Source: Nitrososphaeraceae archaeon
GTDB taxonomy: Archaea > Thermoproteota > Nitrososphaeria > Nitrososphaerales > Nitrososphaeraceae
Direction of reading: 5' to 3'
Assembly (NCBI GenBank): GCA_022545895.1
Contig: JAKEIK010000108.1
Span: 1 to 49,744 of the forward strand
Length of the DNA: 49,744 bases
Shown: in pieces, positions 1 through 49,744 of the stretch
How the letters are laid out: every line of letters begins with the position of its first letter
Numbering within the stretch: position 1 is the first letter of the stretch
The notes under the pieces: model-generated
Seen by the model: the letters and a program-made list of their open reading frames with translations, nothing else
The model's database searches: none
Told to the model about the DNA's origin: nothing
Made by a program: the position numbers and the translations under genes

Positions 1-138
1 TTATATCTCCATATGAAGTTCCCCATACCTCAAGACAGAATTGCATGTCAATTAGGTAGAATGGAAAGGATTATTATCATTTTGTTGGACCGACATACGT
101 ATAGTCTCTGGATTCACGTGTACTTATTATTTAGTTAA
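1..138 (+). other. Open frame running in from the left edge, possible gene 3' end
   Basis: One plus-strand frame is open from the first base to a TAA at 136-138, with an internal ATG at 13. The 45 codons encode a hydrophobic, basic stretch with no motif I recognise. It could be the tail of a gene cut by the window edge or chance. A longer sequence to the left would decide. Confidence 0.2.
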
Positions 139-242
139 ATTCCTATGATGGTCACAGTATAATTGAGTTGAATACGGCAGATTCAGCTACTATTCCATAT
201 CCATAGTTTTTATCTAACTTCATTATCGACTAAACTATATCA

Positions 243-605
243 TTGAGTCAGACTGAATTAAAAGAGTTTGAATGGTATCTACGGGATCATCTATTTAGAA
301 ACCAAAACAAGGCAATATCTACATTTGAGCTAAATTCGTTGCCGCAGACAATGATAGACACGTACCTAAGATATCGAAATGCTAATTTGGATCAAATCTT
401 GGTCCTTCTCAATTCTTCCGTAGAAAATCTTGTATCAAGAAACGTATTGAAGCATAACAAAGATTCTGTTGAATCGACCGGGAAGATCTCTAGGATGCGA
501 TGTGCCCAGTGTCTCTACATCTGTTACGTGTCTGAAAATGAACCTACGTCGTGTTTTAGATGTTATAGTAGTGAATTACACACTTTTCCCAAGAAAAAGG
601 AATAA
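243..605 (+). CDS. Small C-terminal zinc-ribbon protein, function unknown
   Basis: This 120-residue protein starts with TTG. An AT-rich TATA-like stretch at about 207-216 lies at a suitable distance upstream. The first 75 residues look helical and have no motif I recognise. The C-terminal third contains CAQC, then a CFRC pair about 15 residues later, which is a probable zinc ribbon. Such modules bind nucleic acid or protein, but nothing here identifies the partner. No operon partner is visible: the next gene is more than 200 bp downstream with its own promoter. I do not recognise the family; it may be lineage-specific. Confidence 0.7.
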   Translation: MSQTELKEFEWYLRDHLFRNQNKAISTFELNSLPQTMIDTYLRYRNANLDQILVLLNSSVENLVSRNVLKHNKDSVESTGKISRMRCAQCLYICYVSENEPTSCFRCYSSELHTFPKKKE

Positions 606-745
606 TTCTATACGAGGTAAATATCCTAGTATTGGGAATTGATACCTATAATACTAGTAATAAGGCGATGACGTACATCCAATTAGCATACTGAACTATT
701 CAAAACAATATTTCATTTCAAATATTATCTTGGAGGCTATTTAAT

Positions 746-832
746 ATGCAAGGGCTAAATGCTGCTAATTGGCTTGGATCCGGACATCCACTATTGAAAC
801 TCATATATATAGACCTGCGGTATCTTCCGTGA
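746..832 (+). CDS. Possible 28-codon leader ORF before the Sm-like gene
   Basis: An ATG at 746 follows a strong Shine-Dalgarno sequence, GGAGG at 732-736, nine bases upstream. The frame runs 28 codons to TGA at 830-832, six bases before the Sm-like gene. The peptide has no recognisable motif. The TATA box of the Sm-like gene lies inside this ORF, so it could be a leader peptide, a true microprotein or a chance SD. Confidence 0.25.
   Translation: MQGLNAANWLGSGHPLLKLIYIDLRYLP
801..812 (+). promoter_or_regulatory. TATA box of the Sm-like gene
   Basis: The sequence tcatatatatag is centred about 32 bp before the ATG at 839. This is a good archaeal TATA element and predicts a very short 5' leader. 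Confidence 0.55.
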
Positions 833-838
833 AAGAGA

Positions 839-1252
839 ATGTCAGCTTTAACTAATCGAAAATTTAATGAAGAAATGATTCAATTTGTTGGGAAAAAAGT
901 CTCTGTCGAGACATCGGACAAAAAAAATTATAATGGTATCATGTCTGCCATTGATGAAAAACTTGATCTAGTCTTAGACAATGTTGAAGGTCAAGGGATA
1001 TTAAAACTAATTATCAATGGTGCATTTGTAAAAGAAGTAAAGTTACTCGAAAAACCCTTCGATTTAAAAGGCCTTGCTGAAAGGCTGGCAAGAGTCTTCC
1101 CCGGCTTGGTCAGAGTTAGAGATGACGTAGGAGCTATAATCGTTATGGAAAAAATAAAGGTTACCCAAGCTGGTGTAGAGGAAGGGGCCGGTCTTGCTGC
1201 GGACCGGGTAAAGGCCGTTTATGACGAGTTCATGAGAGATTCGAAAAAATAA
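839..1252 (+). CDS. Sm-like archaeal protein (SmAP) with C-terminal extension
   Basis: Residues about 8-70 have the LSM fold pattern: VGKKVSVETSDKKNYNGIMS (Sm1) and, after the LDLVLDN strand, the ILKLIINGAFVKEVKLL strand pair of Sm2. Archaeal SmAPs form heptameric rings that bind U-rich RNA. At 137 residues the protein is nearly twice the size of a minimal SmAP. Residues about 75-137 form a second alpha/beta region (FPGLVRVRDDVGAIIVMEKI, then a helical tail), as in extended SmAP3-type proteins. It is monocistronic with a clear TATA box. The role of the extra domain is unknown. The Sm assignment is fairly secure, although no invariant residue proves it alone. Confidence 0.75.
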   Translation: MSALTNRKFNEEMIQFVGKKVSVETSDKKNYNGIMSAIDEKLDLVLDNVEGQGILKLIINGAFVKEVKLLEKPFDLKGLAERLARVFPGLVRVRDDVGAIIVMEKIKVTQAGVEEGAGLAADRVKAVYDEFMRDSKK

Positions 1253-1421
1253 TCATCTACCTTTTTCAATCCTCCCTTTGTTATCTATTGGTGTCCACTA
1301 AAGCATGATTAATGAAACGGAAGCCTATAGCGTACATTAAGAATTAATTAGTGCCTACTTACTACCCACGTGTTATGTTTGTTTGTATCTTTGGATCTGA
1401 GTGGAGTTCTAACTATCAAAT

Positions 1422-2975
1422 TTGTCATTTGAAATAAGATATTCTGATTTAGCCGGACGTATTGGAAAGCTATCCACCCCAAGTGGAGTGATCGAAACTC
1501 CAGCCTTCATACCCGTAATCCATCCTATAAAACAGTCTATCAGCCCCCAGTTCATCAAGAGCCTTGGTTTTGACGCGGTGATAACAAATGCGTATATTGC
1601 ACTTGGCCATTATGGTAAAGAAGCAATAGAAAAAGGGATTCACAAGATAATTGATTTTGAGGGTATTGTTATGACAGATTCCGGTGGATACCAAGTGCTT
1701 GAGTATGGTTCGATCGATGTTAAGCCTACAGATATAGCTGGATTTGAGAGAGATATTCGTAGCGATATTTGTGTCCCTTTAGACAAACCAACAGGGTATG
1801 GCCTTGAACATAGTTTAGCAAATAGATATGTTGAAGAAACAATCGAGAATACCCAACTGACCATAGACATGATTGGAGATCCTGACAATCCTAGAGGAGC
1901 AATTTGGGTTGGACCTGTGCAGGGTGCAGAGCACCTTGACTTGGTCAAAAAGTCTGCGGATTTGCTTGACAAAATGCACTTTCAAATGTTCGCCCTTGGG
2001 AGTCCCGTTCAATTAATGCAAGCATATGAATTTGCAATTCTGGCAGACATTATAGCAACAGTCAAGCGAACGATACCTACCAAGCCGATACATCTTTTTG
2101 GGGCAGGTCATCCCCTCACAATACCATTGGCAGTAGCATTGGGATGTGACACCTTTGACTCGGCATCTTATATATTATACGCTAGGGACAACAGGTACAT
2201 GCACCAAAATGGCACTTCTCGATTAGAAGATTTAACTTATTTTTCATGTCAGTGTCCTGTCTGTACCTCGTATACGCCAACAGAGCTCCTAGGAACACCT
2301 TGGGATAAGAGGATAGATGAACTGGCAAAACATAATCTCTATGTATTAAGAGCTGAGGTCTTGGCAGTAAAGCAGGCGATAAGGGATGGGAGATTGTGGG
2401 AGTATGTTACTCAAAAGGCACAAGCCCATCCAAAGCTGACAGAGGCGGTTATGAATTTCTCAAGGTATGAGTTTCTAGATGTAGGAACAGCTCTTTTCAA
2501 AAAGAAGGCAATTTTTTTTAATGGACCTCAAGACCAATATAGACCAGAAGCTCTCAGATTTAGAAAAATGATAACTCAATTCAAAACCCGGAAAAAAGGA
2601 GACCTTATATTATTTCCAGAGGGGCAGGTTTCCCCTTTCTATACTTCGCAAGCCTTCCTGAAACTCTCAAAGAAATTTCCCGACGATCAGATATGTACAT
2701 ACAATCCATATATTGGAATAGTACCAGCGGAAGTTTCGGACATTTTTCCCGCCGCTCATAATGTAGTGTCCCAAGATAAACTATTCATACATAAAGTAGG
2801 TGACTTTCCGACATTCATAGAATCACTTGAGAATTTTCTTGTGTTTAACAAATTCAAAAATATCACAATAGTGTCTGATTCTTTCATGAAGGAGGTAATC
2901 AAGGAGTATAAACCTGAAAATGATCAGTTGGTAAAAGTTTTGGATTATCATTTCGAGGTAATAGATTGTATGTGA
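1422..2975 (+). CDS. tgtA: Archaeosine tRNA-guanine transglycosylase
   Basis: This enzyme exchanges guanine 15 of archaeal tRNA for preQ0, the first tRNA-bound step of archaeosine synthesis. DSGGYQ at 86-91 carries the general acid/base Asp86. FGAGHPLTIPLAVALGCDTFDSAS (226-249 overall) carries the nucleophile Asp246. The zinc site is CxCxxC at 276-281. The TIM-barrel catalytic part spans about 1-350, followed by a partner domain to 517. The total is shorter than the roughly 580-residue enzymes that end in a PUA domain, and no typical PUA ending is seen, so PUA may be encoded separately. The start is TTG. It stands alone. Confidence 0.95.
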   Translation: MSFEIRYSDLAGRIGKLSTPSGVIETPAFIPVIHPIKQSISPQFIKSLGFDAVITNAYIALGHYGKEAIEKGIHKIIDFEGIVMTDSGGYQVLEYGSIDVKPTDIAGFERDIRSDICVPLDKPTGYGLEHSLANRYVEETIENTQLTIDMIGDPDNPRGAIWVGPVQGAEHLDLVKKSADLLDKMHFQMFALGSPVQLMQAYEFAILADIIATVKRTIPTKPIHLFGAGHPLTIPLAVALGCDTFDSASYILYARDNRYMHQNGTSRLEDLTYFSCQCPVCTSYTPTELLGTPWDKRIDELAKHNLYVLRAEVLAVKQAIRDGRLWEYVTQKAQAHPKLTEAVMNFSRYEFLDVGTALFKKKAIFFNGPQDQYRPEALRFRKMITQFKTRKKGDLILFPEGQVSPFYTSQAFLKLSKKFPDDQICTYNPYIGIVPAEVSDIFPAAHNVVSQDKLFIHKVGDFPTFIESLENFLVFNKFKNITIVSDSFMKEVIKEYKPENDQLVKVLDYHFEVIDCM

Positions 2976-3320
2976 TTATACTCTACTCAAAACCCTACCT
3001 TTGAGTTCACTCTGGCATATTGAAACAGACGAGGTTCCTTAATGAATGGCAAATTGAAGTGGAGTAAAAATAAAACTGTTCCTTAAATTAATGCATTCCC
3101 TGTTAGGGGTTTGAGGGAAATACTTTAGATTTTACTTCATTGATAACACCAATGATAACAAAAAAACGCGATTTTCATTTAATTCTTTTTCACTTACAGT
3201 TATTTTACTCACAGATCTTGCATTCCATAGTTGTTATATCAAACAAAATTGATGTACGTTCGTAATGTAAACTAGATATACCTTTTATTACTACCTACAA
3301 CAAATTGAGAGTGACGGTAA
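2976..3320. other. Intergenic, no gene seen
   Basis: This is an AT-rich spacer between two plus-strand genes. I see only very short frames. An AT-rich stretch at about 3283-3292 (cttttattac) could be the promoter of the next gene, 30-38 bp before its ATG. Confidence 0.4.
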
Positions 3321-3725
3321 ATGACCATAGATTATGAGTTTCTTTACTCTTTCAGTGAACAACTACTTCGTTTTGAGAAATCTATTAGATGGATTGGTAT
3401 AGCAAACAAGTATGGGGTCTTGCTCAATGTCGAATATCGTGATAATCTAACTCCATTCATGACTGAGGAAGAAAATGAAGAATATGCGGCTAATGCCGTA
3501 AAAAGGTACAGGACGAGATTAAAGTTTCAGACAAAGATTGGAATGTTAAATTATGCCTTTGGGAGATATGAGAAGATTAGTAGAGTAACCATCCCTATAA
3601 ATGAAGATTACTATTTACTTTTGACTCTTGATGCGGATGAAAAAAACTATGACAATCTAATTATGAACAAGATAATTCCATTCATTAATAAATATAAGGA
3701 AAAATTTATCCTTGAAGAGGAATAG
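3321..3725 (+). CDS. Thaumarchaeal protein of unknown function, roadblock-like pattern
   Basis: The 134 residues start with ATG and contain an alternating helix/strand pattern. A strand near 25-37 (WIGIANKYGVLLNVEYRD) is followed by a long helix, then IGMLNYAFGRYEKISRVTIPI and YYLLLTLDAD. This layout resembles small profilin- or roadblock-like folds and the conserved thaumarchaeal families of unknown function (DUF6659-type in my recollection). There is no catalytic motif, signal peptide or membrane segment. It is flanked by its own spacer and by a convergent gene 36 bp downstream. Function is not assigned. Confidence 0.65.
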   Translation: MTIDYEFLYSFSEQLLRFEKSIRWIGIANKYGVLLNVEYRDNLTPFMTEEENEEYAANAVKRYRTRLKFQTKIGMLNYAFGRYEKISRVTIPINEDYYLLLTLDADEKNYDNLIMNKIIPFINKYKEKFILEEE

Positions 3726-3761
3726 GGACAGGAAGAGCGCTATCAACTTCTTAATTCTTCG

Positions 3762-5114
3762 TTATATGTTCGATCCGTTTACAAATCTGTTGTAAATAGA
3801 GAGTGCATCTTGTTGATCTTTTGCCCCAACTATTGTAGCAGCACCACTTGTCATAAAGCTTACAGATAACTGTTCTCGTTCTGACCCATTACTTATGGCC
3901 GTCAAACCAAGTTTGCCCCGAGTTTTTACTTTATACCCTAGCTGTTCTGCATTTCTTTCGACACCCAACAGGCTGAGAGGAGATGACACCTCAGATGGAG
4001 TAACTGTGTATGTTCTCTTGCCTCTGTCTCTACCACACAGTTCTTCAATCAAAAGCTGTTGACGCAGAACAGAATCTTCCAATTTTCTTTTTGATCCACA
4101 AGACGGGCATTCATCGTGTCGGTACATCTGAATTTTTTCCAAGCAGAGATCATTCAAATCAACATACAGCAACTTATTGACAAGTGTTGGATTTTCTCCC
4201 GTAATGATCTTTACCACTTCAGAGACCTGAATGCCTCCAACCAAGTACAATATGGATGGATGTACACCTTCCGTACTGCATGTTGGCATATCATCTTCTG
4301 CCAATGCTGGGAACATACACCTCAAGCATGCAGATTCATTTGGTATTATGGTACAGACCGATCCCAACATCCCTAGAGCACCAGCGTAAATCAGCGGAAT
4401 ATTTAGCTTAATACAAGCATCATTTAATGCATAACGTGCATCAATACTGTCAAGTGCATCCACAACGATATCGAAACCATCAATAATTTTCTCAGCATTA
4501 TATCTAGTAACTGAGATAGGAAGTGCCTCAATCTCTACACTTGGATTAATCTGTCTTAATCGTTCTCGAGCTGCCTCTACCTTTACTCGTCCTATATCGT
4601 CCTCAGTATAGAGATGCTGACGGTGAAGATTAGAAATCTCGACTACATCTCTGTCAACAATCTTAATTGTTCCAACACCCATTGCGGTAAGTTGAGTGAC
4701 GACCGGATTACCAATTCCTCCAACACCGACTACGCAGACCCTTGCCTTCCGAATTTTTTCCATTCCAACAAATCCGATTTCGTCGAGCATTATTTGCCTC
4801 GAATATCGCTGTAAATCTTCAGTTTTGAGTTCTGAACCGCCGGCTACTGCTGGAAGAATGTAGATTGAATCATTTTCGTGAAGAACGGTAGCCATACCAT
4901 CACTGCTAAATCGCATATTCTTCCCATTGATGTAGATGTTAATTAGAGATCGAGGTTGTCCGTTTAAATCTAATACTCTTCGCTTAAAATCTTCACCCAT
5001 TTGGTCCGAAATCTTTGTGAAGGCATCTTCAAGATTTGTTGCTTCCAGCGGGATCTTTTTCTCTCCAGCGCCTTTTGTCAGTACTGAAGGAATTACAAAT
5101 TCAATTTTTGCCAA
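3762..5114 (-). CDS. moeB: MoaD/ThiS-like domain fused to MoeB/ThiF E1-like adenylyltransferase
   Basis: Residues 1-93 are a beta-grasp MoaD/ThiS-like domain ending ILPAVAGG (GG at 92-93), where a free sulfur carrier would end. From 100 an E1-like domain follows: RYSRQIMLDEIG, nucleotide loop GVGGIG (130-135), zinc cysteines C263/C266 and C336/C339, and a candidate catalytic C279 in MPTCSTEG. Residues about 345-450 are an extra domain. Such enzymes adenylate a carrier's C-terminal glycine for sulfur transfer in molybdopterin, thiamine or tRNA thiolation, or in ubiquitin-like conjugation. Here the tail is not free, so the fused domain may be structural or cleaved. The start is TTG after the SD GGTGA, 32 bp behind thrC, so probably co-transcribed. 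Confidence 0.88.
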   Translation of the reverse strand: MAKIEFVIPSVLTKGAGEKKIPLEATNLEDAFTKISDQMGEDFKRRVLDLNGQPRSLINIYINGKNMRFSSDGMATVLHENDSIYILPAVAGGSELKTEDLQRYSRQIMLDEIGFVGMEKIRKARVCVVGVGGIGNPVVTQLTAMGVGTIKIVDRDVVEISNLHRQHLYTEDDIGRVKVEAARERLRQINPSVEIEALPISVTRYNAEKIIDGFDIVVDALDSIDARYALNDACIKLNIPLIYAGALGMLGSVCTIIPNESACLRCMFPALAEDDMPTCSTEGVHPSILYLVGGIQVSEVVKIITGENPTLVNKLLYVDLNDLCLEKIQMYRHDECPSCGSKRKLEDSVLRQQLLIEELCGRDRGKRTYTVTPSEVSSPLSLLGVERNAEQLGYKVKTRGKLGLTAISNGSEREQLSVSFMTSGAATIVGAKDQQDALSIYNRFVNGSNI

Positions 5115-5146
5115 TCTCTGTCACCACATATGATGCATGTCAATAA

Positions 5147-6373
5147 CTATGTAATCATTGCCGAGACCAACTGAATGTCTGGTTTTACGACATTGAGCTT
5201 CGGGAGTTTATCTGCTATTGCTTCTGGACTCTTTAATCCGTTGCCGGTAACGTAGCAAACTACTTTTTCATCTCGTTCTATGGTCCCATCTTCGACTAAC
5301 TTTTTAAGTACGGCCACTGAAACACCGCCTGCTGGCTCCGTAAAGATCCCCTCCGTTCTAGCAAGCATCAAAATTCCATCTACTATTTCAGCATCTGTGG
5401 CTTCTTCAGCTACACCCCTGTACTGCTTCAATCTTCTCAATACATACATACCATCCCCTGGATCGCCTATCGCTAAACTTTTAGCTATTGTCTCTGGTCT
5501 TTCAATAGGCACAATATCAGAATCGTGTCTTTTAAAAGCATTAACTATTGGAGCACAGCCATGAGGTTGTGCCGCAGTAATGCGCAAGTTAGAGATGTCC
5601 TCTACAAAACCAAATTCATGTAGCTCCTCAAATCCCTTACAGATAGCATTTAACATAGCTCCGCTTCCTACGGGGATTATCAAATGATCCGGAACTTGCC
5701 AGTTGAGTTGTTCTGCCACTTCGAAAGCAAGTGTTTTTGAACCTTCGACGTAGTATGGCCGCATATTAATATTTACAATTCCGATACCCTTTGAATCCCC
5801 AATTATTGAGGCTACCCTGTTTGCGTCATCATAAGTTCCTTGTACTGCAACAAACTCCGCACCATATGCTAGAGCTTGTGATATCTTAGGGCTCTCAATA
5901 TCAGAGGGAGCAAAAATATAACAAGGCAAACGAGCCTTTGCAGCGTGAGCTGCAGTTGCAGAAGCTAGATTGCCGGTGGATGCACATCCTACTGCTCTTA
6001 ATTTAGTTTCTTTTGCCCTAGAAACAGCCACACCTGCTGGTCTATCCTTAAATGAAAATGTTGGATTGACTGAGTCATTTTTGATGAATAAATTCTTCAG
6101 TCCGCCAATTTGCTTGCCAAGTTCGTCTGCCTCTTGCAGGGGTGTAAAGCCTGCATGAAGATTGATGATGTTATTCTTATTAGAAATAGGCAAGAGTTCG
6201 AAATAACGCCAATACGACTTCTCCTGCCTAGATGAAAAAACTTCCTTATTCAAATCAGAAGGAAAATTGTATATAACATCAAGAGGCCCAAAACACTCTT
6301 CACATATGTATCTAAATTGTGGTTCGTACTCTGCAGAACATTCTCTGCACTTTAAAGATTGGATTACTCCCAT
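5147..6373 (-). CDS. thrC: Threonine synthase
   Basis: A PLP enzyme converting O-phosphohomoserine to threonine. PTFSFKDRPAG carries the PLP lysine K109. GCASTGNLASATAAHAAKA is the phosphate-binding loop region, and VTGNGLKSPEA lies near the C-terminus. An N-terminal zinc ribbon (C9, C12, C24, C27) is typical of the archaeal form. The length of 408 is normal. It is first in a two-gene unit with the MoaD-MoeB fusion. TTATTTATC, about 30 bp before the ATG, is a plausible TATA box. asd in this window supplies the same aspartate-family pathway. Confidence 0.93.
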   Translation of the reverse strand: MGVIQSLKCRECSAEYEPQFRYICEECFGPLDVIYNFPSDLNKEVFSSRQEKSYWRYFELLPISNKNNIINLHAGFTPLQEADELGKQIGGLKNLFIKNDSVNPTFSFKDRPAGVAVSRAKETKLRAVGCASTGNLASATAAHAAKARLPCYIFAPSDIESPKISQALAYGAEFVAVQGTYDDANRVASIIGDSKGIGIVNINMRPYYVEGSKTLAFEVAEQLNWQVPDHLIIPVGSGAMLNAICKGFEELHEFGFVEDISNLRITAAQPHGCAPIVNAFKRHDSDIVPIERPETIAKSLAIGDPGDGMYVLRRLKQYRGVAEEATDAEIVDGILMLARTEGIFTEPAGGVSVAVLKKLVEDGTIERDEKVVCYVTGNGLKSPEAIADKLPKLNVVKPDIQLVSAMIT

Positions 6374-6554
6374 AGTTAACGATCAACATTCTTGTATCGT
6401 GATAAATAAGAGTCTCTAATAGGAAATTAAGTAATACTTAACTTTTAGAAGTCAAAATATGTATACTACTGAATAACAATCTTGAGTGAAAATATCTACT
6501 TATATTTATAAACTCATAATTATTACAAAATTTGTAGCTGAAAATCAGAAAATC

Positions 6555-6893
6555 TCATACTACCAACTTGTTGTGAAAGCAGGATCGTTTCCCCGTGTGA
6601 CAAGCAGGATTGCTGGAGTCAACCAGATAAATAAGTGCGTCTGAATCACAATCTACAAGTATCTCTCTAACTAGCTGGATATTACCGGACTCCTCGCCTT
6701 TCATCCACAATCTATTATTCGAAGTACTCCAGAACCAGGCTTTGCCTGTCTCAATCGTATTTTTGAGAGCTGCTTTATTTGCATAGGCGAGCATCAGAAC
6801 ATCCTTTGTCTTTAGATCTTGAACTATCACGGGAACTAATCCTTTCCGTTTTACAAAATCAAGTTCAATTGGCGACTTAGTCCCATGCATCAT
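6555..6893 (-). CDS. hisI: Phosphoribosyl-AMP cyclohydrolase
   Basis: This enzyme catalyses the third step of histidine synthesis, opening the purine ring of phosphoribosyl-AMP. The metal motif DCDSDAL (81-87) and the zinc/catalytic cysteines in ACHTGKRSCF (C98, C105) are both present. The 112 residues match the stand-alone archaeal HisI, with no fused HisE pyrophosphohydrolase. No other his genes lie nearby, so the pathway genes are dispersed or this one has separated from its operon. It is monocistronic, 181 bp upstream of thrC. Confidence 0.93.
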   Translation of the reverse strand: MMHGTKSPIELDFVKRKGLVPVIVQDLKTKDVLMLAYANKAALKNTIETGKAWFWSTSNNRLWMKGEESGNIQLVREILVDCDSDALIYLVDSSNPACHTGKRSCFHNKLVV

Positions 6894-7033
6894 TGATGAC
6901 TATAAGTGATGCTGAGTAGAAAATAATTCTATTGGTTATAGAAAATTTGAGAATCGAATCTAATACGCATAAATAAGGATAATTCGGATATATCAAGTCA
7001 AATGGCATGCGTATTTATGGAGAATAATTTGGC

Positions 7034-7483
7034 ATGAAGGGATATTACAAAATTGCGATATCACTTCTAATGATTAGTGGCTTGGTTTTGGTAGGTAGCC
7101 AAGGGCTCCTGTATGCGAACCATGGACAGGAGATTGTTATATCTGTGAATAATGCCCATTTTACTTCCCTCTCTGGAAGCGGCAGTCATCAAGTTAAAGT
7201 TGTAGCTAATTACTCTGTATCCAACTCTTCGATGGTAGGTCAGAAGATCAATGCTGTTATGAAGGTATATTCACCAAATGGAACATTATTGAAGACCTCA
7301 TCGTTTCCATCTGGATTTACAGTCAACAAGACAGGTACCCAGCAACTTTTAACCAACTTACTGAATTCAACAGTTCAGAATATAACGGCTGTGACCACTT
7401 TTACGAACTTGGGCAAGACGCTGGCAATGTCCAATTCCCTAAAGGTCTCTCTCAATTTAGGACAATTGACAAAGGGCCCATAA
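7034..7483 (+). CDS. Secreted protein of unknown function
   Basis: The 149-residue product has a typical Sec signal peptide: a short basic N-terminus (MKGYYK), a hydrophobic core to about residue 25, then LLYANHGQ, a plausible signal peptidase I site. The mature part is Ser/Thr/Asn-rich and beta-strand-like (HQVKVVANYSVSNSS, INAVMKVYSPNGTLL), resembling a small extracellular beta-sandwich. Nothing indicates an enzyme. GGAG at about 7019-7022 could act as the ribosome-binding site. It stands alone. An S-layer-associated or other surface role is possible but unsupported. Confidence 0.7.
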   Translation: MKGYYKIAISLLMISGLVLVGSQGLLYANHGQEIVISVNNAHFTSLSGSGSHQVKVVANYSVSNSSMVGQKINAVMKVYSPNGTLLKTSSFPSGFTVNKTGTQQLLTNLLNSTVQNITAVTTFTNLGKTLAMSNSLKVSLNLGQLTKGP

Positions 7484-7547
7484 ATAGTCAATAACGATAT
7501 GTCATCCTACCGATGTCAAATATCGTAGCTAATGTGATATAATTAGA

Positions 7548-7781
7548 TCAATAATGTAGACGTGAATGCTCAATGTAATTTCTGTCATCATCAGCAAGAA
7601 TTAATTCTCTATGACACTTTTCGCATACGAAGTACTTGGCATCGGACTTTAGCGCCTCCCGACAAACCCTACAGTAGCGTCTCACATGATCATTTTGGGA
7701 GTGGTCTTCTTTAAGAGTTTGTACGAGACTGGAAGAATTAGAATCTACTGTTGACCAACTACGTCTTGTTTCCTGTTTCAA
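7548..7781 (-). CDS. Small double-CxxC zinc protein
   Basis: The 77 residues start with TTG. The first 33 are polar and probably flexible. CRVC and CEKC, 17 residues apart, then form a zinc ribbon, followed by an acidic/His-rich tail (DDDRNYIEHSRLHY). Single zinc ribbons of this kind are common among archaeal DNA- or protein-binding microproteins. No partner gene is adjacent. The start is uncertain. Confidence 0.55.
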   Translation of the reverse strand: MKQETRRSWSTVDSNSSSLVQTLKEDHSQNDHVRRYCRVCREALKSDAKYFVCEKCHRELILADDDRNYIEHSRLHY

Positions 7782-8141
7782 TACACGCTTTCACTGATAG
7801 TGGAAATGGTTCATCTTGACATGGATTGATTGGTTAGTTCCAGATAGATAAGATAATAATAGCCAGTGAGCCGGTATTCATGAGAAACACTCATGTTTTT
7901 GTTCTTATTTAATCACTTTCTCAAAAAAAATACTTACATACATTGCATTTAGAATTGACATTGAACTTCGAAGGAAGCAAAACTATGTGACAATGACGAA
8001 TAAAGCAAAAACAAATAACAAATTCCTAGGGAACTAAAGTTACAAAGAATCTACAGTAATTTTAAGTCCATCTGCTTACTGAATAAACTAATTGAAAGAA
8101 GTAGCAACTAGTTTTAATAGCTAAACAGACCGACGAATAAT
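7782..8141. other. Intergenic between divergent small zinc-protein genes
   Basis: No ORF of note. A perfect 6-bp hairpin, CATGAG-aaaca-CTCATG, at 7879-7895 is followed by a run of T. It could be a terminator or operator, but no plus-strand gene lies directly upstream. Confidence 0.4.
8110..8119 (+). promoter_or_regulatory. TATA box of the C2H2 zinc-finger gene
   Basis: gttttaatag lies 22-31 bp before the GTG start at 8142, the spacing expected for a leaderless transcript. It supports that start. Confidence 0.4.
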
Positions 8142-8348
8142 GTGCAAATATCCAACAAGACAAGGAGTAATAGGTGCTTTAACGAAATTAGCTACAACTT
8201 TAGGACAAAGATGTTCGAGAGCAAGAACACATCTTATACTACATACAGCCAGGCAAGCTTAAGCCGATGGAAATGTGACAAATGTAGCAAGATGTTTGCT
8301 ACCTTTAAGGAACTGAAGAGTCACAAGAATGAGTTTCACTCTTATTAA
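8142..8348 (+). CDS. Small C2H2 zinc-finger protein
   Basis: The 68-residue protein starts with GTG. The C-terminal part, WKCDKCSKMFATFKELKSHK, followed by NEFH, is a classical C-x2-C-x12-H-x4-H finger with the conserved aromatic (F) and leucine (L) core positions. The N-terminal 40 residues are basic and contain no motif. Single C2H2 fingers of eukaryotic type occur in Thaumarchaeota and haloarchaea and are usually taken as nucleic-acid-binding or regulatory. It has its own TATA-like element and no operon partner. The finger is clear; the target is unknown. Confidence 0.75.
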   Translation: MQISNKTRSNRCFNEISYNFRTKMFESKNTSYTTYSQASLSRWKCDKCSKMFATFKELKSHKNEFHSY

Positions 8349-8545
8349 CTGGATAAAAATCTAAATTAATTTTTATTCTCGGTCCCGAAAAATAAGTGAA
8401 AAATCGAAAGTAACCATGATTGCATATTCTCGTACGGTTGCGTTATGTTGACAATGGTCCCTCTAAAAGTATCTAAACGCTACAAGCAAAAATCAATTTG
8501 CCTTTGTTTGTGTGACAACTATGGTGCTTATAGAGGGATTTGACG

Positions 8546-10030
8546 TTATCCAAATGGATTTCCTGGCACCTTCGATTCTGGGACGTTACTCGTTGTCGGT
8601 ACTTTGGTTGATTCCTTATTCTCAATTGAAGAACCTGTCTTTACCTCTCCTGCTGAATTTTCAATTGGATATTTTCCGCTACTATTAATATAACTTTGTT
8701 TGCTTGAAGATGCACTAGAACTGTCAGAAATTGATGGTATTATCTTAAATATCTTACCCAATCCTATCGAAACAACGTATAGATATCCATCAGGCCCTAC
8801 TTTGATGTCCGTAATACCACCAAAGCCCTCTCCAAATATTATTTGGTCAAGCCCCCCCATTCTGGGATTCTTTATCAATTTGCTTGCCAGTGGTCCATTG
8901 AGCATAAGATGTGTTCTATCTTGGGTGAGGTCAAAGTGATATATTCTCCCGTTATGAACGTCACCCACAAACATATCGTTCTGATAATTTGAGCCATACT
9001 TGTCAGAATTTAGAAATGCAACTGAAGTAGGACCTACGGTATTTTGCCAGACTAATTCAGGTTCACGATATTTACCTTTTCCACCGAAATCTACCAGGGT
9101 CGATGGATCAAAGCCATTTTCCAAGGAACTTAAACCCTGTACCTCCTGCCAGCCGCTGTTAAAGCCTGGCTCCACCAGATTAATCTCGTCACTGTCTCCA
9201 GGACCATTTTCTGAATCCCATAGCTTACCTGTCACAGGGTCGAATCCTATGCCGAAGCTGTTCCTTATTCCATAAGCATAGTAAAGACGTAAAGGCATTT
9301 CATTACCTAATATACCATCCCCGACCGGCTGACCATCTTGTGTTACTCTCAATATACCGCTTCTTCCGTCTGGTTCTCCCCCAGAATTATAGTTTTGTGT
9401 TTCGGTTTCAGAATCAGTTTTTTTAAATGATCCGTCTACGTCACCTACCGGGATGTACAGATTGTTGTCGGGACCAATTATGATAGCCCCACCATTATGA
9501 CGAGGTCCCGGATATGCGGGCAGATCCAGTAACAACTTTGGGTTTACGAGCTTATTGTTGACCAGTTCATATCTGTAGAGCCGATTACCTGCTGGTTGTT
9601 TACCTTGTCTATCATCACCGTCCGCTCCATTTATTTCAGTATAATAGAGGAAAACGTAAATGGTTGAAGATTGTTTTGACACAGCAATTCCACACATGCA
9701 TCTCTCGATGGAATTTGCTACACTCACGTCCAACAATGGCTGACTCGACACCTTCCCACCAACTACTCTTTGCACTGTACCCTTGTCCTTTTCCAGGACG
9801 AGAATATCATTTGGTCCTAGGAACGCCATCGTTGTGGGTAAGTCAAGTCCTTCTGCTACAACTTTCACTGACAGGTTAGAGTCAGCAGTGACATGGGGAC
9901 TCCCGTTCTCGACAAATTCGTGCTGCCTAAATTCCTCTTGAGCACCAGCTGGCAGATTAATTGAAGATATTGTGGAAAGTAAGATCATTATTGCTAGCAA
10001 AAAAAATGACCGACTGGCCAGAATACTCAT
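8546..10030 (-). CDS. Exported PQQ-type sugar (glucose/sorbosone) dehydrogenase family protein
   Basis: An N-terminal signal peptide (residues 1-30, hydrophobic core, LPAGAQ cleavage region) directs export. The rest is a six-bladed beta-propeller of the soluble glucose dehydrogenase family, shown by MAFLGPNDILVLEKDKGTV, RHNGGAIIIGPDNNLYIPVGD with the conserved His, and YAYGIRNSFGIGFDP. Family members oxidise sugars with PQQ, although many archaeal ones have no proven cofactor. Residues about 440-494 form a Ser/Thr/Pro-rich tail that could anchor or extend into the cell wall. It stands alone. No PQQ biosynthesis genes are in this window. Confidence 0.85.
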   Translation of the reverse strand: MSILASRSFFLLAIMILLSTISSINLPAGAQEEFRQHEFVENGSPHVTADSNLSVKVVAEGLDLPTTMAFLGPNDILVLEKDKGTVQRVVGGKVSSQPLLDVSVANSIERCMCGIAVSKQSSTIYVFLYYTEINGADGDDRQGKQPAGNRLYRYELVNNKLVNPKLLLDLPAYPGPRHNGGAIIIGPDNNLYIPVGDVDGSFKKTDSETETQNYNSGGEPDGRSGILRVTQDGQPVGDGILGNEMPLRLYYAYGIRNSFGIGFDPVTGKLWDSENGPGDSDEINLVEPGFNSGWQEVQGLSSLENGFDPSTLVDFGGKGKYREPELVWQNTVGPTSVAFLNSDKYGSNYQNDMFVGDVHNGRIYHFDLTQDRTHLMLNGPLASKLIKNPRMGGLDQIIFGEGFGGITDIKVGPDGYLYVVSIGLGKIFKIIPSISDSSSASSSKQSYINSSGKYPIENSAGEVKTGSSIENKESTKVPTTSNVPESKVPGNPFG

Positions 10031-10130
10031 CCCTTACTGTTTCTCAACACTTAATTTATGTGACTGAGACAAATATCCATTACTGATTTGTCTACAGTTT
10101 TGGATACACCTGGTTTATAATCTCCCGTAA

Positions 10131-10152
10131 CCGCAAGTGTCTGCGACTGCGG
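10131..10152 (-). other. GC-rich hairpin between pepF and the sugar dehydrogenase gene
   Basis: CCGCAGT and ACTTGCGG on the minus strand form a 7-bp stem with one bulge around a 7-base loop. It lies in a patch clearly richer in G+C than its surroundings. It is 3' of pepF and about 100 bp 5' of the dehydrogenase gene, so it could be a terminator stem, a leader structure or part of a small RNA. Confidence 0.3.
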
Positions 10153-10285
10153 ACTGACCTTCTTGATTTTGTGACGCGGCCGATCACAGACTTATTCACT
10201 TTGAGTCGATGCGCCAAGCAGACTAATAACTGGATAAGCTGTGAAGGTAAGATGATATGAGATCAGAAATCCAATAATGAAAAAA

Positions 10286-12106
10286 TCAAGATTCTTTTAA
10301 CTCCTTAACTTTCATTTCTATGAAATCAAATCCCTGTTGCCAGAAGGATTCTTTCGTAATATCCATTCCTATCCTTCTGAGCAATTCTTCTGGCTTCTGT
10401 GATCCTCCCGCATGAAGTATTTCAAGATACTTGGGGACAAATGAATCACCTTCTTTTATGTATTCTTGGTAAAGGGATAAGACAAGTAGGTTTCCAAATG
10501 AGTATGCATAGCAGTAAAAAGGTGTGTGATAAAAATGAGGAATGTAGAGCCATTCCCATTTAAAGTCAGGAGAAACAGCAACTGAATTTCCAAATTGATG
10601 TGTAATATTGTTCAGATATCTTTCGGCTACAGTATCTATTGTAGCATTCTCTTTGACTATAGCATCATGGGCTTCGATTTCAAATAGTGTGAAGTAACTC
10701 TGTCTCATTACTGTGGCATACATATCATCTATCTGCTCAGCTAGGAGAATGCGCCTTTCTTTGCCTGATAACCTCTTTAGCAAAGTATCTGTCAGCAGCA
10801 TCTCTGCAAAAACTGACGCTGTCTCTGCTAAAGGAAGGGGTGCGTGGGACACGAGAATAGGCTTGTCAGCAGCAGCCATGCTATGTATTGCATGTCCGAA
10901 TTCATGAGCCATGGTTGAAACGTCTCTCGTTTTTCCGTCAAAATTAAGCAGCACATAAGGTGTTCTCTTTGGAGAGACGGAATAACAGAAAGCCCCACTA
11001 AGTTTTCCTTTTCTAATTTCGGAATCAACATGATCGTCGGAGAACAGTCTCTGAGCAAATTCAAAAAATTTCCGGTCAAAGGACCTAAACGTTTCGAGTA
11101 CTAGCTCTGCTGCCTTGCCGAATCGGTATTTTTGCACATTCGAAGATTTTGACGAAATCGGAGCGTAAAGATCATATCTTCTGAGTTGCTTTATGCCAAG
11201 AATATCTGCCTTCTCAATAAAATATTCTTGAAATATAGAAGAATTCCGTTTGCATACGGAGAGGAGCGAATCCACCGTACCATCATTTAAATTGTTAGAG
11301 AGGTTTCTTACGGATATTGGAGATTTGAATCCCCTCAAAGATACATTTTCGTCATACCATTCTAATACTAGGTTATGATAGATCTCTCCTAGAGTTCCAC
11401 TGTTCTTTTCATAAGTCTTCCACAGAGCCTTGTAAGCGTTTTCTCTTTCCTTCCCGAGGTGACTTCGTACCATGGAAAGAAGCTTTTCCTTGTTGGTGAT
11501 AGTTTTCTTGAAAGTGTTCTTGCCTTTTTTCATCGAAATTGTGAAGTCAAAACCATTTGTCATCCTGTCGTAAATCTTCACTAATGCGCCTGTCCCACTC
11601 ACTTCAAGCGTGTTAATTATCTTCTCTTCAGGTTCAGTCAGGGAATACTTGGCTGCCAATCTCTTGTGGCGAAGGTATTCTTTGTAGTCACGGGGCGCGC
11701 CATCAATTAATCTTAATGCATTAGTATTGTCGAGATCCTTCTTAAACCACAAGTCGAAAAAAATCAGCCTATTTCCAATCTCTGAGCAGAATTTTTCGAT
11801 CCTTGTCATAAAAGCAGCTGCGTCATTCGATGACGTATCAGCATAATACTGTAAATGAGCGAAGGCAGCAAGGATACTGAGTTCTTCAGATATTTCTTCA
11901 ATTATATGGATCATTTCAACGAAAACATCAACAGAAATCTCTGGTTTCAGAAAGGGACGCATTCCTTCGAACCGACTCACTTTTGATTCTATGTTAGAAA
12001 GGAGCCCTCCTACTTCCTTGGCAGTGGAACTTGGGACTAGGTCCGCCAAATTCCATTTTCCTAATTTCATTGCATCGTAAGTTAACATAGTCATTTCGTT
12101 TGACAA
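10286..12106 (-). CDS. pepF: Oligoendopeptidase F (M3 family metallopeptidase)
   Basis: A cytosolic zinc peptidase cleaving short peptides. The zinc-binding HEFGH is at 401-405, with the third ligand probably in the LAETASVFAEM helix (E428). The 606-residue length and overall M3B pattern match PepF: helical N-terminus, the TMAHEFGHAIHSM motif, then FEIEAHDAIVKENAT and HFYHTPFYCYAYSFGNLL near the C-terminus. There is no signal peptide. It is monocistronic between long spacers. PepF genes are common in bacteria and sporadic in archaea, so past transfer is possible, but base composition looks like that of its neighbours. Confidence 0.93.
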   Translation of the reverse strand: MSNEMTMLTYDAMKLGKWNLADLVPSSTAKEVGGLLSNIESKVSRFEGMRPFLKPEISVDVFVEMIHIIEEISEELSILAAFAHLQYYADTSSNDAAAFMTRIEKFCSEIGNRLIFFDLWFKKDLDNTNALRLIDGAPRDYKEYLRHKRLAAKYSLTEPEEKIINTLEVSGTGALVKIYDRMTNGFDFTISMKKGKNTFKKTITNKEKLLSMVRSHLGKERENAYKALWKTYEKNSGTLGEIYHNLVLEWYDENVSLRGFKSPISVRNLSNNLNDGTVDSLLSVCKRNSSIFQEYFIEKADILGIKQLRRYDLYAPISSKSSNVQKYRFGKAAELVLETFRSFDRKFFEFAQRLFSDDHVDSEIRKGKLSGAFCYSVSPKRTPYVLLNFDGKTRDVSTMAHEFGHAIHSMAAADKPILVSHAPLPLAETASVFAEMLLTDTLLKRLSGKERRILLAEQIDDMYATVMRQSYFTLFEIEAHDAIVKENATIDTVAERYLNNITHQFGNSVAVSPDFKWEWLYIPHFYHTPFYCYAYSFGNLLVLSLYQEYIKEGDSFVPKYLEILHAGGSQKPEELLRRIGMDITKESFWQQGFDFIEMKVKELKES

Positions 12107-12616
12107 ATGTTTGATTTATCTCGTCTATTATTTATTTTGCATCCTACGTCTTGCTTATCCCTTCTTTCTGTTTAACCTCCTTGAAAAAATGATAGTAGCA
12201 TGTTGTCCATCAGTGTATGGATGAGTTCGAAAAGATCTTACAGATGAACTAAGGAAGAATGACAGTTAGTTATACTCGACATCGGGCATAAGGTAATCGA
12301 GTGGAAGATAAGAACAGAAACATTGTAGAAGAGGATTACTGACGATATTCGGCCAGAGCCGATATCCGCCGACTTTTGATATTAAGAAGGATTCAGCTAT
12401 GGTTATATATGACTAGTTCGTAATTTATAATCCCTTAATCGGGTTTCAGCATGGAACGCAAGGGAATGGGCAAACAATATGCCTGCTCTGAATAGGACTT
12501 TCCTGTGGACAGGTTTGCAGATGCCTTCCTATTCTATGTTGACTTTTGGACTTGTTTAATCTGGTATGCGATTGGCGATAGGATAGTATTTTTAATACCT
12601 TTAATAGAAATGTAGA
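12107..12616. other. Long spacer between divergent pepF and deoxyhypusine synthase
   Basis: No convincing ORF. A near-perfect hairpin lies at 12344-12366 (listed separately). A second small stem, CCTG-tgga-CAGG, lies near 12504-12515. An AT-rich tatttttaatac at about 12587-12598 is the likely promoter of the downstream gene. Short coding-like words near 12220-12260 (MDEFEKILQ) are broken by stops and may be decayed sequence. Confidence 0.4.
12344..12366. other. Strong inverted repeat, possible structured RNA
   Basis: GATATTCGGC and GCCGATATC form a 9-bp stem with one bulged T around a CAGA tetraloop, in a 510-bp spacer between divergent genes. No gene runs into it from either side, so it does not look like an ordinary terminator. 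Confidence 0.35.
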
Positions 12617-13690
12617 GTGAATAAAGTCCATAGTTTTACTGGCAAAAAAATAGAGCCCCCTATTATTTCTCCTCGTATGACAGTTTCGGATATGATCAAA
12701 TTTTTTAGTGCGACAGGTTACAATGCACGCCGGCTGGCTGAAGCCGCACAAATCACCAAACAAATGATCAAGAACGATGCTACAATCTGTCTAACCCTTG
12801 CTGGTGCAATGACCCCAATCGGTTTGGGAAGGACTATCTCCACTATGATTGAATATGGTTTTATAGATTGGATCGTTACCACTGGTGCTAATGTTTACCA
12901 TGATCTTCATTTTGCCTATGATCTTCCCGTTAGACAAGGTCATTTCCAAGTAGACGATGACGTATTGTATTCCAAACAGATAGTACGAATCTACGATATT
13001 TACATAAAGGAAGTAGGAACGCTTCAAGCACAGGATATTATAGTGCAAAGAGACCTTAGAAATCAACAGAGGGAATTGCCGATTTCTCCTTCAACATCAG
13101 ACATCTCTTATGCACTTGGGAAAGCTGCATTAGAAAATTCTGCTCATCCAGAAAAGTCATTCATGGTAGCTGCTTACAAGCATAATGTACCTGTTTACAT
13201 GCCAGCAATTGGCGATTCTTCCATTGGGCTAAACATGTTGCCGTTGCTCCTAGAACGCAGTGAGGATAGACTCCCCAATGTGATACTTGACGTTGCTGAA
13301 TCAGCAGCGATACTCTGGAAAAGTAACATATCTGGTGGAATTGAATTAGGAGGCGGAGTGCCAAAAAATTTCTTTCAACAGACGGGTCCCGCACTTTATC
13401 AAATTCTAAAAATGAAAGAAGGTGGACAGGATTACATAATACAGATTACTGATGCAAGATCTGATACGGGGGGTTTATCTGGCGCCACGCTACAAGAAGG
13501 TAAAAGCTGGGGAAAGATCAGAACATCTCATGAGGGAAATGTTATTGTTTATGGCGATTCTTCTGTATGTTTTCCGATACTGTGTTCTTATGCATTGTCA
13601 GAGTGCAAAAAACGTACTCGCAAACAAATTTACAAATCCAAGAATCGTTGGCTTGAAGAAATGAGAAATGTTTACCTTAAGAAGAGGTAA
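12617..13690 (+). CDS. dys: Deoxyhypusine synthase
   Basis: This enzyme transfers the aminobutyl group of spermidine to a lysine of aIF5A, the first step of hypusine formation. The catalytic lysine is K300 in SWGKI, equivalent to K329 of the human enzyme. NAD-binding and substrate segments TTGANVYHDLH, VYMPAIGDSSIG and GGGVPKNF are present. The length of 357 is normal. The start is GTG, with an AT-rich promoter stretch about 20-30 bp upstream. The convergent csl4 gene follows after 78 bp. aIF5A itself is not in the window. Confidence 0.95.
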   Translation: MNKVHSFTGKKIEPPIISPRMTVSDMIKFFSATGYNARRLAEAAQITKQMIKNDATICLTLAGAMTPIGLGRTISTMIEYGFIDWIVTTGANVYHDLHFAYDLPVRQGHFQVDDDVLYSKQIVRIYDIYIKEVGTLQAQDIIVQRDLRNQQRELPISPSTSDISYALGKAALENSAHPEKSFMVAAYKHNVPVYMPAIGDSSIGLNMLPLLLERSEDRLPNVILDVAESAAILWKSNISGGIELGGGVPKNFFQQTGPALYQILKMKEGGQDYIIQITDARSDTGGLSGATLQEGKSWGKIRTSHEGNVIVYGDSSVCFPILCSYALSECKKRTRKQIYKSKNRWLEEMRNVYLKKR

Positions 13691-13768
13691 TTTCGAAAAT
13701 TTTTCGACCAATAAATCATCCGCAAACGAATCGTCGCCATCAGGTGAAAAAGTGAGTTTATTGGACAT

Positions 13769-14374
13769 CTAATTCTGAATAGACTTCGCCGCTCTAAGTG
13801 CTTCTTTTCCATAATCATTGGTAAGCTTTCTTTCTTCGTAACTACCACATTCGATACATTTAACGGCGCTATTTACCCGTACGGTATCTCCACCACACAG
13901 GTTGCATAGAGTGTATAACACGCCATATTCTTTATCTTCTATCGTAATGTGAATCGTCGAATTTAGCAGACTTATAACTCTGCCACGGATTATGTCTCCT
14001 ACTCGAAAAGTAATTTTCCCTCTTCTTTCTCCCCTGTCTCGATTCCATCCTCTACCATTCAACCTAGTCGATGCAATTGCAGAAAATCCGGCAGAGAACA
14101 CCTTGCCGTTAAGGTAAAGTAGCTTCACAGAGATCATTGGTCCAAAGAGCATTTCAATATATCCAACCACTACGTCCCCGATTTTGGGCATAATAAGTGA
14201 TTTCTTCTGATCTATTCTCACAATTCGGCGCTTCAAATCATATTGCTTATTCCCCATCACACTAGACCTTATCGCGCCGCCGGAGACGAACGTGTTCTTT
14301 CCGGCTTCAAATTCTTCAATCTCAGCCACTTGTTCTCCTGGGAATACTGTGGAAGTCTTTGTTTCTTTATTCAT
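13769..14374 (-). CDS. csl4: Exosome subunit Csl4
   Basis: An RNA-binding cap subunit of the archaeal exosome, which degrades and tails RNA. The N-terminal domain (about 1-60, FPGEQVAEIEEFEAG) precedes an S1 domain (about 65-150, IGDVVVGYIEML to FRVGDIIRGRVIS). The C-terminal zinc ribbon is CNLCGG, then CIECG. At 201 residues the size is typical. It is monocistronic on the minus strand, convergent with deoxyhypusine synthase, with the FUN14 gene 132 bp upstream. Confidence 0.9.
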   Translation of the reverse strand: MNKETKTSTVFPGEQVAEIEEFEAGKNTFVSGGAIRSSVMGNKQYDLKRRIVRIDQKKSLIMPKIGDVVVGYIEMLFGPMISVKLLYLNGKVFSAGFSAIASTRLNGRGWNRDRGERRGKITFRVGDIIRGRVISLLNSTIHITIEDKEYGVLYTLCNLCGGDTVRVNSAVKCIECGSYEERKLTNDYGKEALRAAKSIQN

Positions 14375-14506
14375 AATGGGTATTGTCTAGACATAAAGTT
14401 ATAATTGTTACATAATGGGTATAGTTGCCCTTGTAATTCCAAGTTCAACTAGATCCTGAACCTTTGATATGTTGTCAGAGTAAAACCTTAGGATCGATTG
14501 CAGGCA

Positions 14507-14851
14507 TTAACCTCGGCTAAAACCGAACGCAAACCCTGCTGCCAACCCCCCAGTCAGGGGGATACCGGAATTGGACATAGCTGTAAGTATTTGCTCCCCC
14601 AATGCAGGAGCAACTGCGGGAAATTGTGATGTTGCATTGAAACCTGTCAGTGTCCCCCTAGCGGCGCTATCTAACTTATCCCAATTTACCGCAACAATGC
14701 CTTGAAATTGCAAATATGACAAAGTCGCAATAGAGAGTCCGGCTAAAACAAGAATAATCTTGAAAATTTTTTTTACAGCATATCCGACAAGGAAACCCAA
14801 TCCACCTCCAATCCCGACCGATGTTGCTAGGTTCCCTAGGTCAAAATTCAT
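14507..14851 (-). CDS. FUN14 family membrane protein
   Basis: The 114 residues show the FUN14 pattern of glycine-rich amphipathic and membrane helices: SVGIGGGLGFLVGYAVKKIF, IILVLAGLSIATLSYLQFQG, and a C-terminal GGLAAGFAFGFSRG. Eukaryotic FUNDC1 is a mitophagy receptor, whereas archaeal and bacterial homologues have no established function. There are two to three membrane segments and no catalytic residues. Proximity to the regulator upstream (147 bp) and to csl4 downstream suggests no clear pathway. Confidence 0.85.
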   Translation of the reverse strand: MNFDLGNLATSVGIGGGLGFLVGYAVKKIFKIILVLAGLSIATLSYLQFQGIVAVNWDKLDSAARGTLTGFNATSQFPAVAPALGEQILTAMSNSGIPLTGGLAAGFAFGFSRG

Positions 14852-14998
14852 GTTATGAAGTTAGTTTAACATACTCGTTTATATGGACTGCAGATATTTT
14901 TCAGAACATCTTTAAACTGGAAAACTTTCCAATAATTCTTCTTGGACATTCTATTAGTTATTTGATTTTACAGACTAAGTTTGTCAGGACATCAACGG

Positions 14999-15316
14999 TC
15001 ACCTACTTACACTAATTTTTGACAATATCTCTTGAAAAGCAGAATAATTCTTTTCCATGAGAGGAGTCAAGAAAAAAGTGGCTCCATACTCATCTCTATT
15101 ATCTGTAATCACCAGCCCATTCTTTGAAAGAATTTCAAGGTGATGGACCACAGTCTTGTAGTCTAACCTTAACTCAGAGGCGATTTGATTTGTGTTTGAC
15201 GGGCGAAAATTAAGCATTTCCAAAATACGAGCTCTAGTGACTCCTCCTTTGGTCGTCCCGATCAAGTACCAAAGAAGTCTCTTAAACCGGGGATCAAAGT
15301 ACACTTTTCCCTCCAT
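14999..15316 (-). CDS. Winged-helix transcription regulator (ArsR-like)
   Basis: The 105 residues contain a winged helix: TRARILEMLNFRPSNTNQIA, LRLDYKTVVHHLEILSKNGL as the recognition helix, and VITDNRDEYGATFFLTP as the wing. This pattern is typical of archaeal ArsR/MarR-like regulators that sense ligands or act as one-component switches. No metal-binding cysteine motif is seen. The ATG follows a GAGGGGG purine stretch and a TATA box at 15339-15347. It is divergent from the mptE-like gene and could regulate it or itself. Confidence 0.85.
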   Translation of the reverse strand: MEGKVYFDPRFKRLLWYLIGTTKGGVTRARILEMLNFRPSNTNQIASELRLDYKTVVHHLEILSKNGLVITDNRDEYGATFFLTPLMEKNYSAFQEILSKISVSR

Positions 15317-15338
15317 TCCCCCTCGATGACATGGTTTT

Positions 15339-15347
15339 TTTTATAAC
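15339..15347 (-). promoter_or_regulatory. TATA box of the winged-helix regulator
   Basis: On the minus strand, gttataaaa lies about 27 bp before the ATG at 15316. It sits back to back with the TATA box of the divergent gene, 53 bp away. Confidence 0.5.
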
Positions 15348-15399
15348 TATGACGAAAACTGCTGAACTTTCTGAACGCACAATGAATTACGCTTAGCCG

Positions 15400-15409
15400 T
15401 TAATATAAA
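15400..15409 (+). promoter_or_regulatory. TATA box that decides the mptE-like start
   Basis: ttaatataaa ends just before a possible TTG start at 15411. Transcription from this box would begin near 15430, so the ATG at 15444 is the better start for the downstream gene. Confidence 0.5.
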
Positions 15410-15443
15410 GTTGCTCACGGAAGTTTCCAGTTTTTGGTTCAGC

Positions 15444-16262
15444 ATGTCACATTACAAATTGATGCACATTCAAGATTTTAACACTAAAACAAACAAACAA
15501 TCTATTAAGAACCATTTTGCAATTCTATGGGTGAAATTCGATGATTGGTTTCCGTATTACCAGGAAATAAGAAATGAGTTTGGATATAGTACAGAGAAAG
15601 ATCAGAATGCTGCTTATTTGTTGAGCAGAATGATAGTGAGGAGATCAATTGATATAAAAAAATTAGAGAAGAAGATTCGCGGCAGAGATGTCCTGGCAAT
15701 TGGTGCTGGTCCAAGCCTCGAGGAAAATATCGATTTCATAAGACGAAGTAAGAAACACGTTAAAGTTGTAGCGGACGGTGCCGTAGAGGCGCTAATAAAA
15801 AACAAGATTAAACCTGACGTTGTTGTATCTGACCTTGATGGAAATCCCACCTTTTTAAAGAAGGCCGGAAAATTGGGAGCAATAATGGTGATCCACGCTC
15901 ATGGAGATAATGAAGATGCGCTCACTAACCTTGTTCCAAAGTTGAGAAATATAATAGGATCTACTCAGGTTATGCCTGTAGAGAAGGTGTATAATTTTGG
16001 TGGATTTACTGATGGAGATAGATGTGTCTTTATGGCTGAGGAAATGGGCGCGAAAAGTATAGTCCTAGTAGGGATGGATTTCACAGATCAGACAACAAAA
16101 TACTCTAAGGGTAAGACAAATAATGAAAAGATCAAGGGACGAAAGCTAAAACAAGCCAAGAGATTGCTTGAAATACTATCCAAAAGATCTAAATCTATGT
16201 TGTTTATTAATTCAAGAACAAGGATTAAGGGTTTTGCCAAACTAGGTTCTATGAAACCGTGA
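15444..16262 (+). CDS. mptE: MptE-like 6-hydroxymethyl-dihydropterin pyrophosphokinase (DUF115)
   Basis: MptE adds pyrophosphate to 6-hydroxymethyl-7,8-dihydropterin in archaeal folate or tetrahydromethanopterin synthesis. DVLAIGAGPSLEENIDFI, VVADGAVEALIKNKIKPDVV, VSDLDGN and VIHAHGDNEDAL are the DUF115 core motifs. About 90 N-terminal residues precede them. I chose ATG 15444 (272 residues) over the in-frame TTG at 15411 because the TTG touches the TATA box. It is monocistronic. Some DUF115 proteins have other pyrophosphokinase roles, so the substrate is inferred from the family. Confidence 0.85.
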   Translation: MSHYKLMHIQDFNTKTNKQSIKNHFAILWVKFDDWFPYYQEIRNEFGYSTEKDQNAAYLLSRMIVRRSIDIKKLEKKIRGRDVLAIGAGPSLEENIDFIRRSKKHVKVVADGAVEALIKNKIKPDVVVSDLDGNPTFLKKAGKLGAIMVIHAHGDNEDALTNLVPKLRNIIGSTQVMPVEKVYNFGGFTDGDRCVFMAEEMGAKSIVLVGMDFTDQTTKYSKGKTNNEKIKGRKLKQAKRLLEILSKRSKSMLFINSRTRIKGFAKLGSMKP

Positions 16263-16570
16263 GAGATAAGTAGGATCTAGAGCTTGTCATGTTTAGAGCA
16301 TACAAGTTTCGTTTGATATGCAAGATAGAAGAGAAATAAGAGATAATGGGATTCCGAGATTATGATTCGTAGATGGAAAGTTTGTGATGGTAGTAAAAAG
16401 CAAAAGGAAATCGTCTACCGATTAAATGGATAGTATTATTCCCCTTAGAAATACTGTGTATGGGAACATCCGTATAGCCCCAGAGTTGATTGTTGCGCAT
16501 TAATCAGTTTGACTCGCCTCATATGATCAATGGACAGTAAGGTATAGTGTTCCTTCTGCTAAAAAACCGC
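16263..16570. other. Intergenic with short broken frames
   Basis: Only 16- and 23-codon frames are visible, with no recognisable product. aaggtatagt near 16540-16549 may be a promoter element for the small ORF at 16571. Confidence 0.35.
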
Positions 16571-16720
16571 ATGACGGAAGGTTATAACAGAAAATTGTTT
16601 GTTGTCCATTCACAAGACCCGGTGTTTGAATGTGGGGATACACACGCCTATAGAATACGTTTCGAGTCCGAAATCAACCTTTGTTATACGCGATCGTTAG
16701 TAGTTCTCATTTTATCGTGA
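16571..16720 (+). CDS. Possible 49-residue small protein
   Basis: An ATG-initiated frame of 49 codons has coding-like composition (starting MTEGYNRKLFVVHSQDP, ending YTRSLVVLILS). A TATA-like stretch lies about 25-30 bp upstream. It has two cysteines, no CxxC motif and a hydrophobic C-terminus. I recognise no family. It ends 40 bp before the next gene. It may be a real microprotein, a remnant or chance. Confidence 0.33.
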   Translation: MTEGYNRKLFVVHSQDPVFECGDTHAYRIRFESEINLCYTRSLVVLILS

Positions 16721-16760
16721 AAAACCATTATAATACCTTCTCGTTAAAAATTGGCCGCAC

Positions 16761-17450
16761 ATGTCTAGCTTCTCTGAACATGATATTCGTCGCGCAGCAG
16801 AGATACGGGAATTGCTGATCAAGGAAATCTCTGAGAAGGAAGAGGAGCTTGAAAAACTTCGTAATATGTTATTGCTTGTAGATGCCATCTTGAAAGGTGG
16901 CAGTTTCAAACCTGCCTCTACCATTTCACAGGGGGATCGTAGTGCAAAGTTCGAAGTGGGATCTTCAGTCGGATCGGAAGGGACACATATAGATGAAAAT
17001 CAAGAAAGTATAATTACAGAAAAGCCTGTCCCCGTAGCAAGATCGACAATCAGAAACGATTCATATTATGTTGAAGAGATTGAAAGTAAAGAACTACGAC
17101 GGGTTAGAGATAACCTTCTGCTAGCAAATTCCGACATTACTTCAGCGAATATAAAGATCACTCCTGTTGAGAATTTGTCCCTCAATATCAACGTCTCTCC
17201 TTTTAGAACATTTTTCTTGAACAGGATTTTAGATGGAATGAAGTCGAAGGACAACGAAAAAATTGAGCGCGGTGAAATCGAGGAATCTTACCGTCTTGAT
17301 TATCAATTAGATACAGATACTGAGGGAACTATAAGATCTATTACCATATCTAACTACCGAGAAAGAGAGCGACTGCAGGAGATTCTTAGCACAGTTACAT
17401 GGGTCATGTCCAAGATGGTGGAGAAAGGAAGTCACCAAACAAATGGATAA
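16761..17450 (+). CDS. Coiled-coil protein of unknown function upstream of guaA
   Basis: Residues about 8-45 are a charged heptad-like helix (IRRAAEIRELLIKEISEKEE). A polar linker follows to about 95, rich in Ser, Glu and Gly. A C-terminal alpha/beta domain includes LSLNINVSPFRTFFLNRILD and a closing helix LQEILSTVTWVMSKMVEK. There is no enzyme motif. Its last eight bases overlap guaA (ATGGATAA), implying translational coupling. The helix-linker-domain layout would suit a multimeric regulator or scaffold, but this is inference. I do not recognise the family. Confidence 0.75.
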   Translation: MSSFSEHDIRRAAEIRELLIKEISEKEEELEKLRNMLLLVDAILKGGSFKPASTISQGDRSAKFEVGSSVGSEGTHIDENQESIITEKPVPVARSTIRNDSYYVEEIESKELRRVRDNLLLANSDITSANIKITPVENLSLNINVSPFRTFFLNRILDGMKSKDNEKIERGEIEESYRLDYQLDTDTEGTIRSITISNYRERERLQEILSTVTWVMSKMVEKGSHQTNG

Positions 17451-18975
17451 GATTATAGTATTGGATTTTGGATCGCAGTACAGCCACCTGATATGTAGAC
17501 GTATAAGGGAAGATAATGTGTTTTGTGAACTATTGCCCTATGACTCTCCTGCAAGTGTAATTATGAAACTTGACCCTAAAGGTATTATTCTTTCTGGAGG
17601 TCCTTCAAGTGTTTATTCTCCAAATTCACCCAAACCTGATAATGAAATATTCCACTCAGGAATCCCAATCTTGGGCATTTGCTATGGACATCAACTATTA
17701 GTTAACGAGTTTAAAGGAAAAGTGAAACGAACCTCCCAAAAAGAGTATGGATATGCTGATCTGGTCATTGATGATTCTTCTGATCTTTTCAGGGGAGTTG
17801 GCAAGAAGATAAAATGTTGGATGAGTCATGCCGATGCAGCTTCTTATATACCATCAGGATTTGAAGTCTTGGGTCACACAAAATCGTCGGCTTCGGCTGC
17901 CATTGCAAATAAACGAAAAAAATTTTATGGAATTCAATTCCATCCTGAAGTTGCACACACAGAAAATGGTAACAAGATTTTAAAGAATTTTTCACGCTAC
18001 ATTAGCAAGGCAAGACCCGAATGGACAATGGAAAATTTTGTTAAGTCTTCTATCGGAGGGATAAGGAGTCTTGTTAAGGACGAAAAAGTATTGTGTGCAG
18101 CTAGCGGGGGCATAGATTCGACGACACTTGCTGTTCTACTCCATAGAGCTGTGGGAGAGAATCTAACATGTATCTTCGTTGACAACGGATTGTTAAGGAA
18201 GGATGAAGCCAAACTAGTGCCGGAGATATTAAGGGATAAATTGGGATTGAATTTAATCTGTGTTGATTCACAAGAACAATTTCTGAGAAGGTTGAGAGGT
18301 GTTAAAGATCCTGAAATGAAGAGGAAAATTGTGGGTGAAGAATTTGCAAAAGTATTCATGAAAGTTACTAAAAGACAAGGACCTTTTCAGTGGCTTGCCC
18401 AAGGTACTTTGTATCCCGATATCATTGAGAGTGGAGTTTCTAAAGGACCTGCAGCTGTCATAAAAACTCATCACAATGTAGGTGGCCTCCCAAAATGGCT
18501 AAATATGAAAGTGTTGGAGCCATTCAAAAATCTCTACAAAGACGAGGTACGAAAGATCGCCGGTCTCCTCAATATCCCAAATCAATTTTTGATGAGACAT
18601 CCGTTTCCTGGCCCCGGTTTGGCTGTACGAATTATAGGAGAGGTGACCGAGGAGAAGATTAGAATCGCGAGGCATGCAAGCAGTATAGTGGAAGAAGAGC
18701 TAAGAAACAAAGGATGGCATGACAAAGTGTGGCAAGCTTACGCCGCAGTTGGCGACGATCATGCAGTAGGCGTATTAGGCGACGAGCGGGTATACGGATA
18801 TTTGGTGACAGTAAGAGTCGTAGAATCTTTGGATGCTATGACTGCAGACTGGAGTAGATTGCCATACGAATTGTTGCAATCTATTAGTAATAGAATTACT
18901 AATGAGGTTGAAGGTGTGACATGGGTCACTTATGCTATATCAAGCAAACCTCCATCAACTATAGAACCACAGTAG
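17443..18975 (+). CDS. guaA: GMP synthase (glutamine-hydrolysing), fused form
   Basis: It aminates XMP to GMP. The N-terminal class I glutaminase has the triad C80 (GICYGHQ), H167 and E169 (FHPEV). The ATP pyrophosphatase loop SGGIDS is at 221-226. The C-terminal dimerisation domain includes GPGLAVRI and ends VTYAISSKPPSTIEPQ, the usual family ending. At 510 residues it is the one-chain type, whereas many euryarchaea split the two activities. It is coupled to the preceding coiled-coil gene and convergent with the PfkB gene 41 bp downstream. Confidence 0.97.
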   Translation: MDKIIVLDFGSQYSHLICRRIREDNVFCELLPYDSPASVIMKLDPKGIILSGGPSSVYSPNSPKPDNEIFHSGIPILGICYGHQLLVNEFKGKVKRTSQKEYGYADLVIDDSSDLFRGVGKKIKCWMSHADAASYIPSGFEVLGHTKSSASAAIANKRKKFYGIQFHPEVAHTENGNKILKNFSRYISKARPEWTMENFVKSSIGGIRSLVKDEKVLCAASGGIDSTTLAVLLHRAVGENLTCIFVDNGLLRKDEAKLVPEILRDKLGLNLICVDSQEQFLRRLRGVKDPEMKRKIVGEEFAKVFMKVTKRQGPFQWLAQGTLYPDIIESGVSKGPAAVIKTHHNVGGLPKWLNMKVLEPFKNLYKDEVRKIAGLLNIPNQFLMRHPFPGPGLAVRIIGEVTEEKIRIARHASSIVEEELRNKGWHDKVWQAYAAVGDDHAVGVLGDERVYGYLVTVRVVESLDAMTADWSRLPYELLQSISNRITNEVEGVTWVTYAISSKPPSTIEPQ

Positions 18976-19016
18976 TTGCTCCATACGGTCATTCTTGATA
19001 TCCATCGGACGTACGT

Positions 19017-20075
19017 TCATCGATACGTGTAGCTGTTCTTTAGAAATTGTACAAGTTCGTCCATAGTGGGTGACTCGAAGGATTCATTCTGGATGTACAG
19101 GGCTGAACACGCATTCGAAAATAACAGTCGCTCATTGGGATCGAGTCCTGCAAGATGGCCTACTACATCGGCGGCATCCCAGCAATCTCCTGAACCAGTC
19201 ATTGTATGAACAGGAACATTGAAGGCGGCCTCAAACAACACCTCTTTACCATTGGACCAAGCAGCTCCTATTCTAGTGTGTAAATCAACTTCTATGCCAA
19301 AGTTGTCAGAGATAATTCTGGCTGCTTTTTTTATCAAGTCGGTGTTTGTTGGTTCTGAAGATAATATCGATCCAAATCCCAGCGCACGTGTGAGGGAGTC
19401 ACATTCATTTTCATTAATGCTTAAGACATCTGTAACTTCTGATATCACGTTTAACGCGTCTTTGAATTCATCCCTTCTAACATCAATGTCTGCAGGATCA
19501 ATAAAGTGAAGGGCATTTGGCGAATTCCTGAAGACATGATTAGCCAGCTCTGTTCCCCTTAAATTACTTGCCCAATTTGTCAATATCACACATTTCGCTG
19601 AAAAAATTTTCTTCAGATCTTCTTCACGGTTTATCTTATCTGGTCCAAATGTCTCAATGTCTCCAATATCGCTCATCATTATATTCGAGATCGAATTTTC
19701 ATCTTTGAATTCTAATGATGTCGTTACACCATGTTTACCATTGACTATTCGGAGGTCAGCGTTTTTTTCAAATTTTGAAAAGATTTTTTGGAGCACCGAT
19801 GAACCAATCTCATTTGCGATCGTGAACAGTGTAACAGGCAGACCAAATTTTGCCAAGCAGTATGCCACATTAGCTGCGTTTCCGCCTTTGATGTCAAATG
19901 TTCGAATGCCGCGTATACTGCCGCCCCCAAGTCTTGTCTTGTGATTTATCACATCCAAGAATTGACTCTTTGAATCAAATTTAACAATCCTGTCCATGAA
20001 AAAATCGGGTAGGACCACAACAGAATCTTGTAGTCCATATTGCATTAATAGCTCAAGCACATACGAAGTATGCAC
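19017..20075 (-). CDS. PfkB-family carbohydrate or nucleoside kinase
   Basis: The ribokinase fold is shown by GGNAANVAYCLAKFGLPVTL near residue 65, with the GG substrate-lid signature, and by the C-terminal signature MTGSGDCWDAADVVGHLAGL with the catalytic Asp in SGD. The 352 residues are somewhat longer than typical ribokinases. The usual F/A after the GD motif is replaced by CW. Substrates of PfkB enzymes (ribose, fructose phosphates, nucleosides, 2-keto-3-deoxygluconate) cannot be read from sequence alone. It is monocistronic, upstream of a 280-bp spacer. Confidence 0.85.
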   Translation of the reverse strand: MHTSYVLELLMQYGLQDSVVVLPDFFMDRIVKFDSKSQFLDVINHKTRLGGGSIRGIRTFDIKGGNAANVAYCLAKFGLPVTLFTIANEIGSSVLQKIFSKFEKNADLRIVNGKHGVTTSLEFKDENSISNIMMSDIGDIETFGPDKINREEDLKKIFSAKCVILTNWASNLRGTELANHVFRNSPNALHFIDPADIDVRRDEFKDALNVISEVTDVLSINENECDSLTRALGFGSILSSEPTNTDLIKKAARIISDNFGIEVDLHTRIGAAWSNGKEVLFEAAFNVPVHTMTGSGDCWDAADVVGHLAGLDPNERLLFSNACSALYIQNESFESPTMDELVQFLKNSYTYR

Positions 20076-20204
20076 TTTGAGTTATATGGATTTTCTTAAA
20101 CGGTCGTATTTCCCAAGATGTTGTTTTGATATTAATTAATCAACTGTATGATTAGCAACTTGCCGTCATCTATTGGGATAACTATTACCGGTAGATAAGT
20201 ACCT

Positions 20205-20213
20205 GGAGGTGAT
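20205..20213 (+). other. Perfect Shine-Dalgarno-like sequence without a clear gene
   Basis: GGAGGTGAT matches the archaeal 16S 3' end perfectly, but no ATG, GTG or TTG start follows at a proper distance. The surrounding frame is open for 33 codons (20182-20283) with coding-like content. It is possibly a decayed gene start or chance. Confidence 0.2.
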
Positions 20214-20358
20214 TACCACTGTAACTGCCCAATCCAAGATTTCATTTTCGAAATATAGCTCAGAGTGGATCAAGATGAGATAGATTCCTAAAACAAATTT
20301 GTTATTGGTAGATATCTAATTAAATCCAAGAAAAATGAATGGTAGAAATTTTTTGGAT

Positions 20359-22065
20359 TTACTCCATGTCCATTCCGCCCATTCCGCCCATTCCGCCCAT
20401 TCCGCCCATTCCGCCCATTCCGCCCATTCCGCCCATTCCTCCTCCTGGGGGACCAGCTGGCATCTTGGACTTGCTTGAGGCAATTACATCATCTATTCTT
20501 AGAAGCATAGTTGCGGCTTCAGTAGCAGATTTAATGATTTGCTCCTTCACGGCAAGAGGTTCTAAAACATCCTGTTTGTACATATCAGCAACCACGGTAT
20601 TTCTAACGTCAACTCCAGTCCATTTCGATCCCTTACTTTGTTTGGATCTCAATGATGTCATAGTGTCTATTGGGTCCATACCAGCATTGACAGCTAGAGC
20701 TAATGGAATTGTGTCTAACGCATCCGCAAATTTATGAACTGCTAGCTGAGATCTTCCCTCTAGATTACTGGACCAGTGACGAAGTTCGTTTGCAATATAT
20801 GCTTCCGGTGCACCACCACCTGCGACAATGGCTGGTTTTTCGAGAACATCTTTTATGACCATTAAAGCATCATGGAGTGAGCGATCAGCTTCGTCAACAA
20901 CCCTTTGTGACCCACCTCTAACGAGTATTGTAACGGCTTTAGGATTTTTGCATCCTTCTATAAAAACCCATTTGTCAGTTTCGACTTTACGTTCTTCTAC
21001 AAGATTTGCCGATCCTAAGTCCTTAGAAGTTAAATCATCCAGGTTATTTACTAGTCGCGCACCTGTTGCCTTAGCTAACTTTGACATATCACTCTCTTTT
21101 ACACGCCTAACTGCCAATATACCCTCTTTTGCCAAGTAGTGCTGAGCTAAATCATCAATACCCTTTTGGCAAAGAAGCACATTTGCTCCCACATTCTTTA
21201 TTTTCTCCACCATAGATTTCAGCATCCTATTTTCTTCCTCCAAGAACATCTGCATTTGCTTTGGATCATTAATTCTAATTTCTGCACTCATCTCCGTCTT
21301 TTCTATTTCGAGCGCTGAATTTATCAGGGCAATTTTCGCGCCTTCTATCTTCTTTGGCATTCCGGAGTGTACTACTTCTTTATCAAGTACAATTCCTTTG
21401 ATAAGTTTAGTGTCATGAATTGATGCTCCCGCTTTCTTTTCGACCTTTATATTATCTAAATCAACTTTCAGTGTTTTTCCATCAGAGCTACTTTCACTGA
21501 TTTGTTTTGAAGCGTCTACCACTATCTGTGCTAACATTGGGCTATCATCAGAGACCAGCTTTGAGTACATACTTGTCTGTGCAATTTTCCTAAGTAGGTC
21601 TTTGTCATTAGTGTCCACTTTGACTGCGATCCTTTGAAGTAGTGAAAGCGCATGTTCTGCTGCAGCGGTATAACCATCTACAATAACAGAAGGATGTACA
21701 TCTTTGTTAACTAGTTCTTCCGCCTTTTCCAACAATGCCCCTGCAAGTATTACTGAAGATGTGGTTCCGTCCCCAACTTCGTTGTCCACAGACTTTGCTA
21801 CCTCAACCATCATTTTGGCGGCAGGATGTTGAACGTCCATTTCCTTCAAAATAGTAGCACCATCATTGGTTATGGTTACGTCCCCAAGCGTGTCAACGAG
21901 CATCTTGTCCATTCCTCTTGGGCCTAGACAAGACTTTACCATGTCTGCAATGAGTTTCGCAGCCATAAAGTTATTCCTTTGTGCTTCTCTACCTTTACTT
22001 TCTTTTGTCCCTTCCCTTAATATTATAACTGGCATTCCACCAGCAGTTGCTTGAATTGATTCCAT
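20359..22065 (-). CDS. ths: Thermosome subunit (group II chaperonin)
   Basis: An ATP-driven protein-folding chaperonin that forms double rings with a built-in lid. Group II motifs are present: [51 protein letters not shown] with the catalytic Asp, and [16 protein letters not shown]. The C-terminus is a run of GGM repeats ending in MDME, an extended version of the disordered tail that faces the cavity. I prefer ATG 22065 (568 residues) to the in-frame GTG at 22071 because the SD GGTGAT ends eight bases before that ATG but only two before the GTG. Only one subunit gene is in the window. Confidence 0.97.
20371..20442. repeat. Nine-base tandem repeat encoding the GGM tail
   Basis: Seven perfect copies of cattccgcc and one imperfect copy lie end to end, encoding Gly-Gly-Met repeats on the minus strand. 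Such a tract is prone to copy-number change between strains. Confidence 0.9.
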
Positions 22066-22073
22066 TCTCACAT

Positions 22074-22119
22074 ATCACCTAGAAGAATGCTACACTTTTT
22101 TCTCTTGCCTCTTTTATAG
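22074..22119 (-). promoter_or_regulatory. Thermosome promoter and ribosome-binding site
   Basis: TATA element ctataaaag at 22111-22119 predicts transcription near 22089. The SD GGTGAT at 22074-22079 is placed for the ATG at 22065, so this mRNA is not leaderless, unlike many here. Confidence 0.55.
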
Positions 22120-22204
22120 TTTTACAAAAACTTTGGGTTCTACTAAACTGAAGTAACCTTCACGATATTGAGTTGACAATGAAATATAATTCGACTGATT
22201 GTAA

Positions 22205-22527
22205 AATTGTCTTCGTCGGGAGGATCTGATTTTTATCAGCGATAAAACGAGTCCTTCAATTGATGACGAAAAGCATTCTAGGAGCGACATTGAACGTTTC
22301 ATTTGCTTCCCGGCATATCTCCGCTCTTTTCTCGTAATTCTTTACAATAAAGAAGATTTGACAGCTATTGGCAAGAGCTGCTAATTTCTTATCCGGAGAT
22401 GAATCGTTTTCCTACTCTATCTTCAGATGATCTTCAAAACAGATTGATTAGTTTGCTTGGAACTCAATCGGGGTGCCTCTATTATCCAGAAGAACATGAA
22501 CTCTCGTTAAAATGGAACAGGCAATAG
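22205..22527 (+). pseudogene. Possible frameshifted coding remnant
   Basis: Two overlapping plus-strand frames look coding-like. The first, 22205-22384, contains IERFICFPAYLRSFLVILYN. The second, 22351-22527, contains FDSYWQELLISYPEMNRF and GCLYYPEEHELSLKW. Joined by one frameshift near 22351-22384 they would make about 100 residues. No family is recognised and no good start is seen. The rest of the 510-bp spacer holds the thermosome promoter. This is tentative. Confidence 0.22.
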
Positions 22528-22580
22528 TGATGAGAATCGCCCTTGATAGAAACTCTCTCACGGCTTCAACTAGAGAGTAT

Positions 22581-23027
22581 TTAACTTTGTATGTCATCCT
22601 CTATCTGTATTTTTTTTAGCTTTTCATCAAATTTTGCCCTGAATCTGGGTATATTTATAACAAACCGTTCATGGACACCTTCTCCTATTTTATCTATTTT
22701 ATCAAAGGCCTCCACGTCAAATGTAATTCTTTGATCATTGACGCCAGTTATTTTTGCCTTAAGTAGAACTTCCGTGCCTACCGGCGTAGCTGCAAGATGT
22801 TTAATATTTACGAGAGTACCCACGGAATCTGATTCAGGATTTTGTAGGAACTGCTCTTTCAATAATAGCCTGCATGTTTCTTCCATCTCTGCGATCATAG
22901 AAGGAGTTGAAAATACATTTTCCCCTTCCCAAAGGAAGCTGGTACTTTGAGTCGATCTCACTTTAATACGTCTCTCTTTGGTTGCCCCAGTAGCAAAAGT
23001 AATATCCATCAAATTGTATACAGCCAT
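22581..23027 (-). CDS. FlK-like hotdog thioesterase
   Basis: The 148 residues match the fluoroacetyl-CoA thioesterase-like hotdog family: FSTPSMIAEMEETCRLLL (with the catalytic-region Thr/Glu), SVGTLVNIKHLAATPVGTEV with the conserved His, and ITFDVEAFDKIDKIGEGVHE. These enzymes hydrolyse short acyl-CoAs. FlK itself is specialised for fluoroacetyl-CoA, but most homologues have unknown house-cleaning or acyl-CoA roles. A TATA-like attttattt lies about 25 bp before the ATG. A small membrane-protein gene lies 79 bp upstream on the same strand. Confidence 0.82.
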   Translation of the reverse strand: MAVYNLMDITFATGATKERRIKVRSTQSTSFLWEGENVFSTPSMIAEMEETCRLLLKEQFLQNPESDSVGTLVNIKHLAATPVGTEVLLKAKITGVNDQRITFDVEAFDKIDKIGEGVHERFVINIPRFRAKFDEKLKKIQIEDDIQS

Positions 23028-23106
23028 AATTTACTTTTAGAGTTTTCTTTAAATAAAATTGCTTTAGACTTACTAATACAAAAAGAAAAGAAGGGTTGCT
23101 GCCGGA

Positions 23107-23235
23107 TTACCTCTGGCGTCTTGCACCTGAGATAATCGCGTATACTAGTCCTACTGTTAACCCGAAGGCTAATGGTATCCAAACTCCGAAGCTCTCTACA
23201 CTCACATATATCTGCTGAATCAGGCTATCGAACAT
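23107..23235 (-). CDS. 42-residue single-span membrane protein
   Basis: This ATG-initiated ORF of 42 codons encodes an amphipathic start (MFDSLIQQIYVSVESFG), one strong transmembrane helix (VWIPLAFGLTVGLVYAIISG) and a basic end (ARRQR), so the N-terminus should lie outside. TAATATACT, about 24-33 bp before the ATG on the minus strand, is a good TATA element. It precedes the thioesterase gene on the same strand. The clean TM topology makes it a probable real microprotein, perhaps a subunit of a membrane complex. No family is recognised. The 198 bp upstream, to L44e, holds nothing else I can see. Confidence 0.6.
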   Translation of the reverse strand: MFDSLIQQIYVSVESFGVWIPLAFGLTVGLVYAIISGARRQR

Positions 23236-23433
23236 TATTAGTCATGGTATAAAGTAATCAGTATATTAGATTTTCTCAAGATAATCTCAAAAAATGCATT
23301 ATCGCCCATTTTGGAAGGTCGGGTGGCAGTCCCCTATCATGTTCATTCACCTTTAATATGCTGGCCAATTCCCTTAGTTTGTTACGAATCAGTACGATGT
23401 CCTTAAATTACCGGCATTCAAGATCTTTCAGAT

Positions 23434-23712
23434 ATGAAAATGCAGAAGGAATTTCGCAAGTTCTGCCCAAAATGTAAGACCCACACTTCGCAGTCCGTTG
23501 CTCTATATAAAAAGGGCAAGGATAGAAAAACTGCCTTGGGTGCACGTCGTCATGCTGAAGACAAAAAGGGATACGGAGGCCAGAAATTCCCAGAACTCAA
23601 ACGAACTGCAAAGACGACAAAAAAGATTACTCTAAAATATACGTGCAAGACTTGCCAGAGAAAGACCATGAAAGAAGGAATGAGGATGCGAAAGTTAGAA
23701 ATTCAACCATAA
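23434..23712 (+). CDS. rpl44e: 50S ribosomal protein L44e
   Basis: A small zinc-binding large-subunit protein near the E site, of the archaeal/eukaryotic type. The N-terminal CPKC (12-15) and C-terminal CKTC (74-77) pairs form the zinc site. GARRHAEDKKGYGGQKFPEL is the characteristic RR/GYGGQ loop. The 92 residues are normal. S27e follows 14 bp downstream, the common archaeal pair. Confidence 0.97.
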   Translation: MKMQKEFRKFCPKCKTHTSQSVALYKKGKDRKTALGARRHAEDKKGYGGQKFPELKRTAKTTKKITLKYTCKTCQRKTMKEGMRMRKLEIQP

Positions 23713-23726
23713 TAGTAGTGGTAATT

Positions 23727-23924
23727 ATGAAAAGAGAGAATATACTGATTCCAAAACCTAAAAGCAAGTTTTTGTCTGTGCAGTGCCCTGAATGTCAGGA
23801 AAAAATGATAATTTTCTCCCACACTACAATCGATATCCCATGTAAATCTTGTGGAAAACTAATAGCTGTAAAGAGGGGAGGGAAGGCACGAATCTTGGGA
23901 AAGTTGTTAGCCGCTTTAGACTAA
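23727..23924 (+). CDS. rps27e: 30S ribosomal protein S27e
   Basis: A zinc-ribbon small-subunit protein: CPECQ, then CKSCG about 20 residues later, then GKLIAVKRGGKARILG, the family ending. I take the ATG at 23727 (65 residues). An open frame extends upstream to 23643, but that stretch overlaps L44e and does not belong to the family. The last four bases overlap the convergent cobY gene. Confidence 0.95.
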   Translation: MKRENILIPKPKSKFLSVQCPECQEKMIIFSHTTIDIPCKSCGKLIAVKRGGKARILGKLLAALD

Positions 23925-24550
23925 TTAAGATAGGCGTTTACTGCCTTAAGATCTTCCATAGTGTTTATGTTAAAAGCTATATCTTCCCTATTCATCACAA
24001 TATATGATTCATTGGCTTCTACCCCAGTGAGAATTCTGGACGTGTCGATCATAGTGATTCCAGTATAACAATATTCAACTTTCTCAACAGAAATTACAAT
24101 GCTTGGTATTAATCCCAAACTTTCGATGAAACTTTTCTCCATGATGATAGATACGAAACTTGCATCAGGATTCCAGCTTTTCAGAATCTCATTTATTGTT
24201 TCTGCTTTCAGTATTGGAAGATCAGAAGGAACAACAATTATTTCTGAGGGCTTTAACCTTTCAATAACTTGTCCAAGATCTGTACTATAATCAAATCCAG
24301 AAGTCTCTATTAAATGAAGTCCATTCACGCAATGGTTGAGGTTACGCAAATATTTTGATGTGGCAGTTGTATGGCGGCTAGTTATGCCTACTACCGAACT
24401 AAATTTCTTTGAAGATACCAATGCATCAAGGACATGTCCTACCATAGGTTTTCCTCTAAAAAGGAGCATAGGTTTTTCAAACGTTAATCCTTGATTCATC
24501 CTAGACCCTTTTCCGCCACACATTATAGCGGCCATCATGGGGCGATTCAT
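23921..24550 (-). CDS. cobY: Adenosylcobinamide-phosphate guanylyltransferase (CobY)
   Basis: It transfers GMP to adenosylcobinamide phosphate, making the GDP-activated intermediate for CobS. MMAAIMCGGKGSRM is the nucleotidyltransferase loop, and EKPMLLFRGKPMVGHVLDAL and VVPSDLPILKAETI follow. CobY is the archaeal replacement for CobU. MobA-type enzymes look similar, but the four-base overlap with cobS and the operon context fix the role. It is the last gene of the five-gene cobalamin operon and convergent with S27e. Confidence 0.92.
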   Translation of the reverse strand: MNRPMMAAIMCGGKGSRMNQGLTFEKPMLLFRGKPMVGHVLDALVSSKKFSSVVGITSRHTTATSKYLRNLNHCVNGLHLIETSGFDYSTDLGQVIERLKPSEIIVVPSDLPILKAETINEILKSWNPDASFVSIIMEKSFIESLGLIPSIVISVEKVEYCYTGITMIDTSRILTGVEANESYIVMNREDIAFNINTMEDLKAVNAYLN

Positions 24551-25314
24551 ACCACCAATAGAGACAGCACCAACAGCGATGATAGACGGGTAATTTCATT
24601 GGAGGCTCCAAGTACATCACCGGTCAGTCCCCCGAAATTTTTAGTTGAAAGGTGGCAGATTACACCGGCGATTAACAGTCCCGTTCCCAAAGAGATCAAT
24701 CCAATGTAACCTCTCAAGGTCAAAACTATTATGAGTGTAGATATGGTCGCAAATGCAATTTTCTTTTTGTCTTTCATCTCCCTGGTAAAGGGTGAACTAA
24801 ATCCTTCCCAGGCTGATCTGCCGCTGCCGGCCTCTATGACCATTATGTATTTGGCTATTACCTCTGCAACTACTATACTGATCAAAAGTTTGAAAGCAGA
24901 ATTATAAGTAGAAATGGCTATTATCAATCCTATGATGCAGACAACTAAAGATATTGCACCTGCAGTACCTACCGCAGGATCGGACATGGCCCGTCGTTTT
25001 GCATCCTTGCTTCCCTTCACCATCAAACCATCTGCAAAATCTGCAAGTGCATCAGCATGTTGCATTCCTGTAATTAGCAGTATGGCGATTGTTACGAAAA
25101 AGCCGACTAAATAATTTTCCAGATATATCGAAAGACCATAAGCAAAAATACCTACGATTATGCCTATTATAGCACCTACAATAGGAAACAGGTACATATT
25201 ACGAGCTGTTACGCTGATATCTGTATTACCCGACCTTGGTACAGGAATGATCGTCAAAAAAGATAAAGCTGAAAGAATTCCATCAGAACCCAAAGAAAAA
25301 GTTCCACCATCCAA
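24547..25314 (-). CDS. cobS: Adenosylcobinamide-GDP ribazoletransferase
   Basis: A membrane enzyme joining adenosylcobinamide-GDP to alpha-ribazole (phosphate), the closing step of nucleotide-loop assembly. ALSFLTIIPVP near the start, HADALADFADGLMVKGSKDAKR with the conserved Asp-rich motif, and MSDPAVGTAGAISL are family signatures. Several transmembrane helices fill the rest of 255 residues. The TTG start overlaps the end of cbiB by 32 bases and the stop overlaps cobY by four, so translation is coupled. The substrate ribazole needs 5,6-dimethylbenzimidazole, which BluB (45.6 kb) can provide. Confidence 0.95.
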   Translation of the reverse strand: MDGGTFSLGSDGILSALSFLTIIPVPRSGNTDISVTARNMYLFPIVGAIIGIIVGIFAYGLSIYLENYLVGFFVTIAILLITGMQHADALADFADGLMVKGSKDAKRRAMSDPAVGTAGAISLVVCIIGLIIAISTYNSAFKLLISIVVAEVIAKYIMVIEAGSGRSAWEGFSSPFTREMKDKKKIAFATISTLIIVLTLRGYIGLISLGTGLLIAGVICHLSTKNFGGLTGDVLGASNEITRLSSLLVLSLLVV

Positions 25315-26260
25315 TTGTTGATAACGATATTATCAGAGGAAATGATACCAGTAAGCAAAAAACAATAGTTGTTATTTTCATTATTTTAATAGCCGTCCTG
25401 CATTTTTCGATAGACAGGGGTTCCAATTCGCTACCCAAGGTGTATTCATCAATTTTCTCCAATTTTATCCTCAGAGCACCTGCCATCGTAGACATCGGAT
25501 ACCCGGCATTAGCACTGTATGTGTTATGATGATCAGTGCCCAAGACTTGAATGGAGTTTTTCCAATCTGCTCCAACTATCCTTGCCGATAGGATCATTAA
25601 CATTGCACACAGTCTTGCTGGAACATAATTTAATATTGTGTCTACTTTTGCACTCATCCAACCTATATTGAGATGATATTTATCTTTATAGCCAATCATT
25701 GAATCAAGTGTATTAACAACACGGTATCCGACGGCGCCGGAAGGACCAAAAAAGGAGTAATAAAATAGCGGTGCAACAATCCCGTCTACAACGCTTTCGC
25801 CAATTGATTCTATAGTGCCGGATAAAATATGTTGGGTATCCAGTGTACTAGTGTTTCTGCTAACTATGTACGAAAGATTCCTTCGCGCTCCTTCAAGATC
25901 ATTTTTTTCCAGAGCTCGGATTATAACATTGACATGCTTTTCCATTGTCAATATCGCAATACTTGACTTGAGAACTATAACTGCATAAATTGCGAACCCA
26001 ATGAAACTAAAAATTGAATAAATGTATAGAGAAAATAGCTGGCTCAAAATACAAGCTCCCCATGCTAAAAATAATGTGAGTACCACTCCATTGAGCTTCT
26101 CAATCTTCGAATTTTCGGACTTAAGTTTTAATTTGTGAATGATCGCATCAATAAACTTACCAAGCCATGATACGGGATGAAAGTTGTTTGGTGGATCACC
26201 GAAGCTGAAACTAAGTGCGACCCCCGTGGATATAGAAAAAAGTATATAGATTACATCCAT
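25283..26260 (-). CDS. cbiB: Adenosylcobinamide-phosphate synthase
   Basis: An integral membrane protein attaching the aminopropanol linker (phosphate) to adenosylcobyric acid. FGDPPNNFHPVSWLGKFID near residue 20, VVDGIVAPLFYYSFFGPSGAVGYRVVNTLDSMIGYK and NYVPARLCAMLMILSARIVG are the CbiB/CobD hallmarks. The 325-residue length fits. It overlaps cbiP upstream by ten bases (ATGGATGTAA) and cobS downstream by 32. In other nomenclature this protein is called CobD; I use cbiB to keep it apart from the decarboxylase. Confidence 0.95.
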   Translation of the reverse strand: MDVIYILFSISTGVALSFSFGDPPNNFHPVSWLGKFIDAIIHKLKLKSENSKIEKLNGVVLTLFLAWGACILSQLFSLYIYSIFSFIGFAIYAVIVLKSSIAILTMEKHVNVIIRALEKNDLEGARRNLSYIVSRNTSTLDTQHILSGTIESIGESVVDGIVAPLFYYSFFGPSGAVGYRVVNTLDSMIGYKDKYHLNIGWMSAKVDTILNYVPARLCAMLMILSARIVGADWKNSIQVLGTDHHNTYSANAGYPMSTMAGALRIKLEKIDEYTLGSELEPLSIEKCRTAIKIMKITTIVFCLLVSFPLIISLSTIGWWNFFFGF

Positions 26261-27117
26261 TTCTGTTCTAGTCCAACTACCCTTGAGACTATGCTCTTAA
26301 TGTCTATAATCTCTTTCACTTTCGAAGCCAGAATGTTTACTTGTTCATCAAGTGATTCAGGAGATACTTCGGGAGATTGTACCTTAGTTTCATCCAATGA
26401 GTCTTCATTAGGTAACGTAAATTCTATTCGTGGCAATATTCCCAGTACTTCTTTTTTTGTCATCCTTTCGATTGTTGTGATGGCACCATCTAAAATTAAT
26501 TTATCTCCTCTGAACTTGTTTATTACTATTCCCTTTACTAATTCGCAGTGCTGAGGTTTTAGTAACCCTAATGTTCCTACAATGCTTGCAAAACAACCGC
26601 CGCGTTCTATGTCTGCAATCAAAATTACCGGGGCGGAAATTTTTTCTGCTAGTAACATATTTGCTATATCGTATTCAGCAATATTGATTTCTGCTGGAGA
26701 TCCTGCTCCCTCTATCAAGATGACATCATTTTCTTGCCGCAGTTCCTCCAAATTCTTCAGCACAGACGAAAGTCCTTCCTTGAGAACAAAGTCTTTATAA
26801 TATTCATCGGCCCTCATTCTTGCATGGTATATGCCGTTTATGAAGACATTACTCCAATAGTCTCCCAATGGTTCCAATAATATGGGATTCATTCGTGAAT
26901 CTGGTGCCTTCCTCGATGCAAATGCTTGAACTGCTTGTATTCTGGCTAGTTTTTTGTTAGTGTTAGAAATTGTATAAAAATTAGATGTCATATTCTGAGC
27001 CTTAAATGGAGATACTGAGTATCCCATGTCAGAGAATATTCTGCATAACGCAATCACGAGGGTGCTCTTCCCTGCTCCCGAGGATGTTCCTTGAATCATA
27101 AGTACTTTTGCAGTCAA
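26251..27117 (-). CDS. cbiP: Cobyric acid synthase lacking the glutaminase domain
   Basis: CbiP/CobQ amidates four side chains of adenosylcobyrinic acid a,c-diamide with ATP. The dethiobiotin-synthetase-like domain is complete: QGTSSGAGKST (9-19), APFKAQNM-like SPFKAQNMTSN, SRMNPILLEP, IEGAGSPAEINI, ADIERGGCFASI and GIVINKFRGD. Normal CbiP is about 480-500 residues with a C-terminal class I glutaminase. This one stops at 288 after a polar linker and a short tail, and cbiB starts immediately, so no glutaminase is encoded nearby. It may use free ammonia or a separate subunit. Sequencing error is unlikely because both ends overlap intact operon genes. Confidence 0.88.
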   Translation of the reverse strand: MTAKVLMIQGTSSGAGKSTLVIALCRIFSDMGYSVSPFKAQNMTSNFYTISNTNKKLARIQAVQAFASRKAPDSRMNPILLEPLGDYWSNVFINGIYHARMRADEYYKDFVLKEGLSSVLKNLEELRQENDVILIEGAGSPAEINIAEYDIANMLLAEKISAPVILIADIERGGCFASIVGTLGLLKPQHCELVKGIVINKFRGDKLILDGAITTIERMTKKEVLGILPRIEFTLPNEDSLDETKVQSPEVSPESLDEQVNILASKVKEIIDIKSIVSRVVGLEQKWM

Positions 27118-28181
27118 TGATCTATTGACTCCAAAGATCTAAGGAGTGCAACATTTTCATGGTGATTTCTGATTGCTACACGAATGAAATTTTTGCGAAG
27201 TCCCCTAAACGTACTGCAATCTCTCACAAGTATCCCCTTCCACCTTAGCAGATAATCTCTCAGTTTTAACGAATTACCTCGATGCAAATCTATCAAATAA
27301 AAGTTCACATCGGAACGGATTGTAGAAAATGACTTTAACCTTCTCTGAATTTCTTGGAACATAAATTTGCGTTCCTTTCTTATGAAATTCTTTGCCCGGC
27401 GAAGGTGTTGTGTATCATTTAATGCAATAATTCCTGCCACTTGTGCTAGCCCGTTCACATTCCAGGCAATTCTGTGCATAGACAATTGACGCGCGGTTCT
27501 AGGATGTGAAATGCTATATCCAAGTCTTAGGCCCGCAAGGCCATGGGATTTTGTCAATGATCTTAAAATCACCATATTTGGAAATTCACTAACTTTGTCG
27601 ATTAAGGACAAATGTGCCTTAGGATCATCAGTTAATTCCATAAAGCTTTCATCAACAAGAATTTTGGTTGAATCGTTACTCCTTTCCAATATTTTATAAA
27701 TAGATCTATTAGAGAGAATGCCTGTGGGATTGTTGGGATTGCATAAAAAAATTGCATCTATGTTTTTTGCACTGTCTAGTATAGCATCAGGATCGATTTC
27801 CCAGTCTGAAAGAGGCACAAACTTTGCTTTGGCTCCTACCCTTCTCGAGGCGAGTTCATATTCGCAAAAAGTGGGCGAGGGTATTATCACCGCCTTCTTG
27901 ACGAAAGACCTTGCGAAATTATGAATTATTTCAGTAGCCCCGTTTCCTACGTTAATTTGGTCAATAGATATCCTTCCGTCTAGATAACGAATCAAATTCT
28001 CTTTAAAGTCTGCGCATTCGGGGTCTGGATAATTACAGGAAAGTGTCCCTAAGCATTTCTTGAGTTTAGTTACTGCGCTTCTTGACACTCCCAGTGGATT
28101 AACGCTGGAACTAAAGTCAATTTTAACAATATGTGGTCCTGCTGAGTGGATCCCACCATGAGGGCAAGAGCCTGTAGTCAC
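27114..28181 (-). CDS. cobD: Threonine-phosphate decarboxylase-like PLP enzyme
   Basis: A fold-type I PLP enzyme close to histidinol-phosphate aminotransferase. In this operon the expected reaction is decarboxylation of threonine-O-3-phosphate to aminopropanol phosphate for CbiB. CPHGGIHSAGP, DFSSSVNPLG, VGNGATEIIHNFARSF, CNPNNPTG and the PLP lysine in SLTKSHGLAGLRLGY are present. I place the start at GTG 28181 (355 residues). It opens directly into the conserved HGG region, with a TATA box 27 bp upstream. An in-frame TTG at 28286 would add 35 unrelated residues across that TATA box. It is the first gene of the cobalamin operon. Confidence 0.88.
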   Translation of the reverse strand: MTTGSCPHGGIHSAGPHIVKIDFSSSVNPLGVSRSAVTKLKKCLGTLSCNYPDPECADFKENLIRYLDGRISIDQINVGNGATEIIHNFARSFVKKAVIIPSPTFCEYELASRRVGAKAKFVPLSDWEIDPDAILDSAKNIDAIFLCNPNNPTGILSNRSIYKILERSNDSTKILVDESFMELTDDPKAHLSLIDKVSEFPNMVILRSLTKSHGLAGLRLGYSISHPRTARQLSMHRIAWNVNGLAQVAGIIALNDTQHLRRAKNFIRKERKFMFQEIQRRLKSFSTIRSDVNFYLIDLHRGNSLKLRDYLLRWKGILVRDCSTFRGLRKNFIRVAIRNHHENVALLRSLESIDH

Positions 28182-28202
28182 TTGCTCAAGATTGGTATTT
28201 AG

Positions 28203-28213
28203 TAATATATATT
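28203..28213 (-). promoter_or_regulatory. TATA box of the cobalamin operon
   Basis: On the minus strand, aatatatatta is centred 27 bp before the GTG at 28181. It drives the five-gene operon as a leaderless transcript and decides the start of the first gene. Confidence 0.6.
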
Positions 28214-28302
28214 TAGAATCATTCAATCCTAACAAATTCTTTAGCGACAAGTCATATTCCTGTAAACGATTATTAGTTCCATTCAAAATAACGCCACACT
28301 AT

Positions 28303-29379
28303 ATGCTAAAAGTTGCCCTCGTAGGTGCTACTGGAGCAGTCGGTCAAGAATTTGTCATTGCTCTGAATAGACATCCTTGGTTTGAATTGGATCTAATCGT
28401 ATCTTCAGAAAGAACTGCAGGTAAGAAATACATTGACGCATTACGTGACCCAAATACAGCCATACTTAGGTGGCATAACAAGGAAGAAGTCCCTGAATTT
28501 GCTAAGGATATGGTTCTAAGCAACATTAACGAGCTAGATCCTGGAAAATATGATCTCATATTTGCAGCTTTAGAATCCGAGGATGCAAAGCAAATCGAGC
28601 CGAGGTTAGCTGCACATGTCCCTGTGATAAGTACTGCCGCGGCGTTCAGATATGAAAATGATGTACCCATCCTGATTCCAGGAATAAATGATGATCATAC
28701 TGACATGCTAGAATTCCAGAAGAAAAATCGAAATTGGCAGGGTTTCATTGCCCCCTTGCCAAATTGCACTACCACAGGAATGGCAATAACCTTAAAACCA
28801 ATCATGGATCGGTTTGGTGTTCAAAGAGTGTTTATGACATCCATGCAGGCCATATCTGGAGCAGGCAGGTCACCAGGCGTGGTCGCATTGGACATATTGG
28901 ACAATATCATACCATACATTCCCAAAGAAGAAGAAAAAGTCCAACTCGAGACAAAAAAAATACTAGGTGGATTTAGCGAAAATGTAATTTCGCCTGCAGG
29001 CATCAAGGTTAGCTGTACCTGCACGAGAGTCCCTATACTCGATGGACATACAGAAGCTGTATTTGTAGAAACAAGAGAGCCCGTGGAACCTGAAATAATA
29101 AAAAAGTCGATGTTGGATTACTCGGAATCAGTAACGACAAGGAACTTGCCTACGGCACCAAAAGACTACATAATTGTCCACGATGATCCAACCAGACCGC
29201 AGCCCAGAATAGACAGGGAAATTAATGACGGGATGACTACAGTGGTGGGACGACTAAGAAAGGATACTGCGTTTAATAATGGTATAAAATATGTACTTTT
29301 GTCTCATAACGAAAAAATGGGTTCGGCTAAGGGGGCTGTTTTGCTTGCTGAGCTTCTTCGCTCCAAAAAAATCATTTGA
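28303..29379 (+). CDS. asd: Aspartate-semialdehyde dehydrogenase
   Basis: NADPH-dependent reduction of aspartyl phosphate, the branch point to threonine, methionine and lysine. The dinucleotide loop is VALVGATGAVGQEF. PLPNCTTTGMAI carries the catalytic cysteine, SMQAISGAGRSPG follows, and HTEAVFVE contains the catalytic-region His. The archaeal/fungal-type length is about 358. I take ATG 28303, directly before the Rossmann strand. The open frame reaches back to 28192, but that part runs through the promoter of the divergent cobalamin operon. A TATA-like gattattag lies about 30 bp upstream. Confidence 0.95.
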   Translation: MLKVALVGATGAVGQEFVIALNRHPWFELDLIVSSERTAGKKYIDALRDPNTAILRWHNKEEVPEFAKDMVLSNINELDPGKYDLIFAALESEDAKQIEPRLAAHVPVISTAAAFRYENDVPILIPGINDDHTDMLEFQKKNRNWQGFIAPLPNCTTTGMAITLKPIMDRFGVQRVFMTSMQAISGAGRSPGVVALDILDNIIPYIPKEEEKVQLETKKILGGFSENVISPAGIKVSCTCTRVPILDGHTEAVFVETREPVEPEIIKKSMLDYSESVTTRNLPTAPKDYIIVHDDPTRPQPRIDREINDGMTTVVGRLRKDTAFNNGIKYVLLSHNEKMGSAKGAVLLAELLRSKKII

Positions 29380-29452
29380 TGCCATATATTTATAAAAAAA
29401 TGATTCAAATTTGAAATTAATACATTTATTAATCCCCAAATTTACGATATAA

Positions 29453-29929
29453 TTGGTGATTCATCTGAGTAAAATCGATGATTTGGATCTTAAGATCTTA
29501 AGCGAGCTTTCAAACGATGCAGCGGTGTCGGTACCAAAGCTTTCAAAGAAAATCAATATCAATGCCTCCGTTGTATACAGTAGAATCAAGCGGTTAGTAA
29601 GAAGAGGCTTCATTAAGAAATTCACGATCGTGATCAATGACGAAGCTTTAGGGTTCAGTGTCAAGGCTCTAACTGGGATAAATATGGATTCAAAATTGCG
29701 AGACAATGTACTCAACGAACTTTTCAAGATTCCAGAAGTTAGAGAAATATCCGAAGTCACCGGGAGATTTGACATATTGGTGACCATGAACTCTCATTCT
29801 CTTGATGAAATGCACCAATTAATTTCCGAACGGATTGGGCGTATCGAGGGTGTTCAAAAGACAGAAACATTCATTGAAATGAGAAAAACTGTAAGAGAAA
29901 TGCTATTCCCCTCTTCGAAAGTAAAATAA
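29453..29929 (+). CDS. Lrp/AsnC-family transcription regulator
   Basis: The N-terminal helix-turn-helix, LDLKILSELSNDAAVSVPKL and INASVVYSRIKRLVRRGFIK, is followed by the RAM ligand-binding domain with ALTGINMDSKL, VREISEVTGRFDILV and the C-terminal pseudo-repeat. The 158 residues are typical. Such proteins sense amino acids or other metabolites. Its place 74 bp after asd suggests amino-acid control, but targets are unknown. The TTG start fits a leaderless message from the AT-rich catttattaa at about 29422-29431. Confidence 0.93.
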   Translation: MVIHLSKIDDLDLKILSELSNDAAVSVPKLSKKININASVVYSRIKRLVRRGFIKKFTIVINDEALGFSVKALTGINMDSKLRDNVLNELFKIPEVREISEVTGRFDILVTMNSHSLDEMHQLISERIGRIEGVQKTETFIEMRKTVREMLFPSSKVK

Positions 29930-30114
29930 CTCTTAGTATTAGATCATAGCGATAATTTTGATGCGACCAGAAAATAAGGATATTGTAACTTTTATATTAT
30001 ATTTTATCAAATAAAAGTAAATCCTGATTATCAAAAATTGGCCGTTCATACTAATTATGAAAGTATTAATGTTATTGCAACATGTTACAAGTTTAGAAAG
30101 AGGCCATTCATAAT

Positions 30115-31002
30115 TTGATCCCCCAGTTCACTGTAGGAAATCGGATCAAGAATTATTATGAGTTAACCAAACCGAAAATATGGTACCTTTTAGTTTTTAC
30201 CGCATTTGGAGCAGCCCTCACTGCATCGCTTCTCTTCAAAATTGAAGTGACACCTTTGCAGTGGTTTTTGCTTCTCACGGGAGTGGCTGCTGGATCGGCC
30301 GCGGCAGATACAATTACAGGATATAACGATCGTGATATAGATGCAATTATGGAAAGGACAAAATCAAGACCTATACCATCTGGTAGAATTTCTCCAAGAA
30401 ATGCGCTAATCTTTGGATTGATCTTGACTACAGTATCTCTCGTTTGTGCATGGTTGATTAATTACATAGCGTTAGGACTAATGGCGTTTGGTTTGTTTGA
30501 CAATATAATTGTCTACAGTAAATGGCTCAAGCGTAGGAGTCAGGCCAATATAATACTTGGTGGTTTTTCAGGGGCGGCCCCTGCGTTAATTGGATATGTT
30601 GCAGTTACTACTCAGAATATCGAAATTGGATTGGTTATGGCTGCTCTCGTCTTTTTCTGGATCCCAACACACATATGGAGCCTTGCGTTACATGTAAAGA
30701 AGGATTATACAAAAGCAAGGGTACCGATGTTACCAGTCGTTGCAGATGAAAGAACATCAGTTCGTGTTATTGCGATAACAACCCTTTTGATGGTAGCATT
30801 TAGCATAGTCCCGTTCTTCTTAAATCAATTTGGATTGATCTACTTAATTACCGCTACCGTGTTTGGTATCGTAATGATTCTCTTGTCAACATGGCTTTTG
30901 GTAAGACCCAGTGAAAGAGCATCATGGATGGTTTTTAAATTTTCCAGCCCCTATTTGACTGCATTATTCATAGCATTCATACTGGATGCGGCATTTCATT
31001 GA
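30115..31002 (+). CDS. ctaB: Heme O synthase (protoheme IX farnesyltransferase)
   Basis: It adds a farnesyl-type chain to heme b for terminal oxidase heme O/A. TKPKIWYLLVFTAFGAAL, the first prenyl-diphosphate motif NDRDIDAIMERTKSRPIPSG, YSKWLKRRSQANIILGGFSGAAP and WIPTHIWSLALHVKKDY are the COX10/CtaB signatures. It has about seven to nine membrane helices in 295 residues. The start is TTG. A strong AT-rich element (tttatattatattttatc) lies at about 29990-30007, leaving a leader of some 85 nt. It points to an aerobic respiratory chain. The convergent Nep1 gene overlaps its 3' end by seven bases. Confidence 0.95.
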   Translation: MIPQFTVGNRIKNYYELTKPKIWYLLVFTAFGAALTASLLFKIEVTPLQWFLLLTGVAAGSAAADTITGYNDRDIDAIMERTKSRPIPSGRISPRNALIFGLILTTVSLVCAWLINYIALGLMAFGLFDNIIVYSKWLKRRSQANIILGGFSGAAPALIGYVAVTTQNIEIGLVMAALVFFWIPTHIWSLALHVKKDYTKARVPMLPVVADERTSVRVIAITTLLMVAFSIVPFFLNQFGLIYLITATVFGIVMILLSTWLLVRPSERASWMVFKFSSPYLTALFIAFILDAAFH

Positions 31003-31694
31003 ATTAATTTCTCGCATTCATATAGAATTCTTGCGATTACGACATGGGATTCCAATCCGTAATCGCTTACAGAATACATGGTATCAAAAATACTTTTGAC
31101 GTCTTCCTGAAAATGACCACGTTGAAATCCTCCTACAACGAAACAATAGTTTTTATTTTTATCTTCCACACTATCAACAATAATTTGAAAAGGATTGCTC
31201 CTAATTCCTTTTATCGAAAGTGCAATTACTTTATTTGGCTTTACAATTTGACTTATTATTTCCTTGAAATTGATATTTTCCTTTAATTCAAGCAACTTTC
31301 TTGAGCCGTTTGGATCATTTATCACTTTATCTCTGAAGAGATTCATCATCAATCCTTCGAATCTAAAATACGACTTAGGAATTCTAAGATCTTTGCTTAT
31401 GAGGATTAACTTATTTTCTATGGTCGATACATAAACGTCCAATTTTCTTTCAATGAAGAGTGGGGTAGAAAGGGCGGTTAAGAGTGAAAAATGAACAATA
31501 TCAGGTCTTCCGCGTTTCCACCAAAGTGGAAGATCATGATGTGTCATTGCACTAAAATGGTAACTCGTATCAAGTAGGACTTCTTTTGGTTTCCGTCCTA
31601 TTTTTCTAGCATAGTTCTTTACTGAAGTATGATCAAATATTCTTGACGGTACCGTTTCTAATCCCGCCTCTGCAATAATCAAAGAAAACAACAC
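30996..31694 (-). CDS. nep1: Nep1/Emg1 rRNA pseudouridine N1-methyltransferase
   Basis: A SPOUT-class enzyme methylating a pseudouridine in helix 35 of 16S rRNA during small-subunit assembly. LIIAEAGLETVPSRI at the N-terminus, LLDTSYHFSAM, GRPDIVHFSLLTAL and the knot region FVVGGFQRGHFQEDV near the C-terminus match Nep1. The 232 residues are typical of archaeal forms. It is divergent from the RNase P gene (173 bp between starts) and convergent with ctaB. Confidence 0.9.
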   Translation of the reverse strand: MLFSLIIAEAGLETVPSRIFDHTSVKNYARKIGRKPKEVLLDTSYHFSAMTHHDLPLWWKRGRPDIVHFSLLTALSTPLFIERKLDVYVSTIENKLILISKDLRIPKSYFRFEGLMMNLFRDKVINDPNGSRKLLELKENINFKEIISQIVKPNKVIALSIKGIRSNPFQIIVDSVEDKNKNYCFVVGGFQRGHFQEDVKSIFDTMYSVSDYGLESHVVIARILYECEKLIQ

Positions 31695-31867
31695 GATTCT
31701 GTAATTGAATGGGAGTTATTTAGTTACTGAAGTATCGGCAAATTCCGTCATAACACTTACGTCTCGATAGACAATGTTGTCTTTAGTCTTTAGGTTCTAA
31801 TTGGAATATTAAAGCATCAAAGGCAATAACAGATTTATTGTACAATCAGAGTACTTTTTCTTAGCAG

Positions 31868-32185
31868 TTGAAAAGGAACAATAGCAATGCCGTCGCTAGT
31901 GAGAGAATTGAAATTTTGGAAAGAAATTTACTACATGAGCTTGGGATTGACAACGACTGGGCAGAGAAACAGGCACGAGTCGCACTAAGAATAGCCTTGC
32001 ATAGTCGAGTAAGCATTCCATATTCATTAAGGCAGCTATTTTGCAGGAATTGTAAGCAATTTATCATCCCAGGTAAAACTTCCAGAGTAAGAACTGGCAG
32101 ATCTAGATCGAAAGCTGTGCGTATAACCTGTTTAAAATGTATGCACGTATATAGAAAAATGATGTTTCCGTGCCGCCCAAGATGA
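31868..32185 (+). CDS. rnp4: RNase P protein component 4 (Rpr2/Rpp21)
   Basis: A zinc-binding subunit that pairs with Rpp29 and aids pre-tRNA 5' processing. Two N-terminal helices (ERIEILERNLLHELG, AEKQARVALRIALHS) precede a zinc ribbon: CRNC, then a basic segment TSRVRTGRSRSKAVRI, then CLKC. The 105 residues fit. The TTG start lies about 35 bp after an AT-rich gatttattgt. It is followed by S19e and PDCD5, a common archaeal translation and RNA-processing neighbourhood. Confidence 0.9.
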   Translation: MKRNNSNAVASERIEILERNLLHELGIDNDWAEKQARVALRIALHSRVSIPYSLRQLFCRNCKQFIIPGKTSRVRTGRSRSKAVRITCLKCMHVYRKMMFPCRPR

Positions 32186-32375
32186 GAAAATACTGGATTA
32201 CGTTAGCTTAACTAGGAATCAATTCTTTTGTGGGATTGAATATGTGAATCGCTTATTTTGCAGGTTGGTAAAATAGTAATCATATAGACAGAGATTTGCT
32301 TAAACGATTATTGCACCGGTTTGCGCAGAAACCAAAGCTACCTGACGTTATCCTTAGAATATAGATAGGTATAAG

Positions 32376-32386
32376 GATTTATAAGG
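32376..32386 (+). promoter_or_regulatory. TATA box of the S19e-PDCD5 operon
   Basis: gatttataagg is centred about 33 bp before the ATG at 32414 and predicts a short leader. Confidence 0.5.
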
Positions 32387-32413
32387 GAATTAGGGCAAGT
32401 CTTGTAACGTATT

Positions 32414-32866
32414 ATGGCCAAGGTTTATGATATTCCTGCTGATTACTTGATCCCTAGATTTGCCGAGCACCTGAAAAAGGATAAGAAAATAGAGGCACCT
32501 AATTGGTCGTCCTTCGTCAAAACAGGATGTCATGTAGAAAAAATTCCTCAGAACAAAGATTGGTGGTACGTCCGCTGTGCATCACTATTAAGAAAGATCT
32601 ACATGCATGGTCCGTTGGGTGTATCAGACTTGAGAAGGGAGTACGGAGGTAAGAAGCAAAATGGATACAGTCTTGCGCATCACCGAAGCGCTGGGGGTGC
32701 AATTATTAGAAGAGCACTTCAGCAGCTTGAGAGCTCAGGATACTTAATTAAGAAAGGTCAGGGCAGACTTATCTCTGACGAAGGTGTAAAGAGAATGGAT
32801 AGAATTTCAACAGAAATTTACAAGGAATTGACAACCTCAATGCCCGAGTTACAGAGATATGCCTAA
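32414..32866 (+). CDS. rps19e: 30S ribosomal protein S19e
   Basis: An archaeal/eukaryotic small-subunit protein. VYDIPADYLIPRFAEHLK, WWYVRCASLLRKIYMHGPLGV and IIRRALQQLESSGYLIKKGQGRLIS are the family hallmarks. The length of 150 is normal. It has its own TATA box and is followed by the PDCD5-like gene after 28 bp, the usual archaeal pair. Confidence 0.97.
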   Translation: MAKVYDIPADYLIPRFAEHLKKDKKIEAPNWSSFVKTGCHVEKIPQNKDWWYVRCASLLRKIYMHGPLGVSDLRREYGGKKQNGYSLAHHRSAGGAIIRRALQQLESSGYLIKKGQGRLISDEGVKRMDRISTEIYKELTTSMPELQRYA

Positions 32867-32894
32867 GTTTCATTTAACATCACTACGATAGGAA

Positions 32895-33179
32895 ATGTCA
32901 GTCTCTCAGCCACAAAACAATGATGAGGAAATTCGGAAAAAGGAAGCCGAAGCGGCCGTAAGACAGAAAGCATTAATGCTCTTATTGGATACGAACGCCA
33001 GACAAAGGCTCATGAACATTAGGATAGTTAAACCTGAACTAGCTGGGGCTGTAGAAAATTATTTGATATCAGCTGCCTCCGCTGGCAGATTAAATAGGGC
33101 GCTAACGGATCAAGAACTAAAACAGTTGTTAATAAATCTACAACACCCGAAGAAAGATTTCAAGATAAACCGGATTTGA
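32895..33179 (+). CDS. PDCD5-related DNA-binding protein
   Basis: The 94 residues form the three-helix bundle of the PDCD5/TFAR19 family: EAAVRQKALMLLLDTNARQR, LMNIRIVKPELAGAVENYLI, and a basic, flexible C-terminus. Archaeal members bind DNA nonspecifically in vitro and are usually encoded beside S19e, as here. The cellular role in archaea is unclear. The start at ATG 32895 is 28 bp after the S19e stop. Confidence 0.93.
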   Translation: MSVSQPQNNDEEIRKKEAEAAVRQKALMLLLDTNARQRLMNIRIVKPELAGAVENYLISAASAGRLNRALTDQELKQLLINLQHPKKDFKINRI

Positions 33180-33300
33180 TAGCTTATTCACTTTTTGAGC
33201 TAAATGGCCCCTAACTAAGAAACAAATTATTCTGTGGTCTGAAATTAGCTTCAGAAATATCTAGTTAACTATATTAAGTATTCATACTACTGACAGATTT

Positions 33301-34350
33301 ATGAAAGCAGCCGTATATAGAGAATATAATAAAGATCCTACAAAGGTCATTAACATAGAAGATGTTGATATGCCCAAGCTTAAACCCAACGAAGTTATGA
33401 TCAAAATTGAGGCAGCGGCCTACAATTATAATGATCTTTGGGCAATATGGGGTGATCCAATTAAGGTACCACTTCCCCATATTTCCGGCAGTGACTCAGC
33501 TGGCGTAGTTGTGGAAGCTGGTTCGGATGTTGTAAAACTAAAGGTTGGGGACAGAGTAGTATCACATTCAAACATGAGCTGCAGAGTCTGCGACTTGTGC
33601 ACATCTGGCAGAGAATATGATTGTAATGACAGGCTTATCTGGGGTTTTCAAACAGGACCTTTATGGGGAGGCTTCTGTCAATATGGTCATCTCCCAGAAG
33701 TAAATGTTGCCAAAATACCTGATAATGTATCTTTTGATGACGCTGCGGCCGTATCGATGGTTGGGATGACAGCATGGCATATGTTAGTCGGGCGTGCAAA
33801 GATCAGACCAGGACAAACTGTGCTTATTATGGGCGGAACAAGTGGCGTAGGGATGGTAGGTATTCAAATCGCAAAGTTATATGGCTGCGATGTTATTGCT
33901 ACCGCGGGAAACAAGGAAAAGATGGACAAATGTCTAGAATTAGGCGCGGACCACGTTGTCAATCATAGAGAAGCAGATTGGTACAAGAAGGTAAGAGAGA
34001 TTACTAAAAAACAAGGTGTAGATCTCGTTTTCGAACATATAGGGAAATCTACCTTTGCCCAAGAAGTAAGTTTACTAAAGAATGGGGGTACATTGGTTGC
34101 CACTGGTGCAACAACAGGTTATGATTCTACAATCGATTTAAGGTACCTCTTCTTTAAAGGGACAAATTTACTTGGATCTACCCAGGGTACGAAGGCAGAA
34201 TTGGAACAAGTCATCTACTGGACTTCCAAAGGAAAGATTAAGCCACTCATAGGACAGATACTTCCATTTTCAGATATGGTAAAAGGTCATGTTATGATGG
34301 CTAATGGTGATATAATGGGCAAGATCGTTACAACGCCCCAAAAACTCTGA
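33301..34350 (+). CDS. Medium-chain dehydrogenase/reductase with structural zinc only
   Basis: The Rossmann domain has VLIMGGTSGVGMVGIQIAKL. A structural zinc lobe (CRVCDLCTSG, then CND) is present. The catalytic-zinc signature GHExxG of alcohol dehydrogenases is replaced by HISGSDSAGVV, and no equivalent Cys precedes it (YNYNDLWA). This combination resembles quinone oxidoreductase or enoyl/acryloyl-CoA reductase members more than a true alcohol dehydrogenase. The start is ATG, with a TATA-like ctatattaag about 30 bp upstream. The CitE-like lyase follows 20 bp later, so a shared acyl-CoA pathway is plausible but unproven. Confidence 0.87.
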   Translation: MKAAVYREYNKDPTKVINIEDVDMPKLKPNEVMIKIEAAAYNYNDLWAIWGDPIKVPLPHISGSDSAGVVVEAGSDVVKLKVGDRVVSHSNMSCRVCDLCTSGREYDCNDRLIWGFQTGPLWGGFCQYGHLPEVNVAKIPDNVSFDDAAAVSMVGMTAWHMLVGRAKIRPGQTVLIMGGTSGVGMVGIQIAKLYGCDVIATAGNKEKMDKCLELGADHVVNHREADWYKKVREITKKQGVDLVFEHIGKSTFAQEVSLLKNGGTLVATGATTGYDSTIDLRYLFFKGTNLLGSTQGTKAELEQVIYWTSKGKIKPLIGQILPFSDMVKGHVMMANGDIMGKIVTTPQKL

Positions 34351-34370
34351 ACTACCTCACATAAATCGAT

Positions 34371-35240
34371 TTGTTGTTCAGGACACTATTATTTATTCCT
34401 GGCAATAATGAACGATTCATCAAAAAGTCACTTGTACTGGATGCGGATATTTTGTGCTATGATTTGGAAGACTCGGTTCCAGTAAAGGAAAAGGATGTTG
34501 CAAGAGATTTGCTCAAAATGTACTTCAGAGAGAAGAAAGTCGATAATATTCGATCTTCCATTTATGTAAGAATTAATTCGAGTGAATCAGGCTTGGCAAA
34601 AGCAGATCTTTTAGAAACGATCCAGAGTGGTGTCGATGGTATCGTACTCCCAAAAATAAACGATAGCGAAGAAGTTAATGAGGTGACAAAGATAATAAAA
34701 GAACTGGAACTTGAACGGGGTCTGGGAGCTGGACGAATTGCAATTATTCCATCAATAGAAACTGCTAGAGGAGTAGTAAATACTTATTCAATTGCGAGAG
34801 CCAATGAAAGAGTGATAGCCGTTGTGTTCGGAGTTTTTGACTTTCTCCATGACATGGACATAGGTGATTATGGCGATGCTATTAGCTATTCATATGCCCG
34901 TTCCAAAATTCCCGTAGAGGCCAAGGCAGCTAACGTAGCTTCGCTGGATGCGATATGGCAAAATGTGAATGACATTGACGGTTTGATATCTGATGCAACA
35001 ACAGCCAGAAAATTTGGATATTCAGGCAAGTCTTTGATTCATCCTTCGCACATTAGGCCTGTACATGAAGTATTCTTACCGACGCCAAAACAGATAGAAT
35101 GGGCTAAGAAGGTCTTTGAAGCTTTGCATGGGGCTATGGAAGGAGGATCTGGGCCTGGCGCAGTTACACTGGATGGTAAAATGATAGATGCAGTGCATTA
35201 CAAACAAGCCAAAGCAATCCTGGAAATGATCAGAGCCTAG
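34371..35240 (+). CDS. HpcH/HpaI (CitE-like) aldolase/lyase
   Basis: A TIM-barrel enzyme of the citrate lyase beta/malyl-CoA lyase group. LFIPGNNERFIKKSLVLDAD, CYDLEDSVP with Mg-binding acids, VYVRINS, IVLPKI, IIPSIETARGVVN and FGVFDFLHDMD are all present. It acts on CoA esters such as citramalyl-, malyl- or citryl-CoA, or as a malyl-CoA thioesterase; the exact substrate is not readable. The TTG start is 20 bp after the MDR gene, so they are probably co-transcribed. The 289 residues are normal. Confidence 0.88.
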   Translation: MLFRTLLFIPGNNERFIKKSLVLDADILCYDLEDSVPVKEKDVARDLLKMYFREKKVDNIRSSIYVRINSSESGLAKADLLETIQSGVDGIVLPKINDSEEVNEVTKIIKELELERGLGAGRIAIIPSIETARGVVNTYSIARANERVIAVVFGVFDFLHDMDIGDYGDAISYSYARSKIPVEAKAANVASLDAIWQNVNDIDGLISDATTARKFGYSGKSLIHPSHIRPVHEVFLPTPKQIEWAKKVFEALHGAMEGGSGPGAVTLDGKMIDAVHYKQAKAILEMIRA

Positions 35241-35548
35241 AAGCTATGAAGTGGAACGTAAGTCTGGATTGATTGCCGCGGACACTAGTGTAGTACGAGA
35301 AAACTTTTGCATCACTTAAAACAATTTGTTGAGCAAGGTCGGGTAGGTCTAAAAGTATAGAAAATTTTTTGACTTGTATTCCCTAAAGGATTGACCTACA
35401 ATTATTGAGACTGATCCTTCTCAAGGTGAAATTGCGAGCTTCTCTCCTTTATCTTATTGGTCAGCTGGTAACAGTTCAACTCATAAAAACCAGAATTATT
35501 TTCGCAATCTATTTGTATGACGTATGAGTGATTCACGAGAAGTAATTA
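35241..35548. other. Leader region of the riboflavin operon
   Basis: A 308-bp spacer without an ORF of note. It holds the inverted repeat at 35343-35399 and AT-rich promoter-like words. It does not match the bacterial FMN riboswitch as far as I can tell by eye. Confidence 0.4.
35343..35399. repeat. Inverted repeat upstream of the riboflavin operon
   Basis: GTAGGTC at 35343-35349 and GACCTAC at 35393-35399 are perfect 7-bp inverted arms 43 bp apart, about 150 bp before ribE. They could be paired operator half-sites or a long hairpin. Seven-base arms alone are weak evidence. Confidence 0.3.
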
Positions 35549-36154
35549 ATGTTTACAGGAATAATAAAAGGAACAGGAACAATAAAGTCCATAACGGGGT
35601 CTAAAAGAACTAGTAGTTCAGATAGGCGTATCAGACTTGAATTGGGAAGTGTGGGAAAAGGTCTTAAGATTGGTGATAGCGTAAGCGTTAATGGTACGTG
35701 TCTAACCGTAATCATCTTGAAGAAAACTGCTGCAGAATTTGAAATTGTCAAAGAGACAATGGATAGGACAACATTGGGATCCCTCAAGGATGGAGATTCT
35801 GTGAATATAGAGAGAAGTTTAAAGCTGAGCGATAGGTTAGAAGGACATATCGTCTTAGGGCACGTGGACGGAATCGGAGAAATTTCTGATGTAATTAAAT
35901 ATCCAGCTGAAATAAAGATGTGGATAAGGGTCAAAGGCAAAGAACTGATGAAATATTTAGTTCCTAAAGGGTCCGTCACGGTAGACGGAATAAGCCTTAC
36001 TGTAGTCGATGTCGGAAAATATAAATTCTCTGTAGCTTTGGTGCCTCATACAGTTTCAAAAACTACGATAGGAACCAAAGTCAGCGGAGACACAGTTAAC
36101 CTAGAATTCGATATACTAAGTAAATACCTAGCCAATCTTATACCAAAAAATTAG
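35549..36154 (+). CDS. ribE: Riboflavin synthase, bacterial (alpha-chain) type
   Basis: It dismutates two 6,7-dimethyl-8-ribityllumazines into riboflavin plus the pyrimidine precursor. Two lumazine-binding repeats are clear. The first begins MFTGIIKGTGTIKSI with VNGTCLTVI; the second begins LEGHIVLGHVDGIGEI with VDGISLTVVDV. At 201 residues this is the bacterial/eukaryotic trimer-forming enzyme, not the RibC of methanogens, which is related to lumazine synthase. The ATG start is the family's MFTGI. It is first in the operon, with ribB 54 bp downstream. A transfer origin from bacteria is likely in the family's history. Confidence 0.95.
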   Translation: MFTGIIKGTGTIKSITGSKRTSSSDRRIRLELGSVGKGLKIGDSVSVNGTCLTVIILKKTAAEFEIVKETMDRTTLGSLKDGDSVNIERSLKLSDRLEGHIVLGHVDGIGEISDVIKYPAEIKMWIRVKGKELMKYLVPKGSVTVDGISLTVVDVGKYKFSVALVPHTVSKTTIGTKVSGDTVNLEFDILSKYLANLIPKN

Positions 36155-36208
36155 TAATTACTCGAAAAACAGTAAAGCATATAATTAATTTCAATTCCTA
36201 TAAGCCTA

Positions 36209-36895
36209 GTGTCAAGACTAGACGACGCGGTTTATGCTTTGAGATCTGGAAGATTCATTATGATCCATGATGACGAGTCTAGAGAGGACGAAGTCGACTT
36301 GGTCATGGCCGCACAATTTGTAAGACCTAGAAGTGTCGCCGAAATGAGGAATATGGCAGGAGGTATGATATGCTTGGCAATTTCAAACGAAGCCGCAAGA
36401 ATATTAGGCTTAATGTATATGCATGAAATGCTGCGTCGTATATCGACTAATAATTTCACTCTTTCTAAAATAATATTTGGAATCACTCCATACGGAGATA
36501 AACCATCGTTTTCAATTTCTATAAATCATATAGATACCTATACTGGTATCACTGACACAGATAGAGCTCTTACTATTAGTGAGATGGCCAAAATATGCAC
36601 AGAAATGAATAATGACGGCAGAGATCAATTTGTCAGATACTTTCGTACTCCGGGGCATGTTCCATTGTTGATAGCGGCAAAAGGTTTGATACAGGAAAGG
36701 ATGGGACATACCGAATTGGGCGTATACTTAATGAAGTTGGCAAATTTAGTCCCTTCAGTAGTAATTTGCGAGATGTTAGATTCAGAGACATACAAGGCGC
36801 TAAACATACGGAAGGCAATGGAGATCTCAGTCAAGAGAGACATACCCATACTTCAAGCAAACGAAATTAAACAATATAATGGTTTGAAACGATAG
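36209..36895 (+). CDS. ribB: 3,4-dihydroxy-2-butanone 4-phosphate synthase
   Basis: It converts ribulose 5-phosphate into the four-carbon unit of lumazine. The metal/acid loop DDESREDEVDLVMAAQ is at 21-36. INHIDTYTGITDTDRALTI, FRTPGHVPLL and MGHTELGVYLMKLA are the other active-site segments. The 228 residues are the single-domain form without fused GTP cyclohydrolase II, consistent with the archaeal GTP cyclohydrolase III two genes downstream. The start is GTG. Its stop codon directly abuts the TTG of ribH. Confidence 0.96.
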   Translation: MSRLDDAVYALRSGRFIMIHDDESREDEVDLVMAAQFVRPRSVAEMRNMAGGMICLAISNEAARILGLMYMHEMLRRISTNNFTLSKIIFGITPYGDKPSFSISINHIDTYTGITDTDRALTISEMAKICTEMNNDGRDQFVRYFRTPGHVPLLIAAKGLIQERMGHTELGVYLMKLANLVPSVVICEMLDSETYKALNIRKAMEISVKRDIPILQANEIKQYNGLKR

Positions 36896-37363
36896 TTGGA
36901 CAAGACCAGGTTAGGCATTATTGTTGCAGAATTCAACAGTCGTATTACAATGGAAATGCTTGAAGTGGCGAAGGCTCATGCGGAATTAAGGAACGCAGCA
37001 ATCAGATACATTTGTTTCGTTCCAGGAACCTTTGATATGCCTCTACTAATAGAGGAGCTTATAAAGAAAAAAGACGTAGATGCTATAGTAACACTAGGTT
37101 GCGTCATAAAAGGTGAAACAGGGCACGACAGAATAGTTGCAAATACCGCTGCAAGGTTTATTGCTGAATTATCATTCAAATATCATAAACCTGTATCTCT
37201 TGGCATCTCAGGCCCTGATATGACCGTCCAGCAGGCGCGCAATAGAATTACAACTGTTTCCAAGAGAGCTGTAGATGCAGCAGTTAACATGGTTGACCGA
37301 TTAAGAAAATTAAGGGATATGGAAGAAGATGATGAAAAAATGGGAGTGATCATAATAGATTGA
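36896..37363 (+). CDS. ribH: 6,7-dimethyl-8-ribityllumazine synthase
   Basis: It condenses the ribityl-pyrimidine with the four-carbon phosphate. The Rossmann-like core has IIVAEFNSRIT (Phe for ring stacking), FVPGTFDMPLLIEELIKK, ALVTLGCVIKGET-like VTLGCVIKGETGHDRI with the conserved His, and KPVSLGISGPDMTVQQA. The 155 residues fit the icosahedral or pentameric enzyme. The TTG start abuts ribB, and the TGA overlaps the TTG of arfA by four bases, so translation is coupled. Confidence 0.95.
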   Translation: MDKTRLGIIVAEFNSRITMEMLEVAKAHAELRNAAIRYICFVPGTFDMPLLIEELIKKKDVDAIVTLGCVIKGETGHDRIVANTAARFIAELSFKYHKPVSLGISGPDMTVQQARNRITTVSKRAVDAAVNMVDRLRKLRDMEEDDEKMGVIIID

Positions 37364-38148
37364 GCATACAGATTTCCATTATTAAAATAGAAGGATATGG
37401 ACCGTGGACATTAGAGCTTGGAAGTGATAGAGAAGCTCAATTGCAGATGCTGCAAGCCAAACTGTATTACGACTTGCAAAAACTGTTCTCTGAAAAGGAT
37501 TGTCTCGTCTATCAGAACAGGCAGGATGAATTATTTGCTGTCACAAATGGACTTTCCGTGGAAGATCATTCTATTATCCTTTCATATATCTCAGGATCGT
37601 ATAGAGAAATTAATTTATCAATGGCCATAGGGATAGGTTCAACACCGCTGGATGCGAGTCTTAACGCATATTGTGCACGACGCCATAATAATCAACTTAG
37701 AACAGATGTACCTTTATATGGTAATCACACGTACTTACTGTCGTCTAGACACCAGAGTACAGTACGATCTGACATGATGGTCCAAATAATGCATATAGAC
37801 ATCGATGGTTCAACAAAGTTCAGCAACATGATTTCCCCATATGAAGTTAGTACTTTTATAATTAGGATTTTTTTAAGAATTGCGGATGAATTCGTAAATA
37901 AGAAATCCATGACTTTCTATTTAGGCGGTGATAACTTTATGATCGTATCAGATACAATTCCTTCAGAAGAGGTAAAATCAATTATAAGTAACATCTGTGA
38001 ACAATTGAAAGTGAAATTGAATTGCGGTATCGGCATAGCAAAAACCGCTAGGGAAGCCGCTGGTGCAGCAACAGGGGCATTGGATACAATTCGCAAGCTC
38101 CGCAAAGAAGGCATTATTCATCAAGTTTACGAGATCAGATGTCTCTAA
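37360..38148 (+). CDS. arfA: GTP cyclohydrolase III (ArfA)
   Basis: The archaeal first step of riboflavin (and F420 precursor) synthesis. It opens GTP to the formamidopyrimidine FAPy, leaving the formyl group for a separate deformylase. It has two tandem ferredoxin-like halves related to nucleotide cyclases: MSIQISIIKIEGYGPWTLEL, VYQNRQDELFAVTNGL, and in the second half IMHIDIDGSTKFSNMISPYE and YLGGDNFMIVSD. The 262 residues are typical. The TTG start overlaps ribH by four bases, and its end overlaps the amidohydrolase by ten. Confidence 0.94.
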   Translation: MSIQISIIKIEGYGPWTLELGSDREAQLQMLQAKLYYDLQKLFSEKDCLVYQNRQDELFAVTNGLSVEDHSIILSYISGSYREINLSMAIGIGSTPLDASLNAYCARRHNNQLRTDVPLYGNHTYLLSSRHQSTVRSDMMVQIMHIDIDGSTKFSNMISPYEVSTFIIRIFLRIADEFVNKKSMTFYLGGDNFMIVSDTIPSEEVKSIISNICEQLKVKLNCGIGIAKTAREAAGAATGALDTIRKLRKEGIIHQVYEIRCL

Positions 38149-39422
38149 TTATCAAGAACATAAGTCTATTACTAGAGAATGATCTCGAATTCATAAATAA
38201 TGGATATATAGTTATAGGAAAAGACGGTCTAATTAGCCACGCAGGACAAGGTGATTTTCGTAATACAAACAAGCATGATAAGGTATTTGATGGAGAAGGA
38301 TTATTGGCATGTCCAGGATTCGTAAACGCCCACACACATATCGGTGATTCCATTGGAAAGGATATAGCTATAGATATTGATTTGGATCTGGATCAAATGA
38401 TTCATCCATTACATGGGCTTAAGAAAAAAATTTTGGACAATAGCGACAGAGACCACCTTATCACATTCATTAAAAGCAGTGTTCGAGCAATGTTGAGGAG
38501 AGGAATTGTTGCTTTTGCAGATTTCAGAGAAGGTGGAAGTGAAGGAATCAAGTTGCTAAATGATGCTTTATTTGATACACCGATAAAATATGTAGCGTTA
38601 GGTCGTCCTGAATATTATTTCACTATCCACCCATCGAGTAATGGGGAAAAGGTGGATAGGTATCCGTACAAGAGTCCGAATGAAACGCTGTCCGCCAATT
38701 TTAACAAAACGTCTCATAAAATACTGGAGGTATGTGACGGTTTTGGCATCAGCGGTGCTAATGAAAATTCAGACGAGTCTCTGAACCAGTATAGAAAAGT
38801 AGCTCATGAGTATAGAGAGAAATCGAGAAGAAATATCATCGTGGCAATCCATGCAGCAGAGTCAGAACAGACTGTAACATTTTCAGTTTCTGCTACGGAG
38901 AAGAGTGAGGTTCAGAGAATTCTTCCAAATCTCATGCCTGATTTCATTGTCCATATGACCAATGCTTCTGACGAGGATATTGCCCGAGTAGCTGAGCAAG
39001 GAGTCGGGATAGTAGTATGCCCACGATCAAATGGGATATTAGGAGTGGGCTTTCCTAGAGTCGCAAAAATGTTACGATTAGGATGTCATGTTGGAATCGG
39101 TACAGACAATGTCATGATCAATTCACCAGACATGTTTAGAGAAATGGATTACCTATGGAAAGTGTCAAGATCAATAGACGATGAATTTCTTTCTGCAAGA
39201 GATGTATTGAAGATGGCAACAGTAAATGGAGGGAAAATACTTAAGATAAAATCAGGATCAATCGCCCCAAATATGTCTGCTGACATGATCTTTTTCAAAA
39301 AGGATCATATTGATCTTGCGCCTCTGCACAATCCGTATGCAGCGATAGTACATAGAGCAGACATGGATTCAATTCACAATGTTATGATTAATGGCAGGTT
39401 AATTGATGGAGAAGAATTCTAA
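38139..39422 (+). CDS. Amidohydrolase of the ATZ/TRZ deaminase group, candidate riboflavin-pathway deaminase
   Basis: The metal-dependent hydrolase fold is complete: HTH (H65, H67) in FVNAHTHIGDS, H238 and E241 in IHAAES, H272 in VHMTNASDED, and D323 in IGTDN. This set is typical of enzymes that deaminate heteroaromatic rings (guanine, cytosine, triazine, S-adenosylhomocysteine deaminases). The 427 residues include the split beta-sandwich. It overlaps arfA by ten bases and directly abuts arfC, so it is translated with two consecutive pathway enzymes. The step between ArfC and lumazine synthase needs a pyrimidine deaminase, for which I know of no assigned archaeal gene. That role is inferred; deformylase activity is the main alternative. 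Confidence 0.9.
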   Translation: MSLIIKNISLLLENDLEFINNGYIVIGKDGLISHAGQGDFRNTNKHDKVFDGEGLLACPGFVNAHTHIGDSIGKDIAIDIDLDLDQMIHPLHGLKKKILDNSDRDHLITFIKSSVRAMLRRGIVAFADFREGGSEGIKLLNDALFDTPIKYVALGRPEYYFTIHPSSNGEKVDRYPYKSPNETLSANFNKTSHKILEVCDGFGISGANENSDESLNQYRKVAHEYREKSRRNIIVAIHAAESEQTVTFSVSATEKSEVQRILPNLMPDFIVHMTNASDEDIARVAEQGVGIVVCPRSNGILGVGFPRVAKMLRLGCHVGIGTDNVMINSPDMFREMDYLWKVSRSIDDEFLSARDVLKMATVNGGKILKIKSGSIAPNMSADMIFFKKDHIDLAPLHNPYAAIVHRADMDSIHNVMINGRLIDGEEF

Positions 39423-40073
39423 TTGCATGTAATTCTCAACGCGGCGATGTCAGTGGATGGAAAAATAGCTACTAGAAGTGGAGATTCTTGCATTTCATCT
39501 ATTGTTGATCTTAAACGTGTTCACAGATTACGGACAACAGTGGATGCAATTATGATCGGGATACAAACTGTCCTAACTGATGATCCGATGTTGGATGTCA
39601 GATATGCCAAGACTAAAAAGAAGAATCCTGCGAGAATAATAATAGATTCCACTGCAAGAATATCGCTTCATTCGAGAATTCTGAAAACTGCTAACGAAAT
39701 CCAGACCGTTGTGGCAGTGACAAATAGAGCTTCAATCGCAAAAATCCACAAGATCGAAAGTACTGGCGCCCAGGTTCTTGTTACAGGAGAAAAGATAGTA
39801 AATATTCGCAGTGTATTTCGCCATTTGGAAAGATTGGGTTTTAACCGAATACTTGTTGAAGGTGGTGGGGAGATTAATTGGTCAGTACTGACCCTCGGAA
39901 TGATCGACGAGATGATTGTTATGGTTTCGTCAATCGTGATAGGAGGGAGAGATGCAAAAACGCTTGTAGAAGGCAAAGGTATTTCGGAGATATCTAGTAC
40001 AAAGAAAATGAAGCTTTCAAGAGTTCAAAGGCAGACCCTTAACGAAGTTGTCCTTTACTATCAATTATTTTGA
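39423..40073 (+). CDS. arfC: 2,5-diamino-6-ribosylamino-pyrimidinone 5'-phosphate reductase
   Basis: A RibD-C/Rib7-type reductase that turns the ribosyl into a ribityl chain with NAD(P)H. LNAAMSVDGKIATRSGD, VDAIMIGIQTVLTDDPMLDVR, NPARIIIDST and LVEGGGEINWSVL are the signatures of the reductase domain. The 216 residues lack a fused deaminase domain, as in archaea and fungi, so the deaminase must be a separate protein. The TTG abuts the stop of the amidohydrolase gene. It is the last gene of the operon, and its end overlaps the convergent tfe gene by 13 bases. Confidence 0.93.
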   Translation: MHVILNAAMSVDGKIATRSGDSCISSIVDLKRVHRLRTTVDAIMIGIQTVLTDDPMLDVRYAKTKKKNPARIIIDSTARISLHSRILKTANEIQTVVAVTNRASIAKIHKIESTGAQVLVTGEKIVNIRSVFRHLERLGFNRILVEGGGEINWSVLTLGMIDEMIVMVSSIVIGGRDAKTLVEGKGISEISSTKKMKLSRVQRQTLNEVVLYYQLF

Positions 40074-40594
40074 ATTTGGTCCTTTGAAGTTACTTCTAAC
40101 ATAATCTCATCAATTTTGTACCTTAAAGCATCCTTAACTTTACTGTTATCCACCATACCTAGAGAACCCTTGCAATTCGGGCATTTGAAGAATAATTCCA
40201 CAGCCGTATCAAATTTTATTCTTGGACATTCATTATTGCCACAGTGATAAAATTCTGAGGATTCTTCATATTCCAATCTTTTTTGCAATCTATCGAGAAT
40301 CTTCTTTTTTTGATTATCAATAAAGTTTTCAGCTTGATCCCTTTTTGCCCTCCACCGGTAAACGAACCATCCTTTTTTTTCGTCTTTGACCCTAATACCG
40401 GTTATTAATGCCTTACCAAACATGTCATACAACACCTTTCTTATGATATTAATTCGCATACCAGTTGCGCTGGCGATTTCCTCGTCAGTCGCGTCCTCTG
40501 TATTTAATAATGCTCGCGCCACTTTGTAGTATTCTTCTCCACCAATCAACGCTGCAATCTTGACAAAAGGGTCTTCATTATCAGCAGGTCGCAT
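40061..40594 (-). CDS. tfe: Transcription factor E (TFE alpha)
   Basis: A helper of TBP/TFB that stabilises the open complex at archaeal promoters and is related to TFIIE alpha. The N-terminal winged helix (about 5-90) includes YKVARALLNTEDATDEEIA, MRINIIRKVLYDMFGKALI and KGWFVYRWR. A helical linker follows. The zinc ribbon is CGNNEC, then CPNC (about 115-140). The 177 residues are normal. It is monocistronic and convergent with the riboflavin operon, with an AT-rich aaatatag about 20 bp before the ATG. Confidence 0.94.
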   Translation of the reverse strand: MRPADNEDPFVKIAALIGGEEYYKVARALLNTEDATDEEIASATGMRINIIRKVLYDMFGKALITGIRVKDEKKGWFVYRWRAKRDQAENFIDNQKKKILDRLQKRLEYEESSEFYHCGNNECPRIKFDTAVELFFKCPNCKGSLGMVDNSKVKDALRYKIDEIMLEVTSKDQIQNN

Positions 40595-41504
40595 CCATAT
40601 TAATGCTATATTTTTTTGGATATATAGTTACCGTCATGCCCTCGAACATCAATGCCAATTTGCTATGAATTATCTGGTAGAATCCATGGAACTCGTCCAA
40701 ACTATGACTGAGTAATACTTCATATAACATATTTCACCTGTTACGAATAGTTCTTTACAGACAATGCCAAGAGACTGCACCTAAATTCGAATGACTCAAG
40801 AGATTTGAGTGCGGATAGATTTCATTTTTGAGATTATACAGCCCGTTGAAAAATTTCGTGAATATACCCAATATTACCTATTCTGCCAAAATGAATCAGA
40901 TTCATTTGAAGGTCGAAAAACCAGTAATTCTAAAAACTAATGTAAATTGTTATATGGGAAAGTTAGTTCGAACTTGGGAAGAGTTTACAACCTCTTTCGT
41001 TGCAATTTTTAGTTAATATTTAAAACATCATCTGTCAAGATATATTCAATTTGCTTTTTCTGAATATTGGATCGGATTATTTTTTTTTGAAGAATGAAGA
41101 GACAATAATAAATCAAATATCGGATAAAAATCAGTAAGAATATTGGAAATTATGAAAGCATTTTTGACTCAAATATGAGCGAATTACATACAGCTTCATC
41201 GGTATCTCGCGGTCTTATTGGTCAAGGAAAAAGGCATGCTTATGGTGATCTAATTTTGATGTCTGATAATAACGACAATAAAGAGAGGAAAATGTAATCT
41301 CGATAATGGATGTTCAGAGGGAATTTTCAAATATTACAGAAGCTCGACCCGATGTAAGAACCTTGGGATTTTGCAATTACATATATGATCTTAAGTTTTC
41401 GAATTTAATCTTGAATTTTTTATTGTCATTAGTCTTGAAAATCATTTATTAGAAATTTTGCAAGATCATATTACAGAACATTTGTTAACTATTCTAAAAT
41501 TGTC
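40595..41504. other. Long AT-rich spacer, no convincing gene
   Basis: I see a 62-codon frame at 40828-41016 and a 40-codon ATG frame at 41175-41297 (starting MSELHTASSVSRGL). Neither has a motif or a clear promoter. The last is the more protein-like but remains weak. Several T-runs are present. Confidence 0.35.
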
Positions 41505-42194
41505 TCACATTAACGGTTCATTTAATATTAGGAGGTTACCATCACGCAGGATCTGTATACCCATGACCTTCAATATTTCCCTTGCAATAGCGTTATCTTC
41601 CCTTTGAATTATCTTCGTAGCCATTTTTATTCTGTATTTGGGTGGCCAGTGTTGTCCAATTTTGTATTTACCCCTCATCTCGTCCGGAACCACCTTTAAA
41701 ATAGCTACCTCCCTAACTGTTGCCATATTTGAAGTAAGAGGGGCATAACCACCTTCTTTTTGGTATTTTATCATTAGAGCATTAAGCGCTTTAGCTTTTT
41801 CTTCAAGATCAGTAACGATAAAGGCATTACCTTTGATCACGACGCTAATGTAGAGGGTATCTGCTTGCGATGCATCAGTAGGATGAAAATAATATGAGGG
41901 TAGAAAACAGACGTGCATATCAACTTCAAAACCAACTTTTGAATTCCTTTTTACATTTTCAATTTTTTCACCGAAAGGGTGAGAATGCATGTAAACTGTC
42001 CCAAGATATGTTTTATCGACATCATTTTTCAGATTTCCACTACTTCCCTTATCCTCAACAAAAACAAAGTTCATTGGTATTATCTGTGGATATCCCCTTT
42101 CATCAATCGAACCAATTCGGCCTACTGGTTGCTCATTGAGAAATTGAATAATCTTGGCTTTCGATTTAATTTCAAATTTTGGTACAAGTTTCAT
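41505..42194 (-). CDS. FMN-binding split-barrel (pyridoxamine-phosphate-oxidase-like) protein
   Basis: FLNEQPVGRIGSIDERGYPQ, IIPMNFVFVEDKG and YMHSHPFGEKIENVKRNSKV match the PNPOx/NimA-like split barrel, which binds FMN, heme or F420 for redox or antibiotic-reducing reactions. VCFLPSYYFHPTDAS and a C-terminal helical region fill out 229 residues. The start at ATG 42194 is chosen over the in-frame TTG at 42230, because the TTG lies in the TATA box. Substrate and exact flavin are unknown. It stands alone between long spacers. Confidence 0.82.
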   Translation of the reverse strand: MKLVPKFEIKSKAKIIQFLNEQPVGRIGSIDERGYPQIIPMNFVFVEDKGSSGNLKNDVDKTYLGTVYMHSHPFGEKIENVKRNSKVGFEVDMHVCFLPSYYFHPTDASQADTLYISVVIKGNAFIVTDLEEKAKALNALMIKYQKEGGYAPLTSNMATVREVAILKVVPDEMRGKYKIGQHWPPKYRIKMATKIIQREDNAIAREILKVMGIQILRDGNLLILNEPLM

Positions 42195-42213
42195 CAAATG
42201 ACTTTTTCTTATA

Positions 42214-42223
42214 CTTATATAAA
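42214..42223 (-). promoter_or_regulatory. TATA box deciding the split-barrel gene start
   Basis: On the minus strand, tttatataag is centred about 25 bp before the ATG at 42194, predicting a leaderless mRNA that begins at or next to that ATG. Confidence 0.6.
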
Positions 42224-42230
42224 TATTCAA

Positions 42231-42781
42231 AGAAAATCAAATTACAAGATCGATCTTCGCAGCACTACAGAGGAAACTAGAATAACATTCAAAATGTATA
42301 AAATTAATGATATAATCGAACAAAGAAAAATGGACATTCCCTAATGTTTCCTTATTCCGCAGATTTGTGAATCAGTCGAGCCAAAGATCTATTTCAATTT
42401 AGCAGGAAGAGAAAATATAATTACCTCCCATTTATCAGAAGTTCTACATCATCCTTTTGCACATTCATAGTGTGCATGTCCAGCATGATTTGCATATCAA
42501 AGATCTTAATTATCAGTGCAGGATTGAATGATTGATATATTCAACATCTATTTAATTATTATTCAACATCTATTTAATTATACTAGCTACTTGTCTTCGA
42601 TAACTTTTCATCAATTCCTCTATTGTGTTAGTCAACTAAGATCACCTTATCAAAGAACGTAACGTTACTACACCACTTACTGATGCCCTAGTGTATTCTG
42701 GAATGTTAAGGACAGTTATATTTTTACTAAACTCAGTTTCGCTGTAACTTGTGTCTTAGTTATCTCTCATTTTTTGGCTTC
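42231..42781. other. AT-rich spacer with a tandem repeat and a palindrome
   Basis: No gene is seen. It holds the 22-bp tandem duplication at 42538-42581 and a perfect palindrome, GTAACGTTAC, at 42659-42668. A plus-strand frame ending at 42344 has a coding-like tail (ITFKMYKINDIIEQRKMDIP) but crosses the promoter and body of the divergent gene. Confidence 0.35.
42538..42581. repeat. Perfect 2 x 22-bp tandem repeat
   Basis: Two identical 22-bp units, each containing attcaacatctatttaatta, stand head to tail in a non-coding spacer. This looks like a recent slippage or duplication event; copy number may vary. Confidence 0.9.
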
Positions 42782-43789
42782 TCATAGCCAGAAAAGTAAC
42801 GCACCTACAACAAGACTCAATTGCAGTAACAAATGAAGGGGCATAGATTTTTTATGCTGCTTTCTCACATAGTTACGATCGTCCAATCTCCTCAGGGTTC
42901 TATACATATTTATGATTGTTATCCCTGACACTGCACTAACTAATAATGGCATAATCCATCCTGTATGCATCATTGTAAAAACAATCCAAGATACACCGGC
43001 CATGCTTGCAGCGATGTATATAGCTACCTTAACTGTATTTTCTCGCCCTATTACTATCGGAATTGTTTTTCGTCCTGCGGCCTTGTCGCCTTGGACATCT
43101 GCAACATCGTTAAACGGTGAGGTTATGAAAACCATTCCTCCGAGCATCGAGGCAATATAGATAGTAAGGAAAATTGGATTATATGGAATATTCAAACTAG
43201 TTGTGACGTTCAATGACCACGATGATGTGGCCCCGAGTGTGATACACAGCATCATGGCTACTGCAATTGCAAGCGTTTTTACTACAAAACGATCCTTAAG
43301 TGAGATCTTTGGAGCAGAATACATGATACCTATTGATACTAATCCGAGGGAAATAACAACGCCCATCATATCGTTGCCAATTAAACAAAACAATATTCCC
43401 AAGGTATTTGTCATGGTAACAAATACCCATGCCTGAGTTTTTGATACTTTTCCTGTTGCAATTGGTCTGTCCTTTCCGTTAGCACGATCCAGGTTAGAGT
43501 CTACTAAATCGTTCAACACGTACATACCGACTATAATCATGAAAGAACCAAGCGGGAGAGTTACAGAGTTTAAAACTACGCTAACGATATAGCCGGCATT
43601 CTGAGTTAGATCAAATACTGCATTAGGAAGACAAAAGATACCTGCGAGGGTAGCAAAGGCGTAAATCATCCCCCATCTCTTTCGATAATTTAATAAAAGT
43701 AACTGCGATACAGTAAAGTCCCTAACGCTTCTAAGAACGTCATTCTTGATGATTATGTGCGATGGAGAGTAGTCGACAACTTGAGCCAT
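42782..43789 (-). CDS. UbiA-family prenyltransferase
   Basis: An integral membrane enzyme attaching an isoprenoid chain to an acceptor. The first diphosphate/Mg motif NDLVDSNLDRANGKDRP begins at residue 93, and the second is NDVADVQGDKAAGRKT. YSAPKISLKDRFVVKTLAIA is typical. It has about eight to nine membrane helices in 335 residues, with a 35-residue soluble N-terminus. In archaea the likely roles are digeranylgeranylglyceryl phosphate synthesis (membrane lipid) or quinone prenylation. No neighbour helps choose, and the N-terminal extension is unusual for the lipid enzyme. Confidence 0.9.
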   Translation of the reverse strand: MAQVVDYSPSHIIIKNDVLRSVRDFTVSQLLLLNYRKRWGMIYAFATLAGIFCLPNAVFDLTQNAGYIVSVVLNSVTLPLGSFMIIVGMYVLNDLVDSNLDRANGKDRPIATGKVSKTQAWVFVTMTNTLGILFCLIGNDMMGVVISLGLVSIGIMYSAPKISLKDRFVVKTLAIAVAMMLCITLGATSSWSLNVTTSLNIPYNPIFLTIYIASMLGGMVFITSPFNDVADVQGDKAAGRKTIPIVIGRENTVKVAIYIAASMAGVSWIVFTMMHTGWIMPLLVSAVSGITIINMYRTLRRLDDRNYVRKQHKKSMPLHLLLQLSLVVGALLFWL

Positions 43790-44004
43790 ATTGAGCCGCT
43801 CTCCTTTGTCCTTTTTATTGTCTTTGGCGCAGAATTTGGCTGAATTTGGCTAAAATTCACGTATGTGCCTTATATTTTTGATTTCTCCTCCAACTCAGGA
43901 GAATAACCTAGTGCATTAGCACGTTAAGACTACTTCTGACTAATTCGATCTGAAAGTAATTCTATCAACTAATCTGAGGATGAAATTATCCTCCGAAAAA
44001 CTAC

Positions 44005-44036
44005 AAAAATAATTAAAGTGACGTAAATGCTACGTC
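44005..44036 (-). terminator. Terminator-like hairpin after the winged-helix gene
   Basis: Twelve bases after the stop at 44048, the minus strand has GACGTA-gcatt-TACGTC, followed by an A/T-rich run ending in five or more U. This is a compact hairpin plus U-tract. Confidence 0.4.
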
Positions 44037-44047
44037 GAATTATTCGA

Positions 44048-44593
44048 TTATTGATTTTTTACAAGTACATTCTCTATTGTTGAGTCATCTAAAATTGTTC
44101 TAATGAGCTTCACGCGCTCATGTTCACCTATTTCAGCGGAAGATTGAATCGAATCAACTGCTTTGAGCTTCCAATAGTTCTTTGCTGCATTTTCTATTTC
44201 CATTTGAGCATGATAAACAATAGTACCCAAGGCAGTTAGAGAAAATTTTCCTTTGTTTCTCTTAATGAGCCCGACCCGCAATAACTTACCAGTTCTTGAA
44301 TAGTATTGTTTCCTTGTAAGTCCCTTAGAGTTTTTAAGGTCCTCACTTCCACTAGCACCTCTTGCAATGGAATTGAATAGATCTAATGAACTACCGTCCG
44401 CAATTGCTTCTATGATATCTGCAGGCGAATCCAACTTCATTAATTTTCGTAGTTTTAAATTAGGACGTGCAGTATAAAGACATAAGTTCTCCAAAAATGG
44501 AGAATTTATGGTAACAGTTTCCTCTCCTAACGAAAAAATCACAGATAACCCGATTTTTCTGATTAATGGCCTACCGTATTTGATGGATTGCAT
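44048..44593 (-). CDS. Winged-helix protein of archaeal type
   Basis: Residues about 55-125 form a winged helix: SPADIIEAIADGSSLDLFNS, LTRKQYYSRTGKLLRVGLIK as the recognition helix, and RNKGKFSLTALGTIVYHAQ as the wing and following strand. The flanking helices include IENAAKNYWKLKAVDSIQ. This matches the thaumarchaeal winged-helix regulators seen in many copies in these genomes. The 181 residues lack a sensor domain motif. The ATG start at 44593 is plausible, but a shorter start cannot be excluded. Confidence 0.75.
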   Translation of the reverse strand: MQSIKYGRPLIRKIGLSVIFSLGEETVTINSPFLENLCLYTARPNLKLRKLMKLDSPADIIEAIADGSSLDLFNSIARGASGSEDLKNSKGLTRKQYYSRTGKLLRVGLIKRNKGKFSLTALGTIVYHAQMEIENAAKNYWKLKAVDSIQSSAEIGEHERVKLIRTILDDSTIENVLVKNQ

Positions 44594-44745
44594 TCGCTGG
44601 TATCGTAGCTGTTAACATGCCAGGTTGCACCTTTTAATCACGATTTTTAATGTACGATATCTTGAATTTAATTTGGTTCTACATCCTTTCAAATTGCGCC
44701 GCATGGTAGTTCATTTTTGTACCGTCACTGTCAAGTTTTGCTAAA
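44594..44745. other. Spacer upstream of the winged-helix gene
   Basis: Nothing beyond AT-rich promoter-like sequence is visible here. The broken ORF begins its 3' end at 44746. Confidence 0.35.
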
Positions 44746-45021
44746 TCATATTATTTCGGAGCATTCCTGAGTTGACCTTAGGTCATCGTTTGTTATCTCG
44801 AAACCCTTACTCAATAAATGTGTTGCACCCTGTACATTTCTATAGACATCTGATTTTTCGTATTGCTTGAACTATCTATATTCTGCGTTGACATCCACAG
44901 TCTTGATCTTATTTACTCTATGACCAAGTTTATCCAACTCTCGGCGTTTTGAATTGAACTCATGTTCAGGATCAAATTGACCGCCAGCAAGCCACTCGAC
45001 CGAATCAGAAGTATCATTCAT
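44746..45021 (-). pseudogene. Small ORF interrupted by an in-frame TAG
   Basis: From ATG 45021 a frame of 49 codons (starting MNDTSDSVEWLAGGQFDPEH) ends at TAG 44872-44874. The same frame then continues for 41 coding-like codons (YEKSDVYRNVQGATHLLSKG, then FEITNDDLRSTQ) to TGA 44746-44748. A TATA-like cttattaatg lies about 23-33 bp before the ATG. Without the TAG it would be a 91-residue protein. A recent nonsense mutation is the simplest reading; readthrough or a truncated but functional 49-residue protein are alternatives. No family is recognised. Confidence 0.45.
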
Positions 45022-45571
45022 ATCGTTACTATATTGAGGGTATCATTAATAAGCCTTTACCAAACCATGAACAATTCTAATATCACTAGATTGTTGAATT
45101 GTAACCATAATATACCTACTTAGAATATGGGGAGGAGAACTATCTAACAATGATTTGACAGTACGTGAGCATCCTGCCAATTAATTAATTTATTAATAGA
45201 TGATTCTAATGCAGTTGTGCAAAATTATAGGTACGCCTAACTAGCAATAAAAAGACAACCAATATGTGTACTTTTATGGTAACTGCACTTATTCAAGACT
45301 GCATTAATGGCAAGAATATGATATGTCTTTTGAATGAGTAGTAACAATTATTGAATCATGGTTTGCGTTGATTAACTAAACAACTTTTTGACTAATTTAA
45401 ACGAAATTGGATTATCATCAATCCTTATTAAGTCTCCATATTCTTTTGCATCCTAAATTAGAATATTTCTTATTTTTTCATTCTAGGATATATCATTTCT
45501 ACACTATGCAAAAATTAGTGTCTCCAAATAAATACTGTTTTTTCTCTGCTTCCGAAAAATAGAACAAGAAA
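45022..45571. other. AT-rich spacer with a possible gene fragment
   Basis: No complete gene. A 27-codon minus-strand stretch at 45372-45452 reads like a protein C-terminus (KEYGDLIRIDDNPISFKLVK) but has a stop directly before it and no start. It may be a remnant of a decayed gene. Confidence 0.3.
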
Positions 45572-46309
45572 TTATCTTACATCGTCAAATGAAGTGTGAA
45601 GATCATTCCAACGATCATTTTGTAGACCCTTCCACTTTTCATAGTGTATTACATCCTTCAGAGCCATTCTCTCTAACCATCCAACATTCTCAAGATCAGG
45701 CTTGGCAGAAAATTCATTAACATATCCAAGACAGAGATATGCTACGGGCAGGACATGATCTGGTATCGAGAGAATCTTTTTAAGATCAGCGGTAGATAGA
45801 ATGCTAACCCATCCAACTCCTATTCCTTCGACCCTAGCTGCTAACCAAAGATTTTGAATTGCACAACAAACACTGTATACGCCAGTTTCGGGTACTGAAG
45901 TTCTTCCAAGTACGAATGGTCCAAATTTTGTAGGGTCATAAGTCACACATATATTGATAGCAGATTCTACTATCCCCTCTAGTTTTAGGCGAAGATATAA
46001 TTTCTGTCTCTCTTTATCTCCCTTTAGTAAAGAAATTGATTTCTCTCTCTCATTAATGAACGAATTTTTGACTAGAAGTCTATTTGCATAATCCTTGATT
46101 AAGATGAAATCCCATGGTTGAGAATAACCTACGGAAGGGGCATGGTGCGCGGCTCTTAATATTTGTGCTAAAATATAGTCTGGAATATCTCGATCGATAA
46201 AATTTGAGCGGACATCCCGCCGAGCGTATATAGCTTTATACAGACCCTGCCTTTCGCAATCCACAAAAGAGCTATCATAGGTGTCGTTCATTTGCATGTC
46301 ATAAATCAT
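45572..46309 (-). CDS. bluB: 5,6-dimethylbenzimidazole synthase (BluB)
   Basis: It breaks down reduced FMN with oxygen to make 5,6-dimethylbenzimidazole, the lower ligand of cobalamin. RRDVRSNF carries D32, the position of the essential Asp in Sinorhizobium BluB. AHHAPSVGYSQPWDFILI and YSVCCAIQNLWLAARVEGIG are followed by GVGWVSI with S169, near the catalytic Ser of that enzyme. The length of 245 is normal. General nitroreductases lack this combination. It is monocistronic with TATA-like ctaatatag about 20 bp upstream. It fits functionally with the cobalamin operon and the riboflavin operon in this window. Confidence 0.9.
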   Translation of the reverse strand: MIYDMQMNDTYDSSFVDCERQGLYKAIYARRDVRSNFIDRDIPDYILAQILRAAHHAPSVGYSQPWDFILIKDYANRLLVKNSFINEREKSISLLKGDKERQKLYLRLKLEGIVESAINICVTYDPTKFGPFVLGRTSVPETGVYSVCCAIQNLWLAARVEGIGVGWVSILSTADLKKILSIPDHVLPVAYLCLGYVNEFSAKPDLENVGWLERMALKDVIHYEKWKGLQNDRWNDLHTSFDDVR

Positions 46310-46508
46310 AAACCAAATACCCTACTATATTAGTTCTTTCAAGATCGCATATAGGAAATCTGGACCATTAGAAGTCGATTTACATGTTCGGATACCGAAC
46401 GAATTCTACTTAGCAGGACAAAGCACAATGATTAGCTAAGAAGAACCACTGAGATTCAGGGAAGCAGTACAAAAAATCTGTTACGGCAACGAAGATTATT
46501 TAACGGCT
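46310..46508. other. Spacer between divergent bluB and the next plus-strand ORFs
   Basis: It contains the bluB promoter and the open frame leading into the small ORF at 46509. No other feature is seen. Confidence 0.35.
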
Positions 46509-46664
46509 ATGCGATCTAAAAGATATGGTTTCTCACTGGAATGCCCCTCAAGAGGAAATAGTGACTTCGTACTTGCTAGAAGGAAATGTCAGATTGCGGA
46601 TTGCAAAACTATCCAATCTGATCTACCTTTTCTAGTAAAATTGGTTTTGCTAAAAAATGCCTGA
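46509..46664 (+). CDS. Possible 51-residue small protein or gene remnant
   Basis: From ATG 46509, 51 codons read MRSKRYGFSLECPSRGNSDF, then VLARRKCQIADCKTIQSDLP, and a hydrophobic end. The frame is open back to 46440 with equally coding-like content (FREAVQKICYGNEDYLTA), so this may be the tail of a longer, damaged gene. The three cysteines form no regular zinc motif. No promoter or family is recognised. Confidence 0.33.
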   Translation: MRSKRYGFSLECPSRGNSDFVLARRKCQIADCKTIQSDLPFLVKLVLLKNA

Positions 46665-46732
46665 TTGGGGCTTCGGTATATAGATCAACTTTCACTCATA
46701 TTTGTAATTTGTAGACATACTTCATAGTCAGA

Positions 46733-46742
46733 CTTATAATTT
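46733..46742 (+). promoter_or_regulatory. TATA box of the creatininase-family gene
   Basis: cttataattt is centred about 25 bp before the ATG at 46762, giving a leaderless transcript. Confidence 0.5.
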
Positions 46743-46761
46743 CGATGCGAGTAAAGTCATT

Positions 46762-47547
46762 ATGACAAAAAATTCTTCATATTTTCTTGAGTCAATGAAT
46801 GCAATGCAGATAAGAAAAAAAGTAGATGAAAATACTGTTGCCGTGCTCGTTTTTGGTGCATGCGAGAATCATGGTGATCATATGCCATTTGGATCTGATT
46901 TCATTTTTCCTCTCGAGATTGCAGAAAGAGTAGCTAAAATGACAGAAAATGTCATAGTTTTACCGGCTGTGCCATATGGAGTAAGCTTACACCATAAAGG
47001 CTTTCAAATGACATTGAGTCTCCAATCTGATACATTAGTAAAAATCATTACTGATATTCTCAACAGTTTAATCTCTAATAATATAAATCGAATTCTAATA
47101 ATAAATGGCCATGACGGTAATATTGCTCCTATAGAGGATGCTGCTAGGTCAATAAAAGATATGCATCCAGAAGTCACAATTTGTTGCTTAGAGTCATGGT
47201 GGACATTGGTTGGACAGATAAGGAAGGATTTATTTGACATATGGAATGGATTAGGACACGGTGGAGAAGCGGAGACATCCGCAATGCTAGCAGTACGTCC
47301 TGACTTGGTCGATATGAATCTTGCACCTAGTGACACAATTCCTAAATTACCTACCAATGTGAGAATCTATTGGAATTTTGATGAACTTACACGTACAGGT
47401 ACTACTGGTTCTCCACGAAATGCTAGTATTGAAAAGGGCAAAGCGGTATTGGAAACGATTGAAAGTGTATTGCTCTCCCTCATGCAAGAAATGGATCAAA
47501 ATAATTGGAAATACGGAATAAATGTAAATCAAGATAAAACAAAGTGA
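46762..47547 (+). CDS. Creatininase-family amidohydrolase, candidate ArfB deformylase
   Basis: The metal site of the family is present: E35 and H37 in GACENHGDHMPFGSD (with H40 and D46), H117 in NGHDGN, and H166, E169 and E171 in GHGGEAETSAM. The 261 residues are usual. The archaeal FAPy deformylase ArfB (second riboflavin/F420 step) belongs to this family, as do creatininase and mycofactocin MftE. No ArfB candidate lies in the riboflavin operon at 35.5-40 kb, so this gene may supply it. That is inference. It has its own TATA box and terminator. Confidence 0.85.
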   Translation: MTKNSSYFLESMNAMQIRKKVDENTVAVLVFGACENHGDHMPFGSDFIFPLEIAERVAKMTENVIVLPAVPYGVSLHHKGFQMTLSLQSDTLVKIITDILNSLISNNINRILIINGHDGNIAPIEDAARSIKDMHPEVTICCLESWWTLVGQIRKDLFDIWNGLGHGGEAETSAMLAVRPDLVDMNLAPSDTIPKLPTNVRIYWNFDELTRTGTTGSPRNASIEKGKAVLETIESVLLSLMQEMDQNNWKYGINVNQDKTK

Positions 47548-47908
47548 ATTTGAACTTCTGAATAGATTAATTCGATACGGATTCTCAACAAGGAACGTTC
47601 TTGTCCGTTTTTCATAAAGAATCTATATTATTCTTCATTTCAGCAGAATTATACCGATATTTTAAGTTGCTATTTGTCGGTAATAGGGTTGTTAAGCATG
47701 ATAAAGAGGATCACCCAATGAGTGTAAATGATGCTTGAAATATTCTTGTCTCTGCGAATAGATCAGTAACTAAGAACAAGACCACATTTCTTCTCGGGTT
47801 ACGGGAAACCAGTAGATAGAGTATTTATATGGACATGTAAGTCAGATAAAATTTGATTTCTTATTATCTCTTCTAAACTTGCAAGAACTATGGCCCCAGA
47901 CGAACTTA
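47548..47908. other. Spacer after the creatininase-family gene
   Basis: It holds the terminator-like structure at 47588-47612. A good plus-strand TATA-like gagtatttatat at about 47819-47830 is not followed by a long ORF. A 21-codon ATG frame at 47891 overlaps the convergent zinc-ribbon gene and is probably chance. Confidence 0.35.
47588..47612 (+). terminator. Hairpin plus U-tract after the creatininase-family gene
   Basis: ACAAG-gaacgtt-CTTGT forms a short stem, followed by ccgTTTTT, about 40 bp after the stop codon. Confidence 0.45.
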
Positions 47909-48097
47909 TCATAATTCTTCAACTCCTTGTACGTGACCATACCCTATACTTGTAGCCCCCAAGAACATCCCACATTCCTCATTAGGGCATATGAAAACTG
48001 CACATCTCAAACCTGGTGCATCTGCATTATCTGGATAGACGATTCGTACGTCTACATCTCTTTCAAACTCTTTCTTGCAATGAGGACACTTTGCCAT
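47909..48097 (-). CDS. Small zinc-ribbon protein
   Basis: The 62 residues begin MAKCPHCKKEFERDVDVRIV and have a second pair CPNEEC about 30 residues later (a four-residue knuckle instead of two), then GMFLGATSIGYGHVQGVEEL in part. This is a stand-alone two-knuckle zinc ribbon, probably a nucleic-acid or protein contact module. Its TATA-like ctttttatttta lies about 25 bp before the ATG. Function is unknown. It is probably conserved among relatives, given the well-formed GATSIGYG segment. Confidence 0.65.
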   Translation of the reverse strand: MAKCPHCKKEFERDVDVRIVYPDNADAPGLRCAVFICPNEECGMFLGATSIGYGHVQGVEEL

Positions 48098-48404
48098 AAC
48101 AGTGTATCTTCCCCGTAAAATAAAAAGGATATGATATGTGGGATAGGCATAGGAATACTATAAGATACCGTCAGTAATTCTGTATTATAGATAGTAAAAT
48201 GATGCCCCACAATGCCCTCCCCAGGCCATATTAATGGGCATTACCTAGGGTTGGACCTAAAGAATTTTGGTCTCTCTTTTTCTTCCAATTAAAACATCAC
48301 TATATGAATATTTGGTGGGTGAAGTGTAACCCTAAGATAGCTTTGTTTCAAGTTCGGATGATCATAGGGTTTTGGTTCGGATTACAATATTGAAACATAA
48401 TATT
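48098..48404. other. Spacer with a GC-rich inverted repeat
   Basis: No ORF of note. AATGCCC at 48211-48217 and GGGCATT at 48236-48242 are perfect arms around an 18-bp loop that includes CCCCAGG. This is a locally GC-rich patch between the methyltransferase 3' end and the zinc-ribbon promoter, possibly the methyltransferase terminator or a small RNA. Confidence 0.35.
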
Positions 48405-49250
48405 TTACATTTCTTTTGCGCTCTGACGGCTTGCAATTACATTATCTCTAGCAATTCTTACATATTGTTCATCTATCTCAGTTCCAACATATTTTACATC
48501 TAGATTGATACAAGCGGACGCAGTAGTACCTGCACCAATAAAGGGATCGTAAACTACCAAATCAGGTCTTATGCCATGTAACATTAAGCAGAATTTTGGC
48601 AACTTTTCAGGAAACACTGCGGGATGAGGTCTTCCCTTTTGAATTGTCGCATAAGGGATGAACCACACATTACCTCTGTCTCTCTTATCCTGTTTCGTAG
48701 ACTTCCACCGACCTATGTTAGTCTTGTCTTGATATGGTACACCTATGGATAACTTATCTAATGGAGTTTTAAGTGTCTTAGAAAAATGAAAAATGAACTC
48801 ATGAAGGTCTGTAAGAAAACGGTTACTAATTATTGGTTTAAAATGACCTACGGAAAAATTATCTCGGACTTGTGAATTCTTCCCAACATCTACTTTATCG
48901 AATGAAATTGATTTTATCCAATGGATTGTGTTCTGTAACTTGTATCCCGCCTTCAAGAATTCCTGCAATACTTGAAATGGTATCAGTGGATCCAATAGTG
49001 TACCACCTATATTCAAAAAGAAAGACCCATTATCTCTCAATATAGGCATACTTAGGTTAGCAACCTTATTCATCCATTTCAAATATTGTCGCCTACTAAT
49101 TTTATCATTGTACATGCTATATCCTTTGTCTATGTTGTATGGCGGAGAAGTAACAATAACATCTACAAAGAACTTTTGTCTGCATGCTCTTCTCATGAAC
49201 TTAAGGCAATCTTCATGATAAATGTTGTCAACCATTATGTGCCGTGCCAT
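48405..49250 (-). CDS. Orphan beta-class DNA methyltransferase (N4-cytosine or N6-adenine)
   Basis: The catalytic motif TSPPYN (34-39) is near the N-terminus, and the S-adenosylmethionine motif DPFIGAGTT (235-243) near the C-terminus. This is the beta-class order. SPPY rather than DPPY suggests N4-cytosine methylation, although N6-adenine enzymes of this class also carry it. The target-recognition region (about 90-225) lies between. The 281 residues are compact. No restriction endonuclease or specificity gene is visible within 2 kb downstream; the right flank is short. It may be a solitary regulatory methylase or half of a decayed restriction system. Confidence 0.9.
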   Translation of the reverse strand: MARHIMVDNIYHEDCLKFMRRACRQKFFVDVIVTSPPYNIDKGYSMYNDKISRRQYLKWMNKVANLSMPILRDNGSFFLNIGGTLLDPLIPFQVLQEFLKAGYKLQNTIHWIKSISFDKVDVGKNSQVRDNFSVGHFKPIISNRFLTDLHEFIFHFSKTLKTPLDKLSIGVPYQDKTNIGRWKSTKQDKRDRGNVWFIPYATIQKGRPHPAVFPEKLPKFCLMLHGIRPDLVVYDPFIGAGTTASACINLDVKYVGTEIDEQYVRIARDNVIASRQSAKEM

Positions 49251-49501
49251 ACCATATCAGTTAGTGTAGAGAAATGAAGAGTATGGAAATAGGAATGGAT
49301 CAATAGCTTGAAACAATGAATTCGAAGCCATGGTCAAGATACATAATTGACAGCTATAATTTAACATTAATGAGTCAGAGAAGGATAAACTGTTAAGATA
49401 ATGGCTATTATTTTAATACATGTAGCTGTATGCCATTCCATTGAGCCACGACTGTATTGAAATGCTCGGTCAGAAGGAATACACATGTCAAAGGTGGTTA
49501 A
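49251..49501. other. Spacer between the methyltransferase and the last genes
   Basis: An AT-rich tattattttaata at about 49410-49422 could be a promoter for the plus-strand genes. No ORF of note. Confidence 0.35.
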
Positions 49502-49606
49502 ATGTTTCAACAGCTAATCAAGATTAGGAGGTTGTTGCGAACTTTAAGGGATCATTTACTCAAACTAGGAGAAAATGAAAATTTACTTCAAAGCGGCAAG
49601 CATTAA
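49502..49606 (+). CDS. Possible 34-residue helical peptide
   Basis: ATG 49502 follows an SD-like GGTGG four to five bases upstream. The 34 codons encode an amphipathic, basic helix (MFQQLIKIRRLLRTLRDHLL) and a short polar tail. The end overlaps the start of the following gene by 32 bases, which would allow translational coupling. No family is recognised. Confidence 0.35.
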   Translation: MFQQLIKIRRLLRTLRDHLLKLGENENLLQSGKH

Positions 49607-49744
49607 ATATCTAAGTCACGAGAATACTGTAGAAGATGCTTTGATTAAAGACCTAGTCAATCCAACTAACTTTAACCTTATGGTTGGAAAACTGGGGGAT
49701 GTCCTTATAAAAGCACTCGATTTGCCACTTGGTTATGCCATCAA
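49575..49744 (+). CDS. Partial gene running off the right edge, unknown function
   Basis: ATG 49575 is preceded by AGGAG (49567-49571) and, in frame, by a TAG, so this is the true start. The 56 visible codons (beginning MKIYFKAASIKYLSHENTVE) run without a stop to the window end. The alternating polar/hydrophobic pattern suggests a folded soluble protein, but no family is recognisable from this much. Confidence 0.6.
   Translation, partial: MKIYFKAASIKYLSHENTVEDALIKDLVNPTNFNLMVGKLGDVLIKALDLPLGYAI

Follow-up and report, generated by a model that had tools for sequence, protein, structure and literature searches.

Several described enzymes resemble the protein analyzed here, each in part. Closest are the cobyric acid synthases of the CobQ/CbiP family (NCBIfam models NF001989 and TIGR00313), with whose fused members, i.e. 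those that carry the glutaminase domain GATase_3, it shares an ATPase domain of ∼50% identity, a C-terminal helix and a gene cluster; it differs from them in having no GATase_3 domain, in an altered loop at residues 45–56 and in a score under the TIGR00313 cut-off. Dethiobiotin synthetase (BioD) has this fold too, as a stand-alone ATPase that needs no glutaminase, although its substrate and chemistry are different and it has no CobQ C-terminal helix. NAD synthetase, which belongs to another family and fold, provides a precedent in that its ammonia-dependent form is without a glutaminase domain and its glutamine-dependent form has one. MurT/GatD likewise amidates a carboxylate and is the separate-subunit version of such a system, with a CobQ-like Cys/His dyad in the glutaminase; however, MurT is a Mur ligase and not a dethiobiotin-synthetase-like ATPase, and no GatD-like orphan was found in our source genome. 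In GatD, mutation of either residue of the dyad abolishes glutaminase activity (PMC5871853). The open-access literature that we searched contains no mention of glutaminase loss in the CobQ of ammonia-oxidizing archaea (AOA, by which we mean AmoA-positive lineages).

The window, i.e. the whole stretch of DNA that was analyzed, comprises 49,744 nucleotides from a Nitrososphaeraceae archaeon and contains a corrinoid cluster in the order cobD-cobQ-cbiB-cobS-cobY:

27114 to 28286, minus strand: cobD-like PLP aminotransferase (Pfam Aminotran_1_2), its stop overlapping the cobQ start
26251 to 27117, minus strand: cobQ/cbiP, a cobyric acid synthase without its GATase domain (open reading frame, 288 aa; Pfam; NCBIfam NF001989)
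25283 to 26260, minus strand: cbiB (Pfam CobD_Cbib, 1.8e-80), beginning within the 3′ end of cobQ
24547 to 25314, minus strand: cobS, cobalamin-5-phosphate synthase (Pfam CobS, 2.2e-42)
23921 to 24550, minus strand: probable cobY, an NTP transferase (Pfam NTP_transf_3 and place in the cluster)

The last of these encodes a MobA-like NTP transferase with a weak CofC match and takes the name CobY from its position. CbiC was found in the source genome, and cobQ thus sits in the corrinoid cluster of a corrin maker. The cobQ gene starts with TTG and is tightly packed; the cobD stop and the cobQ start overlap as TTGA, and at the 3′ end the cbiB ATG (26260–26258) and the CobQ stop (26253–26251) give an overlap of 10 bases. 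These overlaps leave no local room for a GATase segment, as the original prediction had stated.

Is the protein a CobQ at all? The N-terminal motifs of the family are found (P-loop, KxQNM, EGAGSPAEIN, RGG and NKFRGD), and NF001989, the cobyric acid synthase model, gives 305.5 bits against a cut-off of 273 over model positions 1–258 of 480. The full-length model TIGR00313 gives 277.9 bits, under its cut-off of 309.9; Pfam finds CbiA and AAA_26 domains only, and both Pfam and the alignment show the GATase_3 domain with its catalytic Cys and His to be absent. The window protein is a member of the CobQ/CbiP family without a defining domain, in agreement with the assignment first made for this reading frame. 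Its parts are as follows:

26398 to 27117, minus strand: ATPase (synthetase) domain, residues 1–240 (Pfam, AlphaFold2, PDB fold matches)
27064 to 27090, minus strand: P-loop GTSSGAGKS, residues 10–18 (sequence, alignment)
26950 to 27003, minus strand: loop KAQNM-TSN..., residues 39–56, with S at residue 45 and K at residue 56
26362 to 26397, minus strand: flexible linker, residues 241–252 (alignment; pLDDT <50 at 240–249)
26254 to 26361, minus strand: native C-terminal helices, residues 253–288 (match to fused CobQ C-termini; predicted structure)

The original prediction had the protein ending where the GATase domain would begin, and on this point it was mistaken. Aligned with fused relatives, the protein follows the ATPase domain to residue ∼240, passes through a short linker at the place of the ∼200-aa GATase_3 domain of other CobQs, and then resumes with the C-terminal helix of the full-length enzyme; its last ∼30 residues match that helix, LDEQVNILASKVKEIIDIKSIV aligning with, for example, FWDKQIQRFSTIVKDNIELEQIM of fused relatives. 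Since residues ∼253–288 are this native helix, ∼200 residues were lost from the interior and not by C-terminal truncation. Two tail HMMs built from fused C-termini only, one from non-AOA Nitrososphaeria and the other from 59 bacterial and euryarchaeal sequences, were compared with the tails of 65 excised proteins of AOA, i.e. those lacking the domain. The median scores were 13.9 and 15.8 bits, respectively, against a maximum of 6.0 bits among 1300 shuffled tails, and the match nearly always stops no more than a few residues short of the C-terminus. AlphaFold2 gives the window protein a pLDDT of 85.8 and a pTM of 0.88, with the ATPase domain mostly at 85–97, a disordered linker at residues 240–249, and helices at 253–270 and 273–281 (pLDDT about 93–94 in residues 261–280). 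Such confidently predicted helices past a disordered linker suggest that the C-terminal helix belongs to the synthetase fold. In some CobQs of genus g2 of family f1 (L086, L089–L092; f, g and G are our labels for families, genera and genomes), a longer Lys/Asn-rich low-complexity stretch, of up to 97 residues after EDSL, precedes that helix.

How widespread is this architecture? AmoA (PF12942) was found in f1, f2, f3 and f5, with no other Nitrososphaeria family among the matches listed. A class-wide comparison of CobQ lengths, again among the matches listed, shows a clear difference: the proteins of f1, f2 and f3-g20 are excised, at about 273–342 aa, and the frames of f6 and f9 measure 514–546 aa. 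All the f1, f2 and f3-g20 CobQs that were read individually are excised, with lengths of 274–339 aa. The excised form is present in many single-contig AOA genomes across many genera, and records of Nitrosopumilus spp., Nitrosocaldus schleperae and UBA8516 have it as well. GATase_3 matches at E<1e-56 occur only in the AmoA-negative f6, f7 and f9, and in most AOA the top match to this domain is CbiA (∼450–490 aa). Among fused bacterial and archaeal CobQs with complete frames, the motifs GxCGG and HG are present in all those inspected, SAT137 excepted; its CobQ is identical to that of G300 (f5). Families of the same phylum (f40 and f43, both CbiC-positive, and f54, f57 and f67) have fused CobQs with Cys and His, and the catalytic dyad is kept in the non-AOA CobQs inspected, including those of de novo corrin makers of this phylum. 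One Thermoproteales-like lineage that seemed in a crude motif search to be without the dyad proved on alignment to have it intact. In all AOA examined, the glutaminase domain is absent or minus a catalytic residue.

The lineages in which a catalytic residue has gone are AmoA-positive and retain fused but degenerate proteins (INTERMEDIATES), namely those of f5 (G112 and G300) and of G137 (f3-g30). In the two f5 genomes, CobQ is 494–495 aa long and its catalytic His has become Tyr, G-C-[FC]-L-Y-G replacing G-T-Y-L-H-G. In G137, with 448 aa, the domain is shrunken and Cys has become Asp, GIDEG replacing GICGG. The degenerate proteins of both families share P[SP]SR where other CobQs have PG[TS]KN, and GI[CD]EG where these have GICGG. 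Between the f5 proteins, identity is 55% in the GATase domain and 80% in the ATPase domain, against 65–80% and 77–85% in control pairs; the f5 GATase domains thus diverge faster than controls, yet an open frame is kept. Had glutamine use been abandoned, degenerate glutaminase domains would be expected, and their occurrence in these other AOA lineages supports such a reading.

A tree of the ATPase domain places the 36 AOA CobQ sequences in one clade (100/100), within which f1+f2 (96/96) is sister to f5+f3 (91/78). The presence in f3 of both a fused degenerate genus (g30) and an excised one (g20) suggests that the glutaminase was excised at least twice, independently; a single excision is not rejected by the gene tree alone (p-AU 0.446). 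The synthetase half has also changed. The motifs of the ATP half, said originally to be all intact, are nearly all so; the exception is the loop after KAQNM, near-invariant as LNS...E in other CobQs and altered in AOA. Of the 91 fused non-AOA proteins, 90 have Leu45; of the 65 excised AOA proteins none has it (Ser in 47, Asn in 16), nor has any of the three degenerate ones (all Ser). Asn46 and Glu56 are found in all 91 fused non-AOA proteins and in 26 and 29 of the 65 excised ones, respectively, and are kept in the degenerate forms. Since Leu45 has already gone from the degenerate fused forms, we infer that coupling to the glutaminase was probably lost before the domain vanished, on the supposition that this loop contacts the glutaminase. 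The order of events might then have been as follows: the coupling of the two halves would have been lost with the change in loop 45–56, in the AOA ancestor or close to it; the glutaminase would next have decayed in f5 and f3-g30 and been excised in f1+f2 and f3-g20; and the C-terminal helix would have been retained, since it is apparently part of the synthetase fold.

Where, then, does the nitrogen come from? Our main explanation, to which we assign a probability of roughly 60%, is that the window CobQ is an ammonia-dependent cobyric acid synthase. The AOA enzyme would, like its relatives, use ATP to activate the four corrin carboxylates that remain, and the nitrogen for amidation would be free cytosolic ammonia instead of ammonia channelled from glutamine. 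Corrin amidases are able to use ammonia in vitro, poorly, as kinetic work has shown. Cultures of Nitrosopumilus maritimus SCM1 grown with no added B12 release cobalamin (PMC8281238). Since this species is reported to make cobalamin and the CobQs of Nitrosopumilus spp. read here are excised, a GATase-less CobQ should work; CbiC is present in nine of nine AOA genomes tested, so the CobQ step is needed. In the source genome (94% complete), searches with PF07685 and PF00117 found no dedicated stand-alone glutaminase subunit. There is no orphan GATase_3 there either, the four PF07685 matches being CbiA, PdxT, PurQ and HisH, and the separate glutaminase that the original prediction offered as its alternative thus failed to appear. 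In the AOA genomes searched, no full-score GATase_3 other than CbiA was found; the remaining matches are like PdxT, PurQ and HisH in size and weak scores, with individual identification in the source genome only. With no dedicated partner found, cobalamin released by N. maritimus and a CobQ step that is needed, direct use of ammonia is the simplest reading. For the broader proposal that all AOA make B12 via an obligately ammonia-dependent CobQ, produced by glutaminase inactivation, internal excision and re-tuning of the synthetase, we would offer slightly better than even odds.

The original prediction had regarded direct ammonia use as attractive in a probable ammonia oxidizer. AmoA is indeed present in the source genome, and ammonia is still the most likely nitrogen source, but the attraction of plentiful ammonia is too simple an explanation by itself because other glutaminases have been kept: CbiA, upstream in the same pathway, has its Cys and His intact in AOA, and glutamine amidotransferases of the HisH, PurQ, PdxT, CarA, GuaA, PyrG and TrpG types are retained and look intact. 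Glutamine use in AOA was thus not relaxed across the board by the supply of ammonia. Moreover, only one clade underlies the connection with ammonia oxidation, which makes it effectively a single event; it is also confounded, in that de novo corrin synthesis is found in the AOA families of this order, whereas the closest families without AmoA (f6–f9) have no CbiC match. The CbiC-positive f40 and f43, with fused intact CobQ, partly remove this confounder. Three genomes of f6–f9, all AmoA-negative (G166, G151 and G189; L082, L083 and L041), combine a fused intact CobQ with no CbiC match, and G151 also has CbiZ; these families apparently salvage corrinoids. In G099 (L044:690-2124), the ATPase and GATase parts of CbiA lie in different frames with a low-complexity junction; the split may be real, or it may come from a frameshift or an assembly error.

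The main rival to an ammonia-dependent CobQ, and one that we regard as unlikely though well above negligible, is a glutaminase supplied in trans, as GatD is to MurT, either by a protein that we call X186 or by a borrowed enzyme such as CbiA. The MurT/GatD system itself lends some weight to this proposal, as ammonia-driven amidation there still requires GatD to be present (PMC6085368); the lack of an orphan GATase_3 in the source genome weighs on the other side. PF00117 searches across 14 genomes returned two stand-alone class I GATases outside the named enzymes, X186 and X250. The latter was rejected as a CobQ-specific partner, for it is also found in the AmoA-negative G166, whose CobQ is intact. 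X186 (∼180 aa) has its GICYG Cys and FHPE motif intact and is present in nearly all AOA, and in several genomes it lies 9–20 kb away from cobQ or cbiA; however, it matches the GMP synthase subunit A/TrpG type rather than GATase_3, it is unlinked to cobQ in complete f1 genomes, and wherever its surroundings were read it adjoins a large membrane protein, its other flank in f1 and f2 being taken by a C39-like protein. Nor does its distribution follow that of CobQ: X186 is present in f10 genomes that gave no match to CobQ; it occurs in one f6 genome whose CobQ is fused and intact, is absent from another f6 genome, and has no match in G119 (97% complete), which has CobQ. The evidence thus does not support this GuaA/TrpG-like protein, with a cassette of its own, as a dedicated CobQ subunit. 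That cassette (L072:639-4068, L073:582-3965, L235:1390-5761, L238:4823-9266, L074:1-2539) is conserved in AOA and consists of a ∼950-aa membrane protein, UPF0182-like by eye, and X186 (motif ILSGRRKN), with a third gene in f1 and f2 for a ∼313-aa C39-peptidase-like protein.

A second rival, which we consider improbable, is that the protein no longer serves cobyric acid synthesis but has another carboxylate as its substrate, some other enzyme finishing corrin amidation. The near-invariant loop beside KAQNM is altered in all AOA, and the closest solved folds in the PDB are dethiobiotin synthetases (e.g. 1dbs), both of which would suit a changed substrate; against it, the gene stays in the cobD-cobQ-cbiB-cobS-cobY cluster, the score exceeds the NF001989 cut-off, there is no other CobQ in the source genome, and the CbiC of the nine AOA genomes argues that the step is needed. 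Finally, the gene might be split, an assembly or frameshift artefact, or a pseudogene in decay, the complete CbiP lying elsewhere. This reading, raised in part from the outset, can be dismissed as having almost no chance of being right: the source assembly does consist of 353 contigs at 94% completeness, but the excised form recurs in single-contig AOA genomes of many genera and is therefore no assembly artefact, the overlaps are tight, the frame is intact with its C-terminal helix kept, and no second CbiP was found in that assembly.

An ammonia-dependent CobQ would have several implications. For annotation, there is already a warning: metagenome surveys took the full-length CobQ model TIGR00313 as a marker (PMC4303638), and the window CobQ scores under the curated cut-off of that model. 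If the broader proposal for all AOA is true, theirs would be, to our knowledge, the first natural ammonia-dependent CobQ of such a kind. AOA are considered major producers of B12 in the ocean, and ammonia use by CobQ would be surprising in such organisms. Four of the six corrin amidations would be tied to the free ammonia of the cell, and the amount of B12 made could be governed directly by intracellular ammonium. In the AOA enzymes, an amidotransferase would have dispensed with its glutaminase in nature, a case that lends itself to testing.

Follow-up and report, generated by a model that had tools for sequence, protein, structure and literature searches.

An amidohydrolase gene between arfA and arfC in the riboflavin operon of Nitrososphaeraceae encodes a candidate pyrimidine deaminase of the archaeal flavin and F420 pathway

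In riboflavin synthesis, the 2-amino group of the pyrimidine is removed by the N-terminal part of bacterial RibD or by fungal Rib2, and PMC12542839 describes bacterial RibD as deaminating first and then reducing, whereas in archaea the order is reversed and the product of ArfC needs both a deamination and a dephosphorylation to become 5-amino-6-ribitylaminouracil. Which gene serves this deamination in archaea is the question raised by a stretch of 49,744 nucleotides from a Nitrososphaeraceae archaeon (hereafter the window; G000:C74, from an assembly of 2.57 Mb that is 93.9% complete), for which an initial annotation had proposed that an amidohydrolase gene within a riboflavin operon encodes the archaeal pyrimidine deaminase. 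This reading is supported by the genomic context, as a candidate function predicted from sequence. The relevant features of the window are:

35549..36154, + strand: ribE, bacterial-type riboflavin synthase (TIGR00187 211.5 bits, NF006767 220.9 bits)
36209..36895, + strand: ribB (PF00926 179 bits, TIGR00506 195.9 bits)
36896..37363, + strand: ribH, lumazine synthase (TIGR00114 139.5 bits)
37360..38148, + strand: arfA, GTP cyclohydrolase III (PF05165 189.1 bits)
38139..39422, + strand: candidate 2,5-diamino-6-ribitylaminopyrimidinone 5'-phosphate deaminase, an NF005552 amidohydrolase (NF005552 330.9 bits, position, tree, residues, fold)
38331..38339, + strand: H65-T66-H67, metal ligands by family, with D70 three residues further (no variation at H65, H67 or D70 in alignment A2)
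39105..39110, + strand: D323-N324, the N typical of the riboflavin/F420-linked clade (N324 in 66/66 clade members vs 2/19 paralogues)
39423..40073, + strand: arfC, pyrimidinone 5'-phosphate reductase (TIGR01508 197.4 bits, cutoff 186.45)
46762..47547, + strand: protein of the creatininase family, encoded outside the operon and uncertain as a candidate for ArfB (PF02633 213.7 bits; NF033501 24.6 bits, cutoff 180)

The gene order ribE-ribB-ribH-arfA-x-arfC, in which x is the amidohydrolase gene, was confirmed by the curated Pfam and NCBIfam models that name its neighbours, and the ORF coordinates bear out the ten-base overlap with arfA and the abutment on arfC that had been described initially: the amidohydrolase ORF (427 aa, ATG start, TAA at 39420-39422) shares bases 38139-38148 with the arfA ORF, and the arfC ORF begins with TTG directly after the TAA. 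Within this operon no gene for the deformylase (ArfB) step was found, a role that the initial annotation had left out of account.

The window protein matches Amidohydro_1 (PF01979; 1.4e-42) and, over residues 4-418 of 427, NF005552/PRK07213, a model named 'chlorohydrolase', whose curated cutoff of 294 bits it exceeds, with the gene here fixed inside a riboflavin operon. NF005552 is the sole model above its curated cutoff among the best 25 of 33 NCBIfam matches; no RibD domain is found among these 25 or in Pfam (E <= 0.001), and the creatininase domain PF02633 is not matched at E <= 0.001. The N-terminal deaminase of RibD and fungal Rib2 have the cytidine deaminase fold and belong to another superfamily, whereas the window protein is an amidohydrolase. 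Among 14 named control genomes, Methanocaldococcus jannaschii, Haloferax volcanii and Methanosarcina acetivorans match NF005552 at E <= 1e-70, with two of them above the curated cutoff, and Sulfolobus acidocaldarius matches it at E <= 1e-20. A tree of 57 proteins, built by a quick method, separates a linked clade of 41 from 16 paralogues (SH-aLRT 100), and every tree protein found beside rib or cof genes falls in this clade, neighbourhoods having been inspected on the clade side only; the rows nearest to the window protein are from Nitrososphaeria/Nitrososphaeraceae. The proteins of L198, L199 and L206, initially regarded as paralogues, were placed by the tree inside the linked clade. L180 and L184 are very long rows within it.

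The idea of a deaminase is not new in kind, as the family very probably already carries a printed prediction. According to PMC8305020, haloarchaeal riboflavin synthesis has three gaps, with candidates for two of them from Rodionova et al. (2017); Table 6 of that paper gives HVO_1235 as the arfB candidate, HVO_2483 (34% to MJ0699) as a riboflavin synthesis prediction from Rodionova 2017 with the step unstated, and EC 3.1.3.104 (phosphatase) as a gap, so that, by elimination among the three gaps, HVO_2483/MJ0699 would be the deaminase candidate. MJ0699 and HVO_2483 very likely belong to NF005552, and the M. jannaschii match would be MJ0699 itself. Searches of a collection of open papers for MJ0699, HVO_2483 or a named archaeal riboflavin or pyrimidine deaminase returned PMC8305020 only, wider searches, mostly short of full-text depth, returned no paper that we recognised as experimental proof, and nothing was found on Thaumarchaeota with a missing deaminase.

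In an order-level set made up of the window's genome and 60 relatives (n = 61), the genomes with a strong NF005552 match and those matching the ArfC part of TIGR00326 are the same 45, and the other 16 have neither. Relatives with the operon but without the gene had been named at the outset as evidence against the proposal; arfC without the gene occurs in 0/61 genomes. The place between arfA and arfC, whose conservation across Nitrososphaeria had been proposed as a check, is also kept, with arfC at most 150 bp downstream of the gene in 43/45 genomes (1131 and 1648 bp in the remaining two) and arfA at most 150 bp upstream in 43/44 genomes that carry both on a single contig (174 bp in the remaining one). 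GTP cyclohydrolase III is present in 45/61 genomes as well; this set includes G028 and lacks G041, whose amidohydrolase gene starts roughly 320 bases away from the end of a contig. RibH is absent from 15 of the 16 genomes that lack the gene and arfC, the exception being G028 (87% complete), where the contig stops about 80 bases past arfA. Among the best 80 of 576 confirmed loci, 78 have arfA on the upstream side, 77 have arfC on the downstream side and 56 have all six genes arranged as in the window; the exceptions are L076 (neither neighbour), L109 and L093 (contig ends) and L047 (arfC not found). In L076 the gene is broken into two ORFs, and none of the window's other rib genes was found in the locus. 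The frequencies of the two neighbours, together with the joint presence in 45 of the 61 genomes, argue that the linkage between gene and operon is not due to chance.

The comparison was extended to 299 Thermoproteota genomes of 90% completeness or more. Of these, 170 match NF005552 at E <= 1e-20, linked family and paralogues mixed, and 133 match RibH at E <= 1e-18. A member of the linked clade was assigned in 127 of these 133 (65 from the window's taxonomic order, 15 from family f24 and 47 others), the assignment being by score and family only in the case of most f32 genomes and a small number of others. Counting against the deaminase reading, four RibH-bearing genomes (G095, G207, G222, G343) gave no match in a search with NF005552 at 1e-20 only and are absent from the ArfC list as well; G133 and G333, which also carry RibH, are not counted among the 127. 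Searches for RibH and for a clade member (A3, E <= 1e-40) overlapped in 42 genomes, and the member is present in 19/20 of those with RibH and in 0/22 of those without, a contrast whose significance is overstated by a Fisher test because the genomes are related; the one exception is again G028, with its contig ending past arfA. Family f24 had been considered a counterexample, as 15/15 of its arfC-bearing genomes lack NF005552 at E <= 1e-20, but this was overturned by profile A3, which detects a clade member in 15/15 (E 1.1e-61 to 2.6e-70). All 15 f24 members carry the full quartet D70/K95/E131/N324 described below, and in G252 the gene adjoins ribH. Judged by genome traits, f24 may be Thermoproteaceae and f32 Sulfolobales. 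A match to TIGR00326 alone was rejected as a pathway marker, since it is present in 21/22 RibH-negative genomes (E <= 1e-10), yet a clade member in 0/22. None of these 22 genomes has a clade member at E <= 1e-40, the best value being 1.2e-29 in G248; among those positive for TIGR00326, G305 has a full RibD, and the matched part is unspecified for G070, G078, G177 and G267.

PMC9478397, which deals with a bacterial deformylase, credits the later steps to RibD in archaea as well, and this counts against the deaminase reading; RibD above the TIGR00326 cutoff is found in 0/61 order-level genomes and 1/299 genomes of the phylum. The sole RibD-bearing genome has no NF005552 match (E <= 1e-20) and reaches only 5.5e-5 with the broader profile, so that the expected absence of the gene where a RibD deaminase exists holds for the one such genome in 299. 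In the window's own assembly, 93.9% complete, TIGR00326 (E <= 0.001) finds only arfC.

Linkage is also seen at greater phylogenetic distance, as ribB-ribC-ribH-arfA-x (L171, L172), ribB-ribC-ribH-x (L245), arfC-arfA-ribB-ribC-ribH-x (L177 and, on the other strand, L169), arfA-x (L180), arfA-x-arfC (L034) and x-arfC or arfC-x pairs (L165, L166, L167, L175, L176), the label RibC coming from TIGR01506 for L172 and L049 and elsewhere from size and place. In many further f32 genomes the gene and arfC are widely separated.

The aminohydrolase signature of the amidohydrolase superfamily consists of HxH, HxxE, H and D. The window protein carries it as H65, H67, H238, E241, H272 and D323 within a barrel fold; these six residues, all listed in the initial annotation, are conserved without exception in alignment A2 of 41 sequences, that of the window among them, and present in 66/66 clade members too. 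Beyond the signature, D70, K95, E131 and N324 each occur in 66/66 clade members, and the full quartet in 0/19 paralogues (singly, K95 in 5/19, E131 in 4/19 and N324 in 2/19), L219 and L222 having been removed from the count as repeats of L198 and L199; as the clade had been delimited by tree and profile, this contrast is descriptive and not an independent test. R296 is found in 63/66 clade members vs 0/19 paralogues, R406 in 60/66 vs 0/19 and R156 in 41/66 vs 2/19, and since none of the three is invariant the case for a fixed phosphate site is weakened. The predicted model (pLDDT 91.5, pTM 0.92, with a low-confidence loop near 161-180) places K95 and R406 on helices, and in its secondary structure E131, R156, R296 and N324 stand directly past core strands, where the active sites of this barrel fold are located. 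K95, R296 and R406 may contact the phosphate or the ribityl chain, and D70, E131 and N324 may take part in recognising the pyrimidine or the chain.

The best 14 structural matches obtained with VIA-align (Z 38.8-41.6, rmsd 2.3-3.0, 370-393 residues aligned) are adenosine deaminases, TM0936, the isocytosine deaminase Vcz, guanine deaminases and amidohydrolases whose entries name no substrate; matches within 1 Z are to be taken as tied, and the fold alone is no demonstration of function. Triazine hydrolases and imidazolonepropionases are non-deaminase structures with the same fold. Among the highest Z values, 40.1-41.6, are those of adenosine/MTA/SAH deaminases (4dyk, 4gbd, 4f0r and TM0936, the last an SAH deaminase). 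Vcz (8is4, 7ww2) and the 8-oxoguanine deaminases share the fold with the window protein at Z 40.0-40.2 and 21% identity. According to PMC6186785, Vcz converts isocytosine into uracil, which is the ring change proposed for the window protein, and the metal Asp is followed by Gly in Vcz and the 8-oxoguanine deaminases, whereas Asn follows it in the window protein.

The place of the step in the pathway is indicated by genomes with an F420 cluster. In G155 (L178) and G075 (L179), 95% and 98% complete, RibH was not found, and the genes, all on one strand, run x-arfC-cofG-cofH, both CofG and CofH exceeding their cutoffs; in G167 and G173 (L165, L176), both with RibH, arfC-x faces cofH-cofG. The gene is therefore not strictly a riboflavin gene, as its holders without detected RibH are at least G075, G155, G149 and G344, and its presence with arfC directly ahead of cofG-cofH where no RibH was found points to a step at or before the branch between riboflavin and F420. 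The curated name of CofH, 5-amino-6-(D-ribitylamino)uracil--L-tyrosine 4-hydroxyphenyl transferase, likewise assigns the gene-arfC pair, through its substrate, to the shared part of the pathway. Position alone does not separate deamination from another pre-branch step; of the two conversions that follow ArfC, a deaminase-type amidohydrolase fits deamination rather than dephosphorylation.

Nor can the position of a gene set the order of steps, and since x precedes arfC in the operon, deamination might act on the ribosyl compound before ArfC, in the bacterial order, or else on a dephosphorylated form. This is unlikely, as PMC12542839 describes an archaeal pathway in which reduction precedes deamination, and the arfC of the window is stand-alone and scores above the cutoff of the archaeal-type model TIGR01508.

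As ArfB is missing from the operon, the gene might instead have been the deformylase, the amidohydrolase acting on the formamide produced by ArfA and the deaminase being encoded elsewhere. It stands directly after arfA, and NF033501, the ArfB model, gives the two creatininases of the window's genome 24.6 and 40.1 bits against its cutoff of 180; that genome encodes one creatininase in the window (46762-47547) and one on contig C53, plus a fragment. A survey of 57 genomes of the author's choice found a creatininase-family match in 45/46 gene holders, all but G033, which has the amidohydrolase gene and no creatininase match, and in 5/11 non-holders. The gene directly after arfC encodes a creatininase in L048 and L049, where arfA and the amidohydrolase gene belong to the same run, and in L050, where two reverse ORFs lie between arfC and the amidohydrolase gene; in L154 and L155 a creatininase gene adjoins arfA. 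The family's near-universal presence among holders, these neighbourhoods and the predominance of deaminases among the top structural matches make a deformylase role improbable for the window protein, which shares the pathway with the ArfB/BrbF deformylases (PMC9478397) but has no PF02633 match. The candidate ArfB of creatininase type is usually encoded away from the putative deaminase and, in some relatives, beside arfC.

That the protein is an MTA/SAH/5'-deoxyadenosine or guanine-type deaminase merely sharing the operon, an alternative for which the initial annotation had named S-adenosylhomocysteine, is hardly credible: although the nearest solved folds are adenosine deaminases and, apart from the window protein, Amidohydro_1 was found in the genome (93.9% complete) just in urease alpha and in a dihydropyrimidinase-like protein, the window protein scores far under the cutoffs of the MTA/SAH/5'-deoxyadenosine models (NF005557 104.2 of 522 bits, NF012037 80.7 of 779 bits) and of the guanine and 8-oxoguanine deaminase models, the archaeal paralogues form a separate clade without the D70/K95/E131/N324 set, so that tree and residue pattern both disfavour it, and the gene is absent where the pathway is absent.

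The deaminase reading is by a wide margin the best explanation of a function that is predicted: with high probability, the window protein is a metal-dependent pyrimidine deaminase of the amidohydrolase superfamily acting in the archaeal flavin/F420 pathway, with a substrate and a metal that we infer for it. In the proposed route, ArfA would open GTP to give a formylaminopyrimidine nucleotide, a creatininase-type enzyme in the ArfB role would remove formate, and ArfC would reduce the ribosyl to a ribityl chain. The amidohydrolase would then hydrolyse off the pyrimidine 2-amino group, by an isocytosine-to-uracil chemistry, to give 5-amino-6-ribitylaminouracil 5'-phosphate, which, once dephosphorylated by some phosphatase, would feed both riboflavin (RibH, RibE) and F420 (CofG/CofH). 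It is also probable, at a somewhat lower confidence, that the single clade with D70/K95/E131/N324 is the dedicated pyrimidine deaminase at the riboflavin/F420 branch throughout Thermoproteota, probably also in Euryarchaeota, as a non-homologous counterpart of RibD/Rib2, with x-arfC-cofG-cofH as the F420-only survivor where riboflavin synthesis has been lost.

New here are the constant place of the gene in the operon of Nitrososphaeria, its agreement with the pathway throughout the sampled Thermoproteota including f24, the F420-only clusters, the distinction between this protein and the deformylase, and the residue quartet. If the proposal is true, a family labelled 'chlorohydrolase' in NCBIfam is needed for two cofactors, flavins and F420, in ammonia-oxidising and thermophilic archaea, and the whole clade could be renamed; the clade-specific residues could serve annotators as a test, and the F420-only clusters offer a second way into the step. 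The pathway would then present a clear case of two unrelated folds serving one step of an essential pathway.

Although the family profile of the deaminase candidate, NF005552, carries the name chlorohydrolase, its members in the genomes compared here occupy riboflavin or F420 loci. Two loci of the family were also noted:

L076, 5983-7197: member of the deaminase-candidate family, divided between two ORFs; the MAG that holds it bears the label Euryarchaeota
L178, 4905-5546: DUF447 protein with a weak likeness to flavin reductases, immediately before the deaminase candidate in the F420-type cluster (candidate-arfC-cofG-cofH)

At L076, the other rib genes of the window were looked for and none was found. 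The profile of the ArfB deformylase (NF033501, cutoff 180) gives just 34-48 bits for the creatininase-family proteins, putative ArfB, encoded next to arfA or arfC in L048, L049, L050 and L155. In the window, a creatininase gene adjoins the gene of BluB, an enzyme that consumes FMN, about 5.5 kb away from the riboflavin operon:

window 45572-46309, (-) strand: BluB, 5,6-dimethylbenzimidazole synthase (TIGR02476, 228.3 bits, cutoff 150)

The riboflavin operon itself includes a bacterial-type riboflavin synthase, RibE (window 35549-36154), which is also present in L048 and L190, whereas L049 and L172 carry the archaeal RibC (TIGR01506), placed between ribB and ribH, a distribution that looks like a replacement inside the lineage.

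Among the 299 genomes of the phylum searched with the RibD profile, TIGR00326, a single match exceeded the cutoff:

G305, contig C21, 379471-380496 (L164): TIGR00326 match, 382.8 bits

RibH was not found in the G305 genome, nor in those of six genus mates, in which TIGR00326 matches with its reductase part only.

Within the window's own family, arfA, the deaminase candidate, arfC and ribH were all looked for in the G034 genome (a single contig of 2.5 Mb, 99% complete) and none was found; arfA, the candidate and arfC are all present in G022 and G029, of the same genus. G034 thus appears to have lost riboflavin synthesis.
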